Assembly: GCA_013314715.1 (NCBI GenBank)
Contig: JABUFC010000027.1
Location: 1 to 43,786 of the forward strand
Reading direction: 5' to 3'
From: Bacteroidales bacterium
GTDB lineage: Bacteria > Bacteroidota > Bacteroidia > Bacteroidales > GWA2-32-17
DNA length: 43,786 nt
Positions 1 to 43,786 of the stretch are shown one piece after another. A program made the translations under genes and the position numbers. The notes beneath the pieces were generated by a model, which was given only the letters and a program-made list of their open reading frames with translations, searched no databases and was not told the DNA's origin. Numbering within the stretch: position 1 is the stretch's first letter; every line of letters begins with the position of its first letter.

Positions 1-7
1 ATATTTG
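1..7 (+). promoter_or_regulatory. probable -7 box, cut by window edge
   Basis: The first seven bases fit the right part of a Bacteroidetes -7 box (TAnnTTTG) with its first T lying outside the window. It sits 21 bases ahead of the ATG at 28. This is a pattern match only. Confidence 0.35.
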
Positions 8-27
8 TATGATAAATTCGTTGAACC

Positions 28-2703
28 ATGAAAAACAAGTTATTACTGCTAATAATTATAACAAATTTTTCGATGTGCTTTTTTAATTCATGGGGACAAA
101 TAGCCATCAATACAACAGGCAATGCCCCCGATGGTTCGGCAGCACTCGATATAGATTGGAGTGGAAAAGGATTATTAATACCTCGCATATCACTAACAAG
201 TAGTACTGACGCTACCACCATTAGCAGCCCTGCTACCTCACTGCTGGTATATAATACCAATGCCAGTATGACGGGCGGACAAGGTGTTGGCTATTACTAC
301 AATGCCGGTACACCCGCATCGCCCAATTGGGTTAAATTTTTAGTAGGTAAAGAAGCGTGGTTAATAACGGGGAATGATAATATAACGGCACCTACTTCTG
401 GTTATGGAACAACTATAAATAATAATTTTATAGGAACTACTAATAATATTGATTTTGCAATAGCTACTAATAATTATGAAAGATTTAGAATAAAAAGTAC
501 TGATAACCAGAATTTACAAATTGCAATAGGTTCTACTTCAGTAGTTAATTATACCGGTGGCAATCCTAGTATTTTACAAATACATGATTGGGGAACAACT
601 ACAAATGATTACTCTCAACTTAATATTTCAATGTCTTCGACTAATACAGGAAGAGTGGGAGTTATAAACTTCGCTGCAACTCAGGCAACAAATGAGCGTA
701 GAACAGCTGCTATTGAAAGTAATTTGACTGCTTACAGTGGGGGAAATGCATCGGGCGATTTACGTTTTTATACAAACAACAACAATTCTGTTGCCGAAAG
801 AATGAGATTAACACCTGAAGGCTATTTAGGGATTAATACTTCAACACCCAGTGCCTATTTAGATATCCAAACTCCCAGTTCTAATGGACCCTTTTTAGGA
901 GCTAAAATATATAATAATCGAGCTGTAACGGGTAATTATGCACTCGAATTGAATGTTGCAAGTAATGCTTTGACCAACAAAATTCTGGTTTTAAAAGGGA
1001 ATGGCACTGAATATGCATCTTTCAGAGGGAATGGAAGAACTATTATTGGAAACACTAGCGACGATCCAAATACCTTACTCGATATTGTTGGTGGAACATC
1101 AGGTACTACAACAAGATTGTTTACAGTCAGAAGCGATTATTTGGCAAATAATACAGGGACTTCACTGGCTTTAATAAATTCAACCTCTGAGACCTCTGAT
1201 GTTGGTGCTACCATAACATCTATTCTTAATGATGCTTTAAATGGATATAGCGATTTATTTTTTAGTGTTCATGGCGGAGGAGGTGTATATGGTGGATTGC
1301 TTGAAAGGTTTAGAATCTGGCGTCAGGGAATTCAAATTCCACAAACAGATACATACGCATACATAAATTTCAATAATACGCAGGGAGCAGGAGGTTATGG
1401 TTTTCGCGATAACAACGGCACACTCGAATATAAACACAGCGGTGGACAATGGGCTGCATTTGCTCAACCGCCTACAGTACCAGGTAATGTTGAATGGTGG
1501 ATAAGACCAACTTCAGCATTATATATTCAACCCATGTATAATTCAAATATTAGAGTTTACGATGCAAGCCAAACTTATGGTTTTTATTTTGATGGTGCTA
1601 CCAATCAATATGGAGGATATTTTAGAACAACTGGCACATATAATCCCGGCTCAGCTTTATCTGCATTTTATGATGTGTCTGGGAACCAAAGCTATACCTA
1701 TTTAGGTTGTAGAAACGATTATACAATCGGTGGAAGTACTATAAATAGAATGGGTATTTATTCTTATACTGATGACCCAGGAACTGTTCCTGCATTTTTC
1801 AGAACAACTGGTAATGCCGATTATGCTGCCAACGTTAACTATTCCAATAAATGGATTGCAAGCTATAATTATGTAGATAATGCTTCGGCTACCTATAATC
1901 CCCCTGCTTTATATAGTCAATTGAATGTAACCAACTCTTCATTAAATAATTGGCAAATAGCCGTTCAAGGATATTCAAACAGAGGTACAACAGCTGGTAA
2001 TCCAGGATACACTTTAGGGGGGCATTTTACTGCTGTTGCTCAAAATCAAGATGCTTTTGGAGTAACTGGTGTAGCTTATACAAATACTTCAACCAGAGCT
2101 GGTGGATATTTTGAGGCTTTCGACTTTAGTGGAACTTCACAAGCATACGCTTACGTTGGGACAACAGTTGGATTGACTGCAAGAAAAATTACCGGCACAA
2201 ATGCTGTATCTGAAATAATACCTACAAAAAATCATGGTCGTATAATGCTAACAGCACCTGAAGCTCCTGAATATTGGTATTTCGATTATGGTACTGTCGA
2301 AATGAAGAATGGTAAAGCAATTATCGAATTAGATCCAATTTTAGCCGATATCATCGTAGTAAACGATGAATATCCAATTCGTGTTTTTTGTACACCTATT
2401 TCTATGCCATATTTTAATGGAGTAACGGTTATCAAAAGAACAAACAATACAATTGAATTAATTGAACTAAACGATGGTAATCATAGTGGTATGCTAGACT
2501 ATCAGTTAGTTGTAAAACCAAAGACCAACTTTGGGGAAGGACGATTTCCTCAAGCTCCTGGACCTGTCGGATTAAAGAAAGAGCCTCCTGCTGCAAAAGC
2601 CAAAAATCAACCCGATCCCTCTAAAATATTCCATTGGCCTTCTGATCCTGAAGTATATGATTATACTTTACCTAAAGCTGAGCCACAAAAACCTATAAAA
2701 TAA
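28..2703 (+). CDS. secreted repetitive surface protein, 891 aa, unknown function
   Basis: An N-terminal hydrophobic signal peptide (residues 1 to about 24, ending at SWGQ) is followed by the opening typical of long Bacteroidetes surface proteins (residues about 25-60, with a GKGLLIPRISL motif). The middle, about 110-750, is rich in Asn, Thr, Gly and Tyr, with repeated GGYF and YGFYFDGATNQ-like stretches that resemble tail-fibre-like beta structure. From about 735 a conserved-looking module begins (RIMLTAPEAPEYWYFDYG, then NGKAIIELDPILADIIVVN). This module recurs in such proteins. The tail is Pro/Lys rich. I see no type IX sorting domain and no endosialidase-type chaperone motif, so how it is anchored is unclear. 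It is a single gene with no convincing terminator in the 180 bases downstream. Function is inferred only as surface or adhesion related. Confidence 0.75.
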   Translation: MKNKLLLLIIITNFSMCFFNSWGQIAINTTGNAPDGSAALDIDWSGKGLLIPRISLTSSTDATTISSPATSLLVYNTNASMTGGQGVGYYYNAGTPASPNWVKFLVGKEAWLITGNDNITAPTSGYGTTINNNFIGTTNNIDFAIATNNYERFRIKSTDNQNLQIAIGSTSVVNYTGGNPSILQIHDWGTTTNDYSQLNISMSSTNTGRVGVINFAATQATNERRTAAIESNLTAYSGGNASGDLRFYTNNNNSVAERMRLTPEGYLGINTSTPSAYLDIQTPSSNGPFLGAKIYNNRAVTGNYALELNVASNALTNKILVLKGNGTEYASFRGNGRTIIGNTSDDPNTLLDIVGGTSGTTTRLFTVRSDYLANNTGTSLALINSTSETSDVGATITSILNDALNGYSDLFFSVHGGGGVYGGLLERFRIWRQGIQIPQTDTYAYINFNNTQGAGGYGFRDNNGTLEYKHSGGQWAAFAQPPTVPGNVEWWIRPTSALYIQPMYNSNIRVYDASQTYGFYFDGATNQYGGYFRTTGTYNPGSALSAFYDVSGNQSYTYLGCRNDYTIGGSTINRMGIYSYTDDPGTVPAFFRTTGNADYAANVNYSNKWIASYNYVDNASATYNPPALYSQLNVTNSSLNNWQIAVQGYSNRGTTAGNPGYTLGGHFTAVAQNQDAFGVTGVAYTNTSTRAGGYFEAFDFSGTSQAYAYVGTTVGLTARKITGTNAVSEIIPTKNHGRIMLTAPEAPEYWYFDYGTVEMKNGKAIIELDPILADIIVVNDEYPIRVFCTPISMPYFNGVTVIKRTNNTIELIELNDGNHSGMLDYQLVVKPKTNFGEGRFPQAPGPVGLKKEPPAAKAKNQPDPSKIFHWPSDPEVYDYTLPKAEPQKPIK

Positions 2704-2847
2704 TAATAAATTTTAATTTACGAATGTCATTAATAAATAATAGCCCAAATCATAGGCTTATTCTGTAGTATTATTTCTACACAATAACAAATTCGATCTT
2801 CATTTTTTTACCTCATCAACTAATTTTTAAATTCCCAAATAATTATA

Positions 2848-2855
2848 TAGCTTTG
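2848..2855 (+). promoter_or_regulatory. -7 box of arcC-argF operon
   Basis: TAGCTTTG matches the Bacteroidetes TAnnTTTG -7 consensus and lies 28 bases before the carbamate kinase ATG at 2884. No clear TTG -33 element is seen at the right distance. Confidence 0.5.
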
Positions 2856-2883
2856 TGGCTAAATTTTATTAAACGGAATAGAT

Positions 2884-3834
2884 ATGAACAAATTAGCAGT
2901 AGTTGCATTGGGAGGCAATGCGTTGCTTAGAGCAGGTCAAAAAGGTACGATTGACGAACAAGAAGAAAACGTTTACAATACTTGCAAAAACATTCTTCAG
3001 TTAGTTAAACAAGGCTATAATCTAGTTATTACGCACGGAAATGGTCCACAAGTTGGCAATATTCTATTACAAGTCAATGCTGGAGCCAAATTGTATGGTA
3101 TTCCAGAACTTCCGCTCGATATTTGCGGAGCCTATTCGCAAGGTTTTATTGGCTATATGATAGAGCAACAACTACGCAATGTACTCGAAGAAGAAAAAAT
3201 AGAACGCGATATTATTACACTTATCACACAGGTTTTAGTTGATAAAGACGATCCTGCTTTTAAAAATCCTACCAAACCCATTGGTCCGTATTACACTACC
3301 GAACAAATGGAAGAAATGAAAAAAGCTAATCCCGATGCTGTTTTTAAAGAAGACAAAGCGCGTGGTGGTTGGCGCAAGGTAGTTGCTTCGCCCAAACCTT
3401 TCCGCATTGGTAACAGAAAATCGATTGAAAACCTTGCCCGCAATGGTCAAATTGTGATTGCCGTTGGCGGTGGCGGAATCCCAGTATTTTATGTTAAACC
3501 CAATAAATTGCAGGGCATCGATGCTGTAATTGATAAAGATGCCGCCTCATCGCTTTTAGCTCAACAAATAGGTGCCGACGAATTTTTTATTTTAACCGAT
3601 GTTAAAAAAGTTTGCATCAATTTTGGTAAACCCGACCAAAAAGAATTAGATGTACTAACCGTAGCCGAAGCCAAACAATATTTACTCGACGGTCAGTTTG
3701 GCGAAGGGAGCATGGCTCCTAAAATACGTGCAGCCAGAGATTTTATTAAAGCCGGTGGTAAACAAGCAATTATAACCGATTCATCAGAATTAGGTAAAGA
3801 AAATGCCGGAACCCGAATAGTACTTAACAAATAA
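2884..3834 (+). CDS. arcC: carbamate kinase
   Basis: This enzyme transfers phosphate between carbamoyl phosphate and ADP, giving ATP, CO2 and ammonia. It is the last, energy-yielding step of arginine or citrulline fermentation. The 316-residue length is usual. Amino-acid-kinase-fold signatures are clear: ALGGNALLRAGQKG near the start, THGNGPQVGN at about 50-60, VAVGGGGIPV at about 193-203 and IDKDAASSLLA at about 217-227. It is cytoplasmic. It is followed after 19 bases by ornithine carbamoyltransferase, so the two are almost certainly one transcript. No arginine deiminase gene is in the window, so the citrulline source must be elsewhere. The identification is firm. Confidence 0.96.
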   Translation: MNKLAVVALGGNALLRAGQKGTIDEQEENVYNTCKNILQLVKQGYNLVITHGNGPQVGNILLQVNAGAKLYGIPELPLDICGAYSQGFIGYMIEQQLRNVLEEEKIERDIITLITQVLVDKDDPAFKNPTKPIGPYYTTEQMEEMKKANPDAVFKEDKARGGWRKVVASPKPFRIGNRKSIENLARNGQIVIAVGGGGIPVFYVKPNKLQGIDAVIDKDAASSLLAQQIGADEFFILTDVKKVCINFGKPDQKELDVLTVAEAKQYLLDGQFGEGSMAPKIRAARDFIKAGGKQAIITDSSELGKENAGTRIVLNK

Positions 3835-3840
3835 AAAATA

Positions 3841-3846
3841 AGGAGG
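3841..3846 (+). promoter_or_regulatory. strong Shine-Dalgarno site of OTC gene
   Basis: AGGAGG lies 7 bases before the ATG at 3854. Most genes in this window have no such site, so it stands out. Confidence 0.7.
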
Positions 3847-3853
3847 AATCAAT

Positions 3854-4855
3854 ATGGCTTTCAATTTAAGAAACAGAAGCTTTTTAAAATTATTAGACTT
3901 TACACCCGAAGAAATAAAATTTTTATTAGATCTTTCGGCTGAATTAAAAAAAGCAAAATATGCTGGAACCGAACAGCCACGTTTAAAAGGCAAAAACATT
4001 GTTCTTTTGTTCGAAAAAGATAGTACTCGTACTCGTTGTGCTTTCGAAGTAGCAGCCTATGACCAAGGTGCTCATGTTACCTATATAGGTCCCACAGGTT
4101 CGCAAATGGGCAAAAAAGAATCGATGAAAGATACTGCCCGCGTTCTTGGAAGAATGTACGATGGCATCGAATACCGTGGCTATTCGCAAGAAATTGTTGA
4201 AACCTTAGCTGCTTATTCGGGAGTCCCCGTTTGGAATGGCTTAACTACCGAATTTCACCCCACACAAATTTTAGCCGACTTTTTAACTATGATGGAACAT
4301 AGCGATAAGCCTTTAAATAAAATAACCTTTGCATTTTTAGGCGATGCCAAAAACAATGTAGGCAATTCGCTAATGGTTGGAGCAGCCAAAATGGGTATGG
4401 ATTTTAGAGCTGTGGCTCCTAAAAGCTGTCAACCCGATAAAGAATTAGTAAAAAAATGCCAAGCTATAGCCAAAGAAACGGGTGCAAAAATTACTATTAC
4501 CGACGATATCGAAAAAGGTGTTAAAGGCTGCGATTTCTTATACACCGATGTATGGGTAAGCATGGGAGAACCCGATTCAGTATGGGAAGAACGCATTAAA
4601 TTACTTAAACCCTATCAAGTTAATATGAAAGTACTAAAAATGACCGGAAATCCCAATGTAAAATTCTTACACTGTTTGCCTTCATTCCATAATCGCGAAA
4701 CGGTTATTGGCGAACAAATCTACCAAAAATTTAAAATTGATGCAATGGAAGTTACCGACGAAGTTTTTGAATCTAAACACTCCGTTGTTTTTGACGAAGC
4801 CGAAAACCGAGTTCATACCATTAAGGCCGTTATGGTAGCTACATTAGGCGACTAA
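3854..4855 (+). CDS. argF: ornithine carbamoyltransferase
   Basis: Interconverts ornithine plus carbamoyl phosphate and citrulline plus phosphate. The carbamoyl-phosphate-binding STRTR motif is at residues 57-61, HPTQ at 135-138, the ornithine-loop SMG at 236-238 and HCLP at 273-276. The SMG loop argues for true ornithine specificity rather than the acetyl- or succinylornithine transcarbamylase found in some Bacteroidetes. Length (333) is normal. Its position behind carbamate kinase argues for a catabolic (arcB-type) role, although an anabolic role cannot be excluded from sequence. A perfect Shine-Dalgarno precedes it. A hairpin with a T tract ends the operon just downstream. Confidence 0.95.
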
Positions 4856-4881
4856 TAATTTATTATTTTTTTATAAAAATG

Positions 4882-4918
4882 GGTTATCTTTGCAGACTTA
4901 TGCAAGATAACCTTTTTT
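4882..4918 (+). terminator. intrinsic terminator after argF, overlapping plsY promoter
   Basis: The arms 4882-4894 and 4901-4912 pair over 12 bp with one bulged T. The loop is six bases and a run of six T follows (4913-4918). The 5' arm contains the -7 box of the next gene. Confidence 0.7.
4885..4892 (+). promoter_or_regulatory. -7 box of plsY
   Basis: TATCTTTG is a perfect TAnnTTTG match. It lies inside the 5' arm of the argF terminator, 29 bases before the plsY ATG at 4922. The expected start of transcription falls in the hairpin loop. Confidence 0.6.
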
Positions 4919-4921
4919 GTT

Positions 4922-5554
4922 ATGATAGTTCTTTTGGTATTCTGCATCATAGCTTATTTACTCGGCTCTATTCCCACATCGGTGTGGATTGGCAAATGGT
5001 TTTATAATATCGATATTCGCCAACATGGAAGCGGAAATGCCGGAGCTACAAATACATTACGCATATTGGGTCCGAAAGCTGCCCTACCCGTCTTTATTTT
5101 CGATGTTTTTAAAGGCTTTTTGATGCCTTTTTTATCGCATCAATATATGCAAGATTTTCCTCACATCGAAGATAAATTTTTATTTCCTATTTTAATTGGT
5201 TTTTTTGCTGTATTGGGGCACATTTTCCCATTATTTGCAGGTTTTAAAGGAGGCAAAGGAGTTGCTACATTGCTGGGAATGATGCTGGGAATATCAACCC
5301 TCCCGTCGTTATTAAGTTTAGGAGTTTTTATAATAGTATTATTAATAAGTCAATACGTATCAGTTGGATCAATGACGGCTGGTTTGTTATTTCCTATTTT
5401 TGTAATATTTTTTGAAAACTATTCTCTATCGCTTATTATCTTTTCGATTATTGCTGCTTTGCTATTAATTTATACGCACAAAAAAAATATTCAACGATTA
5501 CTTAATGGTACTGAAAACAAAACTACTTTTAAAAAGAAAACTAAGGAATCATAA
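4922..5554 (+). CDS. plsY: glycerol-3-phosphate acyltransferase PlsY
   Basis: Inner-membrane enzyme that acylates glycerol-3-phosphate from acyl phosphate, the first step of phospholipid synthesis. The protein has 210 residues with about five membrane segments. PlsY motifs are present: GSIPTSVWIGK near residue 15, SGNAGATNTLR from residue 37 and GFKGGKGVAT near 115. The C-terminus is Lys rich and cytoplasmic. The last 14 bases overlap the end of the convergent peptidase gene. Its own promoter lies inside the terminator of the preceding operon. The identification is firm. Confidence 0.95.
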   Translation: MIVLLVFCIIAYLLGSIPTSVWIGKWFYNIDIRQHGSGNAGATNTLRILGPKAALPVFIFDVFKGFLMPFLSHQYMQDFPHIEDKFLFPILIGFFAVLGHIFPLFAGFKGGKGVATLLGMMLGISTLPSLLSLGVFIIVLLISQYVSVGSMTAGLLFPIFVIFFENYSLSLIIFSIIAALLLIYTHKKNIQRLLNGTENKTTFKKKTKES

Positions 5555-6404
5555 TTTTTTGTCCCAAATGTAAAATATCATTTCGATCAATACCATTTAT
5601 TTGACAAATTTGATCTACTGTAGTATGATATCGTCTGGCTAAGCTAAATAATGTATCACCCTTTTGAATAACATGAACTTTTGCTTGCCCTTTTTTATTA
5701 TGTTGAGCTATTTGTTTAGCATGATTTTTCTTAGAACTATTTTTCTTACTAAATTTAAAACTTTGTTCTGTTAATAATAGCGTATCTGAATTTAATTTTT
5801 TAGCATTAAAATCAATGAGCAAACGAGGATTAAAAGGCTGCTCTTTATAACGTGTTTCAAAATGCAAATGGTCGCAAGTAGCTCTTCCGGTTCGTCCACC
5901 TAATCCTAATACTTGACCACATTGAACCGTATCGTTAACTCCAACCAAACGCTTTGATAAATGTGCATAAACGGTTTCTATACCATTGTAATGTCTAACT
6001 ACAACAATATTACCGTAACCACTAAAATAACGACTTACTCGGACAATACCATCAAATGCACAATAAACCGAATCTCCTCTGTTTAATTTAATGTCAATAC
6101 CTGTATGTATGCGACGTCCTCGCCAACCAAATTCTGATATAGGATTTCCTGGTACCGGCATTTTGAATTTTGGAAATTGAGGGGTTCGAAGGCAAATTTT
6201 TTCTGTATCGTTAATCATAAAATGAGGATGTCTTGAAGTTCTTAAATAAAGCGTATCCCAACGAAAATCAGAAATATTAGGTACACCCTGAACATAAGTT
6301 GTATCGATAATATCAAAATCGAGGGAATCAACTTTTTGTTGAACTAACTGAGCATTTGTTACAATTACCACCAATACAAAAATTAAAAGTACTAAAAACC
6401 TCAT
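5541..6404 (-). CDS. M23 family metallopeptidase with C-terminal LysM
   Basis: A secreted peptidoglycan endopeptidase-like protein of 287 residues. The signal peptide is at about 1-18. The LytM/M23 domain (about 85-200) carries the zinc ligands H100 and D104 (HTGID) and H181 in the HLHFET motif at 179-184, with H148 also present, so it looks catalytically intact. After a Lys/Ser-rich linker, a LysM peptidoglycan-binding domain fills residues about 242-287 (VHVIQKGDTLFSLARRY). The order catalytic domain then LysM at the extreme end is common in Bacteroidetes. It probably acts in the periplasm on stem peptides. It is convergent with plsY and overlaps it by 14 bases. It is divergent from the flavin-reductase-like gene. 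Confidence 0.9.
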   Translation of the reverse strand: MRFLVLLIFVLVVIVTNAQLVQQKVDSLDFDIIDTTYVQGVPNISDFRWDTLYLRTSRHPHFMINDTEKICLRTPQFPKFKMPVPGNPISEFGWRGRRIHTGIDIKLNRGDSVYCAFDGIVRVSRYFSGYGNIVVVRHYNGIETVYAHLSKRLVGVNDTVQCGQVLGLGGRTGRATCDHLHFETRYKEQPFNPRLLIDFNAKKLNSDTLLLTEQSFKFSKKNSSKKNHAKQIAQHNKKGQAKVHVIQKGDTLFSLARRYHTTVDQICQINGIDRNDILHLGQKIMIP

Positions 6405-6469
6405 AATTTATTTATTATCAATTTATTATTTTTAATTAAATAGCTTTATAAAAACTTTTTAAAAAAAGC

Positions 6470-6477
6470 TAAGTTTG
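6470..6477 (+). promoter_or_regulatory. -7 box towards flavin-reductase-like gene
   Basis: TAAGTTTG matches TAnnTTTG. It would give a leader of about 105 bases before the ATG at 6591. It directly abuts the opposing box at 6478-6485. Confidence 0.45.
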
Positions 6478-6485
6478 CAAAAATA
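6478..6485 (-). promoter_or_regulatory. -7 box towards M23 peptidase gene
   Basis: On the minus strand this reads TATTTTTG, a match to TAnnTTTG, about 74 bases upstream of the peptidase ATG at 6404. Confidence 0.45.
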
Positions 6486-6502
6486 AGAAAAAAGTTAAAA
6501 AG

Positions 6503-6516
6503 AACTTGCACAAGTT
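6503..6516. repeat. short inverted repeat in divergent promoter region
   Basis: AACTTG and CAAGTT are separated by two bases, a perfect 6-bp dyad next to the overlapping divergent promoters. It could be an operator, but there is no other support. Confidence 0.3.
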
Positions 6517-6551
6517 AGAGTTTTTTAACACTTTTGTTGACGAAGCATAGT

Positions 6552-6571
6552 TTGTAACATTTTTCTTACAA
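6552..6571. repeat. inverted repeat in leader of flavin-reductase-like gene
   Basis: TTGTAA (6552-6557) and TTACAA (6566-6571) form a 6-bp dyad with an 8-base spacer, 20 bases before the ATG at 6591. This could be an operator or chance in AT-rich DNA. Confidence 0.25.
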
Positions 6572-6590
6572 TAACTATAATAAATTGAAT

Positions 6591-7091
6591 ATGAAAGACA
6601 TAAATCCATTAGTCATATCCCTACGTATTTTTGACGAAATAGGTCAAAATGGTTTTTTGCTAACTTCTGGTATTTTAGAACATCATAATAGTATGACCGT
6701 AGGATGGGCTAGCTTAGGATATTTATGGCGAAAACCAATGGCGTTTGTTTATGTTCGTCCGCAACGGTACACCTATGAGTTTATGGAAAAATATAATTTT
6801 TTTTCTATAAATTTTTTCAACCCGAATTATAGCGATATACTCCATTTATTCGGAACAAAATCTGGACGTGAAATCGATAAAATGCATCCACAAAAAATAA
6901 CTCCTGTTGATTTTGAACATAAAGCAGTTTATTACAACGAAGCAAAATATGTTTTTATTTGTAGAAAAGTTTATTATGAAGATTTGAAACCCGAAAATTT
7001 TGTTGATAAATTGTTTTTGAAAAATTATCCTTTACATGACTTTCATCGTATATATTATGGGGAAATTGAAAAAGCTTTAGTATCTTTATAA
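6591..7091 (+). CDS. flavin reductase-like (FMN-binding split barrel) protein
   Basis: A 166-residue protein of the flavin-reductase/DIM6-NTAB type. It shows the family pattern: the early GFLLTSG, then SMTVGWASLGYLWRKPMAFV (about 35-54), then YTYEFMEKYNFFSINFF (about 60-76). These segments form the FMN pocket in the family. The substrate is unknown; relatives reduce FMN or bind it without being reductases. I chose the ATG at 6591 over an in-frame TTG at 6585. The stop codon is one base from the next ATG (7093), so it is surely co-transcribed and probably translationally coupled with the nucleoside-hydrolase/FmdE fusion. Confidence 0.8.
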   Translation: MKDINPLVISLRIFDEIGQNGFLLTSGILEHHNSMTVGWASLGYLWRKPMAFVYVRPQRYTYEFMEKYNFFSINFFNPNYSDILHLFGTKSGREIDKMHPQKITPVDFEHKAVYYNEAKYVFICRKVYYEDLKPENFVDKLFLKNYPLHDFHRIYYGEIEKALVSL

Positions 7092-7092
7092 A

Positions 7093-8535
7093 ATGAAAAT
7101 TCTACTTTATATATTATTGCTTATACCCATTGCAACATTTAGTCAACAAACTAAAAATAAAGTCATTATTGATAGTGATGCAGGCACCGACGATTATAGA
7201 TCGCTTTTATTATTTAGTCAGATAAAAAATTATGAAATAAAAGCCATTACACTCAGCGATGGAACTCTTTTCCCTGATAAAGGAGCTGTTAGAGTTACAC
7301 AACTTATACATTGTTTAAATAATAAAAATATTTTCGTGGGTGTTGGCAGAAAAACCATGTACACCAAACCCGTATGGAGATTATTTGCAGAAAAAGTTCC
7401 ATGGGGCGATTGCTCTATAAAAGATAGCATCAAAGAATTTCCTAACGCTACTCAAATTATCAATAAAATTTTAGACGAATCGTCTCAAAAATCGATCACA
7501 TTTATTTGCTTAGGATCGCTTAGTAATCTGTATGAAACACTCATGATTAATCCAAAAGCTGTCGACAAAATAAAGGAAGTTATTTGGTATAACTCAACCA
7601 ATATAAAACAAGGTACCAATTATACTTTTGAGCCCAAAGCAGCCGATTATATTCTTTCTCTACCAATTAAAATAAAAATAATCCATGCCATAAACGAAAA
7701 GCACGTAAACTATGATACAGCTTTCATCAATAAAATAAAATCGATAAAAAATAAACAAGCTCAATTAATAGCCCAACAACTTGAATTTCTGCGTATAAAA
7801 AACAATTTGTCGCACTTACAATGTTGGGACGAGTTATGCGCTATTTATATGGCAAACCCCAAAATATATACATTTAAAGAAAAAACAGAAAATCCCTTTG
7901 TGCAAGTTTTATACGACTACGATACAACTCAAGTGCGAACCACTTATCTACAAATTTTGAAAGGCACTTGTAAACTAGCAAGTGGTGTAGTTTTTTCAGA
8001 ATTCCCTACCGACAGCTTTTATCTGCAAAACGATGTGTTCGAAGTAAAAGAAAAGCTAATTGAAAAATATGGCTACGACGAATTTAAAGCAGCAATCTTA
8101 ACATCCGAAATTCATAACCACTTGGGAATTTACTCCATTATAGGTGTAAAAATGGGCATTAAAGCGATGGAACTACTTAACGCATCAAATTCTGAAATTA
8201 AAATAAAATCATTTGCAGGAAATACTCCTCCGCTCTCTTGTCTTAACGATGGCTTAATGGTCTCAACCGGAAGTACTCCCGCATATAATCTTCTAAAGAT
8301 TGATACCACACAGCTCTTCCCATCGGCTATTTTTTGTTTTAAAAACCAATGTATTAAAATTACCCTTAAAAAAGAAATATACGAACATATAACAAAGTAC
8401 CTCAATGATGCTGTTTTAAAATATTCTTTAAGCTCTGATGCTTATTGGAACTATGTCCGCAAAAAAGCTATCGAAGAATGGCTTAATTTAAATAGAAATA
8501 ACATTTTCGATATTGAAAAAACAAATTCAAACTAA
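7093..8535 (+). CDS. secreted nucleoside hydrolase-like / FmdE-like fusion protein
   Basis: A 480-residue two-domain protein with a signal peptide (1 to about 18). Residues about 22-290 resemble inosine-uridine nucleoside hydrolases: the calcium-site motif DSDAGTDD is at 27-34, and the second conserved block reads CWDELCAIY around D246. The family His that precedes this Asp is a Trp here (W245), so ordinary nucleosidase chemistry is doubtful. Residues about 325-440 resemble the FmdE domain: E-I-H-N-H at 339-343, then GIYSIIGVKMGIKAMELL, then SCLNDGLMVSTGST with C383. The C-terminal helix region is Lys rich. Both domains appear complete, with no frame break. Coupling to the preceding flavin-reductase-like gene suggests a shared redox or metal-linked task in the periplasm. 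Domain assignment is good; function is unknown. Confidence 0.75.
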   Translation: MKILLYILLLIPIATFSQQTKNKVIIDSDAGTDDYRSLLLFSQIKNYEIKAITLSDGTLFPDKGAVRVTQLIHCLNNKNIFVGVGRKTMYTKPVWRLFAEKVPWGDCSIKDSIKEFPNATQIINKILDESSQKSITFICLGSLSNLYETLMINPKAVDKIKEVIWYNSTNIKQGTNYTFEPKAADYILSLPIKIKIIHAINEKHVNYDTAFINKIKSIKNKQAQLIAQQLEFLRIKNNLSHLQCWDELCAIYMANPKIYTFKEKTENPFVQVLYDYDTTQVRTTYLQILKGTCKLASGVVFSEFPTDSFYLQNDVFEVKEKLIEKYGYDEFKAAILTSEIHNHLGIYSIIGVKMGIKAMELLNASNSEIKIKSFAGNTPPLSCLNDGLMVSTGSTPAYNLLKIDTTQLFPSAIFCFKNQCIKITLKKEIYEHITKYLNDAVLKYSLSSDAYWNYVRKKAIEEWLNLNRNNIFDIEKTNSN

Positions 8536-8566
8536 TTTAATAATTATACTTTTTTAAAGTAAATTT

Positions 8567-8596
8567 TTGCAGTTTTTAATTTTTTTTGTACGTTTG
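8567..8596 (+). promoter_or_regulatory. promoter of porP-like gene, apparently leaderless
   Basis: TTG at 8567-8569 and TACGTTTG at 8589-8596 are separated by 19 bases, which fits the Bacteroidetes -33/-7 arrangement. The ATG is only 5 bases beyond the -7 box. Confidence 0.55.
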
Positions 8597-8601
8597 CTCA
8601 A

Positions 8602-9603
8602 ATGAAACTTACCTTAACTACAATATTAGTTTTTTCTCTGTATTTTGTAAATGCTCAAGATATTCATTTTTCGCAATATTTCTATTCACCCTTAAACCTA
8701 AATCCTTCTAATACTGGCCATTTTGATGGAGATTGGCGTTTTGTAAATAATTATCGTAACCAGTGGAAAGCTCTTTCTATTCCTTACCGAACCATTGGCG
8801 TTAGTTACGAACATCAACTATATATTTATTCTGAACAATTTAGCTATGGTTTCAATGTAATTCATGATCAATCAGGACCAGCAGGTTTAACCATAAATAA
8901 ATTGTTTGCATCATTGGCTTATCATAAAAAAATAAATACCAATAATTTCCATTTTGGTATACAAGGGGGTATGGTTTTCAAAAATTTTAACCTCAGTGAA
9001 CTTACTTTTCCGTCTCAATTTGATATGACTTTGGGATATTTTAATAATCAATTAAATAACAATGAAACAAATCTTACTTCGCATATAAATTATCCCGACA
9101 TTAATTTAGGAACTCTCTGGCAAAAAAGATTTCAACATTTTGAAACCGAATTAGGCATCTCAGCTTTTCATTTAATTATGCCCAAAGAAAGTTTCAACGA
9201 TAATAACAATCATTTACCTATACGCTATATTATACATACGGGTTTAATGTTTCCCATTCATTCATTTTATTTTAAACCTCAAGCATTTGAGATGCGTCAA
9301 CATAAAGCTACCGATATTATTTTAGGAAGTGAAATAGGCTTTAATTTAACTAAGTTCCCTATGGGAATGAAACGCATTTTTGCAGGCATCTTTATTCGAA
9401 ACGATTTCAATACAGCTTTTGATGCCTCCATTTTTATGCTTGGACTTCAGATTAAACAACTTCAAATAACTTTTAGTTATGATATTAATACAAGCCCTTT
9501 GTCTGTTGCTACCAATAAAAAAGGAGCGTTCGAATTTTCGTTAATTTATGCTTCAAAAAGCACCATTCCTAAAAAAATCACCTTACCATGCGATCGTATG
9601 TAA
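8602..9603 (+). CDS. PorP/SprF family type IX secretion membrane protein
   Basis: An outer-membrane beta-barrel of 333 residues. The signal peptide is at 1-18 (ending VNAQ), directly followed by the family hallmark DIHFSQYFYSPLNLNPSNTG and then WRFVNNYRNQWKAL. These are classic PorP/SprF openings. Members assist secretion or attachment of particular type IX substrates, often those with type B sorting domains. It overlaps the next gene by 16 bases (start at 9588), the usual PorP then OmpA/PD40 pairing. No sign of truncation is seen. Which of several paralogues this is cannot be told, so no symbol is given. Confidence 0.92.
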   Translation: MKLTLTTILVFSLYFVNAQDIHFSQYFYSPLNLNPSNTGHFDGDWRFVNNYRNQWKALSIPYRTIGVSYEHQLYIYSEQFSYGFNVIHDQSGPAGLTINKLFASLAYHKKINTNNFHFGIQGGMVFKNFNLSELTFPSQFDMTLGYFNNQLNNNETNLTSHINYPDINLGTLWQKRFQHFETELGISAFHLIMPKESFNDNNNHLPIRYIIHTGLMFPIHSFYFKPQAFEMRQHKATDIILGSEIGFNLTKFPMGMKRIFAGIFIRNDFNTAFDASIFMLGLQIKQLQITFSYDINTSPLSVATNKKGAFEFSLIYASKSTIPKKITLPCDRM

Positions 9604-11702
9604 TTTTATTTTTACTACTTATTTTAAAAGCAAATGCTTTTTGCCAACCCTCTGAAACCATTAAATATTTAAATCCTTGGCAAATAAAGAGCTTTGCAAA
9701 AAATTCTGAAAGAATTGGTGATATATATTCTGCTATTGATTATTATGAAGAACTTCATAAACGTAACAATAAAAATGCTGATATCAATTTCAAGCTTGCA
9801 CAATTATACTTTAAGTCGCGAAATTATTCAATGGCGCATGAATATTTTACGTATGTTTATGATACCGATAAAGAAACTTACCCCGATGCTCTTTTTTATA
9901 GAGGTTTAATGAAAAAAATGATGGGCGACTATAAAGGTGCAAAAGAAGATTTTTTGGCTTTTAATAAATTAGTCAAAGGCACCAAATTCGCTGATGACTA
10001 CAAAAAGAGGTTAAAAAACGAACTCGATGGTTGCGATTTAGCCTTAAAACTAAAAGAAAAACCTCTTGATGTATTTATTCTTCATCTTGATACAAGTATA
10101 AATAAAGCTCATGCCGAAGCATCTCCCTACCCAATCAGTGGAAATGCTATTTTATATTCATCACTTAAAGCAGATAAGCTTTTTTATGTTGATGCAAACA
10201 ATGATACTTCTATAATACCAGCCCGACAAATTTATATTGCCAAAAAGAAAGGCGAAAAATGGTTTTCCAATGGTCTTTTCAATGACCTAATAAATGAACC
10301 AGGAGTAAATGTGTTAAATCCTGCTTTATCACCATCGGGCAATCGCTTATTCTTTAATAAATGCAAACAAAACTGGAAAAATAAAATGATTTGTTCCATT
10401 TACATGAGCGAAAAAATAGAAAACGAATGGACTACCCCAGTTTTATTAGGTAATGATATCAATAATCCCAAATATACCTCAACACAACCTACCGTTGGAG
10501 TAGATTCTAAAACACATAACGATGTATTATACTTTGTTAGCGACCGCGAAGGCGGAAAAGGAGGTCTTGATATTTGGTACTCCGTTTATAACGCTAAAAA
10601 AGGTGAATTTAAACCTCCTAAAAATGCAGGAAACAAAATTAACACGTATGGCGATGAAATGACTCCATTTTATGATATTGAAAGCCATACACTTTATTTT
10701 AGTTCCGACGGATGGCCAAGTATAGGTGGATTAGATATTTTTAAAGCACAAGGAGAACTAACTCAATTTAGTAATCCTGAAAATATAGGTTTCCCAATAA
10801 ATTCATCGGTTGACGATATTTATTGTGTGACCTCAAAAAATCGCGAAGGTGGCTTTTTTGTTTCAAATCGTAAAGGAACGGTTGCTTTACTAAACGAAAC
10901 TTGTTGCGATGATATATGGGAATATCGTTGGACAAATTTTATTCAAGTTGCTATTACAGGTAAAATATATGCCATCAAAGACAGCACAATTTATCAACAG
11001 CTCGAAAAACAAATTGTTGATAAAAATTTTATTGAAGAATTAGACTCAACCACCGAAAAGGTAAATCCTCTACCCGATAAAAAAGTGGATCTGTACTTAC
11101 AACAAGGTAACGAACGTATTTATATTAAGAGTATCTCAACTAATGAGAATGGTGAATTTTTCTTCAATCTAGAACCTCAAAAAGAATACAAAATACTAAT
11201 AGATAATTATGGTTTCTTCAATAAAGAGATATCGGTAAGCACTATGAATATTACTCATTCAGACACCTTACATGCCGATGCCATATATATAAATGTCATA
11301 CCTCTTGAACCCGTTGTTATTAAAAATATATACTACGAATTTTCAAAGTGGAACCTAACCGATTCATCAAAAGCTGTTATAGATCGTACATTATATAAAT
11401 TATTAGTGGATAATCCACGTATTGTTGTAGAAATCTCATCGCATACCGATAGCATTAGCAGCGACGAATACAATTTAAAGCTTTCGCAAAAAAGAGCCGA
11501 AAGTGTTGTAAAATATTTAATTAGTAAAGGTATAGACAAAGATCGATTGGTAGCAAAAGGCTATGGCGAAAGCAAACCTATTGCTCCTAATACCAACCCC
11601 GATGGCACCGATAACCCCGAAGGACGTCAGAAAAACCGACGTACCGAGTTTAGAATTATTGGCTCTATTGACCAGTACTCGAAAATTATTTATGAGGAAT
11701 AA
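9588..11702 (+). CDS. OmpA family protein with TPR and PD40 repeats
   Basis: A 704-residue envelope protein. In order: signal peptide (1-19), TPR-like helices (about 25-145, with YFKSRNYSMAHEYF), PD40/WD40-like beta-propeller repeats (about 175-440, with NPALSPSGNRLFF and LYFVSDREGGKGGLDIW), a carboxypeptidase-regulatory-like beta sandwich (about 487-545), and a C-terminal OmpA peptidoglycan-binding domain (about 575-700, with SSHTDSISSDEYNLKLSQKR and the NRRTEFRI end). This is the PorE-like architecture that tethers type IX components to peptidoglycan. Overlap with the PorP/SprF gene suggests coupled translation and a shared complex. Many paralogues exist in one genome, so a specific name is not justified. 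Confidence 0.92.
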   Translation: MRSYVILFLLLILKANAFCQPSETIKYLNPWQIKSFAKNSERIGDIYSAIDYYEELHKRNNKNADINFKLAQLYFKSRNYSMAHEYFTYVYDTDKETYPDALFYRGLMKKMMGDYKGAKEDFLAFNKLVKGTKFADDYKKRLKNELDGCDLALKLKEKPLDVFILHLDTSINKAHAEASPYPISGNAILYSSLKADKLFYVDANNDTSIIPARQIYIAKKKGEKWFSNGLFNDLINEPGVNVLNPALSPSGNRLFFNKCKQNWKNKMICSIYMSEKIENEWTTPVLLGNDINNPKYTSTQPTVGVDSKTHNDVLYFVSDREGGKGGLDIWYSVYNAKKGEFKPPKNAGNKINTYGDEMTPFYDIESHTLYFSSDGWPSIGGLDIFKAQGELTQFSNPENIGFPINSSVDDIYCVTSKNREGGFFVSNRKGTVALLNETCCDDIWEYRWTNFIQVAITGKIYAIKDSTIYQQLEKQIVDKNFIEELDSTTEKVNPLPDKKVDLYLQQGNERIYIKSISTNENGEFFFNLEPQKEYKILIDNYGFFNKEISVSTMNITHSDTLHADAIYINVIPLEPVVIKNIYYEFSKWNLTDSSKAVIDRTLYKLLVDNPRIVVEISSHTDSISSDEYNLKLSQKRAESVVKYLISKGIDKDRLVAKGYGESKPIAPNTNPDGTDNPEGRQKNRRTEFRIIGSIDQYSKIIYEE

Positions 11703-11772
11703 TAGTTATTAAAGAATATTGATCTGAAAATCATAAAGATAAAAAAAATCAAAAAAAAATATCACTATATGT

Positions 11773-11801
11773 TTGCACAATTTAAAAATTTTGTATCTTT
11801 G
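11773..11801 (+). promoter_or_regulatory. promoter of tRNA-Gly
   Basis: TTG at 11773-11775, an 18-base spacer and TATCTTTG at 11794-11801 match the Bacteroidetes promoter pattern well. They lie 13 bases before the tRNA 5' end. Confidence 0.65.
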
Positions 11802-11814
11802 CAACGAAAATAAT

Positions 11815-11887
11815 GCGGGAATAGCTCAGTTGGTAGAGCACAACCTTGCCAAGGTTGGGGTCGCGGGTCCGAGTCCCGTTTCCCGCT
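11815..11887 (+). tRNA. tRNA-Gly (GCC)
   Basis: A cloverleaf of 73 bases can be drawn. The acceptor GCGGGAA pairs with TTCCCGC, the D arm contains AGCTCAGTTGGTAGAGC, and the anticodon stem CAACC/GGTTG holds the loop TTGCCAA (anticodon GCC at 11848-11850). A standard T arm and a T discriminator follow. CCA is not encoded. Confidence 0.97.
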
Positions 11888-11888
11888 C

Positions 11889-11913
11889 AAGCTCTTCGAA
11901 AGAAGAGTTTTTT
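11889..11913 (+). terminator. terminator-like hairpin between two tRNAs
   Basis: The arms CTCTTC (11892-11897) and GAAGAG (11902-11907) close a GAAA tetraloop. The stem extends by a G-T and two A-T pairs, and six T follow (11908-11913). It begins two bases after tRNA-Gly. Confidence 0.65.
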
Positions 11914-11928
11914 GTTCTTAACAAGGAT

Positions 11929-12018
11929 GCCTCGGTGGTGGAATAGGTAGACACGCAGGACTTAAAATCCTGTGGCCCGCAAAAGGCCGTATCGGTTCGA
12001 TTCCGATCCGAGGTACCA
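11929..12018 (+). tRNA. tRNA-Leu (UAA)
   Basis: A class II tRNA with a long variable arm. The acceptor GCCTCGG pairs with CCGAGGT (first pair G-T). The anticodon stem CAGGA/TCCTG holds the loop CTTAAAA, giving anticodon TAA at 11963-11965. The variable arm stem uses GGCC. Discriminator A is at 12015 and an encoded CCA at 12016-12018. It is 41 bases downstream of tRNA-Gly, with no clear promoter of its own. Confidence 0.96.
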
Positions 12019-12049
12019 AAAAAGCTGCATTTTTTTATGCAGCTTTTTT
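12019..12049. terminator. bidirectional terminator between tRNA-Leu and lipA
   Basis: AAGCTGCAT and ATGCAGCTT form a perfect stem around six T, flanked by an A run on the left and a T run on the right. It can therefore end both the tRNA transcript and the convergent lipA transcript, whose stop is at 12054. Confidence 0.8.
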
Positions 12050-12053
12050 AGTT

Positions 12054-12908
12054 TTATATGTGTTTTTCTGCATGGTACGAAGAACGCACTAAGGGACCAG
12101 ATTCAACATATTCAAAACCTTTCGATTTTGCAATTGCTTCTATTTGCTTAAATTCCTCGTTGGAATAAAATTTTAAAACTGGTAAATTCTCTTTCGTAGG
12201 TTGAAGATATTGGCCAATTGTTATGATTTTACAACCAACATTTAAAAGATCGTTCATCGTTTGTTCTATCTCTGACCATGTCTCTCCTAAGCCCACCATT
12301 ATTCCACTTTTAGCTGTTATTCCTTTTTCGACAATATATTTTAATACATCAAGGCTACGACGATATTTTGCAACACTACGTACCGATGGTGTAAGACGCT
12401 CCACCGTTTCTAAATTATGCGAAATAATATTCGGTTTTGTTTCTATTACTTTATCTAAACATTCGTGTCTTCCCATAAAATCGGGAATTAACACTTCAAT
12501 AGTGATAAAAGGATTTAATAATTTAACTTGATAAATAGTTTTAGCCCAATGTTCGGCACCTCCATCGGGCAAATCATCTCTATCGACGCTGGTAATTACA
12601 CAATGTTTGAGCTTCATCTGTCTGATTGACTCAGCTACTCGCAAAGGTTCATCGGCATCTGGTGGCAATGGTTTACCTGTTAATACAGAACAAAACTTAC
12701 ACGAGCGAGTGCATATTTCGCCTAAAATCATAAAAGTAGCCGTTCCAGCCTGCCAACATTCTGCTAAATTAGGGCAATTACCACTCTGGCATATAGTATG
12801 TAAACCAAAACGTTCAACTATTTCTTTGGTCTCAATATATTTTCCTCCTGATGGAAGTTTTATTTTAGGTTTATTAGGATCAATCTGTTTCTTCATCTTC
12901 TTTTTCAA
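12054..12908 (-). CDS. lipA: lipoyl synthase
   Basis: A radical SAM enzyme that inserts two sulfurs into octanoyl groups on lipoyl domains or GcvH. The 284 residues carry both cluster motifs: the auxiliary cluster C40, C45, C51 (CQSGNCPNLAEC) and the SAM cluster C66, C70, C73 (CTRSCKFC). SVDRDDLPDGGAEHWA and SHNLETVERLTPSVR further confirm the family, and RSSYHAEK at the C-terminus holds the Ser that ligates the auxiliary cluster. The start at 12908 lies inside the preceding gene (29-base overlap); an alternative ATG four codons in (12896) would still overlap it. No lipB is seen nearby. Confidence 0.97.
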   Translation of the reverse strand: MKKKMKKQIDPNKPKIKLPSGGKYIETKEIVERFGLHTICQSGNCPNLAECWQAGTATFMILGEICTRSCKFCSVLTGKPLPPDADEPLRVAESIRQMKLKHCVITSVDRDDLPDGGAEHWAKTIYQVKLLNPFITIEVLIPDFMGRHECLDKVIETKPNIISHNLETVERLTPSVRSVAKYRRSLDVLKYIVEKGITAKSGIMVGLGETWSEIEQTMNDLLNVGCKIITIGQYLQPTKENLPVLKFYSNEEFKQIEAIAKSKGFEYVESGPLVRSSYHAEKHI

Positions 12909-13683
12909 TAATTTGATTTGGATTGCGATTCTTTACTTTTATTTTTCCAAAGCGATAACCAACATACAAAGAAATAAAATATTGATCTTTCTTTTCGGTT
13001 GCCATTATTTGAATGGGTTTACTATATAAATCTATAATAGTTCCCACTTCTATAGCATTTATAGACTCTTGCTTCTCGCTAAAAACAAACGATATTCCTG
13101 TTTTAAAAAATAAGCCTGGCACCAAGCTTATTTCATCAATACCCTTAAAAAACGATGCGCGGCTATAAATATCGCTTACTTGATGAATATTGTAATCGAA
13201 TTGTTTTTGACTTATATATAAATATTCAATGTTATCTACTATCTTACTACTATCAACAACTTCATAATAAATAGGTTTTAAAATAGCCATAGTCGCTCCT
13301 AACTCGTAATGATAACGTATAGCAATGCCACCTTTATCGTATATACTAAATATTTCGCGTTGTTTTCCTATACCAGATCTAAAGGTAAACATCGAATTTA
13401 ATTTGCCAAAAACAAACTTCTTTTGATTTTGATAATATACATTCTGACTTCGAACTTCTTTGGGGTGTTTTATATAAGCAAAATCAATATCAAATGTGCG
13501 TTTTCTAAAACCATCTAAACGCTTTCCACGTTGAAAAGAAAACATTGCTCCATTTGAATTGGCTGCAAGTAAAAAAGAATGCTCGTTAGTTGTAACTACA
13601 CGTGTTTCAGTATTTAATTCGCCTTGAGCCATTACAATAGACGAAAATAATACAGCGAATATGAATAAAATAAAATTAAACAC
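12880..13683 (-). CDS. unrecognised secreted, probably outer-membrane barrel protein
   Basis: 267 residues with a clear signal peptide (1-19, ending VMAQ). The rest alternates polar and hydrophobic residues with many aromatic strand ends (FDIDFAYIKH, GGIAIRYHYELGATMAI, QYFISLYVGYRFGKIKV). The final strand ends in FGKI before an acidic tail, which resembles a small outer-membrane beta-barrel. I do not recognise a named family. It has its own promoter and overlaps the start of lipA by 29 bases, so lipA is probably co-transcribed. A functional link with lipoate is not evident. Confidence 0.7.
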   Translation of the reverse strand: MFNFILFIFAVLFSSIVMAQGELNTETRVVTTNEHSFLLAANSNGAMFSFQRGKRLDGFRKRTFDIDFAYIKHPKEVRSQNVYYQNQKKFVFGKLNSMFTFRSGIGKQREIFSIYDKGGIAIRYHYELGATMAILKPIYYEVVDSSKIVDNIEYLYISQKQFDYNIHQVSDIYSRASFFKGIDEISLVPGLFFKTGISFVFSEKQESINAIEVGTIIDLYSKPIQIMATEKKDQYFISLYVGYRFGKIKVKNRNPNQIIEKEDEETD

Positions 13684-13697
13684 ACCAAATCTTTTCG

Positions 13698-13705
13698 CAA
13701 AATTA
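13698..13705 (-). promoter_or_regulatory. -7 box of the barrel protein/lipA unit
   Basis: On the minus strand it reads TAATTTTG (TAnnTTTG), 14 bases before the ATG at 13683, which implies a very short leader. Confidence 0.5.
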
Positions 13706-13879
13706 AGTTTTTTTCATTTATTATTTACCCACTTAAAGTAAACTAAGTAAAAAAAATAGATATAAGCTCGTAAATTTTCTGAATTACTTAAATCAATAAA
13801 CGTTGTTTCATTCAATGTTAAAATAAACTAAAAAACAGATTTAAAGAACTTAAAACTTTTTAGTTTAGATTCTAAAATG

Positions 13880-13887
13880 TATTTTTG
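13880..13887 (+). promoter_or_regulatory. -7 box of tandem thioredoxin-fold genes
   Basis: TATTTTTG lies 8 bases before the ATG at 13896 and 14 before the one at 13902. It favours the second ATG or a nearly leaderless mRNA. Confidence 0.5.
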
Positions 13888-13895
13888 CAAAAAAA

Positions 13896-15332
13896 ATGGG
13901 TATGAAAAGAATTGTTGCATTAACTTTTTTAATGATTTTATTTGCTAGCTTATCTTTTTCGCAAGGTTATAAAATTAAAGTTAAAGTTAAAGGACTAAAT
14001 GAAAAAGACACTTTATTACTAGGACATCACTTTGCTGATAAGCTCTATGCCGATGATACCGCTTTTGTTGATAAAAGCGGATGGGGAACTTTTATTGGTA
14101 AAAAGAAACTCGACGGCGGTTTATATGTTGTTATTATTCCCAGTTTAAAACGAAGATATTTCGAATTTATAATGGACGACCAACAACAATTCACATTAGA
14201 AACAGATACCGTTGATTTTGTCAAAAACATGAAATCAAGCGGATCTGCCGAAAACAAATTATTCTTTGATTGGCAAAAAACAATGGCCGACTTAGAAAAA
14301 GAAATGACTCCCTTGCAAAATAAAATTAAAGCATTTACAAATAAAAACAAAGACTCATTAGAATACTATCGCAAAAAAGCTATCGAAGTAGATAATAAAC
14401 GTAAAGAATACTGGGAAAATATCATTAAAAATAATCCCAATTCATTCCTTTCTAAAATATTAAAAGTATTAACACCAGTTGAAATTCCAGAATTCAAATT
14501 CCCCGAAAATACAGCCAAAAAAGATTCATTAATACGCCTTTATCAATATGTTTATAATAAAGATCATTACTGGGATAATGTCGATTTTTCAGACGACCGC
14601 TTACTAAGAACACAATTTATTGAACAAAAACTCAACGATTTCTTTAAAAATATTGTCATAATGAACCCCGATTCTCTCACCAAAGAAGCATTTAAAGTGT
14701 GTGATCTAGCTAAAAAGAATAAATATTTCTTTCAATATGTCGTAGTCTTTACTACCAATTACTTTGAAACATCACAAATAATGGGCATGGATCGAATTTT
14801 TGTAAACCTAGCCGAACGTTATTATTTAAAAAACGAATGCTGGTGGGCTGATTCTACTATTTTAAGAAAAATTGGAGAACGTGTAACCAAATTAAAACCC
14901 AATTTAATAGGCGAAACAGCACCCGATTTAAAAATGGAAGATACTGCCGGAGTATGGCATCAACTTAAATACATAAAAGCCGATTACATTATATTAGCCT
15001 TTTGGGAGCCCAATTGTGGACATTGTAAAAAAGAAATTCCTAAACTATACGAATACTACAAAACTGTTCGCGATAGCAGCATTGAAGTATTTGCTGTTTA
15101 TACCCAACACGAAGTGGATGAATGGAAAAAATTTATTCGAGAACATAATTTAGACTGGATAAACGTGTGGGATAAATACAACTTTACTAACTTTAGAAAT
15201 TTATATGATATTTACAGTACACCCACCATATATATTCTCGATAAAAATAAAAAAATAATAGCCAAACGCATTGGTGTAGAGCAAATTGAAAAATTTATTC
15301 AGTTCGATCGAAAAAATAGAAAAGATAAATGA
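13896..15332 (+). CDS. secreted TlpA-like thioredoxin-fold protein (CGHC)
   Basis: 478 residues. The signal peptide is at about 1-22 (in-frame alternative start at 13902). An N-terminal beta-rich DUF4369-like domain covers about 25-110. A helical, charged middle covers about 120-330. A C-terminal TlpA/AhpC-like thioredoxin domain (about 340-478) starts at the GETAPDLKMED motif. The active site is CGHC at residues 374-377 within FWEPNCGHCKKEIP, and a cis-Pro follows in STPTIYILD. It probably acts as a periplasmic or outer-envelope thiol-disulfide reductase, as is common in Bacteroidetes. The following gene is a divergent tandem copy 20 bases away. Confidence 0.88.
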   Translation: MGMKRIVALTFLMILFASLSFSQGYKIKVKVKGLNEKDTLLLGHHFADKLYADDTAFVDKSGWGTFIGKKKLDGGLYVVIIPSLKRRYFEFIMDDQQQFTLETDTVDFVKNMKSSGSAENKLFFDWQKTMADLEKEMTPLQNKIKAFTNKNKDSLEYYRKKAIEVDNKRKEYWENIIKNNPNSFLSKILKVLTPVEIPEFKFPENTAKKDSLIRLYQYVYNKDHYWDNVDFSDDRLLRTQFIEQKLNDFFKNIVIMNPDSLTKEAFKVCDLAKKNKYFFQYVVVFTTNYFETSQIMGMDRIFVNLAERYYLKNECWWADSTILRKIGERVTKLKPNLIGETAPDLKMEDTAGVWHQLKYIKADYIILAFWEPNCGHCKKEIPKLYEYYKTVRDSSIEVFAVYTQHEVDEWKKFIREHNLDWINVWDKYNFTNFRNLYDIYSTPTIYILDKNKKIIAKRIGVEQIEKFIQFDRKNRKDK

Positions 15333-15352
15333 TAACTTATATATTATTGTAA

Positions 15353-16684
15353 ATGTTTAAAAATATATTCCTATTACTAGCATGCCTTTATATTTTAAGC
15401 ACTAATTTATTAGCTCAATCAAAAGGTTATGAAATAAAAGTAAAAATTACACCTCTTAAGAATGTGCCTATATATTTAGGCTATCATTTTGGCGACAACC
15501 AATATGTAGTTGATACAACATACCTTAATGAAAATAGTACAGGTATATTTAAAAAAAACAATAATTTGCCCGAGGGAATGTACCTCATTGTACTACCCAA
15601 TATGAAATATTTCAATATTTTATTAACAAAAAATCAACAACTTATTATTACTAACGACACCACCAATTTATATCAAAATTTAATAATTGAAAACGACGAA
15701 GAAAACATCTTTTTTGCTCAGTATCAAAAACAATTATATTTATTAAAAAAACAAATTAATATATTAGAACCTAAAATTAATCAATATCCCGATTCGGCAA
15801 ACATATATAACACCATCATAAACGATGAACAAAATAAACTTGTTCAACTTAAAGAAAAATGGATAGAAAAAAATCCCAATTCACTTTTAAGTAAAATATT
15901 TAAAGCTCTCGACACAAAAGACTTTAATTTTGATGCTACCATTTTTTTTAAAGATGTAGATTTTACAGATTCGCGTTTATTATTTACTCCTGCTTTTTCA
16001 AAAACATTAGACGAATTTTTCACCTCTCTCCCTTCACTTTCTTCTTTAAATATTGATAGCCTCTATAAAGCCATCGACTACATCTTTATGCAAAGTATGA
16101 AAAATCCTTCCGTTTACGAAGAAATATCAAAATACCTTATTAGTCAATTTGATTTAAGCGGTAATTACCCCAATCCAGATGCGTTTTGGTACATCGCTGA
16201 TAAATATTTTTTATCAGGCTTAACTCCTTGGATTAATGAAGCTTTTAAAACAAAACTCTCCAAATACAATCAAAGAATAGAAAGCATATGCATGAACCAT
16301 ACTTTCCCGTCTCTTTATTTAAACGATGAATTCGAAAAAAAATACAATGTATTAGACACCAAAGCTGAAAACACACTTCTTGTTTTTTGGAATCCCGAAT
16401 GCGAACATTGTATTCATTATTTAAAAAAACTCTATAACTTATACCTTAATACATCACGAACAAAATTAGAAGTTGTAGCTATTCTCACTGGCAACAATAA
16501 AGATTTATGGAAAAAAGAAATAAAAAATTACAACTGGAAAAATTTATACGATTCCAAATTACTAAACGATTTTATAGAAGATTTGTTTTTATACAATACC
16601 CCTCAAATATTTTTACTCGATAAAAACAAGAAAATTATTGCCAAAGATATAACGGTTGAAGAACTTACCTATTGGATAAAATAA
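15353..16684 (+). CDS. secreted TlpA-like thioredoxin-fold paralogue (CEHC)
   Basis: 443 residues with the same plan as the preceding gene: signal peptide (1 to about 22, LLAQ), DUF4369-like beta domain opening with KGYEIKVKITPL, helical middle, and C-terminal thioredoxin domain. Shared landmarks include NPNSLLSKIFKAL, DFTDSRLL and the end LDKNKKIIAK. The active site is CEHC at residues 350-353 (FWNPECEHC), and the Lys-Lys-Glu-Ile-Pro after the first copy's motif is replaced by IHYLKKL. The acidic dipeptide and loss of the Pro suggest a changed redox potential or partner. This tandem duplicate is still intact. Confidence 0.86.
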   Translation: MFKNIFLLLACLYILSTNLLAQSKGYEIKVKITPLKNVPIYLGYHFGDNQYVVDTTYLNENSTGIFKKNNNLPEGMYLIVLPNMKYFNILLTKNQQLIITNDTTNLYQNLIIENDEENIFFAQYQKQLYLLKKQINILEPKINQYPDSANIYNTIINDEQNKLVQLKEKWIEKNPNSLLSKIFKALDTKDFNFDATIFFKDVDFTDSRLLFTPAFSKTLDEFFTSLPSLSSLNIDSLYKAIDYIFMQSMKNPSVYEEISKYLISQFDLSGNYPNPDAFWYIADKYFLSGLTPWINEAFKTKLSKYNQRIESICMNHTFPSLYLNDEFEKKYNVLDTKAENTLLVFWNPECEHCIHYLKKLYNLYLNTSRTKLEVVAILTGNNKDLWKKEIKNYNWKNLYDSKLLNDFIEDLFLYNTPQIFLLDKNKKIIAKDITVEELTYWIK

Positions 16685-16725
16685 ACTCTAAATCAAGCTT
16701 ATTTTAATAAAAAACAACAAAAAAA

Positions 16726-16747
16726 ATGAACATAAGTATATGTTCAT
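16726..16747. repeat. perfect 9-bp inverted repeat upstream of rpsF promoter
   Basis: ATGAACATA (16726-16734) and TATGTTCAT (16739-16747) are separated by four bases. There is no T tract directly after it, so it is a poor terminator. It ends 27 bases before the -33 element of rpsF and could be a protein-binding site. Confidence 0.5.
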
Positions 16748-16774
16748 AATAAATATTTTCTTCTTAAAAAGATA

Positions 16775-16805
16775 TTGTTTAATCAAAAAATAATATCTAT
16801 CTTTG
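16775..16805 (+). promoter_or_regulatory. promoter of rpsF-rpsR-rplI
   Basis: TTG at 16775-16777, a 20-base spacer and TATCTTTG at 16798-16805 give a good Bacteroidetes promoter. The leader to the rpsF ATG would be about 37 bases, A rich and without a Shine-Dalgarno. Confidence 0.65.
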
Positions 16806-16848
16806 CACTCCAAAATTAAAAACATTTAATAACCAAAAAATTAAGAAA

Positions 16849-17202
16849 ATGCAAAATCAGTACGAAACCGTTTTCATTATTACTCCCGTTTTATCTGATC
16901 CCCAGATGAAGGAAACGGTACAAAAGTTCAAAAATCTTATCAAGGACAATGGAGGGGAAATTGTTCACGAAGAAGAATGGGGCTTAAAAAAATTAGCTTA
17001 TCCTATTCAAAAGAAAACCACCGGTTTTTATGCTTTAATCGAATTTAAAGCCGATCCAGCTTTCATTAATAAACTGGAAACCGAATACCGACGCGACGAA
17101 CGTATTATTCGCTTTTTGACGGTTAAACTCGACAAATATGCAATTGAGTATAATCAGAAAAAACGCGAAAAAAACACCAATGTTTCAACTATTAAAGAAT
17201 AA
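16849..17202 (+). CDS. rpsF: 30S ribosomal protein bS6
   Basis: 117 residues. The S6 fold is recognisable from the start [18 protein letters not shown], the central [20 protein letters not shown] (about 42-61) and the [19 protein letters not shown] region (about 80-98). It pairs with bS18 on the 30S platform. It is first in the operon with rpsR (12-base gap) and rplI. In ribosomes of studied Bacteroidia, bS6, bS18 and bS21 form the pocket that hides the anti-Shine-Dalgarno tail, which makes the signals on the following gene interesting. Confidence 0.97.
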
Positions 17203-17207
17203 GGAGG
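17202..17207 (+). promoter_or_regulatory. strong Shine-Dalgarno site of rpsR
   Basis: AGGAGG begins at the last base of the rpsF stop codon, 7 bases before the rpsR ATG at 17215. It is unusual for this genome and may be regulatory. Confidence 0.75.
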
Positions 17208-17214
17208 TATAATT

Positions 17215-17484
17215 ATGGCTCAAACAGATAGCGAAATTAGATTTCTTGCTCCACCAACAATCGATATTAAAAAGAAAAAATATTGTCGTTTCAAAAAAAA
17301 TGGAATTAAATATATCGATTACAAAGATCCTAACTTCTTAAAAAAATTCTTAAACGAACAAGGTAAAATTTTACCCCGTCGTATTACCGGTACTTCTTTA
17401 AAATATCAACGTCAACTTTCTACAGCTGTTAAGCGTGCACGCCACTTAGCCTTATTACCTTTTGTAACCGATTTATTAAAATAA
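17215..17484 (+). CDS. rpsR: 30S ribosomal protein bS18
   Basis: 89 residues with the S18 signatures: [17 protein letters not shown] (about 22-38), [20 protein letters not shown] (about 42-61) and [19 protein letters not shown] near the end. It binds bS6 on the 30S platform. The N-terminal extension before the conserved core is normal for Bacteroidetes. A strong Shine-Dalgarno precedes it. Confidence 0.97.
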
Positions 17485-17490
17485 GGGAGG
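17485..17490 (+). promoter_or_regulatory. Shine-Dalgarno site of rplI
   Basis: GGGAGG directly follows the rpsR stop codon and lies 7 bases before the rplI ATG at 17498. Confidence 0.65.
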
Positions 17491-17497
17491 ATGATTT

Positions 17498-17947
17498 ATG
17501 GAAATTATATTAAAACAAGATTTTCCCGGATTAGGTCATAAAAATGACTTAGTAAAAGTACGCGACGGATATGCTCGTAATTATTTAATCCCAAAAGGTT
17601 TTGCAATAGCTGCAACCGAAACTACTAAAAAAATACTTGCAGAAAATTTAAAGCAACAAGCGCATAAAGAAGCAAAACTTCGCCAAGAAGCAGAAGCTAA
17701 TGCAAAAAAATTAGCCAATATAGTGATTACAGTTGGTGCTAAAACCAGTTCTACCGGTAAAATATTTGGTTCGGTTAATACTATTCAATTAGCAGATGCA
17801 CTCAACAAGCAAGGTTTTGCTGTTGACAGAAAAAATATTACCATTTACGATGCCGAAAACATTAAAGAAGTTGGTACATACAAAGCAAAAGTTAAACTTT
17901 ACCGCGACATCGTTACCGATTTTACATTTGAAGTTGTATCAGAGTAA
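17498..17947 (+). CDS. rplI: 50S ribosomal protein bL9
   Basis: 149 residues, the normal length. The N-domain begins MEIILKQDFPGLGHKNDLVKV and contains GYARNYLIPKGFA (about 24-36). The long connecting helix is Ala/Lys rich (about 41-76). The C-domain has GSVNTIQLADAL and ends with VVSE. It is the last gene of the ribosomal operon, followed by a strong terminator. Confidence 0.97.
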   Translation: MEIILKQDFPGLGHKNDLVKVRDGYARNYLIPKGFAIAATETTKKILAENLKQQAHKEAKLRQEAEANAKKLANIVITVGAKTSSTGKIFGSVNTIQLADALNKQGFAVDRKNITIYDAENIKEVGTYKAKVKLYRDIVTDFTFEVVSE

Positions 17948-17971
17948 TCTTTGTTTTCATAACTAAATTCG

Positions 17972-18008
17972 AAAAAGACTGTTTGTTTTTTACAAGCAGT
18001 CTTTTTTT
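17972..18008 (+). terminator. intrinsic terminator after rplI
   Basis: AAAAAGACTGTTTGT pairs with ACAAGCAGTCTTTTT around a five-T loop (one wobble pair), followed by further T. Confidence 0.8.
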
Positions 18009-18043
18009 ATTACCACAAAACTTAGTATTATTGTAAAAAAATA

Positions 18044-18793
18044 ATGAACATACTTGCAATTATTCCGGCCCGATATGCTTCTACCCGTTTCCCGGGTAAA
18101 CCACTTATAGACATCAATGGTAAAAGCATGATTCAGAGAGTTATAGAACAATCTTTAAAAGCCTTTGAATATGTTTATGTTGCCACAGACGACCAACGAA
18201 TATATAATCATGTTACCCAACTGGGACATAAAGCTGTTTTAACGTCTGAGCATCACAAAAGTGGAACCGATCGTTGTGCAGAAGCATTAACTACTATCAC
18301 TAAAATTTTAAATAAAAATTTCGAAATAGTTATCAATGTTCAAGGCGACGAACCTTTTATTTCGCCCGAACAACTCAAACTCGTTGTTAAAGCATTTGAG
18401 CACGAACCTACACAAATAGCAACACTCATAAAAAAAATAGAAAACGAACAAGATTTATTTGACCCCAACAAACCCAAAGTAATCGTCGATAGTAAAGGTA
18501 AGGCTATTTATTTTAGTCGCTCTACTATCCCCTATATTAGAAATCACAAAGAAAAAGATTGGTTACAACACCATACATTTTATAAACATATTGGTTTATA
18601 TGCATACCGCACTCATGTACTTAACGAAATTACCAAGCTTCAAATGTCTACACTCGAAAAAGCAGAATCACTCGAACAACTCCGATGGATTGAAAATGGC
18701 TATCATATTCAAACGATTGTTACAACATACGAAACACTTTCAATCGATACTCCCGAAGATTTGAAAAATGCAATTAACCTATTAAATGGATAG
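18044..18793 (+). CDS. kdsB: 3-deoxy-manno-octulosonate cytidylyltransferase
   Basis: Activates Kdo as CMP-Kdo for the inner core of lipopolysaccharide, in the cytoplasm. 249 residues. The nucleotide-binding motif IPARYASTRFPGKPL is at residues 6-20, VYVATDD at about 44-50, TSEHHKSGTDRCAEA at about 66-80, and NVQGDEPFI at about 99-107. SLEQLRWIENGYHI near the C-terminus completes the signature. It stands alone. A possible weak -7 box (TATTATTG, 18026-18033) precedes it. Confidence 0.96.
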   Translation: MNILAIIPARYASTRFPGKPLIDINGKSMIQRVIEQSLKAFEYVYVATDDQRIYNHVTQLGHKAVLTSEHHKSGTDRCAEALTTITKILNKNFEIVINVQGDEPFISPEQLKLVVKAFEHEPTQIATLIKKIENEQDLFDPNKPKVIVDSKGKAIYFSRSTIPYIRNHKEKDWLQHHTFYKHIGLYAYRTHVLNEITKLQMSTLEKAESLEQLRWIENGYHIQTIVTTYETLSIDTPEDLKNAINLLNG

Positions 18794-18798
18794 AAACA

Positions 18799-18838
18799 AA
18801 TAGGCCACTTTTTAAAAAGCAGCCTATTGTACAAACTA
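18799..18838. terminator. bidirectional hairpin between kdsB and outer-membrane protein gene
   Basis: AATAGGC (18799-18805) and GCCTATT (18832-18838) enclose a second palindrome, CTTTTTAAAAAG. It lies between two convergent genes and could terminate both, though the flanking T tracts are short. Confidence 0.5.
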
Positions 18839-18855
18839 ACGTTAACTATAACCCT

Positions 18856-20286
18856 TTAGAAAGAATATTTTAATTTTAAATATACTTCATCGTATTCTTT
18901 TAACTTAGAGAATGCAGCACTACCTTTTCCATCAAGATATTTCACTCCAATAGTCAATTCTGCATTATCGTTTGGATAATAAGTCAGTTCGGGTAGCCAA
19001 AACAAAGCATATTGATTTTTAACATCGCTGTAATCGCCAACCATAAAACCACCACTTAATGGAGCAAACTTCAACTTATCATCAAATAATTTCTTTTCAA
19101 TTCGAAGAATATAATAATCGTTGAGGTCATCTGCTCCTCTTTCGTGCAAAAATCCATGAACGTACTGTAAATTCGAATAAATACCATTGCTAAAAGTATA
19201 ATCCATGCCAACTACAAAATGTAACCAAGGTTTATTTTCGTCGAAAATTACAGAATCAGGAATTTGTGGCTGAACTATACCAGCGTCAAATCCCAATGTC
19301 TGATTAACATCCGGCAAGTGAGTCGTCAATTTATAGGTTTTATCGGGTTTAATCAAACAAGCTTCGCCCCAAACACCTACACCTTTTAAATTACCCGTAA
19401 AATCGAATCCAAAACGATGAAAACGAGGATAAATCAAATTAGTATTGACATGAACATAAGTTTTGTTTTGAATAAAATTTAAACTATCAATCACCACATT
19501 TGCTTCTGAAGCAATAGGCAAGCCATCATAGCCATAAGAATAAGAAAGTGAAAAATCAACCCCAAAGAGTTGTTTAGCTGCTTTAAAAGCAAACGATGAC
19601 TGATTTTTTGCATTCATCAAAGGATTTTGATAAACAAGAGCAACAGTATCTACAACAATACCAGTTTTAGAAGGAAATGGCAAAGGCGGATAACCGGGCT
19701 TTTGTACAATGGCCATACTATCAGGGAATGTAAATTCAGGCATTAAAAGGCTGGAATATACGCCAATTGGGAATTGAGCCTGCTGAAACAAAGGCATATA
19801 AACCGCTTCAATCTTGGCATCATCGGCAGGATAATAACGAAGCAAAATAGCATCGCTACCCTTATGGCGACCAAAATCCCAAATATCCTCTAGATCGTAT
19901 GGATTTAAATTATCGGTTGGATTTATTTTGTCGGCAGTACCCCATTTTATTCGTTGACGTCCAATGGATAAATCGAGTTTTGGGATTAAAAAATCGTAAA
20001 TTTCAACTTTTGCCTCACGAATTTCGGGAACCTTAATGAGCTCACGTTCATTCGTAAAGCCCATGTTTCGTATCCAAATATCAGTAGTAATTTTTGCTTT
20101 TTCTTCAAACTTTTTATCAAATCCTAACGATAGCCTGTTTTCGTTCCAAAGCCAATCGCCATTGTTTAAATTCAACCGATGGTCGGGCTGGAAATACCCT
20201 CGCCATTGAATACCCTCTTGTGCCAAAAGCATCAGAGGACCTATTAAAACGAAGCCCAATAAAATACTTAACCGCTTCATAATCAT
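18856..20286 (-). CDS. outer-membrane beta-barrel protein of RND cassette
   Basis: 476 residues with a signal peptide (about 1-22, LLAQ). The mature part starts GIQWRGYFQPDHRLNL, typical of DUF1302/porin-like barrels that act with RND pumps. Strand-like segments with aromatic girdles run through it: LSIGRQRIKWGTADKINPTDNL at about 113-134 is a characteristic loop, and the C-terminus ends YLKLKYSF with a terminal Phe as in outer-membrane proteins. The start overlaps the stop of the LolA-like gene as TAATG, so translation is probably coupled (second ATG at 20280). Likely role: outer-membrane end of a lipid or hydrophobic-compound export route. The family name is less certain than the barrel assignment. 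Confidence 0.75.
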   Translation of the reverse strand: MIMKRLSILLGFVLIGPLMLLAQEGIQWRGYFQPDHRLNLNNGDWLWNENRLSLGFDKKFEEKAKITTDIWIRNMGFTNERELIKVPEIREAKVEIYDFLIPKLDLSIGRQRIKWGTADKINPTDNLNPYDLEDIWDFGRHKGSDAILLRYYPADDAKIEAVYMPLFQQAQFPIGVYSSLLMPEFTFPDSMAIVQKPGYPPLPFPSKTGIVVDTVALVYQNPLMNAKNQSSFAFKAAKQLFGVDFSLSYSYGYDGLPIASEANVVIDSLNFIQNKTYVHVNTNLIYPRFHRFGFDFTGNLKGVGVWGEACLIKPDKTYKLTTHLPDVNQTLGFDAGIVQPQIPDSVIFDENKPWLHFVVGMDYTFSNGIYSNLQYVHGFLHERGADDLNDYYILRIEKKLFDDKLKFAPLSGGFMVGDYSDVKNQYALFWLPELTYYPNDNAELTIGVKYLDGKGSAAFSKLKEYDEVYLKLKYSF

Positions 20287-21020
20287 TATTTTTGAATAAG
20301 TTTACGTACCGAAAATTCTTCGTCTTTTAATCCTTTATCGTATTCAACCGAAGTAAATTCCATTTGTGTTTTGGTACCTTTTTTAAGGTCTTTCATTTCA
20401 AACAATGTGGCTACCCAATAATTTCCCTTCTTTTCAATTTTAGTATTATTAAGCTCTTTAATTTGAGTATTGCCCTTGTCAAAATATTGCACTTTACGTG
20501 GATAATTATTGTCTTTTCCAATGGTTACAATTAACTTATTGTAATCGGTTTTATTAGTAGCCTTAGGTTTTAATTCGAGCACCCACATATTATTTTCAGT
20601 TTTTAACGATACAGCATCGTATTTCTCCTGATAAAGCTTACTTTCCATATCATCGTAGCTAAAATCGGTACCAGCAAATCCTTGATTTTTAGCACTCGAA
20701 GCTATTCTACGTTCTTTTTCGTAAGCAGGCATATACAAATACATTACGTCATTTGGAAGAGATAAAATACCTATTCCTGCTTGCGATGCCGGCGAAGTAA
20801 AACGGAATAACCTTTTGTCGTTGCCCTTTTGTAAAGTTTTGGCCTCGCGAATACTTGTTTTCCCGTTCTTATCAAAAACGGTCATTTTAATACTAATGGA
20901 CTGATCTTTGGGAGCATAAATCACATCGTCCATTTTCTTTAAAACTTCTGTAGCTGATTGTGCTACTGCCATGTTTAATGTTGCAATCATAGCAACAACT
21001 GTTAAAAAATTTGTCTTCAT
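20286..21020 (-). CDS. LolA-like outer-membrane lipoprotein-sorting protein
   Basis: 244 residues with a signal peptide (1 to about 20, MAVAQ). The open-barrel LolA/LppX-like fold is suggested by SISIKMTVFDKNGK (about 42-55), the FRFTSPASQAGIGILSLPNDVMYLYMP region (about 72-98), and VEYDKGLKDEEFSVRKL at the end. This is the LolA_like type found beside MMPL/RND genes, not the general LolA chaperone. It may carry a lipid across the periplasm between the pump and the barrel. It sits 5 bases after the RND gene and overlaps the barrel gene. Confidence 0.85.
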   Translation of the reverse strand: MKTNFLTVVAMIATLNMAVAQSATEVLKKMDDVIYAPKDQSISIKMTVFDKNGKTSIREAKTLQKGNDKRLFRFTSPASQAGIGILSLPNDVMYLYMPAYEKERRIASSAKNQGFAGTDFSYDDMESKLYQEKYDAVSLKTENNMWVLELKPKATNKTDYNKLIVTIGKDNNYPRKVQYFDKGNTQIKELNNTKIEKKGNYWVATLFEMKDLKKGTKTQMEFTSVEYDKGLKDEEFSVRKLIQK

Positions 21021-21025
21021 AAAAA

Positions 21026-23389
21026 TTATTTTTTAGTTTTTAAGTTCATTACTGCAGCTAATAAAGTTAAGGTAGAAAAACCGCTCGTTAACATGGTAAC
21101 TCCTATCAATAAGCCAAATCGTTGCAATGGCACCAAATCAGAAAATAGGAGTACTAAAAATCCGAGCGTTACAGATAATACATTTATTACAATAGCTCGA
21201 CCACTCGTTAAAGTAGCATCTTCTATAGCCTCATGCATAGAAACACCATTTTTTTGTTCGTATGTTACATGCGAAATAAAATGAATAGCATAATCTATAC
21301 CTATCCCCATACTCACCGATGCTACCAATACAGTGGCTACATCTAATGGAATATGAAGCCATCCCATTGTTCCGAACAGCGTAATAACAGTAGCAACAAT
21401 AGGAATAATAGCCAATAAACCATTTTTAAACGATTTTAATAAATAAGATACAAGAAAATAAACTAATATTAATGCTATAACCAAGCTATAAAGTTGACTA
21501 TTAATAAGGCTTTCATCAATTTTTTTGTAAATACTTGGAAAACCCGATTGTCGAATTGAACACGAATCGATATGATGTTTTTCAAGATACTTATCCAATT
21601 TATCAACCATTGCTGCCATTTTTTTACTATCGGTAGTGTTTAAAGTAGCTTGAATTAAACCTTCGGTGTTACCATTAGCCACAATCTGGTTCATTGTTTC
21701 TTGACCTTCGAGTAAAAACCATAAATTATATACTTTTTCCTGATTTGAAGGTAATTGTTTCCCTTCACCCATAACATCGTTCATTTCCTTTAAAATATTC
21801 ACAACAGAAAGTGAATGTGAAATTTCAGGCATCGATGTTACAAAATTTTGAACGGTATCCATTAACTGCAAAGTTTTATAATCTTGAATATTTCCTTTAA
21901 AATTCAAGAACATATATGAAGTTCCACCAAACTTTTCGCGCAAAAAGTTTTCAGTTTTTTTGCTTGGATAATTATCTTTAAAATAATCTAATAAATCTAC
22001 CCTACGCTCAATTTTAAATAACCCTATAATAAAAAATACTATGAGAATAGACCACGTAACAATCACCGTAATTTTACGATTAAAATTTAAGAAACCTATA
22101 AAATGAAGCACTTTATTAAGTGGGCTTTTCTTTTGTTTTTTGTCAGTAACTACAAGTTTTTTCTTAAATGGGAAATAAGATAAAAATGCTGGCACAAAAG
22201 TAATGGCAAGAATAAATGAAAAGAAAACACCAAGAGCTGTAAAAACACCAAATTGGCTAATCATCACTAAATAACTACCAAAAATAAATGATATAAAACC
22301 TATAACCGTTGTTAAAGCAGCAAAAAATACAGGAATAGAAACATAGGCCATCGCTTTTACAATTAAATAGTTTAGAGTATGTTCGCCATTAAGCACTTCT
22401 TCTTGAATACGATTTATGACATGAATAGTGTAAGCGCTACCTGTTGCTAATAGTATAACAGGCGTAACATTGGTAACCATCGTTATTTCAAAACCAAAAA
22501 TTCCCATAATACCGAGCACCCAATCAATAGCAATCGCTACGGCCAACACGGGCATTACCACACCTCTCCACGACTTAAATGACAAATAAAGTACAATTAA
22601 AATAATAATAAAAGCTAAAATACCTAATGTAACAATATCGTGCGAAATAATAGCTCCAATATCAGATACCATATAGGGCAATCCCCCAAAATATAGTTTA
22701 CCCTTTAGTTTCCATTGATTCAATTTATTGCGAACCATATTGGATACCACCGTTTTATCTACCTTTACCTCTACACTATCCTTTGTTTTATTTAAACTTA
22801 TCGAATAAATAGGAGGCTTATATTTTTGTTGATAATAATGTAAAACTGAATCTTTTTTAATCGTAGAATCAATTGCCTCAACAAAATCTGGTTTTATTCT
22901 ATAAGTAATGAGCGTTGCTTTAGCATCCTCCGAAACAAAGAAACCTCGATAAATATCTTTTGATAGCACATATTTTTTAATGGAATCTAATACTTTTGCG
23001 TCCGTTGGAATATTGTCCTTATCTATTAGAGGAACTACTTGTAATACACTATCCACATTGCGGGCATCTATAATATTAATAATAGAAGTAACAGCCGAAA
23101 CTCCCTGCATAGTCGAAATAGAATCAGTAAGAGCATTCACTTCTTTCAATGCATCGGTAGAAAATACATTATCGCAACTATAGCCAATCAAAGCAATCAT
23201 ATTACCTTGGTATGCGTCTCCAATGCTATCAAAAGTCATCGTAACAGGGTCGTCTTTGGGTAAATAATTAAGCACATCGGGATTTATTTTTAGCCTTGGT
23301 ATAAAAAATGAAAAGAAAATGGTTAATAAACCAATTAACATTAAAACAATTAAACGTTTTTTCAAAACAAATTCAGCAATTTTTTTCAT
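21026..23389 (-). CDS. RND/MMPL family exporter
   Basis: 787 residues. TM1 is at about 13-32, followed by a periplasmic domain (about 35-240). A first bundle of about five TMs (about 245-405) is followed by a soluble link, TM7 (about 432-455), a second periplasmic domain (about 460-625) and a second bundle (about 630-783). The repeated SSD-like halves carry VLGIMGIFGFEITMVTNVTPVILLATG and DVATVLVASVSMGIGIDYAIHF. This is the half-size, single-gene MMPL type (HpnN-like), usually moving lipids or hydrophobic compounds, not a tripartite AcrB pump. No membrane-fusion protein is nearby. It is second in the operon, 30 bases after tetR. Confidence 0.9.
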   Translation of the reverse strand: MKKIAEFVLKKRLIVLMLIGLLTIFFSFFIPRLKINPDVLNYLPKDDPVTMTFDSIGDAYQGNMIALIGYSCDNVFSTDALKEVNALTDSISTMQGVSAVTSIINIIDARNVDSVLQVVPLIDKDNIPTDAKVLDSIKKYVLSKDIYRGFFVSEDAKATLITYRIKPDFVEAIDSTIKKDSVLHYYQQKYKPPIYSISLNKTKDSVEVKVDKTVVSNMVRNKLNQWKLKGKLYFGGLPYMVSDIGAIISHDIVTLGILAFIIILIVLYLSFKSWRGVVMPVLAVAIAIDWVLGIMGIFGFEITMVTNVTPVILLATGSAYTIHVINRIQEEVLNGEHTLNYLIVKAMAYVSIPVFFAALTTVIGFISFIFGSYLVMISQFGVFTALGVFFSFILAITFVPAFLSYFPFKKKLVVTDKKQKKSPLNKVLHFIGFLNFNRKITVIVTWSILIVFFIIGLFKIERRVDLLDYFKDNYPSKKTENFLREKFGGTSYMFLNFKGNIQDYKTLQLMDTVQNFVTSMPEISHSLSVVNILKEMNDVMGEGKQLPSNQEKVYNLWFLLEGQETMNQIVANGNTEGLIQATLNTTDSKKMAAMVDKLDKYLEKHHIDSCSIRQSGFPSIYKKIDESLINSQLYSLVIALILVYFLVSYLLKSFKNGLLAIIPIVATVITLFGTMGWLHIPLDVATVLVASVSMGIGIDYAIHFISHVTYEQKNGVSMHEAIEDATLTSGRAIVINVLSVTLGFLVLLFSDLVPLQRFGLLIGVTMLTSGFSTLTLLAAVMNLKTKK

Positions 23390-23419
23390 ATTTTTAGACT
23401 TTTTATTTAAAATCGTATA

Positions 23420-23992
23420 TTACTTATTTTTTATTCCATAAAAAAGTATATCCATTAAGTAATTTAATCGCTCACTTAAATCATCATCGTCGCTTACAAA
23501 GGGTATCTCAAGACCCTTCATTGCAGTAAAAATAGCTAAAGCAGCTAAATCAACATGATCAATAGAAAACTCTTTTTTTACTACACCCTCTGTTAAAATT
23601 GTTTGAATCATACTGATTTCTTCATTATCAAATTTTTTTCTAATTTTTTCAATAAATGGCATATGATTAAAATAATCGTTTTTGAGAGCATCATAAAAGT
23701 TTATCATTTTTTTTAAAAAATGCATTCGAGTATGTACGTATGTTCTCAATTTGTCTGAAGCATTTTTTTGTTCTAAAAGTTTTTTCATTATTTCTTGTCG
23801 CAATATATTGGCTTCATAATCAAGAACTGCTTCAAATATTTCTTCTTTCGATTTAAAGTAATAATAAATAGAGCTTTTCTTTTTTCGCATGGTTTGAGCT
23901 ATTTCTTCAACAGAAGTTTTTTTAAACCCAAACTTAGAAAACACTTCGCGGCTAGTTAAAATAATTTGTTCTTTTAGTTTTGGTATACCCAT
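23420..23992 (-). CDS. TetR family transcriptional regulator
   Basis: 190 residues. The N-terminal helix-turn-helix (about 8-55) is clear: ILTSREVFSKFGFKKTSVEEIAQTM, then KKKSSIYYYFKSKEEIFEAVL. The ligand domain (about 60-188) is helical and not recognisable. It is first in the minus-strand operon with the RND, LolA-like and barrel genes, so it very likely represses them and itself. An inverted repeat overlapping its promoter (24002-24026) is a fitting operator. The inducer is unknown. Confidence 0.92.
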   Translation of the reverse strand: MGIPKLKEQIILTSREVFSKFGFKKTSVEEIAQTMRKKKSSIYYYFKSKEEIFEAVLDYEANILRQEIMKKLLEQKNASDKLRTYVHTRMHFLKKMINFYDALKNDYFNHMPFIEKIRKKFDNEEISMIQTILTEGVVKKEFSIDHVDLAALAIFTAMKGLEIPFVSDDDDLSERLNYLMDILFYGIKNK

Positions 23993-24001
23993 ATTTTAAA
24001 A

Positions 24002-24026
24002 TGTACGTTTTTAAATTTATCGTACA
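24002..24026. promoter_or_regulatory. candidate TetR operator
   Basis: TGTACG (24002-24007) and CGTACA (24021-24026) form a perfect dyad with a 13-base AT spacer. The right arm overlaps the -7 box of tetR and the left arm lies within the predicted leader. A regulator bound here would block transcription. Confidence 0.55.
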
Positions 24027-24032
24027 AAGTTA
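24025..24032 (-). promoter_or_regulatory. -7 box of tetR operon
   Basis: On the minus strand it reads TAACTTTG, a perfect TAnnTTTG match, 32 bases before the tetR ATG at 23992. Confidence 0.55.
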
Positions 24033-24228
24033 GAACATATTTTTTAAAGAAAAAAAATACTTATCCATAATTTTTATTTTTTTAACACTTTGCGGAATTA
24101 TATACTCAATAAAACTTTTCTTTAAATTAAATATGAGCTATTTACAGGAATACATAAAATTCTATATAAAAAATGTAACCATTATAACATTGTATCGTAA
24201 TAAAGCTTGTAAACCAAATCGCAACGCT

Positions 24229-25092
24229 ATGAGACAATTAAAAATTACGAAACAAGTAACGAATAGAGAAAATCCCTCGCTCGATAAATACTTACATGAA
24301 ATTGGTAGAATGGATTTATTGAGCGTTGACGAAGAAGTTGAACTTGCTCGAAAAATACGCGAAGGCGATCAAGAAGCATTTAATAAATTAGTCAATTCAA
24401 ATCTTCGGTTTGTAGTTTCTGTTGCCAAGCAATACCAGAATCAAGGATTAAGCTTACCCGACCTTATAAATGAAGGAAATTTAGGGCTTATGAGGGCAGC
24501 TATGCGATTTGATGAAACAAGAGGGTTCAAATTTATTTCATATGCGGTATGGTGGATTCGTCAATCAATATTACAAGCTCTTGCCGAACAAGCTCGCATT
24601 GTTCGATTACCACTCAATAAAGTAGGATTACACAACAAAGTTACCAAAGCTTTTATACGTTTAGAACAAGAGTTAGAACGCGAACCTTCTGCCGAAGAAG
24701 TCGCTCAGGTATTAGAAATGCCTGTAGAAGATGTTAAAGCATTCATTAAAACCTCATCAAAACACGTTTCTATGGATGCCCCAATAAACAGCGAAGAAGA
24801 AGGTTCAATGTACGACTTAATACCTGCTTCAGACGATGAACAACCCGATAATACCCTCATAACCGACTCACTTCGAAAAGAAATAAACCGAATATTAAAT
24901 ACATTATCACCGCGTGAAGCCGATATTGTTAAAATGTATTACGGTTTAGATGGTTATCATCAACATTCGCTCGACGAAATTGGCGAAAAGTTTGAACTCA
25001 CCCGAGAACGTGTTCGTCAAATAAAAGAAAAAGCTCTCCGAAGACTTAAACATACTTCGAAGAGCAAAATACTTAAAAGCTATTTAGGATAA
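24229..25092 (+). CDS. rpoD: primary sigma factor RpoD/SigA, Bacteroidetes type
   Basis: 287 residues from the ATG at 24229, beginning [20 protein letters not shown] as in Bacteroidetes primary sigma factors. An in-frame ATG 32 codons upstream (24133) gives an unrelated-looking extension and is rejected. Region 1.2 starts at [16 protein letters not shown]. Region 2 contains [26 protein letters not shown] and the -10 recognition segment [15 protein letters not shown]. Region 3 is at about 140-190. Region 4 ends with [27 protein letters not shown]-like helix-turn-helix residues (about 245-275). There is no region 1.1, as expected for this phylum. It recognises the TAnnTTTG promoters seen across the window. 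Confidence 0.97.
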
Positions 25093-25094
25093 AC

Positions 25095-25664
25095 TTACTT
25101 AAAATTATAGCCTAATTCGAATGCTTTTAGATTTAATTCAACCACACTCTCACCTTTGTTTTTAAACATTTGATGAATAGCTTGTTGCATATCCTCTTTT
25201 GAAAAACCTAAATGGGGTGCCGATGCTCCTAAAATAATCATGTTAACTGACTTTTCGGAACCCAACTCTTTAGCCATTTCATCAGCAGGTATTAAAACAT
25301 GATTTTTTATTTTTTTTATTTCACTATAAATCTTTTCTAAATCGGGGTAATTGGGAATGTTCACAAAAGGAGCTTTATTTGTAATAAGCCAACCTTCAGT
25401 ACTTAAATAAGGTAAGTAGCGTAACGACTCCATTGGTTCAAGAGATATAATAATATCGGCTTGTCCTAAAGGAATTAAATCTGAAAATATTTCATTATCA
25501 GAAATTCTTAGGTTCGACATAACATCGCCACCTCGTTGACTCATTCCATGTACCTCGCTTTGTTTTAAGTACATTCCTTTATTTAACGCTGCTAAACCAA
25601 TAATGGCTGCAACTGAGATGATACCTTGACCACCTACACCTGCTAAAACTATATCTTTTTTCAT
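25095..25664 (-). CDS. iorB: indolepyruvate:ferredoxin oxidoreductase, beta subunit
   Basis: 189 residues starting MKKDIVLAGVGGQGIISVAA, the family opening, which is why the ATG at 25664 is chosen over a longer frame reaching back into iorA. The gamma-type domain motif SEVHGMSQRGGDVMSNLRI is at about 36-54, then DLIPLGQADIIISLEPMESLRYL at about 63-85. Partner of IorA in oxidising aryl pyruvates from Tyr, Phe and Trp to aryl-acyl-CoA with ferredoxin reduction. It follows iorA by 19 bases and abuts the end of the convergent rpoD by two bases. Confidence 0.93.
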   Translation of the reverse strand: MKKDIVLAGVGGQGIISVAAIIGLAALNKGMYLKQSEVHGMSQRGGDVMSNLRISDNEIFSDLIPLGQADIIISLEPMESLRYLPYLSTEGWLITNKAPFVNIPNYPDLEKIYSEIKKIKNHVLIPADEMAKELGSEKSVNMIILGASAPHLGFSKEDMQQAIHQMFKNKGESVVELNLKAFELGYNFK

Positions 25665-25683
25665 CTTATTATACTTTTTAGGT

Positions 25684-27288
25684 TTATTTGTTTTTAAACT
25701 TTTCACGCATACGTTTATCGAGCGTAACAATGCATTCGCGCTGAGGAATAATAACCGAAACACCGTCGTAAGCTAATTCTTCCTTTATTATTTTTACGTT
25801 TTCTTCATGGTTTTTAGCCAATGGTTTAATAATTCGAATATGTTCTGGTTCAACACCAACGCCACGACAAATAGCTTCAAGACGGTTTAATGCAGCTGAT
25901 GGTTGCCCACCGGTCATTGCCGTTGTAAAATTATCAAGAATAAAAACTTTTACATTTGATTTGTGAACTACACAATCAATCAAACCTGTTATACCACTAT
26001 GTGTAAAAGTACTATCACCTATAACTGCAATAGCTGGAACCAAACCTGCATCGGCAGCACCTTTTGCCATAGTTATAGAAGCTCCCATATCAACACATGT
26101 GTTGATAGATTCTAAAGGAGGAAGGGCACCCAGCGTATAACAACCTATATCTGAAAAAACTCTACCCTTTGAATAATCTCTTAAAGCCTCATTTATAGCT
26201 AAATAAGTATCGTTATGTGGACAACCTTTACACAAAGCAGGAGGACGAGGAGCCACTACCTCAGGCACTGATTTAAGCTCATTTGTCTTTAAGCCAATAG
26301 CTTGAGCTACAATTGTCGGATTCAGTTCACCATCGCGAGGTACTGTTCCATCTAAGCGTCCTTTAATTGTTTTACCTAAATTAAGCATTCCTTTTAACAA
26401 TTCTTCGATAAGTGGATAACCCTCTTCTAAAACAAGAATAGAGCTACATTCATCGTATAACTTTTTTACCATTTTTTTGGGTATTGGATGCTGACCAATT
26501 TTAAGAACCGGATACGGAACACCATTGGGAAAATTCTCCATTAAATAATTATATGCTATTCCGCATGTAATAATACCTAATGATTTATCTTTTCCATCAA
26601 TGTATTTATTAAATCCAGAATTTTCAGCTTCCAATTCTAAACTATCCTGAATCGATAGTAAACGGCGGTAATTTCTTTTAGCTATGACTGGTAAAAGCAC
26701 AAATTGTCGTAAATCAGAAGGTAGTTTTAATTCGTTCTGTTTTCGAACAGTGCCTTTTATTTTAACGCCCGAACGGCTATGTGCTAAACGTGTTGTTATC
26801 CTTAGCAAAGTAGGAATGGCATATTTTTCAGACAAATCGAAAGCATAATGTACCATATCATATGCTTCTTGCTGATTGGCAGGCTCAAAAATGGGGATCA
26901 TTGCAAATTTTCCATAAAAACGACTATCTTGCTCATTTTGCGATGAATGCATTGAAGGGTCATCGGCTGCAACCACAATAATTCCTCCGTTTGCTCCTGT
27001 AATAGAAGCATTTATAAAACCATCTGCAGCCACGTTTAAACCGACATGTTTCATCGTTACCATTGTTCTTTTACCAGCATACGACATGCCTAAAGCTCCT
27101 TCCATTGCAGTTTTTTCGTTAGCACACCAATTGGCTTTTATATTTAATTCCTTCGCCTGTTTTGATGCATGAACATACTCTGGTATTTCTGTTGATGGAG
27201 TACCAGGATATGCATATATGCCCGACATTCCAGCATCAATCGCTGCTTGAGCTATAGCTTCGTCACCTAATAATAATAATTTTTCCAT
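25684..27288 (-). CDS. iorA: indolepyruvate:ferredoxin oxidoreductase, alpha subunit
   Basis: 534 residues. N-terminal pyrimidine-binding domain: GDEAIAQAAIDAGMSGIYAYPGTPSTEI (8 onward) and MTMKHVGLNVAADGF. The C-terminal TPP domain has CKGCPHNDTYLAI (about 352-364), the DIGCYTLGALPP segment and GDSTFTHSGITGLI (about 415-428). The protein stops at MREKFKNK, so the C-terminal two-cluster ferredoxin domain of archaeal IorA is absent. Electron transfer must then go through another route or partner. It is first in the iorAB operon with its own -7 box. Confidence 0.94.
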   Translation of the reverse strand: MEKLLLLGDEAIAQAAIDAGMSGIYAYPGTPSTEIPEYVHASKQAKELNIKANWCANEKTAMEGALGMSYAGKRTMVTMKHVGLNVAADGFINASITGANGGIIVVAADDPSMHSSQNEQDSRFYGKFAMIPIFEPANQQEAYDMVHYAFDLSEKYAIPTLLRITTRLAHSRSGVKIKGTVRKQNELKLPSDLRQFVLLPVIAKRNYRRLLSIQDSLELEAENSGFNKYIDGKDKSLGIITCGIAYNYLMENFPNGVPYPVLKIGQHPIPKKMVKKLYDECSSILVLEEGYPLIEELLKGMLNLGKTIKGRLDGTVPRDGELNPTIVAQAIGLKTNELKSVPEVVAPRPPALCKGCPHNDTYLAINEALRDYSKGRVFSDIGCYTLGALPPLESINTCVDMGASITMAKGAADAGLVPAIAVIGDSTFTHSGITGLIDCVVHKSNVKVFILDNFTTAMTGGQPSAALNRLEAICRGVGVEPEHIRIIKPLAKNHEENVKIIKEELAYDGVSVIIPQRECIVTLDKRMREKFKNK

Positions 27289-27313
27289 GACTTAATTTTT
27301 TGAGTTCAAGTTT

Positions 27314-27321
27314 CAAACATA
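27314..27321 (-). promoter_or_regulatory. -7 box of iorAB
   Basis: On the minus strand it reads TATGTTTG, 25 bases before the iorA ATG at 27288. Confidence 0.55.
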
Positions 27322-27385
27322 CATGTTTTTTCTGAAAAGAAAAACGATTTTTATCAAAAGAATAAAGCAATCATTTTGCTTAGTA

Positions 27386-27796
27386 TTAGCTAATAACAGT
27401 AGCCATAATTTTTCTTCTTCCTCCAAATTTTCTAAATTCACATAAATATATTCCTTGCCAAGTACCTAAAGCTAACTTATGATCTTTAATGGGAATAACT
27501 AACGAAACACCTATTAAACTCGATTTAATATGAGCGGGCATATCGTCTAATCCTTCGTATGTATGTTCAAAATATTTAAAATTTTCTGGCATAAGCGTTG
27601 AAAAAAAAGTTTTAAAATCGCTCCTAACTGAAAAATCTGCGTTTTCGTTAATTGTCAGAGCAGCCGATGTATGCTGAATAAATAAATTTAATAAACCGCT
27701 GGATGGCAAATTTGGAAGTTCGTCTAATATTTCATTCGTTATTAAATGAAAACCATACGAATAAGGTTTTAACAATATTTGTGTTTGATAAACCAT
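27386..27796 (-). CDS. YjbQ family protein (UPF0047)
   Basis: 136 residues, the full length of this small beta-rich family. Conserved blocks are all present: FIQHTSAALTINENAD (about 45-60), FEHTYEGLDDMPAHIKSSLIG (about 77-97) and LALGTWQGIYLCEFR (about 108-122). The His residues in HTSAAL, EHTYEG and AHIKSS are the invariant ones. Some members show weak thiamine-phosphate synthase activity, but the physiological role is unsettled. It has its own promoter and lies downstream of, but 97 bases from, no same-operon partner on the minus strand. Confidence 0.92.
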   Translation of the reverse strand: MVYQTQILLKPYSYGFHLITNEILDELPNLPSSGLLNLFIQHTSAALTINENADFSVRSDFKTFFSTLMPENFKYFEHTYEGLDDMPAHIKSSLIGVSLVIPIKDHKLALGTWQGIYLCEFRKFGGRRKIMATVIS

Positions 27797-27831
27797 AATT
27801 TATTAGCATTTTTACCAAAAAATAATTTCCA

Positions 27832-27839
27832 CAAAATTA
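27832..27839 (-). promoter_or_regulatory. -7 box of yjbQ-like gene
   Basis: On the minus strand it reads TAATTTTG, 35 bases before the ATG at 27796. Confidence 0.45.
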
Positions 27840-27861
27840 AAATAAATAATTGCTTTCTTCA

Positions 27862-28521
27862 ATGCAACTTCAAAACTTGAAATATGTTTTTATTGTCTTT
27901 TATTTACTTATTTTTGTTGGTTTCAGTTTTACACAAGAAAAAAAAATTGTACAAATACGAGGTTTATTAACTAATCAACAAAACGACATTTTAAGTTATA
28001 CATTCATTTACGACAAATATGCTCAAAAAGGTTATTTAACCAATGATAAAGGTGAATTTAACATTTTTGTTGAAAGAGGTACAGAGTTAATATTTAGTCA
28101 TATCGGATACAAAAAATTTGCATACACCATACCTATTATTGGCAACACCGATTTACTTTTTTTGCGTATCAAATTAATACCCGATACCATTTTACTAAAA
28201 GAAATTACTGTTTTTCCATGGAAAACCTATCAACAATTTATACAAGTATTTATCAACACACCTATTCCAGACGATGATATTAGTAGAGCCGAACAAAATT
28301 TTGCCATTCTAAAAAAGCAATTAGCTACTATGGAAGAAGATGATAACTTTCAATCTGCTTCTATTGCATATAAAATAAATTTACAACAAATGGCTAATAA
28401 TTTATATTGGAAAGGCCAGACTCAACCCATGCAAATATTTAATATTATGGCATGGCAAGAATTTATTAGATATATACGCGAAGGAAAATTTAAAAATCCG
28501 AATAAACGTAAAAAAAATTAA
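27862..28521 (+). CDS. secreted CarboxypepD_reg-like domain protein
   Basis: 219 residues from the ATG at 27862 (a TTG four codons earlier is less likely). Signal peptide or anchor at about 5-24. Residues about 28-112 form a carboxypeptidase-regulatory-like beta sandwich: IRGLLTNQQNDILSYTFIYD, GYLTNDKGEFNIFV, then LIFSHIGYKKFAYTI and LKEITVFPW. This is the plug-proximal module also found on TonB receptors, but no receptor follows. The C-terminal part (about 115-219) is helical and basic. It is a small free-standing envelope protein of a kind common in Bacteroidetes; the role is unknown. It is convergent with the next gene, overlapping by 4 bases. Confidence 0.75.
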   Translation: MQLQNLKYVFIVFYLLIFVGFSFTQEKKIVQIRGLLTNQQNDILSYTFIYDKYAQKGYLTNDKGEFNIFVERGTELIFSHIGYKKFAYTIPIIGNTDLLFLRIKLIPDTILLKEITVFPWKTYQQFIQVFINTPIPDDDISRAEQNFAILKKQLATMEEDDNFQSASIAYKINLQQMANNLYWKGQTQPMQIFNIMAWQEFIRYIREGKFKNPNKRKKN

Positions 28522-29573
28522 AATACTGGTATATTCTGATTAACTTTCATGCTATCTTTCTTGATATAAGGTATCTGAATAGTCTGTCCATCTTTGTAAA
28601 TAGCTTTAAGCTCTAACTGTCCGTTGGGTTTCCATAATGATAATTCACCATCGTATTTTCCATACTTATATGAAATCTCACTTTTTAATTGTCCATTTTC
28701 GTACCATGTACGTGATGTTCCATGTTCTTGGCCGTCTACATAATAATCTTCACTCATTTTCTGACCATTAGGATAATACGTAACCCATGTTCCTTGTTCT
28801 AATCCATTTTTAATATATCCTCTACGCTTTTCTTTTCCGTTTTCATACCAAAATACCCAAAGACCATCTTCATAACCTGTTGAATAATTTCCCATTACTT
28901 TAGGGTTACCGTTTTCGTACCATGTTTCAAACTTTCCTTTTGGTAAACCTTCATTGTATGTCATCTTCTTTTCGAGCGTACCATTTTCATACCATGATAC
29001 CCACATTCCATGTTCTTTGTCATCTTTATATTTACCTTTTTGTTGAATGTTTCCATTTTCATACCATGTTATCCATTCTCCATGCTTTAAGCCTTCTTTA
29101 AAAAACTTTTGCTCTTTCTTTTTACCATTCTCATAATAGCTCAACATTTCGCCATTGGGTTTTCCTTCTTTATAATAAGCAACTTGCTTTAATCGCTTAT
29201 TTTCATACCACTCTTTTTGAATTCCTTCGCGTTGACCTTTTTCATAATTTTCTTCAATTAATGTATCTCCATTGTCGCTAAATACTAATTGACGTCCTTG
29301 TTTTATCCCATTTAAATAACGCATTTCAGCAACTTTCAAACCCGTATTTTTGAAAACGTAAGAAATACCATGCAACTTACCTTCTTTATAAAAAAATACT
29401 TTTTTAATATTATCATCAATTTTTTCGCATTCACCTGTATAAGCTATATTTCGACCATCTTTTATAATTCCATTTTCTTCATGAAGTTCTGAACAATCGC
29501 AATGCCGAGTACACGAAAATATTAAAACTCCTGTGCTAATAAACAGTGAATATGTTAATAGCTTTATAAGCAT
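28518..29573 (-). CDS. lipoprotein of MORN/YwqK-type repeats
   Basis: 351 residues. A lipoprotein signal is visible: hydrophobic segment at 5-19, then IFSC with the lipobox Cys at about 21. From about 35 to the end the protein consists of roughly a dozen repeats of about 23 residues with the core WYENGxxxxxxxYxxGxxxGxW. This is the MORN-like toxin-antitoxin YwqK repeat. Such repeats form an extended beta sheet, and their function in Bacteroidetes is not known. The name antitoxin should not be taken literally here, as no toxin gene is adjacent. It ends against the preceding plus-strand gene (4-base overlap). Confidence 0.85.
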   Translation of the reverse strand: MLIKLLTYSLFISTGVLIFSCTRHCDCSELHEENGIIKDGRNIAYTGECEKIDDNIKKVFFYKEGKLHGISYVFKNTGLKVAEMRYLNGIKQGRQLVFSDNGDTLIEENYEKGQREGIQKEWYENKRLKQVAYYKEGKPNGEMLSYYENGKKKEQKFFKEGLKHGEWITWYENGNIQQKGKYKDDKEHGMWVSWYENGTLEKKMTYNEGLPKGKFETWYENGNPKVMGNYSTGYEDGLWVFWYENGKEKRRGYIKNGLEQGTWVTYYPNGQKMSEDYYVDGQEHGTSRTWYENGQLKSEISYKYGKYDGELSLWKPNGQLELKAIYKDGQTIQIPYIKKDSMKVNQNIPVF

Positions 29574-29602
29574 TTAAATATTTTTTAAGTTTATACGAAA
29601 AT

Positions 29603-31060
29603 TCAAAAGAAAAGTTTCAAAATAATTTGTTCAATTTTATCTTTTATCCATTTTGAGGGCTGAGGGCAGTTATTAACAATAATGGCAAATGCAATGGTAT
29701 GTTTATCTTTAGTTGTTATATATCCAGCTAAACTTCGAATATTGGTCATAGTTCCGGTTTTAGCAACAACTTTTCCTTGTGCTTTAGTATTTACAAACAT
29801 CTTAGAAAGTGTACCATTTTCGCCGGCAACAGCTAAAGAATTATAAAATATTTTTTTATAGGAGCTATAGTTTGACATAAATTCTAAAACTTTAACAAAT
29901 TGTTGTGTACTTAATGCATTAAATCGCGATAAGCCCGATGCATCATACAGCAAACAATCACCTGTTCTGTTTTTCCAAAAACGATTAACTGCTAATGTTC
30001 CAGATTCTGTTGTAGTAGATTTATATTGTATGTAACCACACATTCGTGCCATAGCTTCTGCAAATATATTGATACTGTATAAATTTGTCAAGTTAACGAT
30101 TTGACTGAGGTTTGGAGAATAATGTGTATAAAAAAGTGTTGTTTTTTCGGTAGTATCGACAATATAATTATATTCCATCCGAAAATCAGGATTTTGCGTT
30201 ACTTTTATTGCATACTTTTCTATTATCTTTTGTAACATTACGGCAGCTGTTAATGGAGGATTAGGGATACTACCACGAACTTCGAAACTATCAGATTTTA
30301 ATGGAATAAGTCCAACAACAAGGCGTGTAGAATCAAAAATATCGCCATATATAATACTTTGATCGTTCGAAACTTTTCCGCCCCAAAGATTGTTTATAAT
30401 TTCTATTGGAATATTTTCAGGATAAATATTGGTAAGTGTAGCAGGCTCTAATGAATCCGAAGTCTTAAAATAAAGACTATACTCATTATTATATATATTT
30501 AATCCACATGACGAGGCCCCAAAATAATTGGCTACATCGCCAACAATCCAAGTAGAAGTAGGTAAATTATAGTTGTAAAAAGTGGCATCACCTATTATTT
30601 TACCATCAATATATTTTATTCCTTTTGATTTTAACCATAATGCAACAGAATCAAACGGACTATTTTTCTCGAAGTAGGATTTAAAAAAACGACTATATAA
30701 AGTTGGATCACCATACCCTTTAATGATAATATTGCCTTTTAAAACCGAATCAGAAACAAAACCAGTATAATAAAATTCAGTTTTAAACTGAAATGAAGGT
30801 TTTAAAATATGTAAAGCAGCCCCTGTAGTAAAAAGTTTAACAATAGAGGCAGGCGTTAACTTTAAATTTCCATTGTAGTCGATTAAAAGCTTATCATTGG
30901 TAATATCTTTAGCTGTTATAGCAACAATGCCTCCCTGCCAACTACTATCGGTCAACAAAAAAGATATTTTATTTACATAAATAGAATCACCTTTAAAAAC
31001 TTGACTATAAGAACAAAGATACAAAAAAATAGTAATAAGAAAAAATAATAGCCTCATCAT
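29603..31060 (-). CDS. dacB: D-alanyl-D-alanine carboxypeptidase/endopeptidase PBP4 type (S13)
   Basis: 485 residues with a signal peptide (about 1-20). All three active-site motifs of the penicillin-binding S13 family are intact: SIVK at 72-75 (nucleophile Ser, general base Lys), SIN at 329-331 and KTG at 434-436. Motifs such as GNIIIKGYGDPTLYSRF (about 113-129) and LLYDASGLSRFN (about 366-377) also fit. It trims or cleaves D-Ala cross-links in peptidoglycan in the periplasm. The -7 box lies nine bases from the ATG, so the mRNA is nearly leaderless (alternative ATG at 31057). It is divergent from rho. Confidence 0.93.
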   Translation of the reverse strand: MMRLLFFLITIFLYLCSYSQVFKGDSIYVNKISFLLTDSSWQGGIVAITAKDITNDKLLIDYNGNLKLTPASIVKLFTTGAALHILKPSFQFKTEFYYTGFVSDSVLKGNIIIKGYGDPTLYSRFFKSYFEKNSPFDSVALWLKSKGIKYIDGKIIGDATFYNYNLPTSTWIVGDVANYFGASSCGLNIYNNEYSLYFKTSDSLEPATLTNIYPENIPIEIINNLWGGKVSNDQSIIYGDIFDSTRLVVGLIPLKSDSFEVRGSIPNPPLTAAVMLQKIIEKYAIKVTQNPDFRMEYNYIVDTTEKTTLFYTHYSPNLSQIVNLTNLYSINIFAEAMARMCGYIQYKSTTTESGTLAVNRFWKNRTGDCLLYDASGLSRFNALSTQQFVKVLEFMSNYSSYKKIFYNSLAVAGENGTLSKMFVNTKAQGKVVAKTGTMTNIRSLAGYITTKDKHTIAFAIIVNNCPQPSKWIKDKIEQIILKLFF

Positions 31061-31068
31061 TTTTTACG

Positions 31069-31076
31069 CAAACCTA
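31069..31076 (-). promoter_or_regulatory. -7 box of dacB
   Basis: On the minus strand it reads TAGGTTTG (TAnnTTTG), with only eight bases between it and the ATG at 31060. Confidence 0.5.
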
Positions 31077-31225
31077 CTCATTTTTTTAATATTTTACACA
31101 TTTTTACTTGCATTTATTTGCAGAATTAAAAATTTACTTGTAAACTTGCAAATCTTTTTGTTTAAGAAATCACTTTCTTTCTTAAAAATCCAAATTATTC
31201 TTATTTAGCAAAAAATCAAAATAGT

Positions 31226-32947
31226 ATGTTTGACGCAACAGAATTAATTTCTAAAAAACTAGTAGAATTACGAAGTATTGCCAAAGGTTTAGGTGTAAAG
31301 TATGCCGACGTTTTAAAAAAAGAGGAACTTATTCAAAAAATAATAGAAGCAGAATGGCAAAAAGAAAATAATACAAAAGACCATTTACAATTATCATTTA
31401 AGTTAGAAGAAGATACAAAATCTGAAAACGAAACCATTAATAAAGAAGAAACGAAACGCAAACGTAAACGCAAAATTGTTACCACCGAACCAATAGATAG
31501 TTCTATTTCGAAATTAACAAACCCCGAAATAATTGACGAAGAAATAATTCCTAAAGCCTTACAAGAAGGATTTGATGACGAAATCAACATTACCATTGAA
31601 CCAGAAATAAACATCGATAACAAAACCAATGATATAGTTCAAGTTGAAATTATTGCAGAGAAAAAAGAAACGAATTCTTTAGAAGATGAAAACCATTCAT
31701 CCGTTAATCAAACAGAAGCAATTCTCCAAACAGAAAAAACAGAAAACAATACTAAACCAAAAACATATACTCCTTATCACAATAAGAACGGACAAGAAAA
31801 AGCTATCATCGACAAAAACAACGATTTTGATGGCATAGCAACCACCGTTGGTGTATTAGAGATTATGCCCGAAAATTATGGTTTTCTCCGCTCGCCCGAT
31901 TATAATTATTTATCATCACCCGACGATGTGTATGTGTCACAATCGCAAATAAAACACTTGGGTTTAAAAACGGGTGACACCATAAAAGGCTCCGTAAGAC
32001 CACCACGTGAAGGTGAAAAATATTTTCCATTGGTAAAAATTGAAGAAATTAATGGGCTACCTCCCGAACTCATAAGAGAGCGTGTTCCCTTTGACCACCT
32101 TACTCCCCTTTTTCCAAACGAAAAATTTAATATAGCCGAAGGTCCTAAAGCAACTATCTCTACTCGAATTGTAGATATGTTCGCCCCTATAGGTAAGGGA
32201 CAACGCGGACTAATTGTAGCCCAACCCAAAACGGGAAAAACTGTTTTATTAAAAGAAATTGCTAATGCTATAGCACATAACCACCCCGAAGTATATCTTA
32301 TGATATTACTCATTGACGAACGTCCCGAAGAAGTTACCGATATGGCTCGTAGTGTTAATGCAGAGGTAATAAGCTCTACATTCGACGAGCCTGCCGAACG
32401 CCATGTAAAAATCGCTAATATTGTTCTCGAGCGAGCTAAACGCATGGTAGAATGCGGCCATGATGTCGTTATACTTCTCGACTCTATTACCCGCTTAGCT
32501 CGAGCATATAACACGGTTGCACCAGCATCGGGTAAAATTTTAACCGGTGGAGTTGATTCTAACGCCCTGCACAAACCCAAACGTTTCTTTGGTTCGGCTC
32601 GAAACATTGAAAATGGAGGTTCGTTAACTATCATAGCAACTGCGCTAACCGAAACAGGATCGAAAATGGATGATGTTATTTTTGAAGAATTTAAAGGCAC
32701 TGGCAATATGGAACTCCAACTCGACAGAAAACTAGCCAATAAGCGAATTTTCCCAGCTGTTGATATTTTAGCTTCAAGTACACGTCGTGAAGAGCTTTTA
32801 CATCCACAAGAAGTACTCAATAGAATTTGGATATTGCGTAACTACCTTTCAGATATGACTCCTGTAGAAGCGATGGAATTTTTCAAAGATCGTTTAGCAC
32901 GGACACAAAGCAACGAAGAGTTTTTACTAACGATGAGCAGCGAATAA
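31226..32947 (+). CDS. rho: transcription termination factor Rho with long insertion
   Basis: A hexameric RNA-dependent ATPase. 573 residues against about 420 in E. coli. Rho_N helices at about 1-45 are followed by an acidic, Asn/Lys/Glu-rich low-complexity stretch (about 50-200) with a basic patch KRKRKRK at 77-83. The RNA-binding cold-shock-like domain follows (about 203-280, [17 protein letters not shown]). The ATPase core has the P-loop AQPKTGKT at 332-339, then [28 protein letters not shown] and Walker [17 protein letters not shown]. The Q-loop/R-loop region ([20 protein letters not shown]) is intact. Such insertions are typical of Bacteroidetes. One in Bacteroides thetaiotaomicron is reported to drive condensate formation. 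Confidence 0.97.
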
Positions 32948-32964
32948 AATTGGTTTTTAAACAT

Positions 32965-32984
32965 ATTTTCTTTTTTAAGAAAAT
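32965..32984 (+). terminator. possible weak terminator after rho
   Basis: ATTTTCTT and AAGAAAAT form a perfect 8-bp AT-rich stem with a TTTT loop, 17 bases after the rho stop. There are few T afterwards, so it is weak. Confidence 0.3.
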
Positions 32985-32986
32985 TC

Positions 32987-32994
32987 TACTTTTG
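32987..32994 (+). promoter_or_regulatory. -7 box of nifJ (PFOR)
   Basis: TACTTTTG matches TAnnTTTG. The leader to the ATG at 33043 would be about 43 bases. Confidence 0.5.
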
Positions 32995-33042
32995 AGGATG
33001 GAAATATAGAATTATTAACTAACTCATTAAAAATATTTTACA

Positions 33043-36000
33043 ATGGCAAAAGAAAAAAAATTTATGACATGCGATGGCAATCATGCTGCTGCGCATGTTG
33101 CATACATGTTTAGCGAAATGGCATGTATTTATCCTATTACCCCCTCTTCGAATATGGCCGAAAATGTTGATGAATGGGCAGCACAAGGACGTAAAAACAT
33201 TTTTGGCGAAACAGTTCGCGTAGTTGAAATGCAATCAGAAGCTGGAGCCGCTGGAGCAGTTCATGGAGCCTTACAAGCAGGCACATTATGCTCTACTTAT
33301 ACTGCCTCACAAGGTTTATTGCTCATGATTCCCAACATGTATAAAATTGCAGGTGAATTATTACCCGGTGTTTTTCATGTTAGCGCACGTAGCTTAGCTG
33401 CACAAGCATTATCTATTTTTGGCGACCATAGCGACGTAATGGCAACCCGTAATACTGGCTTTGCTTTATTAGCAACAGCTTCAGTACAAGAAATAATGGA
33501 TATTGCTCCTGTGGCACATTTAGCTGCGATTAAATCGAGAGTGCCTTTTCTACACTTTTTCGATGGTTTCAGAACATCGCACGAAATCCAAAAAATTGAA
33601 TATATCGAGAATGAAGATATTATCAACTTAGTTGATAAAGATGCTCTACAAGCATTCCGTAATAGAGCTTTAAACCCTAATCACCCAGTAACTCGTGGTA
33701 CCGCCCAAAATCCTGATATTTATTTCCAAGCACGCGAAGCAGCCAATCGTTTTTACGATGCCGTGCCCGATATCGTTGAGTATTATATGCAAGAAATGGC
33801 AAAAATAACAGGACGCGAATACCATCCATTCGATTACTATGGACATCCAGAAGCTGAAAATATTGTGATTGCAATGGGCTCCATTACCGATACTCTAAAA
33901 GAAGTAATCGACTACAAACTTAAACGCGACGAAAAAGTTGGTTTAATTAGCGTTCATCTTTACCGTCCATTCTCGAAAAAATACTTCATGAAAGTTTTAC
34001 CCAAAACCGTAAAACGTATTGCAGTATTAGACCGCACCAAAGAACCCGGAGCAACCGGCGAACCTCTCTATTTAGATGTAGTTGATGTTTTCTATGGTGA
34101 AGAAAACAAACCTCTTATCGTTGGTGGTCGCTATGGATTAAGCTCCAAAGACACTACCCCCGGAATGATGTTCTCAGTATTTGACAATTTAGCTCTAAAT
34201 GAACCCAAAAATCATTTTACAATTGGTATCATAGACGATGTTACTTTTACTTCACTTCCTATGCGTGAAATACAATGCTTATGCGAAGGTGGCGTATTCG
34301 AAGCAAAATTCTATGGCATTGGAAGCGATGGTACCGTTGGCGCAAATAAAAACTCCATCAAAATTATCGGTGAAAACACCAATAAATACGTTCAAGCATA
34401 TTTTGCATACGACAGTAAAAAATCGGGTGGTGTTACCATATCGCACTTACGTTTTAGCGACAATGTTTTAAGATCGCCTTATTTGGTTTGCAACCCCGAC
34501 TTTGTTGCTTGCCATGTTCCTGCGTATCTAGACAAATACGATATGCTTAAAGGATTAAAACGCAATGGAACATTCCTCTTAAACAGTATCTGGGATGCAG
34601 AAGAAACAAAAAAACATTTGCCCGACTCAATTAAAAAATATTTAGCAGAAAACGAAATAAATTTCTATATCATCAATGCTTCAAAAATAGCTGAAGAAAT
34701 TGGTCTACCTGGCAGAACGAATACAATTATGCAAGCTGCCTTCTTCAAAGTTGCCAATGTTATTCCATACGATTTAGCTGTAAAAGCCATGAAAAAAGCT
34801 ATCGAAAAAACATATGGCAAAAAAGGTGAAAAAGTAGTACAACTCAATTATGCCGCTGTAGATGCAGGCGAAAAAGTTATTAAAGTCGAAATACCACAAG
34901 ATTGGAAAAATATAGTAGTTAAAGATACCACCCAAGACTCTCATTTACCTGACTTTATTAAAAAAGTTGTAAACCCCATCAATGCTCTTAAAGGCGATGA
35001 TTTGCCAGTCAGCGCATTTTTAGATAGAGAAGACGGCACATTCCCAGCTGGAACTACAAAATATGAAAAACGTGGTATTGCTATTAATGTTCCAACCTGG
35101 ATTTCAGACAACTGTATTCAATGTAACCAATGTTCATTTGTTTGTCCTCACGCTGCTATTCGTCCATTCTTACTTAATGAAGAAGAACTTAAAAATGCTC
35201 CCGAAGGCACTGTAACATTGAAAGCAAACGGTAAAGATTATGCTGGTTTACACTTCAGAATTCAAGTTAGTGTTCTCGATTGTACAGGTTGTGGTAATTG
35301 CGTTGATGTATGTCCAGCAAAAACGAAAGCCCTAGAATTTAAAACACTCGAAAGTCAACATGCTGAAATTAAACGTTGGGAATACTTATCAGAAAATGTT
35401 ACCTATAAAACAATAGCCGATCCTACCTCAACCGTAAAAGCAAGCCAATTTGCACAACCACTCTTTGAATTTTCGGGTGCATGTGCTGGTTGTGGCGAAA
35501 CACCCTATATTAAACTTATAACTCAACTTTTTGGCGATAGAATGATTGTTGCCAATGCTACAGGATGCAGCTCTATATACGGTGGTTCTGCTCCTTCAAC
35601 TCCTTATTGTGCGAATAAAGAAGGTAAAGGAGTGGCTTGGGCAAACAGTTTATTCGAAGATAATGCTGAATACGGCTTTGGTATAGCATCGGGTGCTAAA
35701 AAACTCCGTGAACGTGTAAAACGTTATATGCAACAATTATTAAACGAAAACATTAATGCTCAAACCAAAGAAGCAATTCAGGCATGGATCGATAATTTTA
35801 ATAATAGCACTACGACCAAAGAAGTTTCTGCTAAGGTAGCTGAAATGTTAAAAAAAGAAAATCACCCACTCTGTAATGAAATATTAGCATTAGAACAATA
35901 CTTTGTAAAACCCAGTGTTTGGATTATTGGCGGCGACGGTTGGGCATACGATATTGGCTACGGTGGTTTAGACCATGTAATTGCATCGGGCGAAGATGTG

Positions 36001-36582
36001 AATATTTTAGTTCTCGACACCGAAGTATATTCCAACACAGGTGGTCAGGCATCAAAAGCTTCTCCTTTAGCTGCAGTTGCTAAATTTGCTGCTTCGGGTA
36101 AACGTATTCGTAAAAAAGACTTAGGACTCATAGCTACTACATACGGTTATGTTTATGTAGCACAAGTTTCGATGGGGGCTAGTCAATCACAGTACTTAAA
36201 AGCTATTCGCGAAGCCGAAGCTTACCAAGGTCCTTCTATTATAATTGCTTATGCTCCTTGTATCAATCATGGCTTACACGATGGCATGGGTAAATCACAA
36301 GAAGAAGCTAAATTAGCTGTTGAATGTGGCTACTGGACTTTGTATCGTTATAATCCAGAACTCGAAAAACAAGGACTAAATCCTTTCCAAATTGATAGCA
36401 AAGAACCCGACTGGAGCAAATTCCAAGCCTTTTTAAATAGCGAAGTCCGATTTACTTCACTTAAAAAGACTTTCCCACAAGAAGCTGAAATTTTATTTAA
36501 AGAAGCCGAAGAAAATGCAAAATGGCGTTATAATCAATACCGCAGATTAGCTAGCGCATTTGCAACTGAAAAAACAATATAA
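33043..36582 (+). CDS. nifJ: pyruvate:ferredoxin (flavodoxin) oxidoreductase
   Basis: A single-chain PFOR of 1179 residues, full length. It oxidises pyruvate with CoA to acetyl-CoA and CO2, passing electrons to ferredoxin. Domain I holds YPITPSSNMAENVDEW (about 27-42) and domain II the transketolase C-like part. Domain V has two [4Fe-4S] motifs, CIQCNQCSFVCP from residue 691 and CTGCGNCVDVCP from 747. The proximal cluster begins CAGCGETP at 814, and the TPP motif GGDGWAYDIGYGGLDH is near 965, followed by VYSNTGGQASK. Cytoplasmic and oxygen sensitive. This strongly suggests anaerobic metabolism. It is monocistronic, with its own promoter and a strong terminator. Confidence 0.98.
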   Translation: MAKEKKFMTCDGNHAAAHVAYMFSEMACIYPITPSSNMAENVDEWAAQGRKNIFGETVRVVEMQSEAGAAGAVHGALQAGTLCSTYTASQGLLLMIPNMYKIAGELLPGVFHVSARSLAAQALSIFGDHSDVMATRNTGFALLATASVQEIMDIAPVAHLAAIKSRVPFLHFFDGFRTSHEIQKIEYIENEDIINLVDKDALQAFRNRALNPNHPVTRGTAQNPDIYFQAREAANRFYDAVPDIVEYYMQEMAKITGREYHPFDYYGHPEAENIVIAMGSITDTLKEVIDYKLKRDEKVGLISVHLYRPFSKKYFMKVLPKTVKRIAVLDRTKEPGATGEPLYLDVVDVFYGEENKPLIVGGRYGLSSKDTTPGMMFSVFDNLALNEPKNHFTIGIIDDVTFTSLPMREIQCLCEGGVFEAKFYGIGSDGTVGANKNSIKIIGENTNKYVQAYFAYDSKKSGGVTISHLRFSDNVLRSPYLVCNPDFVACHVPAYLDKYDMLKGLKRNGTFLLNSIWDAEETKKHLPDSIKKYLAENEINFYIINASKIAEEIGLPGRTNTIMQAAFFKVANVIPYDLAVKAMKKAIEKTYGKKGEKVVQLNYAAVDAGEKVIKVEIPQDWKNIVVKDTTQDSHLPDFIKKVVNPINALKGDDLPVSAFLDREDGTFPAGTTKYEKRGIAINVPTWISDNCIQCNQCSFVCPHAAIRPFLLNEEELKNAPEGTVTLKANGKDYAGLHFRIQVSVLDCTGCGNCVDVCPAKTKALEFKTLESQHAEIKRWEYLSENVTYKTIADPTSTVKASQFAQPLFEFSGACAGCGETPYIKLITQLFGDRMIVANATGCSSIYGGSAPSTPYCANKEGKGVAWANSLFEDNAEYGFGIASGAKKLRERVKRYMQQLLNENINAQTKEAIQAWIDNFNNSTTTKEVSAKVAEMLKKENHPLCNEILALEQYFVKPSVWIIGGDGWAYDIGYGGLDHVIASGEDVNILVLDTEVYSNTGGQASKASPLAAVAKFAASGKRIRKKDLGLIATTYGYVYVAQVSMGASQSQYLKAIREAEAYQGPSIIIAYAPCINHGLHDGMGKSQEEAKLAVECGYWTLYRYNPELEKQGLNPFQIDSKEPDWSKFQAFLNSEVRFTSLKKTFPQEAEILFKEAEENAKWRYNQYRRLASAFATEKTI

Positions 36583-36600
36583 AAATATATGTTTTATATA

Positions 36601-36630
36601 AAAAAAGCCGGTTAAAACCGGCTTTTTTTT
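36601..36630 (+). terminator. intrinsic terminator after nifJ
   Basis: AAAAAAGCCGGTT (36601-36613) pairs with AACCGGCTTTTTT (36616-36628), and further T follow. It is GC rich against an AT background and the clearest terminator of the window. Confidence 0.9.
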
Positions 36631-36721
36631 ATATAACCTTATCATAAATATTTTCATCTTAAACTATTTTATAAAAAACAATATATATATTTTCAACCCA
36701 AGTACGATGAATAAAAGTTTC

Positions 36722-36940
36722 TTTTTTGTCGAGTCTAACCTTTTTGTCGTCGTTCTAAGCTTGTCTAATTGCTCGTTATTCTGAGCTTGTCGAAGAATGA
36801 CCCCAATGCTTATTTAGGTTTGTGTATGGTTATACCTCGACAGGCTCGGTATGACGGTGGGTTTAGGGTTTATTCTTCAAAAAAATATTACTATTTTTAT
36901 TAGCCTGGTTGAATTTGTTTATTCATGCTACTTAGGTTTA
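36722..36940. repeat. dispersed intergenic repeat, copy A
   Basis: About 220 bases closely matching copy B at 42894-43139. Inside, the arms 36775-36795 (with TCTGAGCTTGTCGAAG) and 36836-36855 (CTCGACAGGCTCGGTATGAC) are inverted relative to each other, as in the REP-like repeats common between genes in Bacteroidetes. Copies A and B differ in the number of 26-base subunits and by scattered substitutions. Confidence 0.85.
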
Positions 36941-37027
36941 AACTTTTTATAAAAACAAAAAAATGTTTATTTTCAATATTTTTTTAAAAATTTGAACAAT
37001 TTAGTATATTATTTCTACTATAAGTCC

Positions 37028-37058
37028 TTGACTTTTTTATTTTTTTACTATATTTTTG
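37028..37058 (+). promoter_or_regulatory. promoter of small secreted protein/adhesin operon
   Basis: TTG at 37028-37030, a 20-base spacer and TATTTTTG at 37051-37058 fit the phylum consensus. The ATG is at 37075. Confidence 0.6.
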
Positions 37059-37074
37059 CTAAAATTTTTAGACT

Positions 37075-37422
37075 ATGAAATATTGTTTTTTGATTTTCTT
37101 TGCTTTTTCATTATCAACAGTCTTTGCACAAGTAAAAACAACCCGTTATATTCATGTTAAATATTCTTATATTGTTGAAAATGTTAATTCCGAATTGCAA
37201 TTGCAAAAATTACAAAACGATTTTAAACAAATTAAAGGCGTAGATGAAGTTAAATACACGTATAAACCTGAAAAGCAAAAAGCACAATACATCATTTATA
37301 CCACCCAGCAAATTCGTCAATCAGAAGCGGACGAAGAATTTCACATCACTTCATTAAAAGAAGCTATCATCAAAAACAATTTAGTTCCTAATGAACTAAA
37401 AGAAGAAATAGTAGAACAATAA
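37075..37422 (+). CDS. small secreted protein, HMA-like fold possible
   Basis: 115 residues with a signal peptide (1-18, VFAQ). The mature part has a beta-alpha-beta-beta pattern: IHVKYSYIVEN, a helix LQLQKLQNDFKQIKG, then VDEVKYTYKPE and QYIIYTTQQ. It resembles heavy-metal-associated or ferredoxin-like folds, but no CxxC or other metal ligand set is visible. I do not recognise the family. It ends 10 bases before the giant adhesin gene and shares its promoter. A chaperone or processing role for the large protein is possible but is pure inference. Confidence 0.75.
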   Translation: MKYCFLIFFAFSLSTVFAQVKTTRYIHVKYSYIVENVNSELQLQKLQNDFKQIKGVDEVKYTYKPEKQKAQYIIYTTQQIRQSEADEEFHITSLKEAIIKNNLVPNELKEEIVEQ

Positions 37423-37432
37423 AATCAAAACC

Positions 37433-40400
37433 ATGATAAAAACAAGAAATTTACTTGCTATTGCAAGCGTTGTATTATTATCTTTTAATGTGTTTAGTCA
37501 GGGCAATGATTGCTCAAATGCAACAACTATTTCAGTAACTGCCAACTGCTCAAGCCCTGTATCGGGGACTTCGGCAGGAGCAACCCAATCGTTTGCCGGT
37601 TGCGTAGGAACAGCCGATGATGACGTTTGGTATAAATTTACGGCAACAGCGACCAGCCATGTCATCACAGTTACACCATCGGCAAGTTACGACCCTGTAG
37701 TTGAACTTTTTTCGGGCAATTGCAGTTCGTTAACTTCTCTTTATTGCCGAGACAATGGAATGACAGGCGAAGCCGAAACGATATATGCTACCGGATTAAC
37801 CGTTGGCAATACTTATTACGTAAGAATTTATCACTATTACAGCGGTAGTGGTTCTAATACATTCACCATTTGCGTAACAACGCCCCCCTCTGCTCCAACA
37901 AATGACAATTGCAGCAGTGCCAGTACTTTAGTTGTAAGTACTACATGTAGCTATACCAATGGTTCATCGTATGGTGCAACAGCATCGTCCACTCCTGCCT
38001 GTGCTGGTTCACCCGACGACGATGTGTGGTATAAATTCACCGCCACCAATGCCGTTCAAACCATCACCGTTGATCCATCTGCCAATATGGACCCTGTTGT
38101 GGAACTGTTTTCGGGTTCTTGCTCCAGCCTTACCTCCTTGTATTGTCAAGACGATGGCTTTACAGATGGTAACGAAGTAATCAATGCCGTTGGGCTTATT
38201 CCGGGACAGACTTATTATATTCGTGTTTACGATTATTATAACTCAAATGGCGGATACCCATTCCAAATATGCGTAACAGGTAGTTCAACTTCAACTCCCA
38301 TCAACGATGAATGTGCAAATGCAATAGAATTGCCCGAAGTAACATCTGAATGTAATTATTATTATTTTACAACTACAGGTGCAACTAATTCTACCACTAC
38401 TCCCCTTCCGACTAATTGCGAAAACTTTGATGGCACTCCCAATGCCGGTGGTTTTAGTACCAGTTCAAAAGATGTTTGGTTTAAAATAAAAGTTCCTTCC
38501 AATGGGAAATTGAGTATTAGACCTATGCCAGCTTATGGTATAAGTGATGCAGCTATGGTTTTATATTCAGGTACGTGTGGTTCATTAAGTCAAATAGCCT
38601 GCTCCGATGACCATAATTACCCAGGTACAAGCAATGACATGAAACCTTATATCAATGTTTCGGGTTTAACAGTAGGTTCGTATGTTTATTTAAGGTATTG
38701 GGCATTTGGCTCAGCCTCGGGCGACTTTGCTATTTGTGTCGAATCGCCAACCAACGATGCTTGTTCAAATTCACTACAAATATGCGACATAAACGGCTAC
38801 GCCGGTTCAACGAGTTCTGCATTTACCGCTGACCGACCCGGTAATATGCGAGGAAATGCTGAAATGAACGACCCACCTACTTACACTTATACTCCAGGCA
38901 CCTGTCAACCCGGTGGTATATTCGGCTTAGGGGGTTCATGGGGAACAGGCGCTCCCAATTGTGATGTACAAATTAACAACAATTCGTGGATTAAATTTAC
39001 AGCTTCGAATACAAGTGTTACCCTCAATGTTAATATTAGCAACTGTTGGGTAGGTAATTATCCCTCTGGAGGTATTCAAATGCAAATATTTTCAGGAAAT
39101 TCGTGCACCAATTTTGCTCCTGTAAGCGATTTTAAAGAAGGTTCTTCTACCTTTACCATTACAGCCAACAATTTAACTGTCGGTAATGAATATTATTTGA
39201 TGATAGATGGCTTTGCTGGAGATATTTGTGACTATAGCATAACGGCTAATACCGGCGTTCAGTTTACTGATATTACCGCTACCAGCACTTCTATTTGCCC
39301 TGGTCAAAGTGTAACGCTAACGGCACCATCGGGTGCTACCAGCTATTTATGGTCACCGGGTGGACAAACCACTCAAAGCATTACGGTTTCTCCGGCAACT
39401 ACATTTACCTACTCATGCGAAGTAACAGGCGTTTGTAACTATAAGCAAACATTAAATAAAACTGTTGTTGTAAATCCTTTACCCACAATTAGTATTTCGA
39501 ACAATGGTCCAATATGTCAAGGTGGCACATTAACACTTAGCGCCTCGGGCGGAAGTACGTATAATTGGTCAGGACCAAATGGATTTTCTAGTACACAACA
39601 GAATCCAAGTATAACATCAGCTAGTACTGCAGCAAGTGGAACTTATTATGTTACTGTTACCTCGTCGGCAGGATGTTCAAGCACATCTTCAACCAGTGTA
39701 ACGGTAAATGCGGCTCCATCCTCTCCTACTGTATCAGCCACCAATACGACCATATGCAACGGACAATCGACCACTATCAATGCATCTGGTAGCGGAGCCA
39801 GCTACTTTCAAGTATATAATGCCTCTACCAACGGTACTCTATTAGGAACCACTCCATTAACAGTGTCACCTACAGCTACTACTACTTATTATGTACAAGC
39901 TGTAAGTAGCTCAGGATGCACCAATTTAGGTGGACGAGTTCCAATAACCATCACCGTTAATCCCAATCCGACACCAAGCATCAGCAGTAACAGCGGTATT
40001 TGTGCCGGACAAACTTTGCAATTAAATGCCTCGGGAGGAACTAGCTATAATTGGTCTGGTCCTAATGGTTTTACCAGCACACAGCAAAATCCTTCGATTC
40101 CGTCAGCCACCACTGCTGCAACCGGAACTTATACCGTTACCGTAACCAACAGTTACAACTGTTCAGCAACAGCTTCGACCTATGCTACCGTTAATACGTT
40201 ACCAAACGCAACAGCAAGCAGCAACAGTGCTATATGTTCGGGGCAAACACTTAATTTATATGCTAATGGAGGTAGCACCTATAGTTGGTCAGGACCAGCA
40301 GGCTTCACCAGTTCTAATCAAAACCCTGTTATTACTAATGCTACCACTTCCAATTCAGGGATATATTATGTAACAGTAAGCAATGGCACATGTTCAAGTA

Positions 40401-42550
40401 CAACCTCAATAAATGTTACCGTCAATGCTACACCTACGGTAAGCATATCGAGCAACAGCCCACTTTGCACTGGAAATACATTACAACTTAATGCCAGTGG
40501 TGGTAGCAGTTATCAATGGTCGGGTGTAGGTGGCTTCACCAGCACTCAACAAAATCCTACCATTCCCAATGCACAATTATCAAACCAAGGTACTTACTAC
40601 GTAACGGTAACCGCTTCGAATGGATGTACCGCAGTAGCAAGCACCGATGTTTATATTAGCAGTTCGTTTAATTCGACGATTACACCCGCCGGACCATTTT
40701 GTTCGAACGGAAATCCTGTAACTTTAACAGCTGCAACGCCCGGTGGCACATGGTCGGGCAATGGTATTACCGATGCTATTCTTGGCGTATTTAATCCCAC
40801 CAATGCAGGACCTGGTACACACACCATTACTTATACCATATCCGGTTCTTGTGGTTCAACAAGTACAACCAATATTACTGTTTATCAAAGCCCAACAGCT
40901 GTTGCATCATCGAATAGTCCCATTTGCGAAGGTCAAACACTTAACTTAAACTCCAATAATGTTTCAAATGCTTCATACGTTTGGAATGGACCAAATAGTT
41001 TTAGCAGTACCCAACAAAATCCATCTATAAATAATACAACGATTAACAATGGCGGAAACTATACACTTACCATTACCGATACCCATCAATGTACGGCAGT
41101 AACAAGTATTAACGTAACCATTAATCCTGCTCCATCGGTAAGTTTAACAGCTAGCAATCCTATTTGCCAAGGTTCTACTTTAAATATTAGTGCGACATCC
41201 GGTTATAATTCCTATAGTTGGCAAGGACCGAATGGTTATCAATCATCTCAATCGTCTATTTCTATTCCCAATGCTAGTTCAGCCCAGTCAGGGACTTATA
41301 CCGTAACGGTTACTAATGCAAATGGTTGTTCGAAAATTGAATCTATTGTAATCAACGTTTTGAATTTTGCTTCAGCATCCATGACTGTTAATGCTATTAA
41401 CCCTGCATGTTCGTACAGTAACGATGGACAAATTCAACTTTTCGTTAGCGGAGGTACACCGCCTTATCAATATCATTGGTCGCACGATAACACCAACACT
41501 TCTAACATAGCTAATAATCTTCAAGGTGGCTATTATAGCATAACCATAACCGACGGCAATGGTTGTAATATAGATACACTCATCAACCTTTCGGCTCCTG
41601 AGCCCATTCAAATTGATGTAACCCCTCAAAATCCAAATTGTTTTGGTATTCACGACGGAAGCATCACAACCCATGTTAGCGGTGGAACTCCAAACTACAC
41701 CTATTTTTGGAACAATAATTCGACCTCTGCTCAACTAACGCAGATAGGTCCCGGAGTATATTCGCTAACGGTTACCGATAGCCATCAATGTACATCGGTA
41801 TCTTCGAATATTACTATTACCGAACCCGATGAAATCATACTTCAGCTAAGTGCTACCAACAATCAATGCCCATCGGATAATATTGCATCAGCCACTGCTC
41901 AAGTTTCGGGAGGTGTAAGCCCCTATACTTATCAATGGTCGAATGGACAAAATACCCCTACTATAAATCACATTGAAGGAGGCTATTATAGTATAACCGT
42001 AACCGATGCGAACTCTTGCAATAAGGTTGATAGTATTTACGTTATTTCACCCGATGGCTTTACCAATAATGCTTTAGTTATCAAAGATACCATTAACGGA
42101 GTAGCTTCTATCGACAATCAAATAAGCGGAGGAACACCACCTTACCAATATACATGGTCAAGCGGACAAAACACCGAAGATTTAATCAATATCGAAGCCG
42201 GTACCTATATTTTAACCGTAACCGATGCGGCTAATTGTACTTTTATAGATACTTTTGATATAAAACTTCCTATTTTAATACCTACCCTATTTACTCCCAA
42301 TGGCGACAACACCAACGACCATTTTAACATTAAAAACATTCACATCGTAGCAAAAGTTCACATCGAAATTTATAATCGCTGGGGAAACAAATTATTCGCT
42401 TTTGATGGAACGGGCAGCGAATATGCTAATCCTGACCGTCAATGGGACGGAACTTCGAATGGCAAAGAATTGCCCATGGGTTCGTTTGTTTATATTGTAA
42501 TTGTAAACGATAACGAAGTACATAATGGGGTCGTTTCGATTGTGAGATAA
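37433..42550 (+). CDS. giant modular surface protein with type B type IX sorting domain
   Basis: 1705 residues. Signal peptide at 1-23 (FSQG). Four pre-peptidase-like modules follow (about 24-150, 155-285, 290-445 and 450-615), each with DDVWYKFTA or a similar motif and a Y-Y-V-R strand. Next come about nine Ig/PKD-like modules (about 620-1330) with the core GGSTYNWSGPNGFSSTQQNP and linkers such as SNSPICEGQ. Four SprB repeats follow (about 1335-1610) with GGTPPYQYHWS and YYSITITDGNGC. The end (about 1617-1705) is the gliding-motility C-terminal domain: PTLFTPNGDNTNDHFNI, IYNRWGNKLF, WDGTSNGKELPMGSFVYIV. It should be exported by the type IX system to the cell surface, probably as an adhesin. 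It is second in the operon with the small secreted protein. Confidence 0.95.
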   Translation: MIKTRNLLAIASVVLLSFNVFSQGNDCSNATTISVTANCSSPVSGTSAGATQSFAGCVGTADDDVWYKFTATATSHVITVTPSASYDPVVELFSGNCSSLTSLYCRDNGMTGEAETIYATGLTVGNTYYVRIYHYYSGSGSNTFTICVTTPPSAPTNDNCSSASTLVVSTTCSYTNGSSYGATASSTPACAGSPDDDVWYKFTATNAVQTITVDPSANMDPVVELFSGSCSSLTSLYCQDDGFTDGNEVINAVGLIPGQTYYIRVYDYYNSNGGYPFQICVTGSSTSTPINDECANAIELPEVTSECNYYYFTTTGATNSTTTPLPTNCENFDGTPNAGGFSTSSKDVWFKIKVPSNGKLSIRPMPAYGISDAAMVLYSGTCGSLSQIACSDDHNYPGTSNDMKPYINVSGLTVGSYVYLRYWAFGSASGDFAICVESPTNDACSNSLQICDINGYAGSTSSAFTADRPGNMRGNAEMNDPPTYTYTPGTCQPGGIFGLGGSWGTGAPNCDVQINNNSWIKFTASNTSVTLNVNISNCWVGNYPSGGIQMQIFSGNSCTNFAPVSDFKEGSSTFTITANNLTVGNEYYLMIDGFAGDICDYSITANTGVQFTDITATSTSICPGQSVTLTAPSGATSYLWSPGGQTTQSITVSPATTFTYSCEVTGVCNYKQTLNKTVVVNPLPTISISNNGPICQGGTLTLSASGGSTYNWSGPNGFSSTQQNPSITSASTAASGTYYVTVTSSAGCSSTSSTSVTVNAAPSSPTVSATNTTICNGQSTTINASGSGASYFQVYNASTNGTLLGTTPLTVSPTATTTYYVQAVSSSGCTNLGGRVPITITVNPNPTPSISSNSGICAGQTLQLNASGGTSYNWSGPNGFTSTQQNPSIPSATTAATGTYTVTVTNSYNCSATASTYATVNTLPNATASSNSAICSGQTLNLYANGGSTYSWSGPAGFTSSNQNPVITNATTSNSGIYYVTVSNGTCSSTTSINVTVNATPTVSISSNSPLCTGNTLQLNASGGSSYQWSGVGGFTSTQQNPTIPNAQLSNQGTYYVTVTASNGCTAVASTDVYISSSFNSTITPAGPFCSNGNPVTLTAATPGGTWSGNGITDAILGVFNPTNAGPGTHTITYTISGSCGSTSTTNITVYQSPTAVASSNSPICEGQTLNLNSNNVSNASYVWNGPNSFSSTQQNPSINNTTINNGGNYTLTITDTHQCTAVTSINVTINPAPSVSLTASNPICQGSTLNISATSGYNSYSWQGPNGYQSSQSSISIPNASSAQSGTYTVTVTNANGCSKIESIVINVLNFASASMTVNAINPACSYSNDGQIQLFVSGGTPPYQYHWSHDNTNTSNIANNLQGGYYSITITDGNGCNIDTLINLSAPEPIQIDVTPQNPNCFGIHDGSITTHVSGGTPNYTYFWNNNSTSAQLTQIGPGVYSLTVTDSHQCTSVSSNITITEPDEIILQLSATNNQCPSDNIASATAQVSGGVSPYTYQWSNGQNTPTINHIEGGYYSITVTDANSCNKVDSIYVISPDGFTNNALVIKDTINGVASIDNQISGGTPPYQYTWSSGQNTEDLINIEAGTYILTVTDAANCTFIDTFDIKLPILIPTLFTPNGDNTNDHFNIKNIHIVAKVHIEIYNRWGNKLFAFDGTGSEYANPDRQWDGTSNGKELPMGSFVYIVIVNDNEVHNGVVSIVR

Positions 42551-42660
42551 AACCAGTTTTTTTAAACTTTAATATAACATTTTTAAAAGCGTAATTTATT
42601 TAAATAATTTATATTACCTAGCATTTCAATAGTTTAAACCCAAATTAATCAATAGGAATT

Positions 42661-42691
42661 TCGTCTCGTTATAAGTTTAATAACGAGACGA
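42661..42691. repeat. perfect 12-bp inverted repeat
   Basis: TCGTCTCGTTAT (42661-42672) and ATAACGAGACGA (42680-42691) with a 7-base loop. No T tract follows on the plus strand. It is the first structured element after the adhesin gene, so it could protect or process the mRNA 3' end, or be a repeat. Confidence 0.7.
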
Positions 42692-42877
42692 GCCGAACTG
42701 CTTGATTTAGTTAGGGTAGTCCCGATTTACTGTTTGTTTCAATTCCAATTTATAAAATTGATTACAAGCACTTTATCGTATAGGCATTTCTAATGCGTAA
42801 TCTGAGTTAAATTATTCATAGAGTATAATTACCCATTTAATATCAAGCAATATTGCTTAATTATAAAATTTAATTGT

Positions 42878-43273
42878 GAGACCTTTGCAAAACTCTTTTT
42901 GGGGCGAGTCCAACCTTTTTGTAGTCATTCTGAGCTTGTCGAATTTCCCGTCATTCTGAGCTTGTCGAATTTCCCGTCATTCTGAGCTTGTCGAAGAATG
43001 ACCCCAATGCTCATTTAGTTTTGCGTATGGTTATACCTCGACAGGCTCGGTATGACAGTGGGTGTAGGGTTTATTCTTCTATAAATATTACTATTTTTAT
43101 TAGCCTGATTGAATTTGTTTATTCATCCTACTTAGGTTAAAAATGTCCAAAAAGAGACCTATGCAAAACTATAATAAAACAACTGTATTCGTTATTGGAA
43201 TAAAAAAAACAATCTTATTTTCAATTTTTTTTTCAATTACATGAGAATAAAAAAGGAGTTTTGCAAAGGTTTC
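42878..43273. mobile_element. MITE-like remnant with 18-bp terminal inverted repeats
   Basis: GAGACCTTTGCAAAACTC at 42878-42895 is matched in inverted orientation at 43256-43273 (17 of 18 positions, read from the right). A third, direct partial copy GAGACCTATGCAAAACT is at 43154-43170. Ends of this sort are typical of short non-autonomous elements mobilised by a DDE transposase. No transposase is present and no target duplication is visible. Dispersed repeat copy B lies inside. Confidence 0.5.
42894..43139. repeat. dispersed intergenic repeat, copy B
   Basis: Matches copy A (36722-36940) over its length, but holds three copies of a 26-base unit (starting at 42925, 42951 and 42977; core TCATTCTGAGCTTGTCGAA) where copy A has about two degenerate ones. 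The inverted arms are 42976-42996 and 43037-43056. It is flanked by CTCTTTTTGG (42893-42902) and its reverse complement at 43147-43156. Confidence 0.85.
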
Positions 43274-43299
43274 ATGATGATAATGATGTTTTTTGATTG

Positions 43300-43433
43300 G
43301 ATGCTGAAATAAAATCAGTATGACGGTTTTTGGTTAGTGTTGGGTTTTGTGGAGATGCTGAAACGAGTTCAGTATGACGATCGGGAGGTAGTGTTGTAGT
43401 TTGAGGAGATGCTGAAACGAGTTCAGCATGACG
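43300..43433. repeat. tandem repeat with 54-base period, three units
   Basis: A 26-base core (GATGCTGAAACGAGTTCAG plus TATGACG in most) occurs at 43300-43325, 43354-43379 and 43408-43433, exactly 54 bases apart. Units 2 and 3 hold a hairpin: arms GCTGAA and TTCAGY around ACGAG. The 28-base intervals are also similar to each other. Confidence 0.85.
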
Positions 43434-43490
43434 GTTGGAGGGTAGTATGGTGGTCTTTTGAAATAGGCAATATTCACCACACCATTCGTC

Positions 43491-43511
43491 ATCCCGAACT
43501 TGTTTCGGGAT
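43491..43511. repeat. REP-like hairpin
   Basis: ATCCCGAA (43491-43498) and TTCGGGAT (43504-43511) with a five-base loop, preceded by CGTC. This CGTCATCCCGAA type is a familiar intergenic repeat in this phylum. Confidence 0.7.
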
Positions 43512-43616
43512 CTTCCCACGACTTCGCCACTTTTTAGGCTTTAGTAATTGATATACAAATATATATAAAATTATGTAGGCACTACATGATTTTACAAGTA
43601 ATTATATATCAATACA

Positions 43617-43786
43617 TTATTGAATCATAAATGAAATATTTGATATTTTTAATCCTACTGATTGATAAATTTCTTTTGCTAGTTGAGTTATATTTGACGG
43701 AATACCATAGCGTTTATTCGTTTTTTTATCACGCAAAATACTAAGTTGTACACTTAACAACAATTGACGTATATTTTGTGGTGAGA
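43617..43786 (-). CDS. C-terminal end of an unrecognised gene, cut by window edge
   Basis: On the minus strand one frame stays open from the window edge to a TAA at 43617-43619 (55 codons). The other two minus-strand frames stop early. The peptide contains RQLLLSVQLSILRDKKTNKR and ends SNISFMIQ. It is basic and helix-like, with no family I recognise. An open frame this long in AT-rich DNA suggests a real coding end, but it is short. The start lies beyond the window. Confidence 0.5.
   Translation of the reverse strand, partial: SPQNIRQLLLSVQLSILRDKKTNKRYGIPSNITQLAKEIYQSVGLKISNISFMIQ

Follow-up and report, generated by a model that had tools for sequence, protein, structure and literature searches.

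A predicted exported fusion of nucleoside hydrolase-like and FmdE domains in Bacteroidota, and its association with nickel-uptake and cobalamin-related genes

The window analyzed here, a contig of 43,786 nucleotides from a Bacteroidales bacterium, encodes a protein in which a nucleoside hydrolase (NH)-like domain is followed by an FmdE domain, and because many relatives of this fusion lie in nickel-uptake clusters, and a few in B12 clusters, it probably takes part in metal handling outside the inner membrane, of a metal as such or in a complex, and is not merely a broken enzyme. The observations behind this are the two folds, the presence of both metal sites in 88 of 88 homologs (two of the calcium ligands partly through the way the homologs were collected), and the linkage to TonB-dependent receptors, to NikR, to CbiM/CbiQ-type (NikM/NikQ-type) ECF genes and to NikR-type operators. 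We give roughly even odds (about 0.5) that the fusion is an exported, periplasmic accessory of nickel (or cobalt/corrinoid) acquisition, in which the FmdE domain would hold the metal and the NH domain would bind or cleave a ribosyl ligand. What is new is the nickel and cobalamin gene context of the relatives, which is not visible from the single window. It places the NH fold, unexpectedly, in a metal-uptake setting of Bacteroidota, gut species included, and, since the fusion is widespread and often near NikR-type operators, it makes a role of FmdE in nickel or cobalt handling testable.

Table 1. Positions of the fusion gene, its domains and associated elements (window coordinates unless a locus is named)
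Feature	Position	Strand	Evidence or remark
NH-FmdE fusion gene, 480 aa	7093..8535	+	Open reading frame, Pfam, AlphaFold model
NH-like domain, residues ~22-292	7156..7968	+	PF01156 E 1.9e-20; Z ~30 to NHs; conservation
NH-domain key residues D27, D29, D33, D34, W104, W165, N176, H241, W245, D246			
FmdE domain, residues 305-480	8005..8532	+	PF02663 E 6.8e-12; Z 16.1 to 2gvi
Predicted FmdE metal ligands H341, H343, C383			Gly345 at the Cys-ligand place of classic FmdE
Flavin_Reduct-domain gene	6585..7091	+	PF01613 E 1.2e-10; ends one base before fusion
Cobalamin riboswitch, then DUF4465 gene, PKD-domain gene, fusion	L053 1895-2103; L067 1702-1911		Gut Bacteroidales/Alistipes genomes

An earlier sequence-only reading had described an exported-looking protein with DSDAGTDD at residues 27 to 34, W245-D246, HNH at 341 to 343 and C383, encoded one base from a flavin-reductase-like gene, and the translation and Pfam bear out the motifs, the two domains and the one-base gap (Table 1). 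The exported look comes from the hydrophobic N terminus, residues 1 to 18, which resemble an export signal by eye. The fusion is the sole match to PF01156 and the sole match to PF02663 in the window's genome. A flavin-reductase-like homolog precedes the fusion in the other three same-genus genomes searched, and so in 4/4 members: in L020 (=L003, G003), in L027 (=L004, G002; PF01613 E 3.1e-12) and, by evident similarity and without a score, in L002 (G001). A scan of positions 6300 to 9700 gave 27 promoter-like sites versus 19.0 ± 4.2, and 2 terminator-like sites versus 1.8.

Structure prediction and comparison with known folds, which the sequence-only reading had suggested as a check, agree with both domain assignments (Z ~30 for the NH half and 16.1 for the FmdE half). 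The N-terminal half scores 74.2 bits with IU_nuc_hydro (residues 24 to 262), above the curated Pfam cut-off of 34.2, and in the AlphaFold2 model of the fusion (mean pLDDT 92.3, from 78 aligned sequences) residues 21 to 292 match the NH structures 3g5i (Z 30.8) and 2mas (Z 30.7) over 262 to 268 residues in the best rows, as well as those of Trypanosoma vivax (1hp0, Z 29.4) and Caenorhabditis elegans (5mj7, Z 26.8), so that both score and fold place it in PF01156. The C-terminal half scores 46 bits with the FmdE family (residues 340 to 473; Pfam cut-off 22.9), and residues 305 to 480 (176 residues), modeled alone with a pLDDT of 94.2, match the three solved FmdE structures 2gvi (Z 16.1), 2glz (Z 15.3) and 3d00 (Z 12.9), with the next entry at 5.0, which together establish membership of PF02663. 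That this domain might not be FmdE, which the sequence-only reading had named as one result that would undo it, is rejected by these matches.

NHs fall into groups that differ in how the leaving group is activated. According to the available text of PMC8910321, group I enzymes carry two His, one immediately preceding the final Asp of the Ca site and one in the β3-α3 loop, in group II two Trp replace both His and the purine is activated by stacking, group III enzymes carry a Cys, and the inactive NH-fold proteins XopQ and Sde_0182 retain the Ca site. In the window protein the DxDxxxDD motif (D27 to D34) and the distant Ca-binding Asp (D246) are present, and the view that the Ca site is kept holds throughout the family, in which D29, D34 and D246 are found in 88/88 homologs, with the invariance of D29 and D34 partly selected because most homologs came from a DxDxxxDD or CNDG pattern scan. 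The group I His is absent, its place being taken by W245, and His occurs at this position in 0 of the 88 homologs, in agreement with the proposed replacement of the proton donor. Trp at both His positions, W245 and W104, gives the window protein the group II signature at the level of sequence; hhalign with a group I-type NH from a relative (L109) sets W245 on the first His and W104 on the second, W104 being placed only within one residue, since the phmmer alignment to RihA (4wr2) shifts a gap by one. Group II enzymes also form dimers and have two additional helices after strand 3 and before strand 4, and in the crossover of the model (residues 85 to 118) one helix of at least 4 residues is assigned, at 96 to 101.

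The further proposal that acid catalysis is lost stands only for the donor His itself. Its absence does not equal a loss of leaving-group activation, because group II NHs use Trp stacking and the window protein has the corresponding pair W245 and W104, and as a firm conclusion the loss is rejected. H241, a His in 63/88 homologs, could be an alternative donor near the site. A fixed role for W245 is likewise rejected, as Trp is found there in only 56/88 homologs, beside Cys in 13, Ala in 5, Gly and Thr in 3 each, Phe, Tyr and Ser in 2 each, and Lys and Val in 1 each; of the two residues whose invariance had been put forward as a check, C383 is invariant (88/88) and W245 is not. The 13 homologs with Cys are group III-like at residue 245. 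Ten of these 13 Cys245 loci have CbiM/CbiQ-type or DUF6702 neighbors (L038, L041, L042, L045, L046, L050, L052, L056, L070 and L081). The Glu of the E-A-N motif in the group I-type L109 corresponds to Gly174 in the family (82/93 rows), so the ribose pocket may be more open on its 5′ side. The window protein thus shares with the group II enzymes (IAG-NH of T. vivax and T. brucei) the NH fold, the Ca ligands and the Trp pair, and differs from them in being exported-looking and FmdE-fused, in the variability of residue 245 within its family and in having Gly174 where L109 has Glu. With XopQ and Sde_0182 it shares the retained Ca site and an unusual leaving-group residue, whereas it retains the Trp pair and has FmdE as fusion partner; since these inactive proteins keep the Ca site as well, activity of the fusion cannot be asserted.

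The FmdE crystal structures of Axelrod et al. (PMC2954224, available portion) bind Zn or Zn/Ni through four residues, in one member numbered His15, His17, Cys19 and Cys55. There most PF02663 genes are said to adjoin metal-ion transporters, and a role in metal-ion transport is suggested. These ligands correspond to H341, H343, G345 and C383 in the fusion, so that instead of the four-ligand site the sequence has a three-ligand His-His-Cys site. Relative to 2gvi and 2glz the fold, the His-x-His, the Cys of the second motif, the Asp (D386) and the Thr (T395) are shared, whereas the Cys19 position is Gly in 88/88 homologs, the domain is placed behind an NH domain, and the model stops at the core domain, without the zinc finger. 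At the Gln61 position of FmdE the window protein has Met389, compared with Gln in 84/88 homologs. A solved member, Q2LQ23_SYNAS (3d00), also does without two ligands, according to the same portion of PMC2954224.

The named genome collection has at least 410 candidate stretches with a gene for a relative, which puts the fusion far above chance, and from these 80 loci were kept. By record title they are mostly Bacteroidota (Bacteroidales, Alistipes, Tannerella, Odoribacter laneus), with further hosts in Desulfobacteraceae, Chlorobiota, Aminicenantes and Abyssobacteria; among viral records nine stretches fit a pattern and none encodes a relative. Conservation was counted over 88 distinct sequences of 93 rows (5 duplicates out), except for the Gly174 count, which uses all 93. 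Besides the three Asp of the Ca site, N176, H341, H343, G345, C383 and D386 are invariant in all 88, W104 is found in 86 and W165 in 81. One alignment (A2) comprises the window and 77/80 loci (without L046, L052 and L091), and a second (A3) 50 of its 78 rows; in the midpoint-rooted tree the four sequences of the window's genus cluster (97/89) with seven others, five of which lie beside DUF4198. Neither half of the fusion is always kept at the sequence level. L017 has the NH part only, without FmdE, and adjoins a receptor, with NikR on the same contig, and L018 is a truncated FmdE fragment of 137 residues from which the first His is missing; its neighbor is a NicO-like permease rich in His, and the genome also has a full copy (L010). 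In L014 (853-2208), encoded in the order nikR, fusion, TonB receptor, the NH metal motif is degenerate and the FmdE motifs are intact, and from this one locus we infer that the FmdE half is closer to nickel than the NH half.

Neighboring genes were analyzed in 76/80 loci; L053, L067, L071 and L083, in which a longer overlapping open reading frame was preferred, were excluded and inspected by hand. Recurrent neighbors, named from one representative of each family, were TonB-dependent receptors (33 loci), NikR (14), ABC ATPases (13), a DsbD_2/NicO-like permease (8), CbiM, CbiQ, PDGLE proteins and DUF6702 (6 each), DUF4198 and a tetrapyrrole-methylase homolog (5 each) and flavin reductase (3, plus the window), counts that are not independent of the clustering because those clusters also served as the training set of the neighbor HMMs, nor of each other because the loci are related. 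DUF4198 may correspond to NikK, the CarboxypepD_reg protein to NikL and PDGLE to NikN. The NikR name has a match over the cut-off (representative L064: PF08753 E 4.8e-29; NCBIfam NikR equivalog 149 bits versus a cut-off of 105), and that of the permease is weak, coming from DsbD_2 in Pfam, with the NCBIfam nickel/cobalt transporter model far below its cut-off. A likely nickel/cobalt-uptake gene is present in 23/76 loci, in 16 through NikR or CbiM and in 7 only through the less certain permease or DUF4198, and in 22/76 the gene immediately before the fusion, in the same orientation, is that of a receptor, which overlaps the fusion or is separated from it by no more than 145 bp. There is no such metal gene in 53/76 loci, and neither metal gene nor receptor in 35/76, within the available stretch, many contigs ending early. 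By our own estimate, from 14 NikR hits in 60 genomes, about 0.05 NikR neighbors would be expected by chance in 722 kb, compared with the 14 observed. The relatedness of the loci shows on the tree, where a minimum of 9 changes accounts for the metal-gene label, compared with a mean of 13.6 when shuffled.

Predicted operators point in the same direction. With the delta-proteobacterial NikR box consensus GTGTTAC-N13/14-GTAACAC (PMC545781, available text), and with up to one mismatch allowed, 11 sites were predicted in 9/80 loci, versus a mean of 0.55 and a maximum of 3 over 60 permuted half-sites. All 11 have a spacing of 13 or 14, and within the range 6 to 21 the remaining spacings yielded one site each at 18, 19 and 20 and none elsewhere. 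In 8 of the 9 loci the box lies just upstream of nikR (L047, L052 and L078), of the receptor (L049, L055 and L099, in the last starting 125 to 135 bp upstream) or of the fusion itself (L034, starting 125 to 135 bp upstream and adjoining a divergent nikR), or, in L033, in the spacer that separates the receptor from a flavin reductase, itself a homolog of the gene next to the fusion in the window, which links the flavin-reductase-like gene to NikR-type regulation. The odd one of the nine is L046, whose NikR-like box (4185-4212) is not upstream of a called plus-strand gene. Boxes at exactly 2 or 3 mismatches showed no excess over shuffles, the enterobacterial NikR motif gave 8 sites at 2 mismatches versus 6.8 expected and none better, and the window has no box at up to 2 mismatches. 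Some fusion homologs sit, with matching operators, in clusters of the kind known for NikR-regulated nickel uptake (TonB receptor, NikMNQO, NikKMLQO), whereas the window itself is without the typical neighbors. An NH/FmdE component is not described for such systems in the available portions of PMC2667541, PMC11247825 and PMC545781, and a literature search with most subscription papers outside its scope found no paper joining nucleoside hydrolase with FmdE, FmdE with nickel and TonB, or nucleoside hydrolase with nickel and NikR.

The association extends to whole genomes. Of 60 genomes, made up of that of the window and 59 related ones, 17 have a match to the fusion, the window's own included, with partial matches in G023, G039 and G049 and a degenerate NH half in G052. 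NikR occurs in 9/17 genomes with a match versus 4/43 without (p 0.0006), and outside the window's own family in 7/12 versus 4/38 (p 0.002); the NicO-like permease occurs in 8/17 versus 4/43 (p 0.002; set at E < 1e-30, 12 of 18 genomes). Co-occurrence was not significant for CbiM (3/17 versus 4/43, p 0.39) or for NiFe hydrogenase (8/17 versus 9/43, p 0.06; based on the 17 genomes that pass the cut-off, compared with 27 at E ≤ 0.001). In the window's genome, which is 99.5% complete, NikR, LarC, CbiM, NiFe hydrogenase and the NicO-like permease are all without a match, and a search with a single receptor gave no close relative (best E 1.3e-7, with segments at 23 to 33% identity), so that the inference of nickel is firmer for the family than for the window's organism. 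The same-genus genome G002 has matches to NikR, the NicO-like permease and the hydrogenase family together on contig C21.

For the preferred reading, a periplasmic accessory of metal acquisition, the following sequence of events can be envisaged. A TonB-dependent receptor would carry the metal, or a metal-ligand complex, to the periplasm, where the FmdE domain would accept the metal at its open His-His-Cys site, Gly345 possibly freeing the fourth position for water or an incoming ligand. The NH domain, through its Ca site and Trp pair, would bind and possibly hydrolyze the ribosyl-bearing ligand of the metal, and the metal would pass on to an inner-membrane carrier. The metal may vary by lineage, since both nickel and corrinoid/cobalt settings are found in the family. 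In a rival reading, that of corrinoid (vitamin B12) or cobalt uptake, a BtuB-like receptor would import a corrinoid, the NH domain would dock on its nucleoside part, and the metal in the window's lineage would be cobalt, not nickel. A cobalamin riboswitch (Rfam) precedes the DUF4465-PKD-fusion genes in L053 and L067, and DUF4465 proteins bind B12 according to the available text of PMC13398666; the receptors of L055 and L017, the two tested, score best with the TonB-B12 model, at 125 and 106.9 bits and so far below its cut-off of 599.7; tetrapyrrole-methylase homologs lie beside the fusion in five loci; and the window's genome, without matches to the nickel genes searched, has two B12-binding-domain genes over the cut-off. 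Riboswitches occur in only 3/80 loci, however, that of L071 being downstream of the fusion, and Rfam gave only two tRNAs in the window, compared with NikR in 14/76 loci and NikR boxes in 9/80, and we consider this rival reading rather unlikely. The available part of the BtuH paper (PMC8941943) makes no mention of a hydrolase or of nickel.

The NH half may instead have no catalytic activity and act, in the manner of XopQ or Sde_0182, as a binding domain structured by Ca, with FmdE doing the work alone, a reading that is compatible with the role in metal acquisition and not with the NH mechanism proposed for it. The Ca site is retained in inactive proteins known to have the NH fold (PMC8910321, available text), L014, located between NikR and a receptor, has intact FmdE motifs and no longer the NH metal motif, residue 245 varies to Ala, Gly, Thr, Val and Lys, and the Glu of the L109 motif is replaced by Gly174; the invariance of D29, D34, D246 and N176 (partly selected for the first two) and the near-invariance of Trp104 speak against it, and we regard it as doubtful, though a serious contender. 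The Trp pair, the kept Ca site and the absence of any other PF01156 match in the genome would also suit an ordinary exported purine-type nucleoside hydrolase used for scavenging, with FmdE as a metal-binding appendage, but the 20 annotated neighbor representatives include no nucleoside transporter or kinase family, and with the NikR linkage and the variable residue 245 this becomes quite improbable. A more specific chemistry, which we consider a long shot, is a two-step periplasmic demetallation of a ribosyl-containing metal cofactor or metallophore, e.g. one related to the nickel-pincer nucleotide or an adenosyl corrinoid, in which the NH domain would hold the ribose diol via Ca and open the N-glycosidic bond and the FmdE His-His-Cys site would take the metal. 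A charged pyridinium leaving group would need no acid for bond cleavage, and a ribosyl ligand of the pyridinium type would fit a pocket that holds the diol through Ca and is open toward 5′. The nickel-pincer nucleotide belongs, in modified form, to the pyridinium mononucleotides (PMC11796402, available text), and the distribution of LarC, in 6/17 genomes with the fusion versus 3/43 without (p 0.01), is weak support for this idea, 11/17 being without LarC. Demetallation, if true, would explain together the missing acid, the missing 5′-side Glu and the nickel and B12 contexts.

Some features of the surrounding genes are also of note. In L065, L066, L076, L077 and L097 the fusion, DUF4198 and a TonB receptor are accompanied by tetrapyrrole-methylase-domain genes, and the N terminus of the L065/L066-type protein resembles an export signal by eye, which is odd for a SAM-dependent enzyme. 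Downstream of the fusion, the window has first a gene of PorP/SprF type and then a TPR-PD40-OmpA gene (8602-11702), and in G001 (L002) the gene after the fusion differs from the PorP/SprF-type gene of the window.
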